Assembly (NCBI GenBank): GCA_023264995.1
Contig: JAHFUR010000029.1
Span: 1 to 54,657 of the forward strand
Direction of reading: 5' to 3'
Length of the DNA: 54,657 bases
Origin: Acidimicrobiia bacterium
GTDB lineage: Bacteria > Actinomycetota > Acidimicrobiia > Acidimicrobiales > AC-14
This document shows positions 1-54,657 of this stretch, in pieces. Each line of letters begins with the position of its first letter. Positions within the stretch are counted from its first letter, which is position 1. A model generated the notes under the pieces. The model was not told the origin of the DNA, made no database searches, and saw only the letters and a program-made list of their open reading frames with translations. A program made the position numbers and the translations under genes.

Positions 1-245
1 GGCCCGGGGCGCGGCCCGCCGCCCCCCTGGTCGCGGAGGCGGGAGAGGAGCGTCTCGGCCCGGCGCTGGCCCTGGCGCACCCCCATCTCGCCGATCATCC
101 GGGCCACGGTGACCTGGCCGCCGGCGCGCTGGCGGCCCTTGTCGGCCAGCTTGGGCACCAGGTCGCGGGCCTCCATGAGGAGGCCCAGCGGGGCGTACAC
201 CAACAGGTCGAGGAGCTGCTCCGCGGGGTCTTGGCGCGTGCTCAT
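1..245 (-). CDS. Hypothetical protein, C-terminal part outside the window
   Basis: The frame starts at the ATG at 243-245 and stays open to the window edge, giving 81 visible residues. The product begins MSTRQDPAEQLLDLLVYAPL, continues as a probable amphipathic helix with acidic and basic residues, and ends in an Arg/Gly-rich stretch. No catalytic motif or signal peptide is visible. The mid part (RMIGEMGVRQGQRRAETLLS) is strongly helical and basic. I do not recognise the family. It runs in the same direction as the DUF4193 gene, which ends 46 bp upstream of this start. Confidence 0.6.
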   Translation of the reverse strand, partial: MSTRQDPAEQLLDLLVYAPLGLLMEARDLVPKLADKGRQRAGGQVTVARMIGEMGVRQGQRRAETLLSRLRDQGGGGPRPG

Positions 246-291
246 GTGGCCAGCCTACGACCGACGCCCGGCCTGTCCCGCCGCGGCTGGC

Positions 292-774
292 TCAGACGCA
301 GTCTCGGCAGTACATCCGGGCCGGGTCGGCCAGCTGGCTGGGGTGCTTGACCAGGAAGCACGACTGGCACACGAACTCGCCGGGGCGCTTGGGCTGCACT
401 TTGGTCGACCCCTCACCCCGGTCGTCGGAATCGGAGGCGTCGTCCTCCTCGTCCTCCTCCTCGTCGACCACCACCAGGCGGTCCTTCAGGATGACGTCGA
501 GGCCGGCCTCCACGTCGTCAGGGTCGATGTCGTCGTCGTCCTCGTCGTCATCGTCGTCGTCGGGGACGACGATGACGCCGACGGGCACGACGATGGCGTC
601 GTCGACCAGGTCGTCGACGTCGTCAACCACGAGGGCGTCGTCGTCGACCAGGTCGATGACGTCGACATCGTCCTCGATGAGGTCGTCATCGTCCTCGAGG
701 GACTCCAGGTCGACCATGTCCGGGTCGTCCGGCTCGTCGACCTCGTCGAGTTCCTCGTCTGGCTCTTCAGGCAT
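292..774 (-). CDS. DUF4193-like acidic zinc-ribbon protein
   Basis: The product has about 160 residues. The first two thirds are extremely rich in Asp, Glu and Val. The C-terminus reads FVCQSCFLVKHPSQLADP followed by a CRDC pair, giving CxxC...CxxC, a likely zinc ribbon. This C-terminal signature matches the actinobacterial DUF4193 family, which is usually about 100 residues, so the acidic part here is unusually long. I chose the ATG at 772-774. A TTG seven codons upstream (793-795) is possible, but neither has a clear ribosome site. The acidic run is encoded by GTC/GAC/GAT repeats, which also keep long antisense frames open; those are shadows. Function is unknown; the family is conserved in actinobacteria. 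Confidence 0.8.
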   Translation of the reverse strand: MPEEPDEELDEVDEPDDPDMVDLESLEDDDDLIEDDVDVIDLVDDDALVVDDVDDLVDDAIVVPVGVIVVPDDDDDDEDDDDIDPDDVEAGLDVILKDRLVVVDEEEDEEDDASDSDDRGEGSTKVQPKRPGEFVCQSCFLVKHPSQLADPARMYCRDCV

Positions 775-1167
775 CGTGCGGCGTGTCCGTTCCAAACAGG
801 GGGGCTACGGGGGCGGCAGCATAGACGACCCGACGGTGGGAGCGTGACGCCCGCCGGCGGTTGGAGCTCGAGGGACCGTTGGTACCGCTCCTTGGCCCTC
901 CCTCGGGGACGGGGGCCGGCCCGGCCCCCCGTGGTGGGTTATCAGAACGTTCTCTACTTGGTCCCTCGAGCCCCGCGCCTGCCCTCAAACCGCCCCCACC
1001 GCGGCACAGCCCGAAAGCGGTGCCGAGGCCCACGACCCGGGGGTGTGGGGCGTCAAGGACGGATTGGAGCATGGCGCGGCAGCGCCGGTCACGCAAGGCC
1101 GCTCAAGGTGCCTCTGACCAGCCTCTTCGCGCATCGGCGCAGGTCAGAGCCATTGAGATTTTCACCT
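775..1167. other. Intergenic stretch without a supported gene
   Basis: These 393 bases lie between the starts of the DUF4193 gene and the end of the ThyX-like gene. Short frames here have poor composition and no recognisable product. The only structure I see is the hairpin at 1112-1149, listed separately. Confidence 0.6.
1112..1149 (-). terminator. Possible terminator hairpin after the ThyX-like gene
   Basis: CTCTGACC at 1112-1119 is the exact reverse complement of GGTCAGAG at 1142-1149, an 8-bp stem with a 22-nt GC-rich loop. It lies 19 bp beyond the stop of the minus-strand ThyX-like gene. No U-tract follows, so this is a weak call. Confidence 0.4.
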
Positions 1168-2799
1168 CTAGTTCCGGTTGAGACTTGTGTCGGGAGGCGA
1201 GGTCCGCCGGGCCTCGGCCCGGCGCTCCCCGGGGAGGCGTTCGAGCCCGGCGCCGGCCTCGGTGTGGTCGACGAAGGACATGAGGGCGGCCACCACCGGG
1301 TGCCCGGCCTCCTCGGCGATCAGGCGGTGCATCTCCTGGCAGACTCGCCGGTAGGACGGGTGGCCGGCGGGCGAGGTCCGCAGCTCGATCATGTGCAGGG
1401 CGGCCCGGGCGTTGAGCTCCATCGAGTAACGGAGCCGGTAGGCCAGGGCCACGGCGTAGGCGGCCTGGGCGGGGAACGCCGGCTCCAGAGCGTCGTGGAG
1501 GGCGGCGGAGCTGGCCATGGCCTCCTCGAAGGCCTCAGCGCCCCCTGCGAGGGCCACGTCGTCGGCCATGACATAGCCGTGGCGCGGGGTCAGGCCCTGC
1601 CACTGGATCGTCAGCATCCGGTGGCGCTGGAGGTCACGGAAGGCGCCGTAGTCGGACAGCACGTCGAACCGGTACGACAGCCGCTCCAGGGCTCGTCCCG
1701 GCTTGTGCCGGCGGTTCCGCCGCTCCCCCACGTACGCCGCGGCCACGGCCTGGCGGTCGTCGGCGGAAAGCGTCCGCACCCGGGCCAGGATCTGGTCGTC
1801 GGGGAGGTCGAGGTGGGGGTAGAGCATGGCGGCCAGGAGCTTGTCCTCGCCCTCGGGGTCGAAGTCCACCAGGGTGACCGCCGGCCGGGCCTCGGGTTCG
1901 ACGCCGGCGAACAGCCGGGCCGCGACCTCGGCGGTGGCCCGGGTCGTGCCGGCCAGGTAGGCAGTCCACTCCCCACCGCGGTCGGGACGGTCGAGGCGGG
2001 TCAGGAACGAGGGGATCACCTTGCGCAGCTCCCCGACCATGAGCTCGGCATACTCCCGGACCTCGGGGAGGGAATGGCCCCGCATGCGCAGCAGGAGCAG
2101 TTCGTAGGCCTGGCCCGTGCCGTAGATGCCGACGTTGGACAGCGCGGCGGCGGGGAGCAGCCCGCGGAGGGCGTCGAACGCCTTGGCCCTGACGGACTGG
2201 CGGTACACGAAGTCGGAGTCGCCCGGTTCCTTCGGGTGCAGGGCGCGGTAGTAGTCGCTCATCACCGGGACGAGGGCGGCATAGGTGTCGAAGAGGTGGT
2301 CGAGGTCGGCCACGTACCGGGTGCCGAGGGGCGAGGCCAGGACCGCCGGGTCGCGGTGGTAGCGGTACCGGCCCCCGAGCCGGGCGTCGTAGGCCACGTA
2401 CCGGGTGGACTGCTCCAGGTACGCCATGAGCCGGCCCCACTCCAGCACCTTGGTCAGGAGGTTCGAGGCCTGCTCGCAGGCCAGGTGGACGCCCCCGAGC
2501 TGGGCCACCGAGTCGTCGCCGTACTCGGTGAAGACCCGCTCGTAGAGGGCTTCGGCCCGCTTCAGGCCGACGGTGGCGTCGATCGAGGCGTCGCCGTCGG
2601 TGTCAAGGTCGCCGACGAACTCGTCGAGGAAGAGCCGGCGCAGGCTCTTCGCCGACCGGCTGTAGCGGGCGAAGAGCGCCCCCTTGACCACCTCGGGCAG
2701 GTTGACGAGGGCAAACACCGGCCCGTCGAGGTTGGTGAAGTAGCGCCGGAGGACGTCGGCTTCCTGGTCGGTCCAGCTCTCGGCGACGTAGGGATGCAT
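1168..2799 (-). CDS. Double-domain ThyX-like (FAD-dependent thymidylate synthase family) protein
   Basis: The product has 543 residues, roughly twice a normal ThyX (220-250). Two ThyX-like halves are visible. In the first, residues about 119-135 contain LEQSTRYV, resembling the SxRY part of the ThyX motif. In the second, RHRMLTIQW (about 392-400) resembles the start of the RHRxxSxNxxSxRY signature, and YSMELNARAALHMIELR (458-474) resembles the ThyX C-terminal substrate-binding helix. Each half keeps only part of the signature, so flavin-dependent dUMP methylation is uncertain. Long ThyX-like tandem proteins do occur in actinobacteria. The gene lies 13 bp downstream of the M20 amidohydrolase on the same strand, probably in one operon, although no metabolic link is obvious. 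The start ATG at 2797-2799 is the first in frame. Confidence 0.75.
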   Translation of the reverse strand: MHPYVAESWTDQEADVLRRYFTNLDGPVFALVNLPEVVKGALFARYSRSAKSLRRLFLDEFVGDLDTDGDASIDATVGLKRAEALYERVFTEYGDDSVAQLGGVHLACEQASNLLTKVLEWGRLMAYLEQSTRYVAYDARLGGRYRYHRDPAVLASPLGTRYVADLDHLFDTYAALVPVMSDYYRALHPKEPGDSDFVYRQSVRAKAFDALRGLLPAAALSNVGIYGTGQAYELLLLRMRGHSLPEVREYAELMVGELRKVIPSFLTRLDRPDRGGEWTAYLAGTTRATAEVAARLFAGVEPEARPAVTLVDFDPEGEDKLLAAMLYPHLDLPDDQILARVRTLSADDRQAVAAAYVGERRNRRHKPGRALERLSYRFDVLSDYGAFRDLQRHRMLTIQWQGLTPRHGYVMADDVALAGGAEAFEEAMASSAALHDALEPAFPAQAAYAVALAYRLRYSMELNARAALHMIELRTSPAGHPSYRRVCQEMHRLIAEEAGHPVVAALMSFVDHTEAGAGLERLPGERRAEARRTSPPDTSLNRN

Positions 2800-2812
2800 G
2801 CGACCCGGGAGA

Positions 2813-3976
2813 CTACGGTCCCGGGGCGAACGCAGCGCGGACCTCTCCCACCAGGCCCTCGGTGAGCCACAGGTCGAGCACGGTCATGGCCATGGCCTTG
2901 GCCCCGTCGAGCACGGCCCGGTCACCCTCTTCGGACACCGCCCACATGGCGAACTCGGCCGAGTGCAGGGGGACGTCGGGCGGGCTCACGGCCAGCATGG
3001 GGTGGATCGAGGGCACCAAGTGGCTCACGTTGCCCATGTCGGTGCTCGCCACCACCCGGGTCGTCGGGCCGGGCTCGGCGACGGGACGGCCGAGGGCGGC
3101 GCTGTTGGCCCGGTACCGGTCGATCAGCACCGGGTTGGTCACCAGGTCGGAGTACTCCGGGCAGGTGACGTGGACCTCCATCCGGCACCCGGCCGCCGCC
3201 GCCCCGGCCTCGAGACAGGCCAGGGCCCGCGCCTTCAATGGCTGCAGGCTGTCGAGCGTGGCCGACCGCACGTACCACTCGGCCACCGTGTGGTCGGGGA
3301 CGATGTTGGGCTTCTCCCCTGCCCGGGTGAACACGCCGTGGATCCGGTCGGTGGGGGCCATGTGCTGGCGCAGGGCGGCGATGGCGTTGTAGCCGAGGAC
3401 CATGGCGTCGAGGGCGTTCCGGCCCACATGAGGGGCGGCCGCGGCGTGCGCCCCCCGCCCGAAGTACTCCACTCGCCAGGTGGCGATGGCGATCACGTCG
3501 GCCGCAGTCAGGTCGACGCCGGCGGGGTGGACCATCATCGCCGCGTCCACCCCGTCAAAGGCCCCCCGCTCCCCCATCAGGACCTTCCCGCCGCCGCCCT
3601 CCTCCGCCGGCGTGCCCAGCACCACCAGGCGCCCGCCGGCCTCGTCGGCCAATGCCGACGCGGCCAGGGCGGCACCGAGGCCGGCGGCCGCGATCACGTT
3701 GTGGCCGCACCCGTGGCCGATCCCGGGGAGGGCGTCGTACTCGCAGATCACCGCCACGGTCGGCCCCGCCCCGGACCCGACCTTCAGCTCGAACGCGGTG
3801 TCGAGGCCGTAGGCGCCGGCGTCAGTGCCGAGGGCCGACGCCAGCAGGTCGGCGGCGAAGGTCTCGGCGTACAGCAGCTCAGGATGGCCGTGGATGCGAT
3901 GGGACACCTCGAGGAGAAGGTCGGCCCGCCGGTCGACCTCTTGCTGTACCCGCTCCTTGGCGTCGGCCAGTTCCAT
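2813..3976 (-). CDS. M20 family amidohydrolase / peptidase (AbgB-like)
   Basis: The product is about 387 residues from the ATG at 3974-3976. It shows the M20D metal-binding features HGCGHN, a CEYDALPGIGH segment upstream, PAEEGGGGK with the paired catalytic glutamates, and a late histidine region (SHLVPSIHPML). The dimerisation/lid domain between them includes the typical MAPTDRIHG element. Relatives hydrolyse amide bonds of N-acyl amino acids or p-aminobenzoyl-glutamate; the substrate here is not deducible. The frame is open a further 47 codons upstream, but that part is Arg/Pro-rich and overlaps the start region of the divergent lipoprotein gene, so I prefer the shorter start. GGAG directly abuts that ATG. 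The ThyX-like gene follows in the same direction. Confidence 0.85.
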   Translation of the reverse strand: MELADAKERVQQEVDRRADLLLEVSHRIHGHPELLYAETFAADLLASALGTDAGAYGLDTAFELKVGSGAGPTVAVICEYDALPGIGHGCGHNVIAAAGLGAALAASALADEAGGRLVVLGTPAEEGGGGKVLMGERGAFDGVDAAMMVHPAGVDLTAADVIAIATWRVEYFGRGAHAAAAPHVGRNALDAMVLGYNAIAALRQHMAPTDRIHGVFTRAGEKPNIVPDHTVAEWYVRSATLDSLQPLKARALACLEAGAAAAGCRMEVHVTCPEYSDLVTNPVLIDRYRANSAALGRPVAEPGPTTRVVASTDMGNVSHLVPSIHPMLAVSPPDVPLHSAEFAMWAVSEEGDRAVLDGAKAMAMTVLDLWLTEGLVGEVRAAFAPGP

Positions 3977-4125
3977 CTCCGCAGGGTACGCTGCGCTGCC
4001 GAAGGCGCGACCGGGTTCCGCGTACCGGGAACACATGTTTCTGACGCTGTGGGGGACGCGGAACGAACGTCGAGGGCGTGGGCGAAGCGCCGGCCGGGCC
4101 GGCGGGGCGGCGAGCATGGACGACG

Positions 4126-5121
4126 ATGAGGCGCGGCCGCGTTGTCTCCCTGGCCCTCACCCTGCTCTGGCTCGGCGCGGGATGCAGCGGCTCGGGGCGC
4201 CCGCAGGCCGCGGCCGCGCCCTGGACGGGCGCCCGGGCATTGACCGCAGGCGAGGACGCGCCGTTCGGCGTCGTGTCGGACGGCAAGGAGGTGCTGTTCA
4301 CGACGGGGCGCACCCAGGTCGGCGAGAACGCCCTCCGCTCCGTCGCCGTCGACGGCGGCACGACCTCGCGCCTGGTGGCCGTCACCCCAGGCGGGCGTAC
4401 CCCGAACGGGCGGGTCGCCCTCGATGGGGAGCTGGCCTACGTGGCCGCCGGCAGCGGCATCGTCCGCCAGCCGGTTGGGGGCGGCGTCGGGACTGTCGTC
4501 GTGCGGGACCGGCCGGCCCTGGTCGACGAGGTCGTCGTCGCCGGCGCCGATCTCTGGTGGACGACCTACCAGTACGGCGAGCCGGGCCGCATCGAGGTGG
4601 CCCGGGTGCCCAAAGCCGGCGGGCCGGTGGAGGTCGTGGCCGTGAACGTGGCCGGCGGCCTGGGCCGGCCGTCCCCGGAGCCCGGCGGTGCGGCCGTCCT
4701 GTCCAGCCCGATCGGCGCCCTCCGGGTGCGCGCCGGACGACCGCCGGAGGTGCTGGTGAGCGCCCAGGCCGCCGGCGGGGCGGTCACCCGGCTGGCCGTC
4801 GACAGCCAGCGGTTGTACCTCCTCACCGCCGGCGCCCGGCACCGTTTGCTGGCCGTGCCCCTGACCGGCGGGCCGCCAGCGGTGCTGGCCAACGACGTCG
4901 GCTCCGAGAGCGACCTGCTGGTCATGGGCGGCGAGGTCGTCTACTTCGCCGGGCCGTCCGGGACAGGCGGCGGTACCGAGCTACGGGCCGTGCCCACGAC
5001 GGGGGGCCCGGCCCGGACCATCGCCTCCGGGCGCTACGCCGCCGGCGACCTGGCCGCGGCGGGCGACGGGCGGGTCGTCTTCTCCGCCGATGGCCAGGTG
5101 TGGATGGCTGCGCTGCGGTGA
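4126..5121 (+). CDS. Lipoprotein with propeller-like repeats
   Basis: The product has about 331 residues. From the ATG at 4126 it begins MRRGRVVSLALTLLWLGAGC, a signal peptide ending in a lipobox (LGAGC), so it should be diacylated and anchored on the outer face of the membrane. The remainder has repeating units such as GGxxxxLV, LYLLTAG and VVYFAGP, with a period of about 40-50 residues. These resemble DUF5050/TolB-like beta-propeller blades. No enzyme motif is seen. An upstream in-frame start at 4078 would bury the signal peptide and is unlikely. It is divergent from the M20 amidohydrolase and convergent with the CBS protein gene. Role unknown, possibly ligand binding or an envelope scaffold. 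Confidence 0.75.
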   Translation: MRRGRVVSLALTLLWLGAGCSGSGRPQAAAAPWTGARALTAGEDAPFGVVSDGKEVLFTTGRTQVGENALRSVAVDGGTTSRLVAVTPGGRTPNGRVALDGELAYVAAGSGIVRQPVGGGVGTVVVRDRPALVDEVVVAGADLWWTTYQYGEPGRIEVARVPKAGGPVEVVAVNVAGGLGRPSPEPGGAAVLSSPIGALRVRAGRPPEVLVSAQAAGGAVTRLAVDSQRLYLLTAGARHRLLAVPLTGGPPAVLANDVGSESDLLVMGGEVVYFAGPSGTGGGTELRAVPTTGGPARTIASGRYAAGDLAAAGDGRVVFSADGQVWMAALR

Positions 5122-5133
5122 CGCCGGCTCAGT

Positions 5134-5568
5134 TCAGTGGTGGGTGAGGTAGGCGTCGCGCAGGACGCTGGTCTCCAGCTCCATGTCCTCGAGGCGGTGC
5201 TTCACCACGTCGCCCACGCTCACGATCCCGCACAGGCGGCCGTCGGCCACCACCGGGATGTGGCGGTTGCGGGTGCGGGTCATGACCCCCATGACCGTCG
5301 TGAGGGAGTCCTCCGGGGAACACGTCGGGCCCCCCCGGGACATGACGGCGACCACGCCCATCTCGAGCAGCCCGGCGCCGTGCCGCGTCAATCCCCGCAC
5401 GATGTCGCGCTCGGAGAGGACGCCCTCGACCTTCAGGCCGTCGCGGGAGACCACCAGCGCGCCGACGTTCTGCACGCGCATCCGGTGCACCGCGAACACC
5501 ACCTTGGCGTCGGGCCGGACGGTCTCGACCTCGGCGCCCTTGGCGGCCAGGACATCGGCGACCTTCAT
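5134..5568 (-). CDS. CBS-domain pair protein
   Basis: The product has 144 residues consisting almost entirely of two CBS motifs: VGALVVSRDGLKVEGVLSER plus DIVRGL (about 35-60), and HIPVVADGRLCGIVSVGDVV (about 102-122). Stand-alone CBS pairs bind adenosine nucleotides and act as energy or redox sensors. The gene overlaps the upstream stress-like gene by 4 nt (5565-5568), implying translational coupling and a shared function. Start and stop are clear. This is a well-known actinobacterial type of two-domain signal-transduction protein, but its partner cannot be read from the sequence. Confidence 0.85.
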   Translation of the reverse strand: MKVADVLAAKGAEVETVRPDAKVVFAVHRMRVQNVGALVVSRDGLKVEGVLSERDIVRGLTRHGAGLLEMGVVAVMSRGGPTCSPEDSLTTVMGVMTRTRNRHIPVVADGRLCGIVSVGDVVKHRLEDMELETSVLRDAYLTHH

Positions 5569-5981
5569 GCCGCGGCCCGGGCGTAGAGGGTGGACGTCGG
5601 GATCTCGAAGGCCCGGTGGACGCGATGAGGCAAGTCCTGGCGGAGCCAGCGCGACGCGCCCGGGGGCAACGTCGAGATGATGATCTCGTCGAAGGGCGGG
5701 GCGTGGCGGAGGACGTCACGGATGGCATCCAGCGGCCGCGGGTCCCCGACCTCACCCTCGACGTCGGCCCCGATGGCGCGGAACCGCTCGAGGCCATCGC
5801 GCAGCCGGGCCTCGGCGAAGGCCCGGTCGCGCTGGTCGAGCTGCGCGGCCCGGCCCGGAGCATGCGTGGCCGGGACCACCAGGTGGAACTGGCACCGCCC
5901 GGCGGCGAGGCATTCGCGGACCCGGTCCAGCAGGTGATCGTCGAGCAACGTCTTGTTGGCGACGATGAGATAGCGGTGCAT
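5565..5981 (-). CDS. Small universal-stress-like protein
   Basis: From the ATG at 5979-5981, preceded by GAGGGG at 5 nt spacing, the product has about 138 residues. It begins MHRYLIVANKTL and has alternating beta strands and helices: LIVANKTLLDD, FHLVVPATHAP, a helix with DQRDRAFAEARL, EGEVGDPRPLDAI, DEIIISTLPPGASRWLRQDL. This is the Rossmann-like order of universal stress (UspA-like) proteins, including a partial ATP-loop-like STLPPGAS. Relatives are often paired with CBS proteins, as here (4-nt overlap). Whether it binds ATP is not certain because the canonical GxxGx9GS/T is incomplete. Confidence 0.7.
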   Translation of the reverse strand: MHRYLIVANKTLLDDHLLDRVRECLAAGRCQFHLVVPATHAPGRAAQLDQRDRAFAEARLRDGLERFRAIGADVEGEVGDPRPLDAIRDVLRHAPPFDEIIISTLPPGASRWLRQDLPHRVHRAFEIPTSTLYARAAA

Positions 5982-6109
5982 GTGAACCCCTCTCTCCTGC
6001 TTCGACGGTACGCCCGGTCGCGGGGTATGTACAGAGATCTTTGTCATAGGTGACGAGCACAGCTAGTGACAGGCCCGATGGCCTGTGCGAGCCTGGCGCC
6101 GTCCTGGCC

Positions 6110-7801
6110 ATGACGCACAGAGGGGTGGCCGTGAGATCACGTCGGGTGTTGTCGCTCCTGGCGGCCGGTCTGGTTGCCCTGGTCCCGTGGGCGCCGGCCG
6201 GCGCCGGCCCGTTGAAGTCCCCCCAGATCGACGGTGCCGTCCAGGTGACCGCCGACGCCGGGAGCGGCCGGGGCCACGCCATCCCGGTCATGGCCGTCAG
6301 CCCCTCCGACCCGGCGACGATCGTCCTGGCCGAGGGCGACGCCTATTCCTCGCGCTGCATGGTGCACGTGTCCCGCAACGGCGGGCTGAGCTGGGCCAAC
6401 GCCACACAGCCGGCGACGCCGCCCGACTGGCCCGGTTGCGGGTTCGCGGTGACCGGGCCGATGGCCGACCTGGCCTTCGCCCCCGATGGCACCCTCTACT
6501 ACGCCTGGAGCGCCTTCCAACCCTCGACCTACCAGCAGCGGATCTACCTGGCCCGCTCGTCCGACCTGGGCGCCACCTGGGACACCACCGCGCTCCCCCG
6601 GATCGGCCCCCGCCCGACACCCCGGGAGTTCGGCGCCGACACCATGCCGTCCATCGTGATCGACCGGGACGACCCGAACCTGGTCTACGTCTCGTGGTGG
6701 TCCAACAACGGCGTCTGGAACATGCCCGAGTCCATCACCGGGACCTCGGCGTCCATTTGGTGCCGGTTGGTCGAGAACCGCCCGCTGGCCCGGCCCTGGC
6801 TGTCGGTCTCCCGCGATGGCGGCGCCACCTTCGCCGACCCGGTCGACATGGCCCCCGGCATCACCGGCTGCACCACCGAGCCCTACCTGGTGCAAGGCGC
6901 CGACGGTGCGGTGCAGGCCTTCTTCGGGGAGTCGACCCGCTCGGCCCAGGAGGGCCAGGCGCCGGCGGCGCACCTCTATAGTTCGGCGTCGCATGACCAC
7001 GGCCGCACGTTCACCGTCACGACGGTGGCCACCCAGTCCGGGCCGGCCGACGGCCGGGCGTCGACCTCGACGTCGGACTGGTTGAGCGGTCCCTCCCCCG
7101 GCGTCGACCGCAGGTCCGGGGACCTGTACGTGACCTGGGAGTCGATGGGCGTCGGCGTGCCGCAGATCCTGTTCTCGCGGTCGACCGACCAGGGCCGGAC
7201 GTGGAGCCCGGCGGTGAAGGTGAACGACGTCGACCCGAAGCGCGACTGGGACTTCTCCGACCAGATGCCGACGCTCGGCGTGGCCCCCAACGGCCGGGTC
7301 GACATCGTCTGGTACGACTACCGCAACGACGCCACCTACAAGGACGGCGACACCCGCAACGGGTTCCAGGACGTCTTCTACGCCTCATCGACCGACGGAG
7401 GGCGGACGTGGGCGAAGAACCGGCCCGTCTCCGACCGGGCTATCGACCGGCGCTTCGGGCCCCGCCGCACGGGAGGGATCTACGGGCCGCTCGGCCTGGT
7501 CTCGCTGGACAAGGTGGCCTACGTCGCGTGGGACGACACGCGGAACGGCACGGAGCAGAACGCGAACCAGGACATCTACTTCACCCGGGCCCGGTACGCC
7601 CCGGCGTCTGAGGCCTTCGGTGGGGGGAAGGACGGCGGCCTGTCGCCCTGGCTCGCCGGGCTGCTCGGTGCCGCCATTGCCGTGGCCGCCGGCGGGATCG
7701 TCGTCACCATTGCCGCCCAGGACCTGCGCAGACGTCTGCCGGGCGACATCTCGGGCGCGGCCCCCGCCGCGCCGGCGCAGGAGCCCAGCACCGCGATATG
7801 A
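6110..7801 (+). CDS. Secreted BNR/Asp-box (sialidase-like) protein with C-terminal membrane anchor
   Basis: The product has about 563 residues. A twin-arginine-poor signal peptide (SRRVLSLLAAGLVALVPWAP) is followed by a six-bladed sialidase-like fold. At least five Asp-box repeats are visible: SRNGGLSW, SSDLGATW, SRDGGATF, STDQGRTW and STDGGRTW. A hydrophobic helix near the C-terminus (WLAGLLGAAIAVAAGGIVVT), followed by RRR, suggests an anchored exoprotein. The Arg triad of true sialidases cannot be placed with certainty, so it may be a non-sialidase propeller. Starts at 6110 (ATG), 6125 (GTG) and 6131 (GTG, preceded by AGAGGGG) are all possible. It lies 22 bp upstream of peptide deformylase. 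Confidence 0.75.
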   Translation: MTHRGVAVRSRRVLSLLAAGLVALVPWAPAGAGPLKSPQIDGAVQVTADAGSGRGHAIPVMAVSPSDPATIVLAEGDAYSSRCMVHVSRNGGLSWANATQPATPPDWPGCGFAVTGPMADLAFAPDGTLYYAWSAFQPSTYQQRIYLARSSDLGATWDTTALPRIGPRPTPREFGADTMPSIVIDRDDPNLVYVSWWSNNGVWNMPESITGTSASIWCRLVENRPLARPWLSVSRDGGATFADPVDMAPGITGCTTEPYLVQGADGAVQAFFGESTRSAQEGQAPAAHLYSSASHDHGRTFTVTTVATQSGPADGRASTSTSDWLSGPSPGVDRRSGDLYVTWESMGVGVPQILFSRSTDQGRTWSPAVKVNDVDPKRDWDFSDQMPTLGVAPNGRVDIVWYDYRNDATYKDGDTRNGFQDVFYASSTDGGRTWAKNRPVSDRAIDRRFGPRRTGGIYGPLGLVSLDKVAYVAWDDTRNGTEQNANQDIYFTRARYAPASEAFGGGKDGGLSPWLAGLLGAAIAVAAGGIVVTIAAQDLRRRLPGDISGAAPAAPAQEPSTAI

Positions 7802-7823
7802 CGCGGGACGCCAGACTGGGCCG

Positions 7824-8444
7824 ATGATCCTCGACATCGTCCAGGCCGGCGACCCTGTGTTGCGACGGCCGGCCCGGCCGCTCGTCGCCGGCGAGATCGA
7901 CACGCCGTTCGTCCAGGAGCTGATCGCCTCGATGCGCCAGACCATGTACGCCGCTCCCGGCGTCGGGCTGGCCGCGCCCCAGGTCGGCGAGGGCCTCCAG
8001 GTGCTGGTCATGGAGGACGGGCCGCAGTCGATGGGCACGATGAGCCCGGCACGTTGCCAGGAGCTCGACCGCCGGCCGCTGCCTTTCACCGTGCTGGTCA
8101 ACCCGGTCGTCGAGCCCATTGGCGACGACGTGGTGGAGTTCTTCGAGGGCTGCCTCAGCGTGACTGGCTACTCCGGGCTGGTCCGGCGCTGGAGGGCGGT
8201 CCGCGTCCACGCCCTCGACCACACGGGCCGCGCCGTGGAGATGGACCTTGCCGGCTGGCCCGCCCGCATCGTGCAGCACGAGTCCGACCACCTGGCGGGG
8301 GCGCTCTACGTCGACCGCATGGACCCGCGGTCGTACACAACCAACGCCAACCTGGGCCGCTTCTGGAAGGCCCGCCCGCCGGCTGAGGTCCGCGAGACCA
8401 TCGGCGCCGGCACCGACCTATGGCCGGCGTTGCGCTCACGGTAG
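7824..8444 (+). CDS. def: Peptide deformylase
   Basis: The product has 206 residues with the three family motifs in order: GVGLAAPQ (46-53), EGCLS (108-112) and QHESDH (151-156). The Cys and two His residues bind the catalytic metal ion and the Glu is the general base. The enzyme removes the formyl group from initiator Met of nascent proteins in the cytoplasm. Residues about 64-88 form a longer insertion than in Escherichia coli. The ATG at 7824 is the only sensible start but has no clear ribosome site. The gene stands alone here, without fmt or rpoZ. Confidence 0.93.
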   Translation: MILDIVQAGDPVLRRPARPLVAGEIDTPFVQELIASMRQTMYAAPGVGLAAPQVGEGLQVLVMEDGPQSMGTMSPARCQELDRRPLPFTVLVNPVVEPIGDDVVEFFEGCLSVTGYSGLVRRWRAVRVHALDHTGRAVEMDLAGWPARIVQHESDHLAGALYVDRMDPRSYTTNANLGRFWKARPPAEVRETIGAGTDLWPALRSR

Positions 8445-8452
8445 AGCCCGAC

Positions 8453-8944
8453 CTACGTCGCGTCCGCGGCCTCCTCCAGCCGGCCGGCCACCTCGTGCAG
8501 GAACGCCTCCAGTGAGGCGATGACCACCCGGTGGCCCGCCAGACCGTCGGCGAACCGCCCTACCGGGCCGAGCGGCGGCTGGTAGCTGCCGACCAGGCGG
8601 ACGTCGGTCTGCTCGCCGTTGCGGCGGAGCTCGAGGCCGCCGTCGAACGCGGGGAACAGGTAGGGGTGCTCGGCGTCCTCCCACCACACCGGCAGCACGT
8701 GGTCCCCGTCGTCGTCCATGGCGGGGCCGAACCCCACGCGCACGTCGCGGGTCAATGTCCGGCCGCCGCCTAAACCCGTGCTGAGGTTGGCAAGGGTCGC
8801 CGACGCCGGCGCGGGGCCGGTCGTCCCCGATCCGACGATGTTCGCCGGCGCGGCGTCGAAGACGGCGATGGCGCGCTCCGCCGGTACCGAGATGTGCTCG
8901 ACCAGGTCGACTGGGCGTCGCACTGTGGTGTGGAGTCGAGGCAT
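8453..8944 (-). CDS. SRPBCC-superfamily (polyketide-cyclase-like) protein
   Basis: The product has 163 residues from the ATG at 8942-8944. It begins MPRLHTTVRRPVDLVEHISV, a typical beta1 of START/SRPBCC small-ligand binding folds. Later GLELRRNGEQTDVRLVGSYQ resembles the central beta strands, and the C-terminal helix (SLEAFLHEVAGRLEEAADA) fits the long helix that closes the pocket. The frame is open for another 200 codons upstream, but that part is low in hydrophobic residues and overlaps the divergent membrane-protein gene, so it is probably not translated. Ligand and role are unknown. It is convergent with peptide deformylase. Confidence 0.65.
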   Translation of the reverse strand: MPRLHTTVRRPVDLVEHISVPAERAIAVFDAAPANIVGSGTTGPAPASATLANLSTGLGGGRTLTRDVRVGFGPAMDDDGDHVLPVWWEDAEHPYLFPAFDGGLELRRNGEQTDVRLVGSYQPPLGPVGRFADGLAGHRVVIASLEAFLHEVAGRLEEAADAT

Positions 8945-9035
8945 GTGCAGAGCATCGGCGCGTCGCGGGTATGGCGTCGAGGGCCGAAGGTCCCGAACCG
9001 GAGGGGACCAGCGGCATCGGCGTACAATCCCGCGC

Positions 9036-9059
9036 ATGCTCGTCCCCGGGCGATCGTGA
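9036..9059 (+). CDS. Possible 7-codon leaderless leader peptide (MLVPGRS)
   Basis: A TACAAT -10-like hexamer at 9023-9028 is followed 7 nt later by ATG at 9036. The frame reads MLVPGRS and stops at 9057-9059. That stop overlaps the GTG start of the next gene (GTGA), so ribosomes finishing the leader could restart on the membrane-protein gene. No good -35 box is visible. Low confidence, but the spacing is suggestive. Confidence 0.4.
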   Translation: MLVPGRS

Positions 9060-9637
9060 CCGTCGGCCGGAGGTGGGCAGCCCCGCCGGTATGGCCGCCG
9101 ACCGGTGCCCTCGCGCCGGCTGCGGCGGGCCAGGCCCCACGGGCGGCGAGGGTGGTCGCTGTCGCCTTCCTGCTCGGTGTCGCTGTCGCCATCCCGGCCC
9201 GGGCGTGGATGCGCCTCATCTCGCCGGACCCCGAGTTCAGCTGGGGCGGCACCCTGATGATCGCTGTCGGCTTCGGGCTGCTCTTCGCCGGCGCCGGCCT
9301 CTGTTTTGCCGCGTACCGTCGCGGCTGGAGCCGGCGGGCGACCCGACTGGCACGGGTCGTCGGGTGCGTCCTCATCCTGCCGGCGTTCGGCGGCGCCGGG
9401 CTCCTGGCCTTCCCGTCCGTGCTGGCCGGCGGCCTGGCCCTCGCCCACCCACGGTGGCCGAGAGTCCTCCGCCTCGCGCTCGCCGTGCTGGCCGCCGGCG
9501 CCGCCCTGGCGACGATCGGCACCATCCCGGGTGGAGGCCTCCATCCCGTCCGGGCGACGATCGGCATCGTCCTCTACCCGGTCCTCCTCTGGCCCCTCAT
9601 CCTCGCGGCACGGATCCCCCTCTCACCTCGCCCGTGA
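9056..9637 (+). CDS. Hypothetical integral membrane protein
   Basis: From the GTG at 9056 the product has about 193 residues with four to five hydrophobic segments: VVAVAFLLGVAVAIPARAW, TLMIAVGFGLLFAGAGLCF, VVGCVLILPAFGGAGLLAF with LAGGLAL, LALAVLAAGAALATIG, and IGIVLYPVLLWPLILAARI. There is no recognised family motif. The start is inferred from the 4-nt GTGA overlap with a short upstream ORF. Earlier in-frame starts (from 8894) would add an Arg-rich tail overlapping the divergent SRPBCC gene. Function unknown. Confidence 0.65.
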   Translation: MTVGRRWAAPPVWPPTGALAPAAAGQAPRAARVVAVAFLLGVAVAIPARAWMRLISPDPEFSWGGTLMIAVGFGLLFAGAGLCFAAYRRGWSRRATRLARVVGCVLILPAFGGAGLLAFPSVLAGGLALAHPRWPRVLRLALAVLAAGAALATIGTIPGGGLHPVRATIGIVLYPVLLWPLILAARIPLSPRP

Positions 9638-9656
9638 CGCGCTGGAAGCCGTCAGG

Positions 9657-9880
9657 ACGGCGACGGCGATGCGTTGGCCGACAGTCGATCACCTGCCCGC
9701 TCCGCCCAGACCTTCGCCGACCTCGACGATCCGGAGGTCATGGGCCCGAGCCTGGGGGCGGCAGCGTGGCGGTGACAGCCTGGTTGATCGACAGGTCCAC
9801 CTTGGTCCGTCTGGCCCAGAGCGCGGCGCGCGGGGATCGCGACCCCGCCGACCCGCCGAGGGTCGCCATCACGGCTGGAA
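9657..9880 (+). pseudogene. Degenerate VapBC remnant
   Basis: One frame reads GDGDALADSRSPARSAQTFA and continues to a stop at 9773-9775, typical of the C-terminal tail of a VapB antitoxin. A GTG at 9766-9768 just before that stop opens a second frame reading VAVTAWLIDRSTLVRLAQS, the first strand and helix of a VapC PIN domain (canonical WLIDKSALVRL). The homology ends after about 20 residues, and neither the antitoxin N-terminus nor the rest of the toxin is present. It is therefore a broken toxin-antitoxin locus, of a different type from the complete ones at 11.4 and 12.6 kb. Confidence 0.55.
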
Positions 9881-10360
9881 GCGCACCTCGGCGGCAATGA
9901 CCGGCTCGCCGCCGGTGAGGTTGCGCACCCGCATGAGGAGCTGCTCCCCCGCCGGCCGCCGCCAGGTGCAGATCACCGAGCCCGCCGCCCCGTTGCAGTC
10001 CACGAACGCCCACCCGTCGGCCGCCTGCCACCGGCGGGCGAAGAGGGCGTCCACCGCTGCGGCCTCGGCCACCTTCGCCGCCGCGGCGCGGTCGCCGGCG
10101 GTCCACGCCGCGTAGAGCGCCTTGGCGAAGGCCTCCGGCGAGGCCACCGCCGTGCTGGTCGCGGCCCGCGCCGTGGTGGTCGACGTCGGCTGGGCGGTCG
10201 TGGTGGTGGCCACCAGCGGCGCGCTGGTGGTTGGGGCCGGCGCCGCCGTGGTCGGGAGCCCGCTCACCGCCGGCGAGTCGCGGCCGCAGGCGCCCAGCGC
10301 CAGCGCCGCCACCACGGCCAGCACCGTCGATCGGAGGGCCCTCAGGGCCGGGGCGGCCAC
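9869..10360 (-). CDS. Lipoprotein with Thr-rich linker
   Basis: The product has 163 residues from the GTG at 10358-10360. It begins with a signal peptide (RALRSTVLAVVAALALGAC) with lipobox ALGAC, so it should be exported and lipid-anchored. A Thr/Ala/Pro-rich linker follows (TTTTAQPTSTTTARAATST), then a compact domain of about 90 residues starting SPEAFAKALYAAWTAGDRAA, with two cysteines (DCNG and VICTW) that may form a disulfide. This order suggests an NTF2-like or DUF-type extracellular domain, but I cannot name it. It lies 13 bp downstream of the lysozyme gene on the same strand. Confidence 0.7.
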   Translation of the reverse strand: MAAPALRALRSTVLAVVAALALGACGRDSPAVSGLPTTAAPAPTTSAPLVATTTTAQPTSTTTARAATSTAVASPEAFAKALYAAWTAGDRAAAAKVAEAAAVDALFARRWQAADGWAFVDCNGAAGSVICTWRRPAGEQLLMRVRNLTGGEPVIAAEVRFQP

Positions 10361-10373
10361 GATGCGGGCGTTC

Positions 10374-11195
10374 CTACCGCGTGGGCGCAGGCTGCAACCC
10401 ACCGAGGATGGCAGTGAGCAGGCCCCTGACGAGGTCACCGAGAGGGTCGGCGGCGGCCGGCGGCACCCCTCCGTAGGCGGCGAGCTCGGCGGCGGTGCCG
10501 GCGAAGATCGACTCGTCGACGTGACCGGCAACCCCGGGGACCGTCGAGTTCGAGGTGTACTGCCACCAGGTCCAGCGGCTCCACCGGTCGGTCCTCGGCG
10601 GCGTAGCCGGGACCGTGCCGTCGTCGGCACCCCACGCTGCGATCCACAACGGGTAGGCGGTCAGGCGGCTGGTGGGGACGCTGTCGAGGTAGGACTGGTT
10701 GCTGTAGAGGACAGGCGTGCGGCCGGTGGCCTGCGCCACCAGCCGTAGCCACTCGGCGGCCCAGTCACCGACGGCCGGGCCCGGCGCCACCTCCAGGTCG
10801 AGCACCGCCACCTCCCCGGGCGCCAGGGTTCCGACCGTGCGCAAGAAGTGGGCGGCCTCGGCCGCCGCGGTGTTCTGGTTCGGGCGGGCGAAGTGGTAGA
10901 GCCCGCGCAGGGCCAGCCCCGAAGCAGCCATCCCCTGGCGGTTCCTCGCGAAGGCGTCGTCGATGAACGTCGCCCCCTCGGTGGCCTTGGCGAAGGCGAA
11001 CAGCCGACCCGACCGCCGCACCGCAGCCCAGTCCACCGTGCCCTGCCAGCCGCTGACGTCGATGCCGTGGATGGCGGGCGCGGCGGCGGCCGGGCCGGCC
11101 GACAGCACCAGGCCGGCGCCGGCCGCGGCCAGCGAGCCGACCACGAGGGCCATGACCGAGGACACTGCCCTCCGGAACGCCGCCCTGCCCCCCAT
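10374..11195 (-). CDS. Secreted GH25 lysozyme (N-acetylmuramidase)
   Basis: The product has about 273 residues from the ATG at 11193-11195. A signal peptide (SSVMALVVGSLAAAGAGLVL) precedes a glycoside hydrolase 25 domain: HGIDVSGWQG (catalytic-site Asp at the barrel start), FAKATEG, YHFARP, VLDLEV (Asp and Glu of the DxE pair), WIAAWG and WWQYTS. GH25 enzymes cut the MurNAc-GlcNAc bond of peptidoglycan outside the membrane. A C-terminal hydrophobic tail of about 30 residues follows. AGGGAGGA lies about 13 nt upstream. It is the last clearly chromosomal gene before the toxin-antitoxin and att region, and a lipoprotein gene follows it. Confidence 0.85.
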   Translation of the reverse strand: MGGRAAFRRAVSSVMALVVGSLAAAGAGLVLSAGPAAAAPAIHGIDVSGWQGTVDWAAVRRSGRLFAFAKATEGATFIDDAFARNRQGMAASGLALRGLYHFARPNQNTAAAEAAHFLRTVGTLAPGEVAVLDLEVAPGPAVGDWAAEWLRLVAQATGRTPVLYSNQSYLDSVPTSRLTAYPLWIAAWGADDGTVPATPPRTDRWSRWTWWQYTSNSTVPGVAGHVDESIFAGTAAELAAYGGVPPAAADPLGDLVRGLLTAILGGLQPAPTR

Positions 11196-11373
11196 CTCCA
11201 AACCCGGGTCCTCCCTATCCCAGCCGCCTGGGTCGACACAGGTTAGCCCCACCGGGCGCCGTCGGCGCGTCACGCTGCGCGTTCGGAGCGCAGCCGGTAG
11301 ATGTCCGGGGTCCGGCCGGTCCAAGGCCCTCGCCCGGCCGACGATGGCGCGGGTCCCCCGCCAGCCAAATCAG

Positions 11374-11392
11374 GTATCACCGGTGATACACT
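11374..11392 (+). promoter_or_regulatory. Operator palindrome and -10 of the first toxin-antitoxin operon
   Basis: GTATCACCGGTGATAC (11374-11389) is a perfect 16-bp palindrome. Its right end overlaps a -10-like TACACT (11387-11392), which ends 6 nt before the antitoxin ATG. The arrangement predicts a leaderless mRNA repressed by the antitoxin or its toxin complex, the usual autoregulation of Phd-type systems. The same motif, with GG in place of CG at its centre, occurs at 12543-12558. Confidence 0.7.
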
Positions 11393-11398
11393 CTGCCA

Positions 11399-11635
11399 AT
11401 GGCCGAGATTTCGATCCGTGACCTCCGCAACCACGGCGGCGAGGTGATCGACCGCGTCACTCTCGGTGAGGAACTCACGATCACGCGGGACGGCAAGCCG
11501 GTCGCTCGGCTGCAGCCTCTCGACAAGCCGCCCCTTCCCCTCTACGCGCTGCTCCGCCGGTGGGCTCGGTTGCCGCCGATGGACCCCGACGCACTCCGTC
11601 GAGACCTCGACGTGTCCGTCGACCCGAGCCTTTAG
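11399..11635 (+). CDS. Phd/YefM-type antitoxin (copy 1)
   Basis: The product has 78 residues beginning MAEISIRDLRNHGGEVIDRV, the N-terminal DNA-binding fold of the Phd/YefM antitoxin family, followed by TITRDGKPVARLQPL. The C-terminal 35 residues (PLYALLRRWARLPPM and onward) should bind and neutralise the toxin. The TAG stop is 2 bp before the toxin GTG. It differs from the copy at 12568 by four residues by my count, all in the C-terminal half. It lies outside the left att site of the integrative element. Expression is probably autoregulated through the palindrome just upstream. Confidence 0.88.
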   Translation: MAEISIRDLRNHGGEVIDRVTLGEELTITRDGKPVARLQPLDKPPLPLYALLRRWARLPPMDPDALRRDLDVSVDPSL

Positions 11636-11637
11636 CG

Positions 11638-12066
11638 GTGACAGGCGTGTCTGGGCGGGGGTTGCTCGATACGAGCACGCTCAGCCTGCTCGAACGGATC
11701 GACGATCCCGCTACGTTGCCGGAACAGCCGGCTATCACCGCGATCACCCTGGCCGAACTGTCCGTCGGGCCGCTGGTCACCGCCGATGCCGCCGAGCGGG
11801 CAGCTCGACAGGCGCGGCTGCAGCAGGCCGAAGCCGACTTCGACCCTCTCCCATTCGATGCTGCCGCCGCCCGCGCCTTCGGTCGCGTCGCCGCATCCCT
11901 GCGGCTGGCAGGGCGGAAGGCGAATGCTCGTGCCTACGACGCCATGATCGCCGCCATTGCGATCTCGAACGACCTGCCGCTCTACACGTGTAACCCCGCT
12001 GACTTCGAGCACATCGACGGGCTCGACCTGCGACCGGTGCCGCACCCGGACCAAGCCGAGGCTTGA
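11638..12066 (+). CDS. VapC-like PIN-domain toxin (copy 1)
   Basis: The product has 142 residues from the GTG at 11638. PIN-domain acidic residues are all present: D11 in LLDTSTL, E40 in TLAELSVG, D101 in ARAYDAMIAAIA, and the NPADF segment (119-123). These coordinate the metal ion of an RNase that typically cleaves tRNA or rRNA. The gene follows the antitoxin by 2 bp. It differs from copy 2 in nine of 142 residues by my count, mostly conservative, so both should be functional and may cross-talk. A longer frame upstream overlaps the antitoxin and is not needed. Confidence 0.88.
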   Translation: MTGVSGRGLLDTSTLSLLERIDDPATLPEQPAITAITLAELSVGPLVTADAAERAARQARLQQAEADFDPLPFDAAAARAFGRVAASLRLAGRKANARAYDAMIAAIAISNDLPLYTCNPADFEHIDGLDLRPVPHPDQAEA

Positions 12067-12078
12067 GCCGGCAGCCTC

Positions 12079-12098
12079 GGCACCCCTTTCTGGGTGCC
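12079..12098 (+). terminator. Terminator-like hairpin after toxin copy 1
   Basis: GGCACCC (12079-12085) pairs with GGGTGCC (12092-12098) around a 6-nt loop, 13 nt after the toxin stop. No U-tract follows. The equivalent hairpins after the other toxin copies are at 13249-13270 and 22415-22436, so it travels with the module. Confidence 0.55.
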
Positions 12099-12300
12099 CA
12101 CCAGCCGGCGATCATCGCCATGAACGCCATCGGGCACCCGACCCCGCATGCTCCGCCTGCAACCGTCTTCGAGGCCTGCTGCACCTCCTGCCGTACTATT
12201 TGCGCGCTGGAGGGCGTTTCGCGACAGATGTCGCGTTCGGCTGGCGCTGCGTCCAAATGGTTGCGAAGCGCAATATGCCCTCTGACCTGGGCTTCTACGA

Positions 12301-12346
12301 GTGGGCGATGAGGGTTTTGATCCCCCGACCTCTGCCGTGTGAAGGC
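12301..12346. repeat. Left attachment site (copy of the tRNA-Val 3' part)
   Basis: All 46 bases are identical to 28277-28322. They correspond to the tRNA from the 3' side of the anticodon stem through the acceptor end plus one flanking base. Homology stops abruptly at 12347, where the tRNA 5' half is missing. Weaker similarity continues to the left (12258-12300 against 28238-28276), consistent with an older element end lying next to this site. Confidence 0.85.
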
Positions 12347-12449
12347 CATTTTGGGCATATTTGTGACCTGCCGAAATGCGAATACATGGTCTCTGACCTG
12401 CTCTTTTGTCGACCGGTAGCGACCGGATCTTCCCGTCGTCGACCATCCT

Positions 12450-12471
12450 GATGTGCACCAGATGTGCACCA
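12450..12471. repeat. Tandem GATGTGCACCA repeat, candidate integrase arm site (left)
   Basis: The 11-mer GATGTGCACCA occurs twice head to tail. The same tandem pair, in the same orientation, lies at 28197-28218 just inside the other end of the element. Placement about 100 bp and 60 bp inside the two att copies fits arm-type binding sites of a lambda-type tyrosine integrase. The role is inferred from position. Confidence 0.6.
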
Positions 12472-12542
12472 GCGTGGTGGACCAATAGCGCACCCGAGGC
12501 ATTCGTCGCCTCATGGCGCGAGTCCCCGGCCAGCCGGATCAG

Positions 12543-12561
12543 GTATCACGGGTGATACACT
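12543..12561 (+). promoter_or_regulatory. Operator palindrome and -10 of the second toxin-antitoxin operon
   Basis: GTATCAC-GG-GTGATAC (12543-12558) overlaps a TACACT -10 (12556-12561), 6 nt before the antitoxin ATG. The 7-bp arms match those at 11374-11389, so the two antitoxins may regulate each other. The mRNA is predicted to be leaderless. Confidence 0.65.
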
Positions 12562-12567
12562 CTGCCG

Positions 12568-12804
12568 ATGGCCGAGATTTCTATTCGTGACCTCCGCAAC
12601 CACGGCGGCGAGGTGATCGACCGCGTCACTCTCGGTGAGGAACTCACGATCACGCGGGACGGCAAGCCGGTCGCTCGGCTGCAGCCTCTCGACAAGCCGC
12701 CCCTTGCCCTCTCGGCGCTGCTCCGCCGGTGGGCTCGGTTGCCGCCGATGGACCCCGACGCACTCCGTCGAGACGTCGACGCGTCCGTGGACCCGAGCCT
12801 TTGA
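12568..12804 (+). CDS. Phd/YefM-type antitoxin (copy 2, inside the element)
   Basis: The product has 78 residues with the same N-terminal Phd fold as copy 1 (MAEISIRDLRNHGGEVIDRV). The C-terminal half differs at four positions. The TGA stop is 2 bp before the toxin GTG. The module lies about 220 bp inside the left att, the same position the copy-1 module would have in the remnant sister element, so it is probably the native stabilisation module of this element family. The last 85 nt of the gene (from 12720) belong to the 935-bp direct repeat that recurs at 21886. Confidence 0.88.
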   Translation: MAEISIRDLRNHGGEVIDRVTLGEELTITRDGKPVARLQPLDKPPLALSALLRRWARLPPMDPDALRRDVDASVDPSL

Positions 12805-12806
12805 CG

Positions 12807-13235
12807 GTGATCGATGTCTCTGGGCGGGGGTTGCTCGATACGAGCACGCTCATCCTGCTCGAACGGATCGACGATCCCGCTACGTTGCCCGAACAGCCGG
12901 CTATCACCGCGATCACCCTGGCCGAGCTCTCCGTCGGACCGCTGGTCACCGCCGATGCCACCGAGCGGGCAACTCGACAGGCGCGGCTGCAGCAGGCCGA
13001 AGCCGACTTCGACCCTCTCCCGTTCGATGCTGCCGCGGCCCGTACGTTCGGTCGCGTCGCCGCATCCCTGCGACAGGCAGGGCGGAAGGCGAACGCCCGT
13101 GCCTACGACGCCATGATCGCCGCGATTGCTATCTCGAACGACCTGCCGCTCCACACGTGTAACCCCGCTGACTTCGAGCACATGGACGGGCTCGACCTGC
13201 GACCGGTGCCGCACCCGGACCAAGCCGAGGCTTGA
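12807..13235 (+). CDS. VapC-like PIN-domain toxin (copy 2)
   Basis: The product has 142 residues from the GTG at 12807, with PIN catalytic residues D11 (LLDTSTL), E40 (TLAELSVG), D101 (AYDAMIAAIA) and the NPADF segment near 119-123. It is expected to be a metal-dependent endoribonuclease neutralised by the antitoxin 2 bp upstream. The coding sequence is wholly inside the 935-bp repeat, so an identical protein is encoded at 21973-22401. Together with the antitoxin it would select against loss of the integrative element. Confidence 0.88.
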   Translation: MIDVSGRGLLDTSTLILLERIDDPATLPEQPAITAITLAELSVGPLVTADATERATRQARLQQAEADFDPLPFDAAAARTFGRVAASLRQAGRKANARAYDAMIAAIAISNDLPLHTCNPADFEHMDGLDLRPVPHPDQAEA

Positions 13236-13248
13236 GCCCGGCAGCCTA

Positions 13249-13270
13249 GGCACCCCTTCTGGAGGGTGCC
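13249..13270 (+). terminator. Terminator-like hairpin after toxin copy 2
   Basis: GGCACCC (13249-13255) pairs with GGGTGCC (13264-13270) around an 8-nt loop, 13 nt after the toxin stop. The copy at 22415-22436 is identical. Confidence 0.55.
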
Positions 13271-13424
13271 CACCAGCCGGCGGTCGGGGGCACCCCTACT
13301 CTCACACCCGTGGTTGTCCTTCAGGAACAGCCCGGTCGCGCTCAAGAGCGACACCGCCCAGCATGGAGTTCGACAGCCTGGTCCCGGCACAAGGTCCTGT
13401 GCGACTCAAGGCGCGGTGTCCGGT

Positions 13425-13450
13425 ACGTGAGCGCACGGGTGCGCTCACGT
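13425..13450. promoter_or_regulatory. 26-bp palindrome with 12-bp perfect arms
   Basis: ACGTGAGCGCAC and its reverse complement GTGCGCTCACGT flank a GG centre. The near-continuous dyad looks like a protein-binding operator or recombination site rather than a terminator. It recurs at 22591-22616 in the second copy of the direct repeat. No adjacent gene start explains it. Confidence 0.55.
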
Positions 13451-13903
13451 CTTGCCTGCCGACCGCGGAATTGCTCCGAAGACTGTCGGAGTGCACGCCG
13501 AGGGCTCCGCGAGCGTGGCCCAGTGCGGTCAGTCTCATGGCTCCCATGATGCGAACATCCCAGTAATCGCACTCGCCTCACTAAAAGGGTCCGCATTGCT
13601 GGCTACAGCGGAGGCCCCTCGCGTAAAGCTCTCCGATATCACACCTTGCCGGCGTTTCGGGTAGCGCACGGCGGTTGGGTACCCGCTGTTCGGGTCATCA
13701 TGGTGAGCAAGGGAACTGAGTGTTAGGGGGCGCCTGGTACCGAACCGTCAGGCAGATTAGTCCGAGCCAGCTCCCGTATCTCTGAACACGGGGGAAAGCC
13801 AGTGGTCGATCAACCCACCGCCAGTCGCTCGGGTTCGGTGCTCGGACGAGCGAGGTGCACCGGCCGAAATCAGTTCTGCCCGGTTTATGCGGGGCGCTCG
13901 ATG

Positions 13904-14404
13904 TTACTTGCCGCTCCCATCCGCAGCCCGAGACGCTGCGGCCTCGAGCCGGTGAATAAGGCCCCTCGGAATAGGCTGTGCTACCTCACGTCTATAGTTC
14001 ACGGCCATCCGCAAGATGAGCACAGCCTCGCGCAACTCAGATACTTCCGAAAACGATTGCGCATGGATTGCAGCACGGTCTGCGGAATCGAAGTCGGCAA
14101 CGGGCGGAAGGCCATCCGGCGGAACGAGAGCGCCTCGGTCAGCTTCGCGGGGTTGGCCCGACGCTCGGTGAAGGGGTTCGTGTGCTGCGACCGTTGCGCG
14201 GTCCATCAGCCGTAGCTCTTGCTCCCACTCCAATAGCAGCTGTCGTAACCTTAAAGCCCACTCCCGTGGAACTTCTATCGAATGACGAAGCAAATATTCG
14301 ATTGCCCAGTGCAACGTATCGATCTGTCGTCCGCACTCGGAACTCTCATCCCATCCCCAAACTTGCAGGATGGGCGCACCGCCACTGTCTTCGGACTTGG
14401 GCAA
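13904..14404 (-). CDS. Hypothetical helical protein
   Basis: The product has 166 residues from the TTG at 14402-14404, preceded by GGGGG about 7 nt upstream. It is hydrophilic and mostly helical (LHWAIEYLLRHSIEVPREWA, LRLRQLLLEWEQELRLMDRA, ELREAVLILRMAVNYRREV), with two similar helical segments (residues about 28-60 and 120-150) that could form a coiled coil or duplicated helical hairpin. There is no signal peptide or catalytic motif. Codon composition is less GC-rich than in chromosomal genes nearby, consistent with cargo. Function unknown. Confidence 0.5.
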   Translation of the reverse strand: MPKSEDSGGAPILQVWGWDESSECGRQIDTLHWAIEYLLRHSIEVPREWALRLRQLLLEWEQELRLMDRATVAAHEPLHRASGQPREADRGALVPPDGLPPVADFDSADRAAIHAQSFSEVSELREAVLILRMAVNYRREVAQPIPRGLIHRLEAAASRAADGSGK

Positions 14405-14845
14405 AGGAATCCCCCTTTAGGGGCGCTCGGTGCACAAGCGTACCCGTTCGCCGGCACTTTCGGTATAGCGATCGCGCCGCTCCAGTCGCGCTTCTGGTGA
14501 TCCGAGATGAAACGGCGTGTTGCGTAGAACCCCTGCCGCTCTTCCACGACGACGCCGAACTCTACGCCGCAGGTCTCGCGATGATACCTTCAGGCAACTT
14601 CTCTGGGCGGCCCTTCTCCTTGTCAGGGTGCGACGGCGTCTTGGGAGCCCGAAGCTCGTCGGAATTCATCGCCCTAGGCGCAACATCACCAGAGCCGGTC
14701 GTGGCTAGGGCCGGTGATGCAGCCGATAGGTACAAATAGCGCGACTGCAGATATCCGCCATTCCAGTTGAAGCCGTTGAACTGGTACCCGAAGCCTGCGG
14801 TGTGATAATACCCGGCACCGCACGGCGGGCTATACCCAAAGTTCC
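14405..14845. other. Stretch without a supported gene upstream of the protease fragment
   Basis: Open frames exist on both strands, including a 115-codon minus-strand frame at 14562-14909, but none has a recognisable product or good start context. It may hold the decayed 5' end of the protease gene. Confidence 0.45.
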
Positions 14846-15982
14846 TTGATCGACCTGCGCAAGCTCTCGCCAGTGCTGTCAAACGTCTTTGGGCCTCGTC
14901 TGTCGTCACAATGGGTCGTGGGCACCCAGCAAGGCGATCTGATCGACACCGCCGACGTGCTCAAGGTGGGGCTGGTCGGCGTCACGGTTCAGGATCGCCC
15001 GCTCCTCGAGGCTGCCCTCGTTACAGCGGATCCGGCCTACGGTGCTTGGTTCCGATCCCGCGTGCAGCTTGTCGACCAGCGCTACAGCAGCGCGGACCTG
15101 AACGGGTTCGTCACCGCGATCAACAACGCTATCGCTGCTCCCGGCAGCGAGACCATGGACACCTACTTCGTACACGTTGACTCAGGAGCCAACCGGGTCA
15201 AGTTGACGGCCGACCGCCAGATCCCAGCTCTGACAAGCCGGATTGCGGCGAGCCTCCCCGCCGACGCCTTCACGATCGAAGTCATGGAGGGCCTGACCTT
15301 CGAGCCGATGGAGAACCGTTTCACCACCCCACTGAAGGCAGGCAAAGGGATCCAGGTAGGAGCAGAGACATGCACGAGCGGCTTCCTCTTCCAGCGAGGA
15401 CTGGAACTGGTGGGGACGACCGCAGGCCACTGCTCCCGGACCCTCGGAGACCCGATAGTTCTCGGCACACAGCGGGTCGGGACGGTGGCGGGGAACGCCT
15501 TCCAGGCGTCGCCTACGGGCATCGACGTGGCCTGGTTTAGCCTTACTCCGGCAGCTGACGCTCGTGCCGAGGTAACCCTGTCTGATCGCCCAAGCCTTCC
15601 CGTGAAGCGAGAATTCTCCGTCGAAAACCTGGTCGACGGAGAGACACGAACATGCTTCGTCGGTCGCTTCACATCCGGGAAGCACTCGTGTGGGCCTCTG
15701 GGCTTTGCGCCCGAGGCTCTCAGGTACAAGATCGACGGGATTGTCCACATTCTCGAGGGCGTGATTTGCGGTACGAGCTGGACACGGGGCGCTCCAACCA
15801 AGGGCGACAGTGGAGCGCCGGCGTTTCGGTTCGTCGGTGTCGACGGGGGAGTCGATAACGCGGCAGAAGCCGTTGGCATCTTCTCGGGGAGCCTCACCTT
15901 CCGCGGCTTTCCCATTGCTCAGTGTTTCACGCCGATCTCCTTTGTCCGCGCCGAGTACGGCATGACCCTCGCCCTTGGCTAG
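14846..15982 (+). CDS. Trypsin-like (S1/alpha-lytic type) serine protease, probably 5'-truncated
   Basis: From a TTG at 14846 the product has 378 residues. The catalytic triad is clear: H195 in TTAGHCSRT, D227 in GIDVAWFSL and S322 in TKGDSGAPAF, with paired cysteines (C176/C196 region and C270/C282 region) likely to form disulfides. The N-terminal 150 residues resemble the pro-region of secreted actinobacterial proteases (VGLVGVT element). No signal peptide and no ATG or GTG is present; the frame is closed by a TGA about 70 nt upstream of the TTG. I infer loss of the 5' end by rearrangement, so secretion is doubtful. It is convergent with the 152-residue gene at 15988. Confidence 0.65.
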   Translation: MIDLRKLSPVLSNVFGPRLSSQWVVGTQQGDLIDTADVLKVGLVGVTVQDRPLLEAALVTADPAYGAWFRSRVQLVDQRYSSADLNGFVTAINNAIAAPGSETMDTYFVHVDSGANRVKLTADRQIPALTSRIAASLPADAFTIEVMEGLTFEPMENRFTTPLKAGKGIQVGAETCTSGFLFQRGLELVGTTAGHCSRTLGDPIVLGTQRVGTVAGNAFQASPTGIDVAWFSLTPAADARAEVTLSDRPSLPVKREFSVENLVDGETRTCFVGRFTSGKHSCGPLGFAPEALRYKIDGIVHILEGVICGTSWTRGAPTKGDSGAPAFRFVGVDGGVDNAAEAVGIFSGSLTFRGFPIAQCFTPISFVRAEYGMTLALG

Positions 15983-15987
15983 ACGTC

Positions 15988-16446
15988 TCAGCCAGGCTCG
16001 TAGATGCCGCCTACGATCGTCACTGATCCGTCGGCAAGGCGAGGCGCGAGCTCCCTGCGCACCTCCTGGGACACGTTGTCGGGCTCCGGGACCATCAGCA
16101 CCACAGTGTTCCGGTCCTGGTCGACGTAAAAGGTCGTGAAGTCGATCTCGAGCATGCGCGGCCGGATCCACTCATCCACAGCATTGAGGGCAGCCTCGAG
16201 GTCGTCGAGCCCGAACGTCACGGGGGTGATCGACCAGGTGAGATCCGGCTCGCTGACGTAGGGAAGGGATTGGCTTAGCAGCTCCAACACATCGTTACGA
16301 TCAGCGGCCTGCTGCCCGACCAGGCGAACCAGAAGGCGGTAGGGGGGGTGGCTGGTGCCGTCGACCCGGATACCGGCGTAGCGCCCACCGAACCGCTGCT
16401 CCAAGGCAGTTACGGCGCGGCGCCAATCGTCGTCGGAGATATGCAT
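15988..16446 (-). CDS. Hypothetical protein
   Basis: The product has 152 residues from the ATG at 16444-16446, preceded by GGGAGG at about 4 nt spacing. It begins MHISDDDWRRAVTALEQRFG and has an alternating alpha/beta pattern: YAGIRVDG, YRLLVRLVG, ITPVTFGLDDLEAALNAVDE, EIDFTTFYVDQDRNTVVLMV. No signal peptide. I do not recognise it. It ends 5 bp from the end of the protease gene on the opposite strand. Similar alpha/beta regions occur in the pro-parts of secreted proteases, so it might be a protease-related chaperone or inhibitor, but that is speculation. Confidence 0.6.
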   Translation of the reverse strand: MHISDDDWRRAVTALEQRFGGRYAGIRVDGTSHPPYRLLVRLVGQQAADRNDVLELLSQSLPYVSEPDLTWSITPVTFGLDDLEAALNAVDEWIRPRMLEIDFTTFYVDQDRNTVVLMVPEPDNVSQEVRRELAPRLADGSVTIVGGIYEPG

Positions 16447-16512
16447 CGCCCTCCCGGGCGCAAGAGGATGGGTCAACCCATGCTACCGGCAACCCCACCC
16501 GTCAATGAGTGG

Positions 16513-16532
16513 CCGCAAACGATCGTTTGCGG
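16513..16532. promoter_or_regulatory. 20-bp perfect palindrome, TetR-type operator candidate
   Basis: CCGCAAACGATCGTTTGCGG equals its own reverse complement. The AAACGATCGTTT core resembles operators of TetR-family repressors. It lies between the start of the 152-residue gene and an ABC-transporter remnant, so it probably once controlled the transporter. No TetR gene remains nearby. Confidence 0.5.
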
Positions 16533-16557
16533 ACAGTCCTCGTCCGCATGCGAAGGC

Positions 16558-16692
16558 GCTGGTCAAGAATCTGCGATCGCTCGGGCCCTGGTGCATCGCC
16601 CCTCGGTGGTGTTCGCTGATGAGCCGACCGGAGCCTTGGACGAGGACAACCAGGAGTTGGTGCTGCTTGAGCTGCTCAAAGGTGGCCGCGCA
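16558..16692 (+). pseudogene. ABC transporter ATP-binding protein fragment (MacB/LolD type)
   Basis: The reading AGQESAIARALVHRPSVVFA followed by [20 protein letters not shown] is the end of the signature motif plus Walker B/D-loop of a MacB/LolD-type ATPase (canonical [26 protein letters not shown]). Walker A and the first half are absent, and there is no start. Only about 45 codons remain. Confidence 0.7.
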
Positions 16693-16856
16693 GGCGGACG
16701 CCGCGCGCCCAGGGAGCCGAGCAGGGCCAGGCCGATCGCCACGCCGCCAGCCAGGAGACCCTCCGCGAGTTGCGCTCTCCGTAGCCGCTGCCTGGGTACG
16801 CCGATGGCTCGAAGAGCGAACAGCTCCCGCTTCCGCAGGAGTGCAGACTCGAAACG
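16688..16856 (-). pseudogene. FtsX-family ABC permease fragment
   Basis: On the minus strand a frame reads RFESALLRKRELFALRAIGV, then PRQRLRRAQLAEGLLAGGVA and IGLALLGSLGARR. This matches the conserved cytoplasmic loop and following helix of MacB/FtsX permeases (RRREFALLRAIGxxRxQLRR). It has no start or stop of its own. It abuts the ATPase fragment in opposite orientation, so the old operon was broken by an inversion. Confidence 0.65.
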
Positions 16857-17233
16857 ACATCGCGTGGGTGACCAGCACGACGCCCACGGCTACCTACTGG
16901 CACAGGCCTCGCGACGACCCCTTCCCATCACTGACACCCTATCTACTGGCTGCGGCTGCGGTCTTGGGGCAATCGTGGTCGTCATCGCTCGTAGTTTTTC
17001 GGAGACTTTCTCCGGTCTGAGCGACAACAACAGCGCCGCACTGAACGTGTGCTCTGGTCTTGCGGACGCGGAACTCGTTGGCGGGCTTCGGCCCGCTCCG
17101 GCGCTCGCGAGTCGGACCCACGTAGCTCATCGCCTAACCCGGCCCGACCCATCCAACGTTTCGACACGTTCCGGCTCGGAATCCGAATTATCTCGTCCGA
17201 ATCGGTCACAACGCTCCATTCTCGGACACCAAC

Positions 17234-18025
17234 CTAGTGGTCCGTCGCGGACTTGGTGGCGGTAGTGAGGGCTGCTCGTCCTCTGCGGACTTTGGCGATG
17301 ATCTCCTCGGCGCTCCGGTGCCAGACGAACGGCCGAGGGTTCTCGTTCCAGTGATCGGCCCACTCGTCGATGGTGTCGATGAGGTGGTCGACGCTGGTGA
17401 AGCTGGACCACCGGAGCTTCTTGTCGGTGAGCTCCTTAAACCAACGCTCCACCAGGTTCAGCCACGACGAGCTGGTCGGGGTGAAGTGCAGGTGCCAGCG
17501 CTTCTGGCGGGGCTTGGCCAGCCACTCGACGATGGCGGGGTGCTTGTGGGTGGCGTAGTTGTCCAGCACCAGGTGGATGTCGAGGTCCCGAGGAACCTGA
17601 CCGTCGATCATCTTCAGGAAGGCCAGGAACTCCCGGTTGCGGTGGTGGGCGAAGCAGTGGTTGAGAACCTTGCCGGTGGCGGTGTCGAGAGCGGCGAACA
17701 GCGTCGTAGTGCCGTGGCGCTTGTAGTCATGGGTCATGGTGCCGGCCCGGCCGGGGGTGAGCGGCAACGACGGCTGGCTGCGCTCCAGGGCCTGGCATTG
17801 GGACTTCTCGTCAAAGCACAGGACCACCGCCCGCTCCGGTGGGTCCAGATAGAGGGCGACGACGTCGACGAGCTTGGTCTCGAAGTTCGGGTCGTTGGAG
17901 AGCTTGAAGGTCTTGACCTGCCACGGACGGATGTTGCGGGCCCGCCAGATGCGGGCCACGGTGTCCTTGCCCACGCCGGCGTGAGTGCCCATCGACCGGG
18001 TCGACCAGTGCGGCGACATGGGCGC
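17234..18025 (-). pseudogene. IS630-family transposase, N-terminally truncated
   Basis: The homologous region begins near 18025 (PHWSTRSM) and runs to the stop at 17234. The DDE catalytic residues are visible: D in VVLCFDEKSQ, D in HLVLDNYATHK, and E in SSWLNLVERWF. The N-terminal helix-turn-helix, about 100-130 residues in intact IS630 proteins, is missing; a frame continuing to 18136 is antisense to the XRE regulator and not transposase-like. The end of the IS on that side is therefore lost and no pair of terminal inverted repeats can be assigned. Probably immobile. Confidence 0.75.
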
Positions 18026-18062
18026 AGAATGGTGGCGGACCGAGGAGGAGGGCCCGCCACCC

Positions 18063-18416
18063 ATGGCACTTGGAGAACGGATCAAGGCGCTGCGCAAGGA
18101 GGCCGGGCTGTCCCAGGGCGAACTGGGTGAGCGCATTGGCAGCGACTCCCAGCGGGTCAGCCGCTATGAGAACGGGCGCATCACGCCCTCGGTCGACGCG
18201 GTGGTGCGCATCGCCGAGGCTTTCAACGTGTCGATCGACTACCTGCTGGTCGAGGACGCCCCCCGCCGGCCTCTGCACGTGGCCGACCTGGGCCTGGCAT
18301 CCCGGCTGGCCGACATCGCCGAGCTGTCGGCCGAGGACCGGTCATCGCTGCTGCACATGCTGGATGCCCTGGTGACCAAGAACCGGCTCAAGGCGCTGGC
18401 CGGCGAGAGGCGCTGA
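18063..18416 (+). CDS. XRE-family helix-turn-helix regulator
   Basis: The product has 117 residues from the ATG at 18063. An N-terminal HTH_3 domain (MALGERIKALRKEAGLSQGE, then a RVSRYENGRITPSVDAVVRI turn-helix) occupies residues 1-65. A C-terminal helical part (residues about 80-117: LADIAELSAEDRSSLLHMLD) probably mediates dimerisation. This is a phage-repressor-like architecture. GAGGAGG lies about 14 nt upstream, a rather long spacing. It starts about 40 bp from the truncated end of IS630 and points away from it. It may control element or cargo genes, but no operator is identified. Confidence 0.8.
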   Translation: MALGERIKALRKEAGLSQGELGERIGSDSQRVSRYENGRITPSVDAVVRIAEAFNVSIDYLLVEDAPRRPLHVADLGLASRLADIAELSAEDRSSLLHMLDALVTKNRLKALAGERR

Positions 18417-18476
18417 GGCTCGACCTACAGCAGGATGAGCCGGATCACGCCGTCCTCGTAGAGATGAGGTGACCAC

Positions 18477-18815
18477 CTACAAGGGCTCAAAGAGCCCATT
18501 CATGATCAATGCGAGACCGACCAATGCGCACAGCGTTCCGGAAGCGCGCACGAACCAGGGTCGTACGAATATCGACCGCCGATAGCCGGGGCCCATCCAC
18601 TTCGGCGCATCCGAGGCCAACAAGCTCACGTACTCTGACGCGCCGTTCACATTTGCGAAGATTGTGACCCCGACCAGGAGAGTAGATGTCCCGAGGAGGA
18701 CGAGCGACAAGCGAAGGGTCGGCCCACCTACTAAAAGTAGGGATAAGGCGCACCCAACGAACAGCACGATGGAGCATATGACAAGGTCACGTAAGGGACG
18801 AGGGCAGGCCCTCAT
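18477..18815 (-). CDS. Small membrane protein, candidate immunity protein for the RHS tip
   Basis: The product has 112 residues. Three hydrophobic segments are clear: LVICSIVLFVGCALSLLLV, SLVLLGTSTLLVGVTIFANV and ASGTLCALVGLALIMNGLF. The ATG overlaps the stop of the RHS gene by 4 nt (18812-18815), so the two are translationally coupled. In polymorphic toxin loci the immunity gene directly follows the toxin C-terminus, and membrane immunity proteins usually protect against toxins acting on the envelope or from outside. Sequence family not recognised. This segment appears less GC-rich than the RHS core, as is typical for exchanged toxin-immunity cassettes. Confidence 0.65.
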   Translation of the reverse strand: MRACPRPLRDLVICSIVLFVGCALSLLLVGGPTLRLSLVLLGTSTLLVGVTIFANVNGASEYVSLLASDAPKWMGPGYRRSIFVRPWFVRASGTLCALVGLALIMNGLFEPL

Positions 18816-21800
18816 GAGGGTTGCCCCATATATCCTGTAGCATTTCGAACAAATCCTTCAAAGGTTCCGCGTAAGAATCGGGGAGCCTTCTTAGTTGTCG
18901 TAAGAGTGATCGCACCGCTCAGCGGTGATCTAGGCCCAAGACCAAAGAACTCCGAGTGATAGAGGTGACCGTCTCTGCCACGGAAGGCGCACGCTTCACC
19001 GGAGCCGAACGACTTCGCCACTGTCAAGCAGATTGAAGGGCCAAGAACGTCGTACACGGTTGGCGCGTTCGAGGTATATCCTCCTGAACTGACACCAGCG
19101 GTTGCTCCTCCCCCGATGCCTCCTGAGTACGTAACCAACTTGTTACCTCGGTCGTCTCTGAGAGTGCATATCGAACCCTCAAAGGTGACCCACGATACGC
19201 TGAATTGTCCCGAGACGCATTCGCCCTCAACCGCGCGTCCATCGAGGTCGAACCCGTTGACCGGATCGCCGCACACGTAGTCGTAGCCATTGCACGACCC
19301 CCCCTCCACGGGGTCGACCTGGGTGAATCGGCCGAGGTGGGGGTCGTAGTAGCGGGCGCCGAGCTTGTAGAGGCCGGTGGTGGAGTCGAGGTAGCTGGCC
19401 TCCCAGCGCCAAGGGTTGGCGGGTAGGGCGCCGTTCATGGGCGTGACCGTGGCGTTGTCCCCGTAGGGGTCGTAGGTGTACGCGGCCCGCTGGACCCCCG
19501 TCGGCTCGACCAGCGCGATCACCGAGCCCTGGCCGTCGGCGACGTAGTAGAAGTCCCCGCCGGGGGTGTGCTCGTAGATCAGGCCGCCCGAGGGGCCCCG
19601 GACGTACCACGTCGTCGCACCGGCGGTGGTCTCCACGGTGAGGCCCAGAAGGCCGAAGGTGGCCGTGGTCGAGCCGGCCTGGGTGCGCTCGGTCTGGCCG
19701 GCGCCGGCGTAGGTGTAGGGAACCGCCGAACCGCCCGCGGGGTGATGGAGGTGGTCTGGGCCAGGCCGTTGTAGGCCAGCGCCGACAGGCTCCCGCCGGC
19801 CGTGAGGGCGCCCTCGTTGTTGTAGGCGAACCCGGCGTCGGTGAGCTGGTCGGCGCTGTTGACGGTGTGGGCGCCCTCGGGGCCGGCGGTGCGGCTGGAG
19901 TCGTAGTTGAAGGCGTAGGAGTAGGTGGGCCCGCCGGCGGTGGTGGAAGCCCGGGTCAGGCGGCCGTCGGCGTCGTAGCAGTACGTGGTGGTGGGCGTGT
20001 TGGCCGCCAGGGCGTCGGTCGCCGTGTGGCGGAGTGCGGTCACCTTGCCCGGCGTCTCGCCCGGGCAGGCGGTGGTCGTGGGCACGGTGTAGGTGTAGCT
20101 CATGTCCGAGACCCGGTTGGCCGCCAGGTCCGAGGACGCCCGGGTGGTCTTCAGGGCGCTGAGCTGGCTGCTGGCGTTGTAGCCGGCGTGGGTGTGGACG
20201 GCGAAGTTGGCCGGAGGCACCACGTTGTTTCCCGAGTAGGTCACGTCCGTCCCCGTGTTGTACCAGGAGTCGGTGGGCCGCCCGTTCAGGTCGTAGGCGA
20301 AGATGTCCTTGCGCAGGCTCGGCTCGGTGACCTGGTCGAGGCGGTTGACGATGTCGTAGTGGTAGACGGTGGCGTTCGCCATGCCCGGATCGCGGGCGGA
20401 GACGAGGTTGCCGGCCGGGTCCCAGCTGTAGGAGAAAGTTCCGGTCGGGGTGGTCCTGGTCAGCGGCCGGTTGGCCGCGTCGTAGGTGGTCGAGGTGATC
20501 CCGGTGGTGTCGGACCGGCTGGACAGGTTGCCGTTGACGTCGTAGTTGTACGTGATCGTCGGCGAGCCGTCGCTGTGGGCCTCGGTGCGAACCCGGTCGA
20601 GGGCGTCGTAGGTGAAGGTGGTGGTCATTGGCTTGGCTGAGGTGGACGTCTTCAGCCGCCCGTTGCCGTCGTAGGTGGCGCTGGTGGCCCCCAGGGAGTT
20701 GCCCGTCGGCGGGGTGACCGAGGTCAGCTGGTGGTTGGTGTAGCCGTAGCGGGTGGCGTTGGCCAGTACCTGACCGGGGCTGTTCTGGGGCATCCAGCGC
20801 GCCGCCAGGGTGCCGTCGGGGTTGTAGGTCATGACCGTGGTTCCCAGCCCGCTCTGGTCGTCGTGGATCGGGGCGGTGACCGAGGTGAGGTTGCCCTTGG
20901 GGTCATAGCCGTAGGAGGTCACCGCCCCCATGGTGTCAGTCGTGGTCTGAGGAAGACGCGACAGGATGCCGGTGCCGGGGTTGTAGACCGTCGACGCAAA
21001 TGCGCCCGTGGCCGCCGTCGTCTTGGTCAGGCTCTGGCCTCCGTTGGCCCCCCACTCGTTGATGGTGGTGGCGGACAGGACGTCGGTGACGGTCTGCACC
21101 TTGACCTGGTTCGTCCAGCCGACCGAGGAGGTGACCGGCACGGTGGCCTGGCGGGCGTCCTGGGCGGTGAGCAGGGCGCCGAAGGGGGCGAAGGTGTACG
21201 TCGACACCGGGTGGTTGTCGGGGTCGGTGACCTTGGTCACGTTGTTGCCGGCCACCACCGAGTAGGCGTAGCTGGTGACGGCGTCGGGGAAGCCGGGGAT
21301 GATTCTGGTCACCGAGGTCACCCGATGCGAGGTGTCGTAGCCGAACTTCGTCACCTGGGAGATGGGGGCGGGTCCGGTGATCTGGGAGAGGTTGGAGGTC
21401 GCGTCGAAGGTGTAGGTGGTGACCCCGTTGGCCGCGTCGGTCACCGAGGTCAGGCCGATGCCGGTGGGATCGTAGGTGTAGCGCACAGTGCGGGTGACGC
21501 CGTCGGCGGTGACCGAGATGGATGCCACCCGGCCGTTGGGACCGCTGTAGTCGATGGTGGCGGTGTTGCCCGGGGCGGTGCCGGCGGTGGAGGTGATGGT
21601 GGTCACCCGCCGCCCGTCGGGGTAGGCGAAGCTCATGACGTTGCCGTTGGCGTCGGTGTCGGAGAGCAGGTTGCCGTCGGCGCCGAAGCGCAGCACCTCG
21701 GCCCCGCCGGCCACGGTCATGGTGTAGGTGCCGTCGCCGCCGCGGGTCAGGACGACGTCGAGGTCGGCCGGGCTGATGAAGCTGCCCCCCGACGCCGTGA

Positions 21801-21885
21801 ACGTGGCCACGTTGCCGCTGGGGGCGTCGTAGGACACCGAGCCGTCGCCGTTGGGCACCAGGCGCACGTCAGGCGCCTGGTTGAA
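18812..21885 (-). pseudogene. RHS/YD-repeat protein, 5'-truncated and frameshifted, with unrecognised C-terminal tip
   Basis: The visible part encodes about 1,020 residues. From 21885 to about 19740 it has many YD repeats (VRYTYDPTG, FGYDTSHRVTSV, FTYDALDRV, YCYDADGRL). A 1-nt deletion near 19738 (CCGCGG where CCGGCGG would restore ITPAGGSAVPYTYAG) shifts the frame. The rest gives the RHS core-associated region (SYLDSTTGLYKLGARYYDPH, LGRFTQVDP, DPVNGFDLDGR) and a tip of about 140 residues after DLDGR that I do not recognise. The 5' end is replaced at 21886 by the 935-bp repeat, so signal and shell-closing regions are lost. The frameshift could be a sequencing error. Confidence 0.8.
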
Positions 21886-22820
21886 GCTCCGCCGGTGGGC
21901 TCGGTTGCCGCCGATGGACCCCGACGCACTCCGTCGAGACGTCGACGCGTCCGTGGACCCGAGCCTTTGACGGTGATCGATGTCTCTGGGCGGGGGTTGC
22001 TCGATACGAGCACGCTCATCCTGCTCGAACGGATCGACGATCCCGCTACGTTGCCCGAACAGCCGGCTATCACCGCGATCACCCTGGCCGAGCTCTCCGT
22101 CGGACCGCTGGTCACCGCCGATGCCACCGAGCGGGCAACTCGACAGGCGCGGCTGCAGCAGGCCGAAGCCGACTTCGACCCTCTCCCGTTCGATGCTGCC
22201 GCGGCCCGTACGTTCGGTCGCGTCGCCGCATCCCTGCGACAGGCAGGGCGGAAGGCGAACGCCCGTGCCTACGACGCCATGATCGCCGCGATTGCTATCT
22301 CGAACGACCTGCCGCTCCACACGTGTAACCCCGCTGACTTCGAGCACATGGACGGGCTCGACCTGCGACCGGTGCCGCACCCGGACCAAGCCGAGGCTTG
22401 AGCCCGGCAGCCTAGGCACCCCTTCTGGAGGGTGCCCACCAGCCGGCGGTCGGGGGCACCCCTACTCTCACACCCGTGGTTGTCCTTCAGGAACAGCCCG
22501 GTCGCGCTCAAGAGCGACACCGCCCAGCATGGAGTTCGACAGCCTGGTCCCGGCACAAGGTCCTGTGCGACTCAAGGCGCGGTGTCCGGTACGTGAGCGC
22601 ACGGGTGCGCTCACGTCTTGCCTGCCGACCGCGGAATTGCTCCGAAGACTGTCGGAGTGCACGCCGAGGGCTCCGCGAGCGTGGCCCAGTGCGGTCAGTC
22701 TCATGGCTCCCATGATGCGAACATCCCAGTAATCGCACTCGCCTCACTAAAAGGGTCCGCATTGCTGGCTACAGCGGAGGCCCCTCGCGTAAAGCTCTCC
22801 GATATCACACCTTGCCGGCG
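21886..22820. repeat. 935-bp direct repeat, copy 2
   Basis: This is the same sequence as 12720-13654. At its left end it joins RHS coding DNA (minus strand) without any target duplication that I can see. At its right end it joins unique DNA leading to the relaxase module. It brings a complete toxin gene without the antitoxin start or promoter. Confidence 0.9.
21973..22401 (+). CDS. VapC-like PIN-domain toxin (copy 3, orphan)
   Basis: The product is identical to toxin copy 2 (142 residues; D11, E40, D101 and the NPADF segment all kept). Only the last 85 nt of the antitoxin gene (21886-21970) remain upstream and the operator/promoter is missing; upstream DNA is the antisense of an RHS gene. 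Expression is therefore doubtful. If transcribed, the protein would have to be neutralised by the antitoxin at 12568 or 11399. A long minus-strand frame crossing this gene is an artefact of RHS reading into the repeat. Confidence 0.75.
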   Translation: MIDVSGRGLLDTSTLILLERIDDPATLPEQPAITAITLAELSVGPLVTADATERATRQARLQQAEADFDPLPFDAAAARTFGRVAASLRQAGRKANARAYDAMIAAIAISNDLPLHTCNPADFEHMDGLDLRPVPHPDQAEA

Positions 22821-22941
22821 GTGATCACGTGTCCGTCGGAACCTCGGGGTCCGCGGGCGCCGCCCCGTCGAACCATCCCTCCTTAACGCACTGAGCCGCC
22901 TCTTCGCCGCGCACTCCCGAGCCTGAACCAGCTACTCCGGG
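22402..22941. other. Non-coding stretch between orphan toxin and hypothetical gene
   Basis: Contains the terminator hairpin (22415-22436), the second copy of the 26-bp palindrome (22591-22616), the end of the direct repeat (22820) and about 120 bases with nothing recognisable. Confidence 0.6.
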
Positions 22942-23376
22942 CTAGCTCATGGGAGTATGAGAGGAATTATTGTGTTTGTCAACGCCCACGCTTGTGGGCG
23001 GGTATCGGCACCGCAGAGGGTGCAGTTGGGATTTTCGCCGAACCCTTTCCGAGCGCCGATCCGCCATGCGGCGTCGTCCCGTCGCTCCTCCCACGCCTGA
23101 TGCGACGGTTGAAGACGGCCTGCGGTTAGCCGACCAACTGAAGCTTCCCAGATTCCACAGAACTGCCTCGCGGTCCCGCCAACGAGCGCCGAGGGTGTCC
23201 CAGAAGAAGATGTCCCCGTCCCCGTCCCCGTCCCCGTGCCCGCGCAGACGCCAGGTGAACCACCACGGCCTGTCGATGGCCACAACCCGTCCGGTGAACT
23301 CTCGCGGCCGGCCCGGCTGGACCCGGCTGACCACCCCCTGTCGCCGACGCGTGCTTGCGAGAACGAAGAATCTCAT
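22942..23376 (-). CDS. Hypothetical protein downstream of the relaxase
   Basis: The product has 144 residues from the ATG at 23374-23376, with GAGG 5 nt upstream. It begins MRFFVLASTRRRQGVVSRVQ and contains AIDRPWWFTWRL followed by a GDGDGDGD run encoded by a hexanucleotide repeat, then IFFWDTLGARWRDREAVLWN. The Trp/Arg-rich first 85 residues look like a real domain. The tail after about residue 90 is Arg/Ser-rich and contains a GCCCAC/GTGGGC hairpin in the DNA, so the true end is uncertain. It starts 32 bp after the relaxase stop on the same strand, probably in its operon. Confidence 0.5.
   Translation of the reverse strand: MRFFVLASTRRRQGVVSRVQPGRPREFTGRVVAIDRPWWFTWRLRGHGDGDGDGDIFFWDTLGARWRDREAVLWNLGSFSWSANRRPSSTVASGVGGATGRRRMADRRSERVRRKSQLHPLRCRYPPTSVGVDKHNNSSHTPMS
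23212..23235. repeat. Hexanucleotide microsatellite (GTCCCC)x4
   Basis: Four perfect GTCCCC units, followed by one imperfect unit, lie inside the 144-residue gene. Each unit adds Gly-Asp on the minus strand, so gain or loss of units changes length without frameshift. Confidence 0.75.
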
Positions 23377-23408
23377 CGGCGCCTCGTCTGGAGCTGGCGA
23401 TCGGCTCG

Positions 23409-26400
23409 TCAGCGCCCGAGGTCGAGGCCAAGTCCACGCTCAAGGACCGGCGCCTCGCGTAGCCACGGCCAGTTGCGTGCGGGACCTCGCCCGAGGCTGA
23501 CGGCCGGCGTGGGTGGATCCACAACGGCATTGAGCGTCTCGACCTCGTGCTCGATGCCGTCGACGCGACGCGCTGCCTCGGGGTTGCGGGCGAACCATGC
23601 GTCTCGTTCCTCGCGTCGCTCGTGGAGACCGCTGAGGCGGTCGACGAGCTTGGCCTCGGCCCGGTCGAGGCGCCGGCGCTCCGGGGTGACGAGGTCGTCG
23701 AGGGCCTTGGCTGCGGCGGCCTGTCGCACCCGCCACTGGGCCAGCTCGGCTTCCTTCTCCCGGCGCTCGCGTCGGGGGAGGCGCCGGCCATCCAGGTTTC
23801 CCCGCAGCCGGGTGAGGTTCGCCTCGGCCTGCTCGAAGTCCAGGACGGCCCGGTTGACCGGGTGGTTGGCGAAGCGGCCCCGGCCGGTCTCCAGGTCGGC
23901 CTGGCGGCGGCGGCTGCCGTCCAGCTCCCGTTCGGTGACCCGGATGGCGGCGGTGGGGTCGGCGGGGACGCCGGCCAGGATGGCGTGGCGCTCGGCCAGG
24001 AGCTGGCCCCGGCGCAGGGCGGCGTCCACGTCCCGGCGGGGAGCCGCAGGGCTGTGGCCGGTGGCCGGCGAGCGGTCGATGACCCAGCTCAGGCGCCGCT
24101 CGACCTTCCACTCCCGGCGCAGGTCCTCGGCGGCCTGATCGAGGTTGTCGGCCACCACGTAGACCGTGGTGCGATCGGTGGAACGGCTCATCTTCACATA
24201 GGCCAGCTCCCGGCCCCCGCCGTCCTCCAGGGCATGGGCCCGCTCCACGGTGGCGCCCTGGCTGCGATGGACGGTCACCGCGAACCCATGGGCCAGGCGG
24301 TCGGCACCGATCTCCTCGTCCCGGAGGACGACCAGTGCGTCGCCGTCGTCGGTGCGCACGGCCAGCGACTGCCCGTCGGCGCCGAGGAGGGTGACGGTCC
24401 CGGTCTCGGAGGTGACCACCCTGCCGGCGGCGGCGGGAGCGAGGGTGACCACCCGGTCGCCCACGGCGTACGCCGTTCCTCCCGGGGCGGTCAGCTCTTC
24501 CTTGCCCAGGCGCCCCATGGCCCGCCACCGCTGCCGGGCCAGGCGGTTGAGCTCGGCCACATTGGCCCGTCGCCACGCGTACATGGCCGCATCCCGTCCC
24601 TTGGCCATGTCAGCCGCCCATCCCGCCACCGTGGCCTCCAGTGCGCCGGCACGGTCCGGTAACGCCCGGATGCAGCCGGATCTGGCGTAGCTGGCAACAG
24701 CTTTGGCAACATCGCCGGCCCGCAGCTGCTCCAGTGCCGCGCGGGTGGCAACGTTGCGCTGGCGCACGTTCTCCTCCAGGACGTGCACCGCGGCCCCGTA
24801 GCGGGCCACCAGGGCCCCGAACCCACCGCCGGGACCGACGGCGCCCAGCTGGCGGTGGTCGCCCACCATCACCACCTTGGCGCCGGCGTCGCCCGCCGCC
24901 CCCAGCAGCCGGAGCATGGCCGCGTCCTCGGTCATCGACGCCTCGTCGAGGACCACGACGTGGCGATTGGTGAGTGTGAGCTGGTCGTGGTCCAGGCGCC
25001 ACCTCAGCGAGGCCAGGGTGCGGGAGGACTCGATGCCCGCGGCGTTGCGCAGCGCCCGCGCCGCCTGGCCCGAGGTGGAGGTGCCCAGCACCTCGTAGCC
25101 CCCGGACTCGAAGGCGGCGGCCACCGCGGCCAGGGCGGTGGTCTTGCCGCTGCCGGCCACGCCGATCACCAGCTCGACACCCCGCCCCGAGGTGGTGATT
25201 CCCAGCACCGCCGAGCGCTGGCCGGCGGTGAGGCGCCGGCCCAGGGCCGCCTCCTGCGCGGCGATGGCCCGGTGGGCGACGATCTCGTCCACCTCGGGGG
25301 CGTCTCGACGGGTGACCTGGCGCTCCACGGCGGCGGCGATGGCCGCCTCGGTGGCCACGGTGGTGGCGGTGACCCACACCGGGCCCCGGGCGCCGGCGGT
25401 GGCCACCAGGGGCAGTGCTTCGGGGTCGTCCAGCACCCGGTTGACCATGCGGGACAGCTCGGCCGGGGGGGCACCGAACAGCGCCGGGGCCAGGGCCACC
25501 ACCACATGCCTTCGGGCGAAGACCTTGCGGGCGGCCAGGGGGCCGTCGGGGGCCAGGGCGGTGCGCACCACCTCGCACTCGTTCACCGGGGCCGGGCGCA
25601 GGTGGTGGCGGCGGGGCTCCTCCACCGCCCGCTGCAGGGATTCGATGCTCCAGCCCAACGAGGCGATCTCCCCCCGCCAGCGGGCCATGAGGTCCTCGGC
25701 CGGCTCGTGGCCCTTCTGGCCCCGGGTGGCGCGGGCCACGATCCCCTTGGCCCGGTAGGACGAGTAGCCCAGGCGGTCCATCTCGGCGCCGATCTCCGCC
25801 GTGCGCTTGGAGTGGACCGCCATGACCTCCTCGGGGACACCGATGATGCGCCAGTGGCCGAGGCGTCCCGTCGGCCCGTCGTCGCGCTCGATGCCGTAGC
25901 CCAGCGACACCGCCTCGTGGGCGGCGGCCATGCGGCCGAACATGGTGGCGGCGTGGAGGTGCTCTCGCAGCAGGGCGGTGTGGGCCCCCTTCCAGCCACC
26001 CCGGGCGTCGGCCATGGCCACGAGGTTGGCCACGAGGACGTGGTCATGCGGGTTGGGGTCCCCGGCCCGGGAGGTGGCGTGGCGGGTGACGGCGTAGATC
26101 AGGCCGCCGGTTCTGGTGGTGATCGCGGCGTCGCCCCGCCGGCCGCCCTGTTGGACCACGAGGCGGTCCAGGTAGGCCAGGGTGGCGGCACGCTCGGCAT
26201 CGAGGATGCGGTGCATGTGCTCGGCCCGCCCGATCACCCCCAGCTCGGCCACCGACTTGTGGGCGGCGATGACCAGCTCCATGCCCGGGCGGCGGGTGCG
26301 CACCAGGCGCTCGCCGGTGGTGGGGTCCACGGCCCCGCCCGGGCCGAAGAGGGCGTGGAACTCCTCCGAGGTCACGGGCCCGGACAGGCCCAGGGCGGCG

Positions 26401-26531
26401 GCGCCCGAGCCGCCCCAGACCAGCGGCGTCTCGCCCCGGGAGCCGTAGTACTCCAGGGCCTGGCCGGGATGGTCGTCGGCCCGCAGGCTCACGTTGGCCT
26501 CGTGGTAGTCGACCGAATCGGCTCCCATCAT
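23409..26531 (-). CDS. MobF-family (TrwC/TraI-like) conjugative relaxase-helicase
   Basis: The product has about 1,040 residues from the ATG at 26529-26531. Residues 1-300 form a TrwC relaxase domain with YY near residue 28 (candidate nicking tyrosines) and the three-His metal site H151...H162-D-H164 (TRHATSRAGDPNPHDHVLVA). Residues 430-800 form a RecD-like helicase: GVAGSGKTT (457-465), VVLDEAS (526-532), GDHRQLG, and VTVHRSQGAT (752-761). The C-terminal 200 residues are charged and helical. It would nick oriT, remain bound to the 5' end and unwind the transferred strand. The N-terminus is a little shorter than in some relatives, so the exact start is uncertain. A 160-codon upstream extension is antisense to xis and rejected. 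Confidence 0.88.
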   Translation of the reverse strand: MMGADSVDYHEANVSLRADDHPGQALEYYGSRGETPLVWGGSGAAALGLSGPVTSEEFHALFGPGGAVDPTTGERLVRTRRPGMELVIAAHKSVAELGVIGRAEHMHRILDAERAATLAYLDRLVVQQGGRRGDAAITTRTGGLIYAVTRHATSRAGDPNPHDHVLVANLVAMADARGGWKGAHTALLREHLHAATMFGRMAAAHEAVSLGYGIERDDGPTGRLGHWRIIGVPEEVMAVHSKRTAEIGAEMDRLGYSSYRAKGIVARATRGQKGHEPAEDLMARWRGEIASLGWSIESLQRAVEEPRRHHLRPAPVNECEVVRTALAPDGPLAARKVFARRHVVVALAPALFGAPPAELSRMVNRVLDDPEALPLVATAGARGPVWVTATTVATEAAIAAAVERQVTRRDAPEVDEIVAHRAIAAQEAALGRRLTAGQRSAVLGITTSGRGVELVIGVAGSGKTTALAAVAAAFESGGYEVLGTSTSGQAARALRNAAGIESSRTLASLRWRLDHDQLTLTNRHVVVLDEASMTEDAAMLRLLGAAGDAGAKVVMVGDHRQLGAVGPGGGFGALVARYGAAVHVLEENVRQRNVATRAALEQLRAGDVAKAVASYARSGCIRALPDRAGALEATVAGWAADMAKGRDAAMYAWRRANVAELNRLARQRWRAMGRLGKEELTAPGGTAYAVGDRVVTLAPAAAGRVVTSETGTVTLLGADGQSLAVRTDDGDALVVLRDEEIGADRLAHGFAVTVHRSQGATVERAHALEDGGGRELAYVKMSRSTDRTTVYVVADNLDQAAEDLRREWKVERRLSWVIDRSPATGHSPAAPRRDVDAALRRGQLLAERHAILAGVPADPTAAIRVTERELDGSRRRQADLETGRGRFANHPVNRAVLDFEQAEANLTRLRGNLDGRRLPRRERREKEAELAQWRVRQAAAAKALDDLVTPERRRLDRAEAKLVDRLSGLHERREERDAWFARNPEAARRVDGIEHEVETLNAVVDPPTPAVSLGRGPARNWPWLREAPVLERGLGLDLGR

Positions 26532-26609
26532 CGCCATGAACGCCACCGGGCACCCGACCCCGCAGGCTCCGCCTGCAATCGTCTTGGAGGCCTGCTGCCT
26601 CTCCTGCCC

Positions 26610-26677
26610 TACTACTGGTGCGCTGGAAGGCGTTTCGCGACAGATGTCGCGTTCTGTGCTGCAGCGCACCAGTAGTA
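26610..26677. promoter_or_regulatory. Nested palindrome, candidate oriT or relaxase/xis control site
   Basis: A 16-bp arm (26610-26625) is repeated in perfect reverse complement at 26662-26677. An inner palindrome CGCGACAGATGTCGCG (26636-26651) has the same centre at 26643.5. The 68-bp structure lies between the divergent starts of relaxase and xis, where MobF systems often keep oriT. The inner palindrome is conserved in the remnant sister element (12220-12235), where the outer arms have decayed. Confidence 0.55.
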
Positions 26678-26720
26678 CGGGTGGGACCGGTCGGAACCGG
26701 TCGAGAGAGGAGTGACCCAC

Positions 26721-26936
26721 ATGGCGCGTTCGGAGAGGGTGGTTCGGCGGATGCTCACCACCGAGGAGGCGGCTGCGTATCTCGGCACGACGGTGCGCCA
26801 CCTCCGCCGGCTGGTCAGCGATCACGAGCTGAGCCGCTACAAGCTCGGCGGGCGCAACCGCTTCGCCGACGTCGACCTGGACGCGTGGCTCGATGCCCGG
26901 CGGGTCGAGGGTCCTCGCCGGCGACTCCCGAGTTGA
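26721..26936 (+). CDS. Excisionase-like helix-turn-helix protein
   Basis: The product has 71 residues from the ATG at 26721, preceded by AGAGAGGAG at 8 nt spacing (a GTG at 26712 abuts that site). It has the MerR-like winged-helix signature of excisionase-family proteins: LTTEEAAAYLGTTVRHLRRL, then SRYKLGGRNRFADVDLDAWL. Such proteins bend DNA at att sites and direct the integrase towards excision. It is 134 bp upstream of the integrase on the same strand, the usual xis-int order, and divergent from the relaxase gene. Confidence 0.85.
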   Translation: MARSERVVRRMLTTEEAAAYLGTTVRHLRRLVSDHELSRYKLGGRNRFADVDLDAWLDARRVEGPRRRLPS

Positions 26937-27070
26937 CATCACGCCCGTCCTTGAGTCGGGCACGCCGCCGTAGAAGGATCCTGGAGCCGGCGGGGTCCAC
27001 GATCCGGACGCCGTCACTCGCGCCGTGAGGCCGCCCCGAACCGAACATCGGAACCTGAAGGAGTTGACCG

Positions 27071-28198
27071 ATGGCGAGCATCAACCGCCGTGCTGACCGT
27101 GGCAACCGTTGGGAGGTCAGGTACCGCGATCCGACTGGGAAGCAGCGGGCCCGCCTGTTCGACCGCCGAGCCGACGCCGACCAGTTCCTGACGTCGACCG
27201 AGCACTCGAAGCTCACCGGCGCCTACCTCGACCCCGTGCACGGGCGGATCACCGTCGCCCGGTTCGTCGACGAGCACTATCGAGCGACGATGGTCGGCTT
27301 GGAGCCCAGCAGCCGGGTGCGGGACGAGTCCTACCTCCGGACCCACATCATTCCGGCCTTCGGCGACCGGCCGCTCGCGAGCATCGGCTACACCGACTGC
27401 CAGACCTGGGTCAACGAGCTCAGCACCCGCCGGGCGCCGGCCACCGTGGTGAAGGCGGCGCAGATCATGGGCAAGGTGATGAAGACGGCGGTCCGCTCAC
27501 GGCGGATCGCGCACAACCCGATGGCGGAGGTCTCCCTGCCGACGATCACCGAGCCGGAGGACATCTACCTCACGCCGGCGCAGGTCGAGTCACTGGCCGA
27601 CGCCATGGGCGAGGTCGGCGCCCGCTACCGCGCCCTGGTATGGCTCGGGTGCTACGGCGGTCCCCGCATCGGCGAGCTGCTGGCCTTGCGCTGGAGCGAC
27701 ATCGATGTCCTACGGCGCACGGTGACCATCTCCCGCAAGGTCATCGAGGTGAGCGGCGAGGGGATGGTCGAAGGGGCCACGAAGACCAAGGCCGGACGCC
27801 GGACGGTGACGCTCCCCCGGCGCGTCATGACCGAGGTGGAGCAACACCGTGCGGCGTTCCCGTCGGACGTCCTGGTCTTCACTTCGGCCGCCGGTGAGCA
27901 GATCAGGGCCAACAACCTTCGCCGGCGGGCCTGGGCCTCCGCGGTTCGGCGTGCCGGTCTGGACGGCCTGACATTCCACGACATGAGGCATACCGCAGTG
28001 TCACTGTGGGTGGCCGCCGGGGCCTCCGACCTCGAGGTGGCGAAGTGGGCCGGGCACCGTTCGGCGGCCTTCACCAAGAGCCGCTACGCCCATCTGTTCC
28101 CCGAGCACGGCGAGGCGCTGGCCGATCGACTCGACGCATTCATCGCCTCCTCAACACCCACGCCGGCGGCCGCCGTGGTCCCAATCCGCCCGTTGTGA
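27071..28198 (+). CDS. Tyrosine-family site-specific integrase
   Basis: The product has 375 residues. It has an N-terminal arm-binding region (residues 1-60, NRWEVRYRDPTGKQRARLF), a SAM-like core-binding domain (60-160) and the catalytic domain with R199 (GGPRIGELLALRW), a Lys near 240 (TKTKAGRRTVTLP), H303xxR306 (FHDMRHTA), H329 (AGHRS) and nucleophile Y339 (SRYAHLF). All residues of the active site are present. It would integrate and excise the element at tRNA-Val(CAC), whose 3' end lies 79 bp away. The stop codon overlaps the first of the tandem GATGTGCACCA repeats. Likely expressed with xis. Confidence 0.93.
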   Translation: MASINRRADRGNRWEVRYRDPTGKQRARLFDRRADADQFLTSTEHSKLTGAYLDPVHGRITVARFVDEHYRATMVGLEPSSRVRDESYLRTHIIPAFGDRPLASIGYTDCQTWVNELSTRRAPATVVKAAQIMGKVMKTAVRSRRIAHNPMAEVSLPTITEPEDIYLTPAQVESLADAMGEVGARYRALVWLGCYGGPRIGELLALRWSDIDVLRRTVTISRKVIEVSGEGMVEGATKTKAGRRTVTLPRRVMTEVEQHRAAFPSDVLVFTSAAGEQIRANNLRRRAWASAVRRAGLDGLTFHDMRHTAVSLWVAAGASDLEVAKWAGHRSAAFTKSRYAHLFPEHGEALADRLDAFIASSTPTPAAAVVPIRPL

Positions 28199-28218
28199 TG
28201 TGCACCAGATGTGCACCA
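28197..28218. repeat. Tandem GATGTGCACCA repeat, candidate integrase arm site (right)
   Basis: Two head-to-tail copies of the 11-mer, matching 12450-12471 in sequence and orientation. The first copy overlaps the integrase stop codon. Confidence 0.6.
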
Positions 28219-28276
28219 AGCGGCTGCACCAGGAAAGTTGCGGAGCGTAACACCCCCTCTGACCTGCGCTTTTACC

Positions 28277-28322
28277 GTGGGCGATGAGGGTTTTGATCCC
28301 CCGACCTCTGCCGTGTGAAGGC
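28277..28322. repeat. Right attachment site within tRNA-Val
   Basis: These 46 bases are identical to 12301-12346. They cover the tRNA 3' part from the anticodon stem to the discriminator base plus one base beyond. The element lies on the 3' side of the tRNA and integration leaves the tRNA intact. Confidence 0.85.
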
Positions 28323-28349
28323 AGCGCTCTGCCGCTGAGCTAATCGCCC
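28278..28349 (-). tRNA. tRNA-Val (anticodon CAC)
   Basis: The minus strand folds as a full cloverleaf: acceptor GGGCGAT/ATCGCCC, D-arm GCTC...GAGC, anticodon stem CTGCC/GGCAG around loop TTCACAC (anticodon CAC, reading GTG codons), variable AGGTC, and a T-stem GGGGG/CCCTC with loop ATCAAAA. The T-loop has A rather than T at position 54, unusual but also present in the left att copy. No CCA is encoded; the next base after the discriminator is C. The 5' end overlaps the stop of the acetoacetate-decarboxylase-like CDS by 10 nt. It is the insertion target of the element. Confidence 0.9.
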
Positions 28350-29032
28350 GTGAGGGTGTGATGACCCTGGGGGGCCCACGTTAACGCGGGCTCGGGGGCC
28401 CGAAGTGGAGCCCGGAGCGTGGCGGTCAACCCGACTGGCCGGCGGGCGGGGCTGACGACGAGCCGCAGGCCGGCGATCAGCAGCCCGCGATGGTGACCGG
28501 CCAGCCCGACCAGCGGGTCGTCGGCGGGAACGGTGATCTCCACCCGAGCGAGCCGGCCTCGGCCCCGGGCGTGGCCCCGCACCGACACCAGGCCGTCGGC
28601 CCGACGCTGCAGCGCGCACAACGGGAGGAGCACCGGGAGGGGCGGGCCGGCGGGCGTGGCCCGCACCGAAATGGAGCGCTCCTCCCAGCGGAGTACCCGG
28701 TCATCGCCCTCGTCAAGCCACGCCAGTGTCCCGAGCTCCTTCGGGAACCCCCAGTTGACCCGGCCGCCGAGGCGGGAGTCCACCGACGTGACGACCATGG
28801 TCGTGATGCAGAGGCCCGGACGGGCCCCCAGGTGCGCCGGCTGGCCGACGGCGAGCTCCCGGTAGGGCCCGACCGGCGAATCGTCGTAGCGGGCCGCGGT
28901 GATCGAGCAGGGCCCCGGGAGGCGGCCAAGGCCCTCGGGCAGGTCCCCGGGGCGGGGGCCCGCTGACGCGATGGCCATGATGCACTCCCCGCCCAGCACC
29001 CAGGGTGCGTGGGGTGGCTGCTCGCTCACCAC
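28340..29032 (-). CDS. Acetoacetate-decarboxylase-superfamily protein
   Basis: The product has 230 residues from a GTG at 29030-29032 (a second GTG directly follows). The family signature ARYDDSPVGPYRELAVG (about 48-64) is clear, followed by ITTMVVTSVDSRLGGRVNWG and FPKELGTLAWLDEG, which match the ADC beta-cone core. The catalytic Lys of true acetoacetate decarboxylase corresponds to the FPK segment, so activity is possible but the substrate is unknown. The TAG stop (28340-28342) is formed by bases 8-10 of the tRNA-Val gene on the same strand. It is divergent from the glycosyltransferase gene. Confidence 0.75.
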   Translation of the reverse strand: MVSEQPPHAPWVLGGECIMAIASAGPRPGDLPEGLGRLPGPCSITAARYDDSPVGPYRELAVGQPAHLGARPGLCITTMVVTSVDSRLGGRVNWGFPKELGTLAWLDEGDDRVLRWEERSISVRATPAGPPLPVLLPLCALQRRADGLVSVRGHARGRGRLARVEITVPADDPLVGLAGHHRGLLIAGLRLVVSPARRPVGLTATLRAPLRAPEPALTWAPQGHHTLTGD

Positions 29033-29068
29033 CCCAGCGTACCGGGCCGGGTGTGCTCAAATCCCGGC

Positions 29069-30091
29069 GTGAACATCGGCATCATCGCTCCGCCCTGGGC
29101 CCCCGTCCCCCCCGACCTCTACGGCGGGATCGAGCAGGCCGTCGACTGCCTGTGCCGCGGCCTCGTCGCCGCCGGCCACGAGGTCCTGCTGTACGCCACG
29201 GGCGACTCGACCTGCCCTGTCCCGACGAAGTGGCTGCTCGAGAAGTCGGAGGGCAACCGGATCGGTTTCACGGTGCCCGAGCTCCGCCACGTCCTCGCCG
29301 CCTATGAAGCGGTCGGCCACTGCGACATCATCCACGACCACACGATGGTCGGCCCGGTGTACGCCTCGGCCCTTAGCAGCGTCCCGGTCGTCACGACCAT
29401 CCACGGGCCTCTCAACGTCGAGCTCATCGACCTGTACCGGCGCATCGCCGACCGGGTGCCGTTGATCGCCATCTCGCACGTGCAGCTCCACGCCGACCCG
29501 GGCCTGCCGGTGGCCGGGGTGATCCACCACGGCGTCGACGTGGCCGACTTCCCCGCTGGCGACGGGAAGGGCGGGTACTGCATGTACCTGGGCCGGATGG
29601 TGGCCGAGAAGGGCGCCCACCGGGCGATCATGGCGGCCCGTGAGGCGGGTGTCACCATCCTGCTGGCCGGCAAGATGCGGGAGCCCTGGGAGACCGCGTA
29701 CTTCGAGTCACAGATCGCGCCGCTGCTCGGTGACGGGGTCGAGTACCTGGGTGAGGTGCCCTACGCCGAGAAGCTGCGCCTGCTCGGGTCAGCCATGGCC
29801 ACCCTGTTCCCGATCCGCTGGGCCGAACCGTTCGGGCTCGTCATGCTGGAGTCGCTGGCCTGTGGCACACCGGTCCTGGCCTTCCCGGAGGGGGCCGCGC
29901 CCGAGGTCGTCGCCGACGGTCGCACCGGCTGGTTGTGCTCCGACGAGAGCGACATGGCTGCCCGCCTGCTCCAGATCGACAAGATCGACAGGGCCGAGTG
30001 CCGCGCTGATGTCGGGGTGCGCTTCTCCACCGAGCGTATGGCGGGCGAGCACGCCGAGCTCTACACCCGGGTGCTCAGCCAGACGCAGTAG
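29069..30091 (+). CDS. GT4-family glycosyltransferase
   Basis: The product has 340 residues from the GTG at 29069. It has a GT-B fold: an N-terminal acceptor domain (IGIIAPPWAPVPPDLYGGIE), HDHTMVGP, VTTIHGPL, and HHGVDV. The C-terminal nucleotide-sugar domain carries YLGRMVAEKGAHRAI and the EPFGLVMLESLACGTPVLAF signature of GT4 enzymes (the two acidic residues contact the sugar). Donor and acceptor are unknown; envelope or compatible-solute glycosides are typical. It ends in a 17-nt tail-to-tail overlap with the MscS gene. It is not part of an obvious operon. Confidence 0.88.
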   Translation: MNIGIIAPPWAPVPPDLYGGIEQAVDCLCRGLVAAGHEVLLYATGDSTCPVPTKWLLEKSEGNRIGFTVPELRHVLAAYEAVGHCDIIHDHTMVGPVYASALSSVPVVTTIHGPLNVELIDLYRRIADRVPLIAISHVQLHADPGLPVAGVIHHGVDVADFPAGDGKGGYCMYLGRMVAEKGAHRAIMAAREAGVTILLAGKMREPWETAYFESQIAPLLGDGVEYLGEVPYAEKLRLLGSAMATLFPIRWAEPFGLVMLESLACGTPVLAFPEGAAPEVVADGRTGWLCSDESDMAARLLQIDKIDRAECRADVGVRFSTERMAGEHAELYTRVLSQTQ

Positions 30092-30917
30092 GCGGCGGCT
30101 CGGTTGTCACCAGGCCGTCGCGCTGGAGGCGGGAGCTGATACGGGCCCGCATCTCCCGCGCCAGGGGGGTCCGGAAGGCCGGCGTGGTCTTGGTCGAGAC
30201 CCGGACGGTCACGTTGTCGGCGCCGATCGACTCGACCCCCAGCACGTCGGGGGCTTCGAGGACGGCGTCGGCCCACGCCGGGTCGGCGGCCAGCGCCGCC
30301 GCCTCCTCGGCGATGGCGGCCGTGGCCGCGGCCAGGTCGGCCTTGTTGGGGACGATGACGTCGACGATGGCCCGGGCGAACTCCCTGGCCGAGTTCCCGA
30401 CCTTGCGGATCTCGCCGTTGGGCACGAACCAGACCGTCCCGTCCGTGGAGCGCAGCCGGGTGATCCGGAGGTTGATCTCCTCGACCGTGCCGGTGACCTC
30501 GGCAATGGTGATCACGTCGCCGACGCCGTACTGGTCCTCGACCAGGATGAAGAACCCGGAGACGAAGTCCTTGACCAGGCTCTGGGTGCCGAAGCCGAGG
30601 GCCACCCCGATGATGCTGGCGCCGGCCAGGAACGGTCCGAGGTTGATGCCGAGCTGGTCGAGCAGGAGCAGGACCGCCATGCTCCAGACGATGATCCGGA
30701 CCAGGCTGGTCACCACGCCGGCCAGGGTGGCGGCCCGCTGCTGGGCCCTGGGGCTGGTGGCCCGGAGCGGGGATCGGGCGCCGAGCGTCCGGATCGACCG
30801 CCCCGCCAGGCGCCCACCGACGCGGGCGCCGACGAGGGCCAAGGCCAGGATCAGGGCGAATTTCAAGCTCCGCCCGGCGAAGCCGGACAGGTGCACGTCA
30901 GCCACGAGGTCGCGCAT
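30075..30917 (-). CDS. MscS-family mechanosensitive channel
   Basis: The product has 280 residues. Hydrophobic segments at about 15-40, 65-88 and 93-118 are followed by the pore-lining helix motif FLAGASIIGVALGFGTQSLV and the beta domain (YGVGDVITIAEVTGTVEEIN, LRSTDGTVWFVPNGEI). This is a core-sized MscS with three membrane helices and a cytosolic vestibule, opening on membrane tension to release osmolytes. The C-terminus ends PPPTASG and overlaps the end of the glycosyltransferase gene by 17 nt on the other strand. Confidence 0.9.
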   Translation of the reverse strand: MRDLVADVHLSGFAGRSLKFALILALALVGARVGGRLAGRSIRTLGARSPLRATSPRAQQRAATLAGVVTSLVRIIVWSMAVLLLLDQLGINLGPFLAGASIIGVALGFGTQSLVKDFVSGFFILVEDQYGVGDVITIAEVTGTVEEINLRITRLRSTDGTVWFVPNGEIRKVGNSAREFARAIVDVIVPNKADLAAATAAIAEEAAALAADPAWADAVLEAPDVLGVESIGADNVTVRVSTKTTPAFRTPLAREMRARISSRLQRDGLVTTEPPPTASG

Positions 30918-30967
30918 CTAGGTGTCCGTCTGGCCTTCCATGGGTGACCTGATGCTAGAGAAGGGGC

Positions 30968-33340
30968 GTGATCGCCGAGGTTCTCGCCGGAAAACGCATC
31001 GCCATCACCGGCTCGACCGGCTTCTTGGGCACCGCCCTGGTCGAGCGGCTGCTGCGCTCCGTACCCGGGTGCGAGCTGGTCCTCATCGTCCGCGCCGGCC
31101 GGCGGACGACCCCGTTGGCCCGGGCCAAGCGGGAAATTTTCGGCAACGACGCCTTCCGCACGCTCCGGGCCCAGCTCGGTGACGGTTTCGACGCCGAGAT
31201 CGCCCGCCGGGTCCAGGTCGTCGCCGGCGACGTCTCCGTCGACGGCCTCGGCCTCGACGCTGAGGCCGCCGCCCTCGTCGCCAGCTGCGACACGGTCATC
31301 CACTCGGCCGCCATCGTCAGCTTCGACTCCCCGATCGACGTCGCCGCCGAGGTCAACCTGCTCGGGCCGGTCCGGGTGGCCGAGCTGCTCCGTGACGCCG
31401 GCTCTGCCGCCCATCTCGTCGCCGTGTCGACCGCCTACGTCGCCGGCACCCGCCGGGGCCGAGCGGCCGAGGCGGCCCTGGGCGACACGCCGTTCAGCAC
31501 CGAGGTCGACTGGCGGAGCGAGATCGCCGCGGCCCGCCGGGCCCGGGCCGACGCCGACGCGGCCAGCCGGGACCCCGAGCAGCTCGCCATCTTCGGCAAG
31601 GAGGCCCGCAAGGAGCTGGGGGCGGCCGGCCCGCCCCTGCTGGCGGCCAAGACCGAGAAGCGCCGAGAGAAGTGGGTCGCCGACCGCCTCGTCGAGGCCG
31701 GCCGGTCGCGGGCCAAGAGCCTCGGGTGGCCCGACGCCTACGCCTACACGAAAGCCCTGGCCGAGCGGGCCGTCCTCGAAGTCCGGGGCCACGTGCCCGT
31801 CACCGTGGTGCGGCCGTCGATCATCGAGTCGGCCTGGGCCGAGCCCCACCCGGGGTGGATCCGCGGGTTCCGCATGGCCGAGCCCGTCCTGATCTCCTAC
31901 GGCCGGGGGCTGCTGAGCGAGTTCCCCGGCATCCCCGAAGGCGTCGTGGACGTCATCCCCGTCGACATCGTGGTGGCCACCATCATCACCGTGGCGGCCA
32001 AGGGCCCCGAGCCCGACGGCCACGGCGTCTACCAGGTGGCCACCGGCAACCGGAACCCCCTGTACTACCGGAACCTGGTCAACCTGGTCCGCGAATACTT
32101 CCTCGACAACCCGCTCTACGACTCCGACGGCCAGCCCATCGTGGCCCCCGACTGGTCGTTCTCCGGCCGGGGAAAGGCGCTGCGGAAGCTCCAGCGGGGG
32201 GTGAAGGCCCTCGGCCAGGCCGAATCCCTCGTGGCGTCGCTGCCGATCCGGGGCAAGCGGGCCGAGATCACCGCCCGCCTGGAGGAGCGCCGCGACCAGG
32301 GGGAGCGGGCGCTGGACTACGTCCGGCTCTACGGTGCCTACGCCGAGACCGAGGCCCTCTTCGACGACACCCGCCTCCGCTCGCTCTGGGACGCCATGGC
32401 ACCCGAGGACCAGGCCGTCTTCAACCTCGATACCAACGTCGTCGACTGGCGTCACTACGTGCAGGTGATCCACCTGCCCTCCGTCGTCCGCCAGGCTCGG
32501 GTGCGCACCACCGGCGGCGTGCGAGAGGGCCCGAACCGCTACGAGCGGGGCAAGCGGTCGATCCTCTCCCCCGACCGCCACATCGCCGCCTTCGACCTGG
32601 AGAACACCCTCATCGCGTCGAACGTCGTCGAGTCGTACTCCTTCCTGGCCTCCCGCCGGCTGCCCGACGACGAGCGGGCCCGGTTCACCCTCGACATGCT
32701 CCGCCAGGGCCCGGGGCTGCTCGCACTCGACCGCCGCGACCGGGGCGACTTCCTCCGCCACTTCTACCGCCGCTACGAGGGCGCGCCGGCCGACCGGGTC
32801 CGGGCCGACGCCTGGGAGCTGTTCAGCCTGCTACTGACCAAGTCGTTCCCCGCCGGCATCCGCCGTGTCCGCGAGCACCGGGCGCTCGGGCACCGGACCC
32901 TGCTCATCACCGGGGCCCTCGACTTCGTGGTCGAGCCGCTACGGCCCCTCTTCGACGACGTGGTGTGCGCCCGGCTGGTGGAGCGCGGCGGCCTGCTCAC
33001 CGGCGAGATGGTCGACGCCCCGCCCACCGGGGAGGCCCGGGCCATCGTCATCGCCGACTATGCCGCGGCCGAGGGCCTGTCACTGGCCGAGTCGGTGGTC
33101 TACGCCGACTCCGCCAGTGACCTCCCGATGCTCGAAGCGGTCGGGCACCCCGTGGCCGTGAACGCCGAGCCCAAGCTCGCCGCCATCGCCCGGAAGCGGG
33201 GTTGGCACATCGAGCAGTGGACCAAGGCGCCGGGCGCCCCCGTGCCCATTTTGCCCCTGGCGCCCCGTGGCCATCGGGCAACCGGTGACGACCTACCACG
33301 CCCTGGCCTGTCCGGGCGTCACCAGTTGGGCCGGGCATGA
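30968..33340 (+). CDS. Fatty acyl-CoA/thioester reductase fused to a HAD phosphatase-like domain
   Basis: The product has 790 residues from the GTG at 30968. Residues 1-400 form an extended SDR reductase: TGSTGFLG NADPH loop (14-21), YAYTK (258-262) active-site YxxxK, and the VVRPSIIES element of fatty acyl reductases. Residues 535-770 form a HAD-IB (SerB-like) domain: AAFDLENTL (nucleophile D543, but E545 where Asp is usual), LLITGAL and YADSASDLPMLEAVG. Such enzymes turn activated fatty acids into aldehydes or alcohols; the HAD part may act on a phospholipid or lysophosphatidate. It is the first gene of a tight operon and overlaps the next by 4 nt (ATGA). Confidence 0.85.
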   Translation: MIAEVLAGKRIAITGSTGFLGTALVERLLRSVPGCELVLIVRAGRRTTPLARAKREIFGNDAFRTLRAQLGDGFDAEIARRVQVVAGDVSVDGLGLDAEAAALVASCDTVIHSAAIVSFDSPIDVAAEVNLLGPVRVAELLRDAGSAAHLVAVSTAYVAGTRRGRAAEAALGDTPFSTEVDWRSEIAAARRARADADAASRDPEQLAIFGKEARKELGAAGPPLLAAKTEKRREKWVADRLVEAGRSRAKSLGWPDAYAYTKALAERAVLEVRGHVPVTVVRPSIIESAWAEPHPGWIRGFRMAEPVLISYGRGLLSEFPGIPEGVVDVIPVDIVVATIITVAAKGPEPDGHGVYQVATGNRNPLYYRNLVNLVREYFLDNPLYDSDGQPIVAPDWSFSGRGKALRKLQRGVKALGQAESLVASLPIRGKRAEITARLEERRDQGERALDYVRLYGAYAETEALFDDTRLRSLWDAMAPEDQAVFNLDTNVVDWRHYVQVIHLPSVVRQARVRTTGGVREGPNRYERGKRSILSPDRHIAAFDLENTLIASNVVESYSFLASRRLPDDERARFTLDMLRQGPGLLALDRRDRGDFLRHFYRRYEGAPADRVRADAWELFSLLLTKSFPAGIRRVREHRALGHRTLLITGALDFVVEPLRPLFDDVVCARLVERGGLLTGEMVDAPPTGEARAIVIADYAAAEGLSLAESVVYADSASDLPMLEAVGHPVAVNAEPKLAAIARKRGWHIEQWTKAPGAPVPILPLAPRGHRATGDDLPRPGLSGRHQLGRA

Positions 33341-34524
33341 GGGCGCTCCAGTTCCAGCGCAACCTGCCCCGGTACGCGGCGGCCAAGGTGGCCGGCGGCG
33401 TGGTCCCCGGCTTCGGCGCCCGGGTCGGTCCCTTGCGCCTGGCCGACGTCGATGAGCCGGCCCTGCCCGGGCCGGGGTGGCAGCGGATCCGTCCCCGGCT
33501 CGCTGGCATCTGCGGCTCCGACCTGTCGACGATCGACGGGAAGTCGTCGCGCTATTTCGAGCCGATCGTGTCCTTTCCCTTCGTTCCCGGCCACGAGATC
33601 GTGGCTGACGCCGACGCCGGCCGGGTGGTCGTGGAGCCGGTGCTCGGCTGCCTGGCACGGGGTATCGAGCCCCTCTGCTCGTTCTGCGCCGCCGGCCTCA
33701 CCGGGAACTGCCAGAACCTGGCCCTGGGACAGCTGGAGCCCGGCCTGCAGACGGGGTACTGCTGCGACACCGGCGGCGGTTGGTCGACGGCGATGGTGGC
33801 CCACGAAAGCCAGCTCCACGCCGTGCCCGACGCCATGAGCGACGAGGCGGCAGTGATGGTCGAACCAGCGGCCTGCGCCGTCCACGCCGCCCGCCGGCCC
33901 GGGCTCGACCAGCCGGCGACGGTCGTGGTCCTCGGCGCCGGCACCGTGGGGTTGTGCACGATCGCCGCGGTGCGCCGGCACCTGCGGCCCGGCACCCTGA
34001 TCGCGTCGGCCAAGCACCCCGAGCAGCGCACGCTGGCCCGGGAGCTGGGTGCCGACACGGTGGTCGAGCCCGGTGAGGTCCGCCGGGCCGTGCGGCGCAT
34101 GAGCCGCTCGCCCATGGTCGGCGCCGGCGTCGGCGACGGCGCCGAAGTGGTGTTCGACTGCGTCGGCTCGGCGGCCAGCATTGACGACGCCCTGGCCATC
34201 GTCCGCCCCCGCGGGCAGATCGTCCTGGTCGGGATGCCCGGCCGGGTGTCGGTCGACCTCACCGGGCTGTGGCACAAGGAGATCAGCCTGGTCGGGGCCT
34301 ACGCGTACGGCCGCGAGGCTGCCAGCCCTGCGGCCGGAGGCCGCGCCGGGGAGCGGACCTTCGACCTGGCCTTCGACCTGGTCGCCGACGCCGATCTGGG
34401 CCGGCTGGTCTCAGCCGCCTATGCCCTCGACCGCTACCGTGATGCCATCGACCACGCCGCCAACGCCGGACCACGCGGAGCGGTGAAAGTGGTTTTCGAT
34501 CTACGAGGAGAGAAGAACCGTTGA
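33337..34524 (+). CDS. Zinc-type medium-chain dehydrogenase
   Basis: The product has 395 residues. It has the MDR fold with GICGSDLS (first zinc ligand Cys), PGHEIVAD (zinc His-Glu), a structural-zinc-like loop (CSFCAAGLTGNCQN, with cysteines), and a Rossmann loop VVLGAGTVGLCTI near residue 200. It probably oxidises or reduces an alcohol/aldehyde pair with NAD(P). Its placement directly after the acyl reductase (ATGA overlap) and before the LarA-like gene (4-nt overlap) suggests the aldehyde or alcohol formed by the first enzyme is its substrate; this is inference. Residues 325-335 hold a small Ala/Gly insert. Confidence 0.88.
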   Translation: MRALQFQRNLPRYAAAKVAGGVVPGFGARVGPLRLADVDEPALPGPGWQRIRPRLAGICGSDLSTIDGKSSRYFEPIVSFPFVPGHEIVADADAGRVVVEPVLGCLARGIEPLCSFCAAGLTGNCQNLALGQLEPGLQTGYCCDTGGGWSTAMVAHESQLHAVPDAMSDEAAVMVEPAACAVHAARRPGLDQPATVVVLGAGTVGLCTIAAVRRHLRPGTLIASAKHPEQRTLARELGADTVVEPGEVRRAVRRMSRSPMVGAGVGDGAEVVFDCVGSAASIDDALAIVRPRGQIVLVGMPGRVSVDLTGLWHKEISLVGAYAYGREAASPAAGGRAGERTFDLAFDLVADADLGRLVSAAYALDRYRDAIDHAANAGPRGAVKVVFDLRGEKNR

Positions 34525-36104
34525 GCCGACCGGGATTCGTTTTAGAGGTCGACCGGTCGACGCCGCCCATCCTGTTCCACCATGGCGAGGGGTTCCGGCT
34601 GGAGAAGCTGCCGCCGGGTAGCCGAGTCGTCTACCCGGCGGAGCCGGTCGCTCCTCTCAAGGACCCCGACGGGGCAATCCGCCACGCCCTGCTCAACCCG
34701 GTCGGGGACAGCCAGCCCCTCCCGTCGCTGCTCCACGCGGGCATGAAGCTCACGATCGCCATGGACAACCAGGCCGTGCCCCTGCCGCCCATGCAGAAGC
34801 CCGACAACCGCCAGCGGGTCATCGAGATCGTGCTGGACATGGCCGCGGCGGCCGGCGTGGACGACGTCGAGCTGATCGTCGCCCACGGCCTCCACCGCCG
34901 CCAGACCGAGCCCGAGCTGCGCCACATGCTGGGCGACCGGATCTACGACGCCTTCGCGCCCCACGGCATGCTCACCCAGCACGACGCCGAGGACCACGAC
35001 AACCTGGTGCTGGTCGGGCGCACCGAGCAGGGCGAGCACGTCGAGCTGAACAAGCGGGCCGTCACCAGCGACCTGCTCATCTACGTCAACGTGAACCTGG
35101 TGGCCATGGACGGCGGCCACAAGTCGACGATGACGGGCATCTCGTCGTACCGGAGCCTCAAGCACCACCACAATGTCACCGGCATGCAGCACAGCCGGTC
35201 GTTCATGGACCCGCCCAACTCGGAGCTGCACAACTCCACGTGGCGTATGGGCCGGCTCCTGGCCGGCGCGGTGAAGATCTTCCAGATCGAGACCACTCTC
35301 AACACCGATACGTTCCCGAGCCAGTTCTCCTTCCTCCAGAAGCGGGAGTGGGAGTGGTCGGCCCGTGACCGGGCCTCGTTCCTGGCCACCTCGAAGAGCC
35401 TCGAGCACGTGCCGCCCCGCATCGCCCGCAGCATCTTCCATGGCATCAAGTCGCCCCAGCGCATGACCAGCGTGCAGGCCGGCGAGGTCGAGGCCGTGCA
35501 CGCCCTGACGTTGCAGAACCTCCACCGTCAGCACCTCGTGCCCGTCGAGGGCCAGGCCGACGTGCTCACCATGGGCCTGCCCTACCTCGGCCCGTACAAC
35601 GTCAACTCCATCCTCAACCCGCTGCTGGTCATGTGCCTCGGCCTCGGGTACTTCTTCAACCTGTACCGAGGCAAGCCGCTGGTGCGCAAGGGGGGCGTGG
35701 TCATCATGAGCCACCCGACCCGGTGGGAGTTCCACCCGGTGCACCACCCCAGCTACATCGACTTCTTCGAGCAGGTCCTGGCCGAGACCACCGACCCGAT
35801 CGAGATCGAAAAGAAGTTCGAAGAGAGCTTCGCCACCGACCCCTGGTACATCCACCTGTACCGCAACAGCTACGCCTACCACGGGGTCCACGCGTTCTAC
35901 ATGTGGTACTGGGGCGCCCACGCGCTGCAGCACGTCGGCCAGGTCATCATCGTCGGTGGCGAGCCCCGGGCCGTGCGCCGCATGGGGTTCAAGCCGGCGT
36001 CCACCCTGCGCGACGCGCTGGAGATGGCCGAGGACGTCGTCGGCCGCAACCCGTCGATCACCCACATCCACAACCCGCCGATCTTCCTGGCCGACGTCAC
36101 ATGA
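34521..36104 (+). CDS. LarA-like (DUF2088) domain protein
   Basis: The product has 527 residues from a TTG at 34521, overlapping the dehydrogenase stop by 4 nt. The N-terminal half resembles the lactate racemase N domain: LTIAMDNQAVPLPPM, ELIVAHGLHRRQTEPEL (His-rich active-site helix), NKRAVTSDLLIYVNVNLVAM. The C-terminal half carries conserved motifs such as VIMSHPTRWEFHPVHHPSY and HNPPIF. LarA racemases use a nickel-pincer cofactor, but no lar maturation genes are nearby and the His/Lys set is not fully the same, so racemase activity is not claimed. In this operon it probably processes a lipid-linked intermediate. Confidence 0.75.
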   Translation: MSRPGFVLEVDRSTPPILFHHGEGFRLEKLPPGSRVVYPAEPVAPLKDPDGAIRHALLNPVGDSQPLPSLLHAGMKLTIAMDNQAVPLPPMQKPDNRQRVIEIVLDMAAAAGVDDVELIVAHGLHRRQTEPELRHMLGDRIYDAFAPHGMLTQHDAEDHDNLVLVGRTEQGEHVELNKRAVTSDLLIYVNVNLVAMDGGHKSTMTGISSYRSLKHHHNVTGMQHSRSFMDPPNSELHNSTWRMGRLLAGAVKIFQIETTLNTDTFPSQFSFLQKREWEWSARDRASFLATSKSLEHVPPRIARSIFHGIKSPQRMTSVQAGEVEAVHALTLQNLHRQHLVPVEGQADVLTMGLPYLGPYNVNSILNPLLVMCLGLGYFFNLYRGKPLVRKGGVVIMSHPTRWEFHPVHHPSYIDFFEQVLAETTDPIEIEKKFEESFATDPWYIHLYRNSYAYHGVHAFYMWYWGAHALQHVGQVIIVGGEPRAVRRMGFKPASTLRDALEMAEDVVGRNPSITHIHNPPIFLADVT

Positions 36105-36114
36105 GCAGCGTCAC

Positions 36115-37011
36115 GTGAGGATCGGCGTCGCCCGGTTCCCGCTGGGGAAGCCGAACTGGCCGTCGTCGGTGCCCCGTCCGCCGGTGAAGCGCCGGACCGG
36201 GGTCGACTACGACACCGAGTGGGCCCGCACGCCGGCGGCCCGCCTGGCCCGTGCCGTGATCGTCGACGACGTCCTGCGGCCGGCGCTGCACGTGATCGCG
36301 TCGCCGACGGTGCACGGCGCCGACCGCCTGGTCGGCCTCGAGGCGCCGGCCATCTTCGTGGCCAACCACCACAGCCACCTCGATACGTCGGTGCTCCTGA
36401 CGTCGCTCCCCGAGCGTTTCCGCCACAAGGCCATCGTGGCCGCCGCGGCGGACTACTTCTTCACGTCGCGGACGAAGGGGGCCATGTCGGCCCTTACCAT
36501 CGGCGCCATCCCCATGGAGCGGACCAAGGTGGGCCGGCGCTCCGCCGACCTGGCCGCCGAGCTGCTCGGCGACGGCTGGAACCTGATCATGTTCCCCGAG
36601 GGCGGGCGCAGCCCCGACGGCTGGGGCCGGGCCTTCCGGGGCGGCGCCGCCTACCTGTCGCTGCGCTGCGGCCGGCCGGTCGTCCCCCTCTACATCGAGG
36701 GCACCGGCCGTCTGTGGCGGCGGGGCAAGTCGTGGCCCAAGATCGCCGGCAAGGGCGAAGGTGTGCACCTGGTCTTCGGCGCTCCCATGTGGCCCGAGGA
36801 GGGTGAGGACGCCCGGCGGCTGGCCGCCCGGGTGGAGAAGGCGGTCGCCGCCCTGGCCGACGAGTGGGCCACCGACTGGTGGACCGCCCGCCAGCGGGCC
36901 GCCGCCGGCACCACGCCGGCGCTCACCGGGCCCAGCGGCGGCGCCTGGCGGCGGGCCTGGGCCCTCGACGCCGACGCGTCCTCACGCACCGGCCGGCGGT
37001 CCTGGCCCTGA
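36115..37011 (+). CDS. PlsC-type 1-acylglycerol-3-phosphate acyltransferase-like protein
   Basis: The product has 298 residues from the GTG at 36115. The HX4D motif is NHHSHLDTS, the glycerol-phosphate binding motif FPEGGRSPDG, and the late VPLYIEGTG completes the PlsC set. It transfers an acyl chain from acyl-CoA or acyl-ACP to a lysolipid-like acceptor at the membrane. A five-codon frame (MSSVT) starting at 36101 bridges the gap from the upstream stop and ends just after this GTG, so the genes are probably translationally coupled. Last gene of the reductase-dehydrogenase-LarA-acyltransferase operon. Confidence 0.88.
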   Translation: MRIGVARFPLGKPNWPSSVPRPPVKRRTGVDYDTEWARTPAARLARAVIVDDVLRPALHVIASPTVHGADRLVGLEAPAIFVANHHSHLDTSVLLTSLPERFRHKAIVAAAADYFFTSRTKGAMSALTIGAIPMERTKVGRRSADLAAELLGDGWNLIMFPEGGRSPDGWGRAFRGGAAYLSLRCGRPVVPLYIEGTGRLWRRGKSWPKIAGKGEGVHLVFGAPMWPEEGEDARRLAARVEKAVAALADEWATDWWTARQRAAAGTTPALTGPSGGAWRRAWALDADASSRTGRRSWP

Positions 37012-37032
37012 TCCCACCCGCTTCTTTGTGAG

Positions 37033-37055
37033 CTGAGGTACCGCCAAGGTACTCA
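37033..37055 (+). promoter_or_regulatory. Inverted repeat before the DUF2207-like gene
   Basis: TGAGGTACC and GGTACTCA form a near-perfect stem (one bulge) just upstream of the AGGAGG ribosome site of the next gene. It might end the lipid operon or influence translation of the following gene. There is no U-tract. Confidence 0.35.
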
Positions 37056-37063
37056 GGAGGACA

Positions 37064-38530
37064 ATGAACGCGGACAGAATGCCCGTCGTGGTGATCCTGG
37101 CCCTGACCCGTGCCGAGAGCGCCGCCCGTCTGGGGACCGCCGCCGGCGTGGCGCTCGTCGCATGGCTGGTGCTCCTCGGCCTCCTGGCCCTGGCCACTCG
37201 GGCTCGGACGCCCGATGCCGGTCCCGAGGTGCTGGAGCTCCCGGGCGACGAGCCGCCGGCGGTGGTGGCCATGCTGGCCGGCGGCTGGGAGGTCGGGCGC
37301 GAGGCGGTGCCGGCCACCCTGCTCGACCTGGCCGCCCGCAAGATCCTGGCCATCGAGGCCATCGGCCCGGAACGGTTCCTCGTCCGGCTCCGACCGACTT
37401 CGGCCACGCCGCCCGACCTCGCCCCCTACGAGGACCAGGTCCTCGACCACGTCCGCAGGCTGGCCGGCGCTGACGGCACTGTGCCGGGCGAGGCCCTGAC
37501 GACCGGCCCGGAGGACGAGTCGGCCGGCTGGTGGTCGCGGTTCGAGCGGTCAGTGGTGAAGGACACCCGCAACCGGGGGCTGTCCCGGGGCCGTTGGAGC
37601 CGGTGGATGCTGGTGGTGCTGGGGGCGGGGGCGCTGGCGCCGGCCATGCTCGCCGCCCTCGCCATCGTGGTCGTGCCGCCCCAGGACAACGCCAAGGAGG
37701 AGAACCCGGTCGGCGCGTTCTTCGGCCTGACCGCCTTGGCGTGGTTCCCGCTGATGGCGGTGCCCCACAAGCTTCGGGCCGAGCGGGACACGCCGGCGGG
37801 ACGCGATGCCGCGGCCCGGTGGCTGGGGCTCCGGGACCACCTCGAGGCCAGCGGCGGCTTCACCGACGCGCCTCCGGCGGCCGTGGTGATCTGGGACCGC
37901 TTCCTGTCCTACGGTGCCGCCCTCGGCGTGGCGGCCGGTGCGGTCCGGGCCCTGCCTCTCGGGAGTGAGTCGGACACGGTGGCGTGGACCTCCTACGGCG
38001 GCCGCTGGCACATGGTGAAGATCAGCTACCCGAAGCGCATCCCGCCCGGATGGGGCCGCCCACCCCTGCTGGCCACGGTGATCGGCCTGGCCAGCCTCGT
38101 GGGGGGCCTGTTGGTCGCCCGGGTCTTCTTCCCACTCATGGTCGATGCCGCCTCGACCTTGTCCGCCTCGACCAGTGACCACCGCTTCGAGCCCCTCGAC
38201 CTGGTCGGTGTGGCCCTCCTGGCCATCCCCACCATCGTCACGGCCGTCTGGCTGGCCCGTGCCGTGCTGATGCTCCGAGCCGCCGTTCCCGACCTGGTCG
38301 CCCGCCGGGAGGTTGAGGGGGTCGTCCTGCGGATCCGCCACCACGAGAAGGCCCACTACCTCGCGGTCGACGAAGGCACGCGGGCCGAGATCAAGGCGTG
38401 GCTGGTCGAGCCGGCGGTCCTCGCCGCCGCCGGCCTGGGGCAGGGATCGCCGGTCTCGGCGACGGTGAGCCCAAGGCTCGGGCATGTCTTCCGGCTCGGG
38501 GAAACCCGGCCGGTCGCCCCCGCCCCCTGA
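37064..38530 (+). CDS. DUF2207-like membrane protein
   Basis: The product has 488 residues from the ATG at 37064, with AGGAGG 3 nt upstream. An N-terminal helix (VALVAWLVLLGLLAL) is followed by a winged-helix-like region (EPPAVVAMLAGGWEVGREAV, ATLLDLAARKILAIEA), as in the C-terminal part of DUF2207 proteins. There are further helices at about 180-205, 220-240, 345-365 and 395-420. The usual DUF2207 N-terminal extracellular domain is missing. The C-terminal 70 residues are a beta-rich tail. Function unknown. Confidence 0.65.
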   Translation: MNADRMPVVVILALTRAESAARLGTAAGVALVAWLVLLGLLALATRARTPDAGPEVLELPGDEPPAVVAMLAGGWEVGREAVPATLLDLAARKILAIEAIGPERFLVRLRPTSATPPDLAPYEDQVLDHVRRLAGADGTVPGEALTTGPEDESAGWWSRFERSVVKDTRNRGLSRGRWSRWMLVVLGAGALAPAMLAALAIVVVPPQDNAKEENPVGAFFGLTALAWFPLMAVPHKLRAERDTPAGRDAAARWLGLRDHLEASGGFTDAPPAAVVIWDRFLSYGAALGVAAGAVRALPLGSESDTVAWTSYGGRWHMVKISYPKRIPPGWGRPPLLATVIGLASLVGGLLVARVFFPLMVDAASTLSASTSDHRFEPLDLVGVALLAIPTIVTAVWLARAVLMLRAAVPDLVARREVEGVVLRIRHHEKAHYLAVDEGTRAEIKAWLVEPAVLAAAGLGQGSPVSATVSPRLGHVFRLGETRPVAPAP

Positions 38531-38649
38531 GCTACATTTGCCTCGACTCTCACCGGGGCAGGGGCAACGACGCCTCTTCGCCTAGAAGGCTTCGACGAGG
38601 AAGCGTCCCGGTCGACCCACTTGCAACCCGACGTTCCGTGAGGTGACGC
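38531..38649 (+). promoter_or_regulatory. Promoter and ~100-nt leader of gltB
   Basis: TACATT (38533-38538) is a plausible -10 box. The remaining leader of about 100 nt includes an imperfect stem-loop with GACGC at 38569-38573 pairing GCGTC at 38603-38607. The GAGGTGA ribosome site lies just before the GTG. The stem-loop could be an attenuator or regulatory element; no known riboswitch consensus is recognised. Confidence 0.35.
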
Positions 38650-41600
38650 GTGCCCATCAGTCCCAGTCGTGAGCTCGACGCGTGCGGTATCGGCTTCGTG
38701 GCCAACCGCTCCGGCCAGGCGACGCGCGACGTCGTCACGGCCGCCCTCGGCGGCCTGGCGTGCGTCAAGCACCGGGGCGCGGTGGCCGCCGACGCCCGCT
38801 CGTCGGACGGCTCGGGACTGCTGGTCCCGATCCCAGCGGCGATCTTCGGCGAGGGCCGAGGCTTGGCCATGCTCTTCGTGCGGGGCGACGACCCCCGCGC
38901 CGGCGTCGAGGACGCCGCCAAGGCGGAGGGGATCCGCGTCGTCGAGTGGCGGGTGCCGCCGACCGACGACGCCGTCCTCGGCGTGCTGGCCCGGTCCTCG
39001 CGGCCGGCTGTGCTCCAGGCCGTCATCGAGGCCGACGGCGTGCCCGACGAGCGGGCCGCGTTCCGCCTCCGCCGGCGGATCGACGCCTCCGTGCCCGGCG
39101 TCTACGTCGCCTCGTGCTCGTTCCGCACCGTCGTCTACAAGGGCCTGATCACCGCCGATGCGCTGTCTGGTTTCTGGCTGGATCTGGCCGACGAACGCTT
39201 CATCGCTCCGTTCGCCGTCTTCCACCAGCGTTTCTCCACCAACACCCTGCCCACGTGGGAGCGGGCCCAGCCCTTCCGCACCCTCTGCCACAACGGCGAG
39301 ATCAACGCCGTCGCCGGCAACATCAACCGGATGCGGGCCCGGGCTGTGCTCGGCACCGAGGCGGCCGGCCTCGGCCCCGAGGAGCTGTTCCGGCCGGTTG
39401 TCGACGCCGAGGACTCCGACTCCGGCCAGCTCGACTCGGTGGTCGAGCTGCTGACCCGGGGCGGGCGCGATATCCGCCACGCCATCGCCATGACCATCCC
39501 CGAGGCGTGGGAGGGCGAGCGCGACCTGGCCCCCGAGGTCCGGGGTTTCTACCGGTACCACGCGTCCCTGATGGAGCCGTGGGACGGTCCCGCCGGCCTG
39601 ATCTTCACCGACGGCGTCGGCGTCGGCGCCGCCCTCGACCGCAACGGGCTCCGCCCCCTGCGGTGGGCGGTGTGCGACGACGGCCTGGTCGTCTGCTGCT
39701 CGGAGGCCGGCGCCGTCGACCTCAGCGGGCGGGGCCAGGTCCGCCGGGGGCGTCTCGGCCCCGGGCAGATGCTCTACGTCTCCCCCACCGACGGCGTGGT
39801 CCACGACACCGGCAACAAGCTGGCCCTGGCCGCCGGCGGCCCCTACGCCCGGTGGGCCCAGGACGGGCTGCGCCAGCAGAACGCCGGCCAGCACATCGAG
39901 CACACCGCCGACCCTGCGGTCCTTGAGCAGCGCCAGGCAATTTTCGGTTACTCCCGCGAGGAGCTGGCCATGGTGCTCCGGTACATGGCCAACGAGGCCA
40001 AGGAGCCCGTCTACTCGATGGGCGACGACTCCCCGCTCCCCCACCTGGCCGGCCGCCCCCGGCCGGTCCACCACTACCTCCGGCAGCGCTTCGCCCAGGT
40101 CACCAACCCTCCGATCGACCATCTGCGCGAGCGCCTGGTCATGAGCCTCCGCACCCTGCTCGGGCCGCGCCACCCGATCCTCGGGTCCGGCCCCGACACC
40201 ACCGAGCTGCTCGTGTTCAAGTCGTTCTTCGTCTACCCGTCGGTGGTGAAGGGCCTCCTCGCCGGCGACGGCGGGTCGTTCGGGGTCGGCCACCTCGACG
40301 CCACCTTCCCGGTGGCCGAGGGCCCGGGGGGCCTGGAGGCCGCGGTGCGCCGACTGTGCGCCGATGCCGAGCGCCTGGTCTCCGGTGGTGCCGGCATCCT
40401 GGTCATCGACGACGGTGGTGTCGGCCCCGACCGGGCGCCGGTGCCGGCACTGCTGGCCACCGGCGCCGTCCACCATCGCCTGGTCAACTGCGGCCTACGG
40501 TCGAACACCAGCCTGGTCGTCTCCGCTGACGACGCGCGCGACGTGCACTACGTCGCCTGCCTCCTCGGGTACGGCGCCGACGCCATCTGCCCCGCGCTGG
40601 CGCTGGAGACGGTCGGCCACGAAGCCGACCAGAACGACTCGGAGCTGACCGGGCCCGAGGCCCAGCAGCGGCTACAGGCCGGCCTTGAGGACGGAGTTCT
40701 CAAGGTGATGTCCAAGATGGGCATCTCCACGGTCGACTCCTACCGGGGCGCCCAGATCTTCGAGGTCATCGGGCTCGGCCCCGACGTGGTCGACCTGTGC
40801 CTGGCCGGCACCCCGTCAGTGGTCGGCGGCGTGGGTTGGGCCGAGCTGGGCGAGGACGCCCTGAGCCGCCACGCCGAAGGCCGCATGGTCGAGGGTGGGT
40901 ACTACCGGGCCCTGAAGAACAAGGGCGAGTTCCACACCCACAACGACCCGGTGGTCAAGGCGCTCAACGAGATGAAGGCGGCCCACCTCCTCCAGGCCGC
41001 CATCCGCGACGGGAGCGATGAGCACTACGACCGGTTCGCAGCCTTGGTGAACAGCCGCCCGCCCACCGAGCTGCACGACCTCCTCGAGTTCGTGCCCGCC
41101 GGCCCCCCGGTCGCCCTCGACGAGGTCGAGCCGGTCACCGAGATCGTGAAGCGGTTCTCCACTGGCGCCATGTCGCACGGAGCATTGAGCCGCGAGGCCC
41201 ACGAGACGCTGACGATGGCCATGAACCTGATCGGCGGGAAGTCGAACTGCGGGGAGGGCGGCGAGAGCTTCGCCCGGTTCTCGACCCGGGGCCAGGCCAC
41301 CGGCGACAAGAACAGCCGGATCAAGCAGATCGCGTCGGGCCGTTTCGGTGTCACCCCGGAGTACTGCGCTTTCGCCGACGAGCTGAACATCAAGATGGCC
41401 CAGGGTTCCAAGCCGGGCGAGGGTGGCCAGATCCCCGGCAACAAGGTGTCCGAAGAGATCGCCGGCCTGCGCCACACCCAGCCCGGCATCGGCCTCATCT
41501 CACCGCCACCCCACCACGACATCTACTCCATCGAGGACCTGGCCCAGCTCATCTACGACCTCAAGCAGGTGAACCGGCTGGCCGACGTGTCCGTGAAGCT

Positions 41601-43026
41601 GGTGGCCGAGGACAACGTGGGCACCATCGCCGCCGGCGTGGCCAAGGCCCTGGCCGAGGTCATCCATATCTCCGGCGCCAACGGCGGCACCGGTGCGTCG
41701 CCCCTCGGCTCGATCAAGCACGCCGGCCTGCCGTGGGAGCTGGGCGTGGCCGAGACCCAGCGGGCGCTGATGGAGAACGGCCTGCGCGACCGGGTGCGCC
41801 TGCGCATGGACGGCGGGTTGATGACCGGCCGCGACGTGCTGATGGCCGCCTTCCTGGGTGCGGACGAGTACTCCTTCGGCACCGCGGCCATGATCGCCGA
41901 GGGCTGCATCATGCTGCGGGCCTGTCACAAGGACACCTGCACCACCGGCATCGCCACCCAGCGGCCCCACCTGCGGGCCAAGTTCGCCGGCACCCCCGAG
42001 GGCGTGGCCGCCTACATGCTCTTCATCGCCGACGAGATGCGCAAGGAGCTGGCCGCTCTCGGCTTGCGGACGGTCGACGAGGCCATCGGCCGGGTCGAGT
42101 GCCTCCGCCAGCGGGTGATCGGCGAGGCCCGGCCCGACAGCATGGACCTCTCGCCGCTCATCAGCCCGCCTGATGACCTGGCCGCGCCGCGCCACTTCGT
42201 GCGGCCGGTCGACCTGCAGCGGCCCCGATCGGCCCTGGGCGACCGGCTGGAGGCCGATGCCTACCGGGCGGTCTGGGACGGTGACGATATCGAGCTGGAC
42301 TACGTGATCACCAACGCCGACCGGACGGTGGGCGCGGCGTTGTCCGGGGCGCTGGCCCTCGAGTTCGGCTCCACCCCGCCGCCCGGTTCGGTCACCGTGC
42401 GCTTCAGCGGCGCGGCCGGCCAGAGCTTCGGCGCCTTCCTTGGCCACGGCATCGAGTTCGAGCTCACCGGTGAGGCCAACGACTACGTCGGCAAGGCCAT
42501 GGCCGGGGGCCGCATCGTGGTCCGCCCGCCGGCGAACGACGCCGGGAACCCGGTCCTTGCCGGCAACACCTGCCTCTACGGGGCCACCGGTGGTGAGCTC
42601 TACATTGCCGGCTCGGCCGGCGAGCGTTTCGGCGTCCGCAACTCCGGGGCCAGCGCGGTCGTCGAGGGTGTCGGCGACCATGCGTGCGAGTACATGACCG
42701 GCGGCACCGTCGTGGTGCTCGGGCCGGTCGGGTACAACCTCGGCGCAGGGATGACGGGCGGTCGGGCCTACGTGTGGGACCCGAGCTCGCAGCTCACAGC
42801 GCGTCTCAATACCGCGCTGGTGGAGGCGGCCCGTCCCGACGCCGAGTCCCTCGAGGAGTTCCGGTGGCTGCTGGAGCGCCATCAGGAGCTGACCGGCTCG
42901 GCCGCGGCCACTCGCCTGCTCGACGACTGGATCTCGACGGTGGCCCACAGCTGGCTGGTCGCTCCCGTCGACATGATCCGCCGCATGGAGGCCCAACAGG
43001 CCACGCGGGTGGCGGCGAGCGCATAA
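38650..43026 (+). CDS. gltB: Glutamate synthase, large subunit
   Basis: The product has 1,458 residues from the GTG at 38650. The class II glutaminase domain begins after an 11-residue propeptide with catalytic Cys12 (ELDACGIGF). A central domain and the FMN-binding barrel follow (SHGALSREAHETLTMAMN, ISGANGGTGASPLGSI). The [3Fe-4S] cysteines are at about 1086, 1092 and 1097 (EGCIMLRACHKDTCTTG). The C-terminal beta-helix has repeated G-rich turns. It makes two glutamates from glutamine and 2-oxoglutarate. The electron-supplying small subunit gene gltD, usually adjacent, is not in the window; the next gene is a GAF-ANTAR regulator. Confidence 0.95.
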   Translation: MPISPSRELDACGIGFVANRSGQATRDVVTAALGGLACVKHRGAVAADARSSDGSGLLVPIPAAIFGEGRGLAMLFVRGDDPRAGVEDAAKAEGIRVVEWRVPPTDDAVLGVLARSSRPAVLQAVIEADGVPDERAAFRLRRRIDASVPGVYVASCSFRTVVYKGLITADALSGFWLDLADERFIAPFAVFHQRFSTNTLPTWERAQPFRTLCHNGEINAVAGNINRMRARAVLGTEAAGLGPEELFRPVVDAEDSDSGQLDSVVELLTRGGRDIRHAIAMTIPEAWEGERDLAPEVRGFYRYHASLMEPWDGPAGLIFTDGVGVGAALDRNGLRPLRWAVCDDGLVVCCSEAGAVDLSGRGQVRRGRLGPGQMLYVSPTDGVVHDTGNKLALAAGGPYARWAQDGLRQQNAGQHIEHTADPAVLEQRQAIFGYSREELAMVLRYMANEAKEPVYSMGDDSPLPHLAGRPRPVHHYLRQRFAQVTNPPIDHLRERLVMSLRTLLGPRHPILGSGPDTTELLVFKSFFVYPSVVKGLLAGDGGSFGVGHLDATFPVAEGPGGLEAAVRRLCADAERLVSGGAGILVIDDGGVGPDRAPVPALLATGAVHHRLVNCGLRSNTSLVVSADDARDVHYVACLLGYGADAICPALALETVGHEADQNDSELTGPEAQQRLQAGLEDGVLKVMSKMGISTVDSYRGAQIFEVIGLGPDVVDLCLAGTPSVVGGVGWAELGEDALSRHAEGRMVEGGYYRALKNKGEFHTHNDPVVKALNEMKAAHLLQAAIRDGSDEHYDRFAALVNSRPPTELHDLLEFVPAGPPVALDEVEPVTEIVKRFSTGAMSHGALSREAHETLTMAMNLIGGKSNCGEGGESFARFSTRGQATGDKNSRIKQIASGRFGVTPEYCAFADELNIKMAQGSKPGEGGQIPGNKVSEEIAGLRHTQPGIGLISPPPHHDIYSIEDLAQLIYDLKQVNRLADVSVKLVAEDNVGTIAAGVAKALAEVIHISGANGGTGASPLGSIKHAGLPWELGVAETQRALMENGLRDRVRLRMDGGLMTGRDVLMAAFLGADEYSFGTAAMIAEGCIMLRACHKDTCTTGIATQRPHLRAKFAGTPEGVAAYMLFIADEMRKELAALGLRTVDEAIGRVECLRQRVIGEARPDSMDLSPLISPPDDLAAPRHFVRPVDLQRPRSALGDRLEADAYRAVWDGDDIELDYVITNADRTVGAALSGALALEFGSTPPPGSVTVRFSGAAGQSFGAFLGHGIEFELTGEANDYVGKAMAGGRIVVRPPANDAGNPVLAGNTCLYGATGGELYIAGSAGERFGVRNSGASAVVEGVGDHACEYMTGGTVVVLGPVGYNLGAGMTGGRAYVWDPSSQLTARLNTALVEAARPDAESLEEFRWLLERHQELTGSAAATRLLDDWISTVAHSWLVAPVDMIRRMEAQQATRVAASA

Positions 43027-43046
43027 AGGGACTACAGAGGAAGGAC

Positions 43047-43757
43047 ATGCCCTCCCCTGCTGGCGACGATCTCGGGCCTGAGATCTTCGCCGAGGTGGCC
43101 CGGGCCCTGTTCGCCCAGGGCGACGTGCAGCACACCCTTCAGAAGATCGTCGACCTGGCGGTCGAGACCATCGACGGGTGCGACCATGCCGGCATCTCGT
43201 TCCTGAAGGGCACGACGGGGTCGACGCCGGCCGCCAGCGATGGCATCCCCATCACGGTGGATGCCATCCAGTACGAGACGGGCGAGGGCCCCTGCCTGTC
43301 GGCCATCCGAGAGCACGAGGTGTTCGAGAGCGGCAATCTCCCGCTCGAGACCCGCTGGCCGCACTTCGCCGCTCGCGCCGCGAGGGAGACCGGGATCACG
43401 AGCATGCTGTCGTTTCGGCTCTTCGTCGCCGGCGACACCCTGGGCGCCCTCAACCTGTACTCCAAGGCCCCCGCCGCGTTCGACGAGCGGTCCCGGACCG
43501 TCGGCCTCGTGTTCGCGGCTCACGCCGCCATCGCTCTGGCCACGGCGGTCCATGCCGAGCAGATGGACGAGGCGCTCCAATCACGCGACCTGATCGGCCA
43601 GGCCAAGGGCATCCTCATGGCCCGGGAAGGCGTCACGGCGGACGAGGCGTTCGACATGTTGCGCCGGGCGTCGCAACGCCTGAACGTCAAGCTCCGCCAG
43701 GTGGCGGGCGAGATGGTGGAGTCGGCCGGGCCAGCGCCCGAGATCCCGCCGGCCTAA
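43047..43757 (+). CDS. GAF-ANTAR transcription antitermination regulator
   Basis: The product has 236 residues from the ATG at 43047, with AGAGGAAGG upstream. Residues about 15-165 are a GAF sensor domain (VETIDGCDHAGISFLKG, IQYETGEGPCLSAI, GDTLGALNLYS). Residues about 170-225 are an ANTAR RNA-binding domain (LQSRDLIGQAKGILMAREGV, TADEAFDMLRRASQRLN). ANTAR proteins bind paired hairpins in leader RNAs and prevent termination. It is 20 bp downstream of gltB, so it may share its transcript. The stop overlaps the end of the convergent septum-formation-like gene by 4 nt. Confidence 0.9.
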   Translation: MPSPAGDDLGPEIFAEVARALFAQGDVQHTLQKIVDLAVETIDGCDHAGISFLKGTTGSTPAASDGIPITVDAIQYETGEGPCLSAIREHEVFESGNLPLETRWPHFAARAARETGITSMLSFRLFVAGDTLGALNLYSKAPAAFDERSRTVGLVFAAHAAIALATAVHAEQMDEALQSRDLIGQAKGILMAREGVTADEAFDMLRRASQRLNVKLRQVAGEMVESAGPAPEIPPA

Positions 43758-45241
43758 CGCCGCGTCCCCTTGACCGAGCCGGTGATGTTCCCGGCCCCGC
43801 CGGTGTCGAGGCCGCACACGAGGACCCGCCGGCCGTCCTTCCACGCCGACGCCTGCGGCACGATCTCGAAGTCCTTCAGCTTGGACTGCTCGAGCGGGAC
43901 GCCCAGGTAGTCGGTGAGCGGCTTGCCCAGGCAGGCGTCGGCCGCGAACTGCACGAGCGCGTCCTTACCCGGGTACGGGTCGCCGGCGCCGGCCGGGTGG
44001 GTGACCAGGAAGAAGATCTCCGAGTTGTGCGGCTCGGCGCACGGCTTGACGTTCACGCCCCGCACCTCGTTGGACGACGACGACCCGTAGCAGTCACCGA
44101 CCTTGAGCTTTGAGTAGTCCACCCCCTGGTCTCGCAGGGTCGCGAAGGCGAAGACGCCCGCGCCGACAAGCCAGCCCACGAGGGCGAGGGCGGAGATGAC
44201 CCGGGCCAGGCTGGCCAGGGCCGCCCCCCGCCGACGGGCACGGCTGGCCAGGACGAAGCCGGCGATCCCGCCCACCACCGGGACGACCAGGGCGAGGAGA
44301 ATGGCGAGGAGCGACGCCGCCGGGCCTCGGCCGGACCTGGGCGCCTTCGTCGTCGACGGCCCCCGCTTCGACGCCTTCCCCTTCGGCGCCGGCGGCTCGA
44401 AGGCGGGCGGGATGGAGTCGACGTCGAGCTCGGGCATGAACGGGGGGGCAGGTGTGGGTGGCGCCGGTTGCGGCCAGACGGGCGGGGCGTCGTCGAGGAC
44501 CGTCGGCGCCGACCATTCGTCCTCGGCATCCTCGCCGTCGGGGTCGGCGTCGGGCTCCTCCGCGCCCTCGTCCTCGGGCCAATCGGCGTCGTCGTCGTCA
44601 GACCACTCGTCGTCGGGCTCGGCCTCATCGAGCTCGTCCTCGTCGATGTCCGCCTCGACATCAACCGGCGCGACGAGGACCCGGGTGACCGGCTCGTCCA
44701 GGTCGTACGGCGGGCGCGGCGGAGGCGGAGCGGGCGAGGGCACGGTCACGGGCGAGGCTCCCTGGCTCTTGGCCTCGATGCTCAGCGCCGCGGCCCGGAG
44801 GACGGAACGGAGCCGGGCCGCCGGGTCCTCCCGCACCGGCTGGGCGGCCGGCGGCACCCACGGGTCGTCGGCGAAGGTCTGCTCGGCGGCGAGCCGCAGC
44901 TTGGGCGGCTGGCGCTTGCGAGGCGTCAGGGTGGTGCTCCGGTCGCGACCGCTGGACGCCGGCGCCGCCTTCTTGACCGCCGGCCTCGTGGTCGCCGCCG
45001 AGCGCGGGGCCGCTACCTTCTTGGTCGGCGCCGCCTTCCGTGCCGGCGCCGCCTTCTTGGGCGGTGCCGCGTTCGCCGTGACCGCCTTCTTGGCCACCGC
45101 CTTCGCCGTGACAGCCTTCTTGGCCACCGCCTGCTTGGCCACCGCCTTGCCGGCGCTCACCTTGGCCGTCCCGGCCGCCTTTCGCGCCGGTGCACCTGTG
45201 GCCTTGGTGGTCCGCCGCGCCCTTGCGTCGTCGTCAGCCAT
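43754..45241 (-). CDS. Membrane protein with Lys/Ala-rich tail and septum-formation-type domain
   Basis: The product has 495 residues from the ATG at 45239-45241, preceded by GGAGGAGG. Residues 20-100 are histone-H1-like (AVAKKAVTAKAVAKKAV and KKAAPARKAAP repeats). Residues 195-245 are very acidic. Two membrane helices (about 309-333 and 347-369) follow, then an external domain (380-490) with VGDCYGSSSS and PCAEPHNSEIFFLV, the cysteine/His pattern of the actinobacterial septum-formation family. The basic tail could contact DNA or acidic polymers in the cytoplasm. The frame is open 22 codons upstream, but the ribosome site fixes the start. Confidence 0.7.
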   Translation of the reverse strand: MADDDARARRTTKATGAPARKAAGTAKVSAGKAVAKQAVAKKAVTAKAVAKKAVTANAAPPKKAAPARKAAPTKKVAAPRSAATTRPAVKKAAPASSGRDRSTTLTPRKRQPPKLRLAAEQTFADDPWVPPAAQPVREDPAARLRSVLRAAALSIEAKSQGASPVTVPSPAPPPPRPPYDLDEPVTRVLVAPVDVEADIDEDELDEAEPDDEWSDDDDADWPEDEGAEEPDADPDGEDAEDEWSAPTVLDDAPPVWPQPAPPTPAPPFMPELDVDSIPPAFEPPAPKGKASKRGPSTTKAPRSGRGPAASLLAILLALVVPVVGGIAGFVLASRARRRGAALASLARVISALALVGWLVGAGVFAFATLRDQGVDYSKLKVGDCYGSSSSNEVRGVNVKPCAEPHNSEIFFLVTHPAGAGDPYPGKDALVQFAADACLGKPLTDYLGVPLEQSKLKDFEIVPQASAWKDGRRVLVCGLDTGGAGNITGSVKGTRR

Positions 45242-45402
45242 GTCCTCCTCCAGAGCGGGCCCGTTCCGTCGGCCACCCGTCACGACGGGCCGCGCCATCC
45301 GGTGCAATCCAGCATACGGTGCCCCTGCCGGCGGTCAGCCACGCCATCTGACAGCAGGTCCCGCCGTCAGCGCGACAATGACGGGCCGAGAGGAGGCACG
45401 TC

Positions 45403-47664
45403 ATCACCGTCACCGCGAGTACCCCTGTTGAGCTCGTCCAGCGCCTGTACGCCGAGATGGACGATCGGGTGGCCGCGGGCCGCCGCCTGCTCGGCCGGCC
45501 GCTGGCGCTCGCGGAGAAGGTCCTCCTCACCCACCTGGCCGACATGGCCGTCGACCCTCCCGTCCGCGGCCGGTCGTACGTGGAGCTGCGCCCCGACCGG
45601 GTGGCCATGCAGGATGCCACCGCCCAGATGGCCGTCCTCCAGTTCATGACCGCCGGGCTGCGCTCGGTCCAGGTGCCGACCAGCATCCACTGCGACCATC
45701 TGATCCTGGCGCAGGACGGGGCCGCGGCCGACCTTGCGGTAGCCGAGGAGGCCAATCGGGAGGTGTACGACTTCCTGCGCACCGCGTCGGCCCGGTACGG
45801 CATCGGCTTCTGGAAGCCGGGCGCCGGCATCATCCACCAGGTCGTCCTGGAGCGCTACGCCTTCCCCGGCGGGATGATCATCGGCACGGACAGCCACACG
45901 CCCAACGCCGGCGGGCTGAGCACCATCGCCATCGGCGTCGGCGGCGCCGATGCGGTCGACGTCATGACCGGTGGCCCGCTCGGGCTGCGATGGCCTCGCC
46001 TGATCGGCGTCCACCTGACCGGGTCCCTCTCGGGTTGGGCGTCGCCCAAGGACGTGATCCTGCGGGTCGCCGAGGTCCTGACCGTGCGCGGCGGCACCGG
46101 GGCCATCGTCGAGTACTTCGGGCCGGGTACGGCGGCCATCAGCTGCACCGGCAAGGCGACCATCTGCAACATGGGCGCCGAGATCGGGGCCACGACGTCG
46201 ATCTTCCCCTACGACCAGCGGTCCCGGGCCTACCTGGCCGCCACCGGTCGCCCGGAGCTGGCTGACGCGGCCGTCGCCGTGTCCGACCACCTCCGGCCCG
46301 ACGACGAGGTCCTGGCCGACCCCCGCTCGTTCTTTGACGAGGTCATCGAGATCGACCTCTCAGCCCTCGAGCCTCACGTCGTCGGGCCCCACACGCCCGA
46401 CCTTGGCCGGCCTGTGTCCGCCCTCGGCGCGGAGGCCAAAGCGCGGGGCTGGCCCCTGGCCCTGTCGCAGGCCCTGGTCGGTTCGTGCACCAACTCGTCG
46501 TACGAGGACATCAGCCGGGCGGCCAGCGTGGCCCGCCAGGCCACCGCCCGCGGCCTGCGGACCCGTACGCCCCTGCTGATCACACCCGGGTCCGACTCGG
46601 TGCGGGCCACAGTCGAGCGCGACGGGCTGCTGGCCGACCTGGAGGCGGTCGGCGCCACCGTCCTGGCCAACGCCTGCGGGCCCTGCATCGGCCAATGGGC
46701 CCGGACCGACGTGGTCACCGGCACCGGGAACTCCATCATCACCTCGTTCAACCGCAACTTCCCGAAGCGCAACGACGGGAACATCGAGACGCTGGCCTTC
46801 ATCGCCTCGCCGGAAACCACGGTGGCGTACGCCTTGGCCGGCACGCTCGACTTCAACCCCCTCACCGATCCCGTCGGTGGCTCGCCGCTCGACGTGCCGG
46901 TGGGGGCCGAACTGCCTCCCGGCGGGTACGCCGCCGGTGACGCCGGCTTCGTCGGGCCGCCGGAGGACGGGGCCGGCGTGGCCGTCGTCATCGACCCGGC
47001 CAGCGCCCGGCTGCAGCGGCTCGACCCGTTCCTCGCCAACACCGACGACGAGCTGCCGGCCCTGAGGGTCCTCCTCAAGGCCCGCGGCAAGTGCACCACC
47101 GACCACATCTCCGCGGCCGGGAAATGGCTCCGTTTCCGGGGCCACCTGGAGAACATCAGCGCCAACCTCTTCGCCGCGGCCACCAACGCCTTCACGGGCG
47201 AGCCCGGTGCCGGCTGGTGCGACGTCCACGGGGCCTACGAGCCCTTCCCCGACGTCGCCCGGCACTACCGGGAGGCCGGGCTGGCGTGGGTGGCCGTCGG
47301 CGACGAGAACTACGGCGAGGGGTCGTCGAGGGAGCATGCGGCGATGGAGCCCCGGTTCATGGGCTGCCGGGCCGTGATCGTGCGGTCCTTCGCCCGGATC
47401 GCCGAGACCAACCTCAAGAAGCAGGGTGTCCTCCCGCTGGTCTTCGCCGACCCGGCAACCTATGACGAGGTCGGCGAGCTAGACCGGATCTCCATCTTCG
47501 GGCTCGCGGGGCTGGCCCCAGACCAGCCCGTGGCCTGTCGGATCCACCGGCCCGACGGCTCCACGCTCGATTTCAACTGCGCCCACACCCTCAGCGAGGA
47601 GCACATCGCCTGGTACCGGGCCGGTAGCGCCCTCAACCTCATCCGCCAGCGCTTCGGCGCCTGA
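45403..47664 (+). CDS. acn: Aconitate hydratase
   Basis: The product has about 753 residues. The [4Fe-4S] cysteines are in GSCTNSSYED and NACGPCIGQW. Other signatures are GIGFWKPGAGIIHQ, IGTDSHTPNAGGL and GDENYGEGSSREHAAMEPRF of the swivel domain. It interconverts citrate and isocitrate in the TCA cycle and is of the mitochondrial-like type. The first ATG in frame (45457) would cut off a conserved-looking stretch (TPVELVQRLYAEM). A strong AGGAGG (45391-45396) lies 6 nt before an in-frame ATC at 45403, so I place the start there as a non-standard AUC. It stands alone, convergent with the next membrane-protein gene. Confidence 0.88.
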   Translation: MTVTASTPVELVQRLYAEMDDRVAAGRRLLGRPLALAEKVLLTHLADMAVDPPVRGRSYVELRPDRVAMQDATAQMAVLQFMTAGLRSVQVPTSIHCDHLILAQDGAAADLAVAEEANREVYDFLRTASARYGIGFWKPGAGIIHQVVLERYAFPGGMIIGTDSHTPNAGGLSTIAIGVGGADAVDVMTGGPLGLRWPRLIGVHLTGSLSGWASPKDVILRVAEVLTVRGGTGAIVEYFGPGTAAISCTGKATICNMGAEIGATTSIFPYDQRSRAYLAATGRPELADAAVAVSDHLRPDDEVLADPRSFFDEVIEIDLSALEPHVVGPHTPDLGRPVSALGAEAKARGWPLALSQALVGSCTNSSYEDISRAASVARQATARGLRTRTPLLITPGSDSVRATVERDGLLADLEAVGATVLANACGPCIGQWARTDVVTGTGNSIITSFNRNFPKRNDGNIETLAFIASPETTVAYALAGTLDFNPLTDPVGGSPLDVPVGAELPPGGYAAGDAGFVGPPEDGAGVAVVIDPASARLQRLDPFLANTDDELPALRVLLKARGKCTTDHISAAGKWLRFRGHLENISANLFAAATNAFTGEPGAGWCDVHGAYEPFPDVARHYREAGLAWVAVGDENYGEGSSREHAAMEPRFMGCRAVIVRSFARIAETNLKKQGVLPLVFADPATYDEVGELDRISIFGLAGLAPDQPVACRIHRPDGSTLDFNCAHTLSEEHIAWYRAGSALNLIRQRFGA

Positions 47665-49647
47665 ACGGGGCCGGCGGAAACGGAAGTACCCCCAGAAGGC
47701 GAACGAAAGGATGGCGAAGCCGACGAACATCCCGACCACGACGTTCGGCGGCGACACCGAGGTGTTCGACACATAGCCGGAGCTGGGGCGGAGCAGGATG
47801 TGGACGAACGCCAGCAGGGTCAGGCCGTAGAGCACGGCCCAGCGCACCCGGCTCCATGCCGCGATCTTGGCCCCCTCGAGCAGGCGCAGCGGCAGCATGC
47901 CGATGACCAGGCTGTCCAGCGCCGTCCAGAAGATCCCGCCCAGCACGTTCTCCACCATGATGATCCCGAGGGTCCGCCCCGTTTCTGCCGCCGCGGCCGA
48001 GACCGGGCGGAGCGCCACCCATGAGGCCACGCTGAGCAGGAGCAGCCCGGCCACGGTCCGCGTGGCGATCCGGCCCGAGACCTCGCGCTCGAGGGAGCGG
48101 CTGAGGGCCAGCCCGCCCACCAGGCCGTAGAAGTACCCCGGCTGGAAATGCACAGCTCGCGACAGGGCCACGCACGCCACGGCCACGAGGAGGGCCCCGG
48201 GAAGGGCCACGGCCCGGGCCCGCTCGCCGTAGCGCCGGCGGACGTGGACCGTAGCCGGGATGTCCGACGCCACCACGACGAACCCGGTGGCCAGGCTCAG
48301 GCCCAGGGCGCCGTACGCCGTCGCCTGGTCGAGGTGGCTCGTCGGCTGCATGGCGAACCACAGGGGCCCGCTGACGGCCAGGAAGGCGATCAGCAACAGG
48401 GCGTGGTGGCGGCCCCCACCCAGGGAGCGGGGCTTGAGGCCGAACCAGCCCCGCACCTCGTCGTAGTGCTCCTCGAGGGTGGTGTTGAACAGCTCGGCTG
48501 GGAAGGCGATGAGGACGAGGAGGCCGGCGACAGCCAGGGCGCTGAGGACCAGGCCGTCGACCGCGAAGCTCACCTGGTCGACCTGCGGCAGCGCCGTGGC
48601 CAACGCGCTGCGGTGGACCTCGACGTCGGTGACCTCGAAGCTGGCCGCGGCCAGCACCGGGCGGCCCGACGCTGCACAGGAGCTGGTGATGTCGTGACGG
48701 CCGGGGTCGGTGCCGCCCGGCACCCAGACCCCCCTCTTTCGGACCTGGCCTGCCGCGTCCGGATGGGTGGCACCGAAGCGTTGCCCGTCGAGGGCGAAGT
48801 AGACCGTCGGGCACGCCGGCGCGGGCTGGGCGTGGGCCGGCAAGGCCGCCTCGCCGCTCCCGAGGCGGCCCGGAGCGCCCGTCGCCCGGCCCCCTCGCGC
48901 CGGGTAGCCGGACCCGACCACCGTGAGCCCGATCCCCGGCGGGCCCGAGCGGCCACCCTGCGCCGTGGTGGCGTCGAGGCTCACCCCACGGCCAGGGGTG
49001 CTGGCCGTGGGGCCGGTCGACGGCGCCAGCGTCGTCGAGGTCGTCGTCGTGGTCGTCCCGGCCGGCGCCTCCGTGGTGGTGGTCGGCTCGGTCGTCGAGG
49101 TGGCCGAGGTTGATGTTGTGGCACGGGCCGCAGTGGTCTGGGTCGTCGGTGGGACCGTGCGGGTGGTCGTCGTCGGCGCCGCGGTGGTCGTCACTTCGGG
49201 GGCGGTCGTCGTCGTCGAGGAGCTGGTGGAGGTGGTCGGCGCCGGCGCCCCCGTCCCCGAGAGCGTGCTCTGCCGGAACAACGACCCGCTGTAGTCGACG
49301 CCCGCCACGCCGGTCGCCGAGCCCTCGGTCGTCGGCTCGAAGGCGATGCGGAGGGTGCAGCCCGACCCGCCGGCGACGACGACGACGCCCGGCCCGCAGG
49401 TACCCCCGGCGACCACTTGGAACGGCGCCGAGGCGCCGACCGTGTCGATCGTGACCGTGGCCGTCGTGGTGAACGTGAGGGTCTGGGCCGGGCTCTGCGT
49501 CCCCACGGCGACCGATCCGAAGGCCACGCTGGCCGGCGCAAGGGTTTGCGTCGAGGTCTGGCCCCACGCCGGCGCCGGGCCGAGCCCGACCGCGCCCAAG
49601 CCGAGCGCGACAGCGGCCGTTCGGACGCGCCTTCGGCCGGTGCTCAC
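47479..49647 (-). CDS. Large membrane protein with ASPM-like/choice-of-anchor N-domain and Thr-rich linker
   Basis: The product has 722 residues from the GTG at 49645-49647, with GGGAGGG upstream. After a signal peptide, residues 35-130 form an immunoglobulin-like choice-of-anchor domain (ASVAFGSVAVGTQSPAQTLT). A Thr-rich linker of about 80 residues follows, then another small extracellular part (FALDGQRFGATHPD) and seven or more membrane helices from about 355. EEHYDEVRGWFGLKPRS resembles the motif of actinobacterial FGLLP-motif membrane proteins. The last 60 codons overlap the 3' end of aconitase on the opposite strand by 186 nt, so the true C-terminus may have been near 47665. Function unknown. 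Confidence 0.7.
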   Translation of the reverse strand: MSTGRRRVRTAAVALGLGAVGLGPAPAWGQTSTQTLAPASVAFGSVAVGTQSPAQTLTFTTTATVTIDTVGASAPFQVVAGGTCGPGVVVVAGGSGCTLRIAFEPTTEGSATGVAGVDYSGSLFRQSTLSGTGAPAPTTSTSSSTTTTAPEVTTTAAPTTTTRTVPPTTQTTAARATTSTSATSTTEPTTTTEAPAGTTTTTTSTTLAPSTGPTASTPGRGVSLDATTAQGGRSGPPGIGLTVVGSGYPARGGRATGAPGRLGSGEAALPAHAQPAPACPTVYFALDGQRFGATHPDAAGQVRKRGVWVPGGTDPGRHDITSSCAASGRPVLAAASFEVTDVEVHRSALATALPQVDQVSFAVDGLVLSALAVAGLLVLIAFPAELFNTTLEEHYDEVRGWFGLKPRSLGGGRHHALLLIAFLAVSGPLWFAMQPTSHLDQATAYGALGLSLATGFVVVASDIPATVHVRRRYGERARAVALPGALLVAVACVALSRAVHFQPGYFYGLVGGLALSRSLEREVSGRIATRTVAGLLLLSVASWVALRPVSAAAAETGRTLGIIMVENVLGGIFWTALDSLVIGMLPLRLLEGAKIAAWSRVRWAVLYGLTLLAFVHILLRPSSGYVSNTSVSPPNVVVGMFVGFAILSFAFWGYFRFRRPRSGAEALADEVEGATGPVPGDVLLAEGVGAVEIERGAVGPVDPTGHGLVWGQPREPEDGDPV

Positions 49648-49750
49648 CTACCCTCCCGTCGAACGCGCGAGCGGCACACGCTGGGCCATCACCTTATGCG
49701 AGCCGGCAAGAAACGGGAGGGTGTGACCTCAACCGCTACACTCACTCCCG

Positions 49751-50212
49751 ATGGCACGGAACAACGACCGCGACCGCGGCAAGAAGCGAACGCCTATCCG
49801 CGACACGAACCGCCGCGGCAAGCCCAAGGTGTGCGTCTTCTGCCGCGACCACGTCACCTGGGTGGACTACAAGGACGTCAACGTCCTGCGCCGGTTCATC
49901 AGCGACCGGGCCAAGATCAAGGCCCGTCGCACCACCGGCACCTGCCTGCAGCACCAGCGCGATGTGGCTGTCGCCATCAAGACGTCGCGTGAGCTGGCTC
50001 TCTTGCCGTACACGCAGCGCACGGTGAGCGACAAGGCCGGCGGGCGTGAGGGTCGAGGCGGTGGCCCCCGCGGCCCCCGTGGTCCCCGGCCCGATGGCCC
50101 CCGCGATGCCGACGCTGGCGCCGCCGTGAACGGCGACACGCCGGATGTCGATGTCGATGCCACCGACGATGTGGCCGTCGACGACGTCGCGCTGGCCGCC
50201 TACAGCGAGTAA
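49751..50212 (+). CDS. rpsR: Ribosomal protein bS18 with long C-terminal extension
   Basis: The product has 153 residues; typical bS18 has 75-90. The core (about 20-90) is clear: [40 protein letters not shown] and [20 protein letters not shown]. The CVFC pair marks the zinc-binding type. Residues 93-153 are an extra tail, first Gly/Arg/Pro-rich ([16 protein letters not shown]) and then acidic ([14 protein letters not shown]). A TACACT -10-like box lies 8 nt before the ATG, so the mRNA may be leaderless. Usual neighbours rpsF, ssb and rplI are absent, so this may be a second, stand-alone paralogue. Confidence 0.88.
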
Positions 50213-50285
50213 GCCAGCTCGCCGTCCCGAACTGGTGACGCCACCGGCGGGTTGTCGTCCCAGATCCTTCACCAGTTGGCCAAGA

Positions 50286-51416
50286 TCAGCGGCCGAGCGC
50301 GTGGGCCAGGTCGGCAATGAGGTCGTCGACGTCCTCGATCCCCACCGACAGCCGGACCAGTCCCGGGTCGGCGGCCAATGGCGTGCCGGCCAGGCTGGCG
50401 TGGCTCATGCGGGCCGGGTAGCCGATCAGTGATTCCGCACCGCCCAGGGACTCGCCCAGGGTGAACAGCCGGGTACGGGCCACCAGGTCGGCGGCGGCCG
50501 CCTCCCCCCCACGCAGGACGCAGGACACCATGCCCCCGAAACCGCCCGTCATCTGGCGGGCAGCCAGGGCGTGACCGGGGTGGTCGGCGAGCCCCGGGTA
50601 GGACACCGAGCGCACCGCCGGGTGGGAGCGGAGGTAGCCGGCGACCGCCAAGGCGTTGGTGCAGTGGCGGTCCATGCGCAGCGCCAGGGTCTTGACCCCG
50701 CGGAGGACGAGGAAGCAATCGAACGGCCCGGGGACCGACCCCGCCGCGTTGCGGACGAGGCGGATGGCCGCGGCCAGGTCGTCGTCATCGGTGGCTACGA
50801 AGCCGCCGATCACGTCGGAGTGCCCGCCGAGGTACTTGCTGGTCGAGTGGACCACAAGATGGGCGCCGAGCTCCAACGGCCGCTGCAGCCAGGGCGTGGC
50901 GAAGGTGTTGTCGACGGCGCACCACGCCTGCCGCTCGCGGGCCAGGGCCGCCAACGCGGCGATGTCGACGACCTGGAGGCCGGGGTTGGTCGGTGACTCG
51001 GCCCAGACGAGCCGGGTCCGGTCGGTCCAGGCGCCGGCGACGGCGCCCAGGTCGGACAGGTCGACCGCGGTGAACGAGGCGCGGTGGACCTGGCTCAGGA
51101 GCCGGTGCGTGCCGCCGTACCCATCGGCGTTCACCAGGACGTGGTCATCGGGCCCCAGCTGGCGCAGCACAGAGTCGACGGCGGCCATGCCGCTGGCGAA
51201 GGCGAGGCCGTGCGCCGCCCCCTCAAGGGAGGCCAGGCAGGTCTCAAGGGCGGTACGCGTCGGGTTTGCCGTGCGGGCGTACTCGTAGCCCTTGTGGCCG
51301 CCGAGGCCCTCCTGGGCGAACGTGGAGGTCTGGTAGATCGGCGTGGTGACCGCGCCGGTGGCCGGGTCGGGCTCCTGGCCCTCGTGGACGGCCCGGGTGG
51401 AGAACCCGGCGATCAG
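50286..51416 (-). CDS. Cystathionine gamma-synthase-type PLP enzyme
   Basis: The product has about 376 residues. It has FSTRAVHEGQEPDPATGAVT, YQTSTFAQEGLGGHKGYEYA, PTRTALETCLASLEG, DNTFATPWLQRPLELGAH and the PLP lysine in HSTSKYLGGHSDVIGG. This set defines the Cys/Met metabolism trans-sulfuration family; cystathionine gamma-synthase or gamma-lyase is most likely. The first ATG (51188) would remove a conserved 75-residue N-terminus. The true start seems to be at 51411-51416, where CTG ATC GCC overlaps the TGA of the upstream CooC-like gene; neither codon is a standard start. Translational coupling to that gene is likely. Confidence 0.85.
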   Translation of the reverse strand: MIAGFSTRAVHEGQEPDPATGAVTTPIYQTSTFAQEGLGGHKGYEYARTANPTRTALETCLASLEGAAHGLAFASGMAAVDSVLRQLGPDDHVLVNADGYGGTHRLLSQVHRASFTAVDLSDLGAVAGAWTDRTRLVWAESPTNPGLQVVDIAALAALARERQAWCAVDNTFATPWLQRPLELGAHLVVHSTSKYLGGHSDVIGGFVATDDDDLAAAIRLVRNAAGSVPGPFDCFLVLRGVKTLALRMDRHCTNALAVAGYLRSHPAVRSVSYPGLADHPGHALAARQMTGGFGGMVSCVLRGGEAAAADLVARTRLFTLGESLGGAESLIGYPARMSHASLAGTPLAADPGLVRLSVGIEDVDDLIADLAHALGR

Positions 51417-52231
51417 CTTTGCAGCGCGGCGATGCGGGCGTCGATCCGGTCGCGCTCGGCCAGCAGCGCGTCGCGCTCGGAGTCCTCGTTCTCGATCACG
51501 GCGATGATCCGCTCGACGGCGTCACGTACGGGCTGGGCCTCGCCGGCGAACAGCGGGCCGCCGCGCCGGTCACACTTGGGGACGTCGGCATCCCAGGGCA
51601 CGACGGTGGCCAGCGGCACGCCGTACTCGTCGGAGAGTCGGTTGAACAGCTCCACATCGGCCTCGCCCTTGGCCTTGTTGCCCACGCCGTAGATACGGGG
51701 GATGCCGAGCTCGCGGGCCAGCGGGACGGTGCGCCCTGCCGTCATGACCGACTTGTGGGTCGGCTCCATGATCATCAGCAGCACGTCGGCGTAGGCCAGA
51801 GTGCCGCCCGAGCGGCTCAGGTGCTCAAGCCCGGCCTCCATGTCGACCAGGGTGACGTCGGCCTCCTCCTCGATGGCGGTACCCAGGAGGCTCCGGACCA
51901 TGTAGTGGTCGGCGCAGCTACAGCCGGCGCCGGCCTGGTCGATGCGCATGGCGTGGAGCAGCGTCACCCCGGAGGGGGTGGGCAGGCCGTACTCGGCGAG
52001 GAGAGCGCCCGGCGACAGCGTGCCGTCGCCCAGGCCGACGACGAGCTTCCGGGGCACGAGCGGCGCCTCGTTGGCCGTCTTCTCGTCCAGCCCGAGGCTC
52101 ATGGCCAGGTTGGGGTTGGAGTCCGTGTCCACGGCCAGCACCCGCTTGCCCCGGGCGACGTAGGCCTGGCACAGCAACCCGGACAGCGAGGTCTTGCCTA
52201 CCCCGCCCTTGCCGACGACACCGAGTTTCAT
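51413..52231 (-). CDS. CooC-like MinD/Mrp-family ATPase
   Basis: The product has 272 residues from the ATG at 52229-52231. It begins MKLGVVGKGGVGKTSLSGLL, a deviant Walker A. VLAVDTDSNPNLAMSLGL (switch I) and VTLVDMEAGLEHLSRSGG follow, matching CooC nickel-insertion ATPases of carbon monoxide dehydrogenase. CSCADHYMVR provides the CxC used by CooC to bind nickel or zinc. No CODH gene is in the window, so the client protein is unknown. GGGAG lies about 7 nt upstream. It overlaps the downstream trans-sulfuration gene by 4 nt and ends in a charged helix (ENEDSERDALLAERDRID). Confidence 0.85.
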   Translation of the reverse strand: MKLGVVGKGGVGKTSLSGLLCQAYVARGKRVLAVDTDSNPNLAMSLGLDEKTANEAPLVPRKLVVGLGDGTLSPGALLAEYGLPTPSGVTLLHAMRIDQAGAGCSCADHYMVRSLLGTAIEEEADVTLVDMEAGLEHLSRSGGTLAYADVLLMIMEPTHKSVMTAGRTVPLARELGIPRIYGVGNKAKGEADVELFNRLSDEYGVPLATVVPWDADVPKCDRRGGPLFAGEAQPVRDAVERIIAVIENEDSERDALLAERDRIDARIAALQS

Positions 52232-52451
52232 CCACGTCTCCCTTCCGAGTCCCCCTCCATCATGCCGCGAACCTGACCTCGGGCGGGGCGATTCCCCGTC
52301 CCGAACACGTGGTCGGGTATGATCGGGGGGCGACGGGTGCACTCGGCACCTCAGTCGGGGCCTTTCCTTCCTCCTGTGCGACCGGGCCAGCGTGGCCCGG
52401 GCGACGACCTGGCGGGTTCGGCCCGCCTCGTACCCAGCTCAGGAGATCACC

Positions 52452-53711
52452 ATCACCACGAAATCGTTCGCCGCGCTCGGCGTCGCGCCCGACTTGGCCG
52501 CCGCTCTGGCCGCCTCCGGTATCACGTCGCCCTTTGCCATCCAGACCCTCACCATCCCCGACGCCCTCGCCGGCCGCGACGTCTGCGGCAAGGCCCAGAC
52601 CGGTTCGGGCAAGACCCTGGCCTTCGGCCTGCCGGTCATCATGCGTACCACCGAGGCCCGGCCCAACCACCCCAAGGCGCTCATCCTCGTCCCCACCCGT
52701 GAGCTGGCCCACCAGGTCCAGGAGGTGCTCACGCCCCTCGCCGCGTCCCGCGACCTGCGGCTGAGCGCTATCTACGGCGGGGCGCCGATGGACCGCCAGG
52801 TCAAGGCGCTCAAGCGGGGGGTCGAGATCGTGGTGGCCACGCCCGGCCGCCTCATCGACCTGGGCGACCGGGGCGACATCTCCCTCTCGGAGGTCGAGAT
52901 CCTGGTCCTCGACGAGGCCGACCGCATGGTCGACATGGGCTTCATGCCCCAGGTCGAGTGGGTGCTGCGCCGGCTGCCCGTCCCCCACCAGACGCTGCTC
53001 TTCTCGGCCACCCTGGACTCCGACGTCGACCACCTCATCAAGACCTACGTCAACGCCCCGGCCCACCACGAGGTGGAGTCGGAGACGCCGACGGTCGACA
53101 GCATGGAGCACCGGTTCCTCAAGGTCCACCAGATGGACAAGGTGAAGGTGGCCTCGGCCATCGCCCAGCACGTCTACCGCACCCTGGTCTTCGTCCGGAC
53201 CAAGCGGGGCGCCGACCGCCTCGTGGTGCAGCTGCGCAAGGAGGGGGCCAAGACCGAGGTCCTGCACGGCGGCCTCACCCAGGGCGCCCGCCAGAAGGCC
53301 CTGCAGCGCTTCACCGCCGGCGACGTCGGCATCCTCGTGGCCACCGATGTGGCCGCTCGGGGCCTCGACATCGACGGCGTCGACGTGGTCGTCCACTACG
53401 ACCCCCCGGAGGACCACAAGGCCTACCTGCACCGCTCGGGGCGCACAGCCCGGGCCGGCGAGACCGGCGTGGCCGTCAGCCTGCTCCTGTGGGACCAGGT
53501 GGCCGAGGCCGAGAAGCTGCGCCGGCGTCTCGGCATCCGCCAGCCGCTGGTCGAGGCCTTCTCCAACGACGTCCGCCTCCAGAACCTGGCCGCCGACGTG
53601 TGGGGCCCGCTCGACGAGCTGGAGCCCGCCGGTGCCGGCGCTCCCGTGCAGGCGACCCACACCATCGCCCGACGGATGGGTGGCGGCGCCGGTCGCCGAC
53701 GCCGGCGCTGA
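52452..53711 (+). CDS. DEAD-box RNA helicase
   Basis: The product has about 419 residues. All motifs are present: Q-motif FAALGV...PFAIQ, AQTGSGKT, PTRELAHQV, TPGRLIDL, VLDEADRMVDMGF, FSATLD, VFVRTKRGADRL, VATDVAARGLDIDGVDVVVH and HRSGRTARAG. It is a minimal helicase with a short tail ending RRRR. An AGGAG (52441-52445) lies 6 nt before an in-frame ATC at 52452 that reads ITTKSFAALGV, exactly where homologues have MTT. No ATG, GTG or TTG fits. I propose an AUC start. A GTATGATC at 52316-52323 may be the -10 region, giving a leader of about 120 nt. Confidence 0.92.
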   Translation: MTTKSFAALGVAPDLAAALAASGITSPFAIQTLTIPDALAGRDVCGKAQTGSGKTLAFGLPVIMRTTEARPNHPKALILVPTRELAHQVQEVLTPLAASRDLRLSAIYGGAPMDRQVKALKRGVEIVVATPGRLIDLGDRGDISLSEVEILVLDEADRMVDMGFMPQVEWVLRRLPVPHQTLLFSATLDSDVDHLIKTYVNAPAHHEVESETPTVDSMEHRFLKVHQMDKVKVASAIAQHVYRTLVFVRTKRGADRLVVQLRKEGAKTEVLHGGLTQGARQKALQRFTAGDVGILVATDVAARGLDIDGVDVVVHYDPPEDHKAYLHRSGRTARAGETGVAVSLLLWDQVAEAEKLRRRLGIRQPLVEAFSNDVRLQNLAADVWGPLDELEPAGAGAPVQATHTIARRMGGGAGRRRRR

Positions 53712-53730
53712 GCTGGGCGTCGACCGTCTC

Positions 53731-53758
53731 TTGACGCCGGCGCCCGATTCAGTATGCT
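53731..53758 (+). promoter_or_regulatory. Promoter of the tiny membrane-protein gene
   Basis: TTGACG (53731-53736) and TATGCT (53753-53758) are separated by 16 bp, a good sigma-70-type promoter. The GTG start lies 6 nt beyond the -10, so transcription should begin at or next to the start codon. Confidence 0.7.
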
Positions 53759-53764
53759 CCCGTC

Positions 53765-53869
53765 GTGCCCATCCTTGGAGAGGTTTCTGACGGGATAGTC
53801 CTCCTGGTCATCGTCGCCATCGTCGTGGTCGGCGTGATCGTGGCCATGGTGTTGGGTAAGGGGAAATAG
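53765..53869 (+). CDS. 34-residue single-pass membrane protein
   Basis: The reading frame gives MPILGEVSDGIVLLVIVAIV, then VVGVIVAMVLGKGK. A short polar N-terminus, a 22-residue hydrophobic helix and a basic GKGK end predict an N-out single-pass protein. A good promoter sits just upstream, and the mRNA appears leaderless (6 nt between -10 and GTG). Small conserved membrane peptides of this type are usually missed in annotation. Its role is unknown; it lies 53 bp after the DEAD-box helicase but has its own promoter. Confidence 0.65.
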   Translation: MPILGEVSDGIVLLVIVAIVVVGVIVAMVLGKGK

Positions 53870-53911
53870 GCACCCGGCCGCGCCGGCCGGCCGCCGTCTG
53901 AGCGGGTCGCG

Positions 53912-54657
53912 CTAGGTCAGGGCGAACGTCGCTCCGGCGGCGGCGGTGTCGCCCTGTACCCGAAATCGCAGGCTGGTGGCACCGTTCGGGACATGGAACA
54001 CGACGAAGCCGCGTAGCGCCGCGCCCGGCCGGAGCTGGCCCTCGGGCGGGCCGGGCGTAATGGTCGTGAAGGCCTCGTCGTACTCGCGACCCGTCCCGTC
54101 GACCAGGTGGGCGCCGACCAGGGACGAGAACGACTGGTCCTTGGTGGACCTGTTGGTGACCTGAAGGTCGACGGAGACCAGCCGGTTGCCGGCGTCGGGC
54201 GTGTCGAATGCGTTCGTGACGGGTTGGGGGTCCTTGAAGCCCAGGACCGTCACGTCAAAGGCCCCGGTGCGGGCCGTCTCCCCGACGGCGCGGGGGCGGG
54301 CCGGGCCGGCGTCGGCCGGCGCGGACGCCGGCGCCGGCGCGGGTGACGACGTCGGTGCCACGCCAGCCGCGGCGGGTTGACCGCCAGCCCCGGGGGCCGG
54401 CGCCGCCGGCGACGGCGGTTCGGCCTGACCGGCGAGAGTGGTGGAGCTCGCGCCAGCGGCGGTCGTGGTGGGTGCCGTGGTGCCGCCGGCCGGCCAGAAG
54501 CTCACGACCAGACCGACCACCACCGCCAGGGGGAGGAGGACCAGCGCCCACCGCGGGAGCGGGAGGCGGCCTGCAGGCGGGAGCTCGGGCGTTGGCGGCG
54601 CCAGCCGGGGAGCGGGTCGCGGTGATGCGGCCGTCCTCGTCGTCGGCTGGGCCGCCG
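53912..54657 (-). CDS. DUF4352-like anchored protein, N-terminus outside the window
   Basis: The frame is open to the window end. The visible order is a Pro/Ala-rich cytoplasmic segment (RPAPRLAPPTPELPPAGRLP), a membrane helix (WALVLLPLAVVVGLVVSF), a long Thr/Ala/Pro-rich linker, and an external domain with FDVTVLGFKDPQP, RLVSVDLQVTNRSTKDQSFS and GFVVFHVPNG, matching the DUF4352 immunoglobulin-like fold. Such proteins are often bound outside the membrane and their ligands are unknown. A GTG at 54521-54523 could start a shorter form, but the transmembrane segment is then cut, so I treat the gene as partial. Confidence 0.75.
   Translation of the reverse strand, partial: AAQPTTRTAASPRPAPRLAPPTPELPPAGRLPLPRWALVLLPLAVVVGLVVSFWPAGGTTAPTTTAAGASSTTLAGQAEPPSPAAPAPGAGGQPAAAGVAPTSSPAPAPASAPADAGPARPRAVGETARTGAFDVTVLGFKDPQPVTNAFDTPDAGNRLVSVDLQVTNRSTKDQSFSSLVGAHLVDGTGREYDEAFTTITPGPPEGQLRPGAALRGFVVFHVPNGATSLRFRVQGDTAAAGATFALT

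Follow-up and report, generated by a model that had tools for sequence, protein, structure and literature searches.

The DEAD-box RNA helicase gene of the window, the whole 54,657-nt stretch of DNA analyzed here, probably starts at an AUC codon at position 52452, and its translation is likely to be throttled twice, by this near-cognate start and by a predicted leader helix over its Shine-Dalgarno (SD) sequence. A hidden SD combined with AUC suggests that the cell may keep the helicase under unusually tight translational control.

An AUC codon behind a Shine-Dalgarno sequence

The gene opens with ATC ACC ACG AAA TCG, and the 6-nt spacer ATCACC separates this opening from AGGAG; the original prediction had read the arrangement in the same way, and in the helicase frame it is borne out. 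The features at the start are:

52452..53711, plus strand: DEAD-box RNA helicase gene, 419 residues when read from ATC, coordinates including the stop codon
52452..52454, plus strand: putative ATC start codon of the helicase, separated from AGGAG by 6 nt in each of the three genus members seen
52441..52445, plus strand: helicase SD sequence AGGAG (CTCAGGAG identical in three species)

Pfam DEAD and Helicase_C domains are found in the protein, and its best NCBIfam matches are of the CshA/DbpA/RhlE type, all below the family cut-offs. Alignment to the solved CshA places helicase residue 5 opposite CshA chain residue 3, so no N-terminal extension is expected. As a bare pattern, AGGAG-N6-ATC is near chance: two copies are found in the window where 1.13 are expected, and 29 of 100 shuffles reach two. 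The longer AGGAG-N6-ATCACC is found once against an expected 0.04 (3 of 100 shuffles). The evidence for the AUC start is instead comparative. The helicase frame is open for 43 codons upstream of the ATC and contains a GTG at 52392, which an automatic gene finder would probably choose.

Conservation of the helicase start

Two sister species of the window genus (G001 and G002; G000 is the window genome) were found by searching 60 genomes with each protein, and the genus comparison covers these three genomes of Acidimicrobiales, all in many contigs. The helicase ATC lies 6 nt after AGGAG in each of them, with the spacers ATCACC, TTCCTC and CACATC in G000, G001 and G002, respectively. It is conceivable that the protein instead starts at GTG 52392 with a 20-residue extension, which would make ATC 52452 an internal isoleucine. 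This GTG is in frame in the window genome, and an in-frame ATG stands at the same distance, 20 codons upstream of the ATC, in G002; G001, however, has no in-frame ATG, GTG, TTG or CTG for 72 codons upstream. Leader indels shift the upstream frame between species, and the possible extension peptides of G000 and G002 have little in common beyond QE, itself encoded by the SD. The 20-codon extension thus appears not to be conserved. The GTG also lies inside a predicted leader hairpin, and both the CshA alignment and the AGGAG 6 nt before the ATC speak against it, making a start there quite improbable.

A start at a canonical codon downstream is less credible still. TTG 52494 is the first such codon after the ATC, but a start there would remove a conserved FxxLG segment common to the homologues and CshA, which we take to be the region of the Q motif, and the nearest downstream alternative in G001 and G002 is a GTG located elsewhere. 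Equally hard to credit is an AUC produced by assembly error or carried by a decaying gene. The fragmentation of the genomes into many contigs would favor such a reading; against it, ATC agrees across three separate genomes in three genes (the helicase and the aconitase and YceI genes described below), and the neighboring bases differ in helicase and aconitase. This spacer argument applies only to those two genes, because the YceI SD and spacer are nearly unchanged. Also against this reading are protein identities of 85–88 percent between genus members for helicase and aconitase, with frames open throughout.

Among 30 helicase loci, 27 of them outside the genus, ATG (12), GTG (8) or TTG (2) occurs within 6 codons of the aligned residue. 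The eight loci that lack these codons there are the three genus members and five others, and each of those five offers an ATG, GTG or TTG in frame at a greater distance upstream (in one relative, L019, an ATG 23 codons away). The original claim that homologues read MTT at this point therefore fits the 22 loci with a canonical start near the aligned residue and not the remaining eight. With ATC kept in the three genus members seen and no consistent alternative start, the comparison supports the proposed near-cognate AUC as the conserved helicase start in these species.

Companion near-cognate starts and their rarity

Two further genes of the window genome begin with ATC behind a strong SD, and one of them lies in the window:

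45391..45396, plus strand: aconitase SD sequence AGGAGG
45403..47664, plus strand: aconitase gene (TIGR01340) read from ATC, with ATC in the three genus members seen
L081:13861-14409 of the window genome, plus strand: YceI-family gene with a conserved AGGAG-6-ATC AAC ATC AAG start

In the three genus members an in-frame stop precedes the aconitase ATC by 7, 17 and 7 codons, with no ATG, GTG or TTG between. Of 80 aconitase loci elsewhere, 77 show ATG (74) or GTG (3) no more than 6 codons from the aligned residue; one of the others lacks a canonical start and two align too late to tell. The helicase had been described as the second case in the window, with the same spacing and the same ATC ACC context. 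Aconitase and the shared context stand, and the "same spacing" holds only within one nucleotide, because the aconitase spacing of 6 nt from AGGAGG is 7 nt from AGGAG. The YceI ATC is kept in all four copies (G000, G001 and both G002 copies), each with a TGA four codons upstream and no intervening ATG, GTG or TTG.

The parallel drawn earlier with infC also fits. In 11 genomes read by eye, the aligned place of infC holds ATA in six (G000–G004 and G011, thus including the window genome and both sister species) and ATC in four (G005, G006, G012 and G013), while G010 has an in-frame ATG close to it; the infC frames of G011 and G012 are open far upstream. In five genomes (L283 of the window genome, L281, L284, L275 and L276), the ATA stands 9 nt behind AAGGAG with an in-frame TGA two codons upstream. 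Since infC reads ATA, near-cognate starts occur in the window genus.

Scanning the genome for strong SDs followed by ATC, the check proposed with the original prediction, showed such starts to be rare. There are 70 AGGAG-N5-7-ATCA sites in the window genome, of which a script kept 22 with a coding score and a frame open for at least 60 codons downstream, a screen that would miss the starts of genes shorter than 60 codons. Reading these 22 left three ATC gene starts, those of aconitase, helicase and YceI, at which coding begins at the ATC without a nearby conserved canonical start. Nor is ATC enriched after strong SDs in a 291-kb sample comprising the window and up to 20 kb of contigs 1–15, with 268 gene calls (8 of 356 codons, versus 444 of 19,369 codons overall). 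With only three such starts among the 70 sites and no bulk excess, AUC is a rare start rather than a changed code, and genome-wide AUC recoding is rejected. An SD followed by any conserved codon was also rejected as a start criterion, since too many internal matches occur for it to discriminate.

Among 161 genes with an orthologue (198 pairs, from contigs that are not random, some having been chosen for holding window genes, YceI or infC), 33 pairs have no shared ATG, GTG or TTG near the start. Inspection identified six genes in which a near-cognate codon is shared where the start is expected: helicase, aconitase and YceI (ATC), infC (ATA), and a cystathionine-synthase-like gene and fmt (CTG). 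The rest of the 33 pairs either run into contig ends or give no clear reading. Near-cognate starts of this kind would probably escape automatic annotation. The apparent CTG of the cystathionine-synthase-like gene (window 51414–51416, minus strand) is conserved in the three genus members and in the window overlaps the upstream stop as CTGA; an ATC start considered for this gene near 51414 was rejected, as the conserved codon is CTG. The fmt-like gene (methionyl-tRNA formyltransferase, named by eye; L322, near 27772 on the minus strand of contig C59 in the window genome) likewise has an apparent CTG start in the three genus members. A nitroreductase gene (L077:17339, plus strand) has ATC where relatives have ATG or GTG, with a stop four codons upstream; G001 and G002 contain no close orthologue (best identities 34 and 38 percent).

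A leader predicted to hide the helicase SD

In the window genus, the helicase leader is predicted to hide the SD. From about −91 to the start it consists of an invariant pyrimidine block followed by two hairpins:

52361..52376, plus strand: pyrimidine block CCTTTCCTTCCTCCTG, shared without change by the three genus members (alignment)
52371..52376, plus strand: anti-SD sequence CTCCTG, predicted to pair with CAGGAG at 52440–52445 (0.84–0.99 per base pair; RNA fold)
52382..52400, plus strand: predicted leader hairpin CCGGGCCA-GCG-TGGCCCGG (RNA fold), spanning the rival GTG 52392
52411..52427, plus strand: predicted leader hairpin GGCGGG-TTCGG-CCCGCC (RNA fold), with one mismatch in G001

The predicted SD helix of the two sister species sets CTCCTGAG against CTCAGGAG. 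The hairpin at 52382..52400 has a different sequence in both sister species and is still predicted. Predicted long-range pairing of the helicase SD is 0.983, 0.997 and 0.983 in G000, G001 and G002, respectively, and an SD pairing of 0.9 is reached by three of 81 control codons, which are ATG, GTG or TTG codons behind a strong SD near gene starts (78 genes of G000; putative starts). Fold z-scores for the leader are −2.64 in G000 and −2.03 in G001. Within these three sequences both partners differ in only 3 of 36 predicted pairs, and several pairs are lost in one species, so support for the genus leader comes from conservation more than from covariation. SD burial is not common to the AUC genes as a group, because pairing in G000, G001 and G002 is mixed for aconitase (0.72, 0.01 and 0.65) and high only in G002 for YceI (0.01, 0.19 and 0.99). 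Considered by itself, the 60-nt region surrounding each start has a weak fold (−6 to −16, versus −22.9 for random genome windows).

A covarying leader RNA upstream of orthologous helicases

Relatives in other families carry a helicase leader of different design, in which a hairpin GCGAGC...GCTCGC is followed by GGGYC-ACCTC and, 9 to ~65 nt further on, by GAGG-GRCCC. A count of these segments in 12 of 12 relatives' leaders is not independent evidence, because the segments were chosen by eye. The pattern GCTCGCGGG-N2-4-ACCTC proved unspecific as a marker (137 of 397 genomes) and was therefore replaced by a covariance model, R1, which comprises hairpin P1 and helix X and was built from eight hand-checked leaders. 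RNAalifold on four relatives suggested the outline of helix X, and the columns and pairs finally used were assigned manually.

On 1.02 Mb of sequence, R1 recovers the eight training leaders and two held-out helicase leaders (E 0.0085–0.0086), with nothing else below 0.6. Over the genomes of the order, 16 of 397 match once each with E up to 0.001, under strict filters that lose weak matches; the two held-out genomes missed this cut. In all 16 cases the match precedes the aligned start region of the helicase by 15–91 nt. Eight matches are outside the training set, though not all are distant from it: three belong to genera and two to families represented there, and the remaining three fall in a single genus.

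L402–L417, L012 and L020: leader RNA with covariation (P1 and helix X), preceding the helicase orthologues of other Acidimicrobiales

Aligned to R1, the 18 sequences pair in 94.4 percent of cells, and four pairs are changed on both sides (12 cells). Helix X pairs in all 18 sequences and P1 in 86 percent of cells. None of 500 shuffles is as high as the covariation score of 0.210 for these 18 sequences, in an alignment that is fitted to the model and leans towards it. With the unfitted alignment A4, in which L017 is misplaced by one column, 2 of 500 shuffles reach the score; another alignment, A5, was dropped because L015 was misplaced.

Read against the aligned frame, the 16 R1-matched helicases start with ATG (6), GTG (5) or TTG (5). 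A script that used whichever canonical codon came first behind the SD gave 9, 2 and 5; three of its ATG calls run into a stop immediately or after one further codon, which makes GTG preferable there. Predicted folds of several relatives have the SD base-paired, and the anti-SD/SD helix across the 16 relatives is no better than in shuffled loops (combined p 0.15). At the leader, a scan of the window and 15 helicase loci against Rfam 15 found no family at gathering score; another Rfam scan gave only two matches, far below gathering.

R1 does not match the leader of the window genus, even with filters off, so homology between the two leaders is not supported. They precede the same gene and follow analogous logic. 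Translational throttling of the helicase is probably older than the AUC, because orthologues in other families carry a different, covarying leader and often GTG or TTG starts.

The AUC start could be real and the leader fold a by-product of high G+C without a regulatory role, the codon alone setting a low level. Random 60-nt windows of the genome average −22.9, compensatory changes within the genus are few, and R1 finds no match there, all of which would suit such a reading. However, CTCCTG stays unchanged while the rest of the leader varies, SD pairing stands out from that at the 81 control sites, and orthologous genes elsewhere have a covarying leader; we regard a leader without function as rather unlikely.

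Proposed mechanism and relation to known systems

Under the double throttle proposed here, leader CTCCTG would pair with CAGGAG and cover the SD, so that 30S subunits would reach the site only when the helix opens. Ordinary fMet-tRNA(CAU) would then read AUC with a third-position C-C mismatch, which IF3 would disfavor. Helicase output would thus be low, rising once the helicase itself, temperature or another factor opens the helix, and also when IF3 is scarce relative to 30S subunits. The signal may be IF3, temperature or the helicase. The leader is an attractive case of feedback, in that an RNA-unwinding enzyme could open its own messenger.

A broader proposal is more tentative, and we find it somewhat easier to doubt than to accept: an undescribed cis-regulatory RNA class may precede the DEAD-box helicase gene in Acidimicrobiales, with two alternative states switched by the helicase or by temperature. 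It would consist of hairpin P1 followed by a two-part helix of GGGYC-ACCTC with GAGG-GRCCC, which would coexist poorly with a long SD-holding hairpin. The weak starts (TTG, GTG and, in the window genus, AUC) would belong to the same throttle, and the genus element would have diverged to a plain anti-SD/SD leader.

In Escherichia coli, infC, which encodes IF3, starts with AUU, and the Myxococcus IF3 gene (dsg) uses AUC; to our knowledge, conserved AUC starts outside infC are rarely documented. The helicase resembles these genes in having an AUN start behind an SD, where IF3 disfavors weak third-base pairs. It differs in encoding a DEAD-box helicase and, compared with infC, in using AUC, and here control by IF3 would be a possibility. 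SD-sequestering mRNA leaders include riboswitches, thermosensors and autogenous leaders. The predicted anti-SD/SD pairing and the conserved helices upstream of one orthologous gene in relatives resemble such leaders, whereas the window and 15 helicase loci hold no Rfam family at gathering score. A literature search covering few subscription papers found no report of AUC starts or of this helicase leader in Acidimicrobiia. The covarying leader of the relatives is a candidate for a new regulatory RNA linked to a single orthologous RNA-helicase gene, and three conserved AUC starts plus an AUA-started infC in one genus make a small IF3-sensitive gene set testable.

According to the available part of one report, Staphylococcus aureus infC starts with AUA, and strong SDs precede the near-cognate starts of cvfC1 (AUU), ccpN (AUA) and citZ (AUA), those of cvfC1 and ccpN being conserved (PMC13009471). 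That part describes the citZ AUA only for the NCTC 8325 lineage, and gives reporter levels of ~10 percent of AUG in poor medium, with up to 30 percent for ccpN in rich medium (PMC13009471). The shared features are near-cognate starts with strong SDs and, for citZ, a TCA-cycle gene comparable to aconitase; genes, phylum and codon differ, and the same part describes no hidden SD. In a reconstituted system, the available portion of a second report indicates that more IF3 reduces the share of full-length peptide made from weak third-base pairs such as AUU/CAU, the pairs described there not including AUC/CAU (PMC10158994).

Initiator tRNA and 16S rRNA tail in the genus

The initiator tRNA has the ordinary CAU anticodon in G001 and G002, and a recoded initiator tRNA is rejected for these two species. 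In the G000 assembly a search for an intact tRNA-fMet found only a 3' remnant. Remnants that retain only the 3' part and lack the 5' half, of the kind an integrated element leaves behind, occur in G000 (L163, C42:7502) and G001 (L172, C106:32577), and the intact G001 tRNA-fMet lies 10 kb from its remnant. The G001 16S tail ends in the usual CACCTCCTTTCT. The actinobacterial small RNA Ms_IGR-5 (RF02471) occurs in the three genus members (L341, L343 and L344), where it overlaps a CACCTCCTTTCT stretch like the 16S tail.
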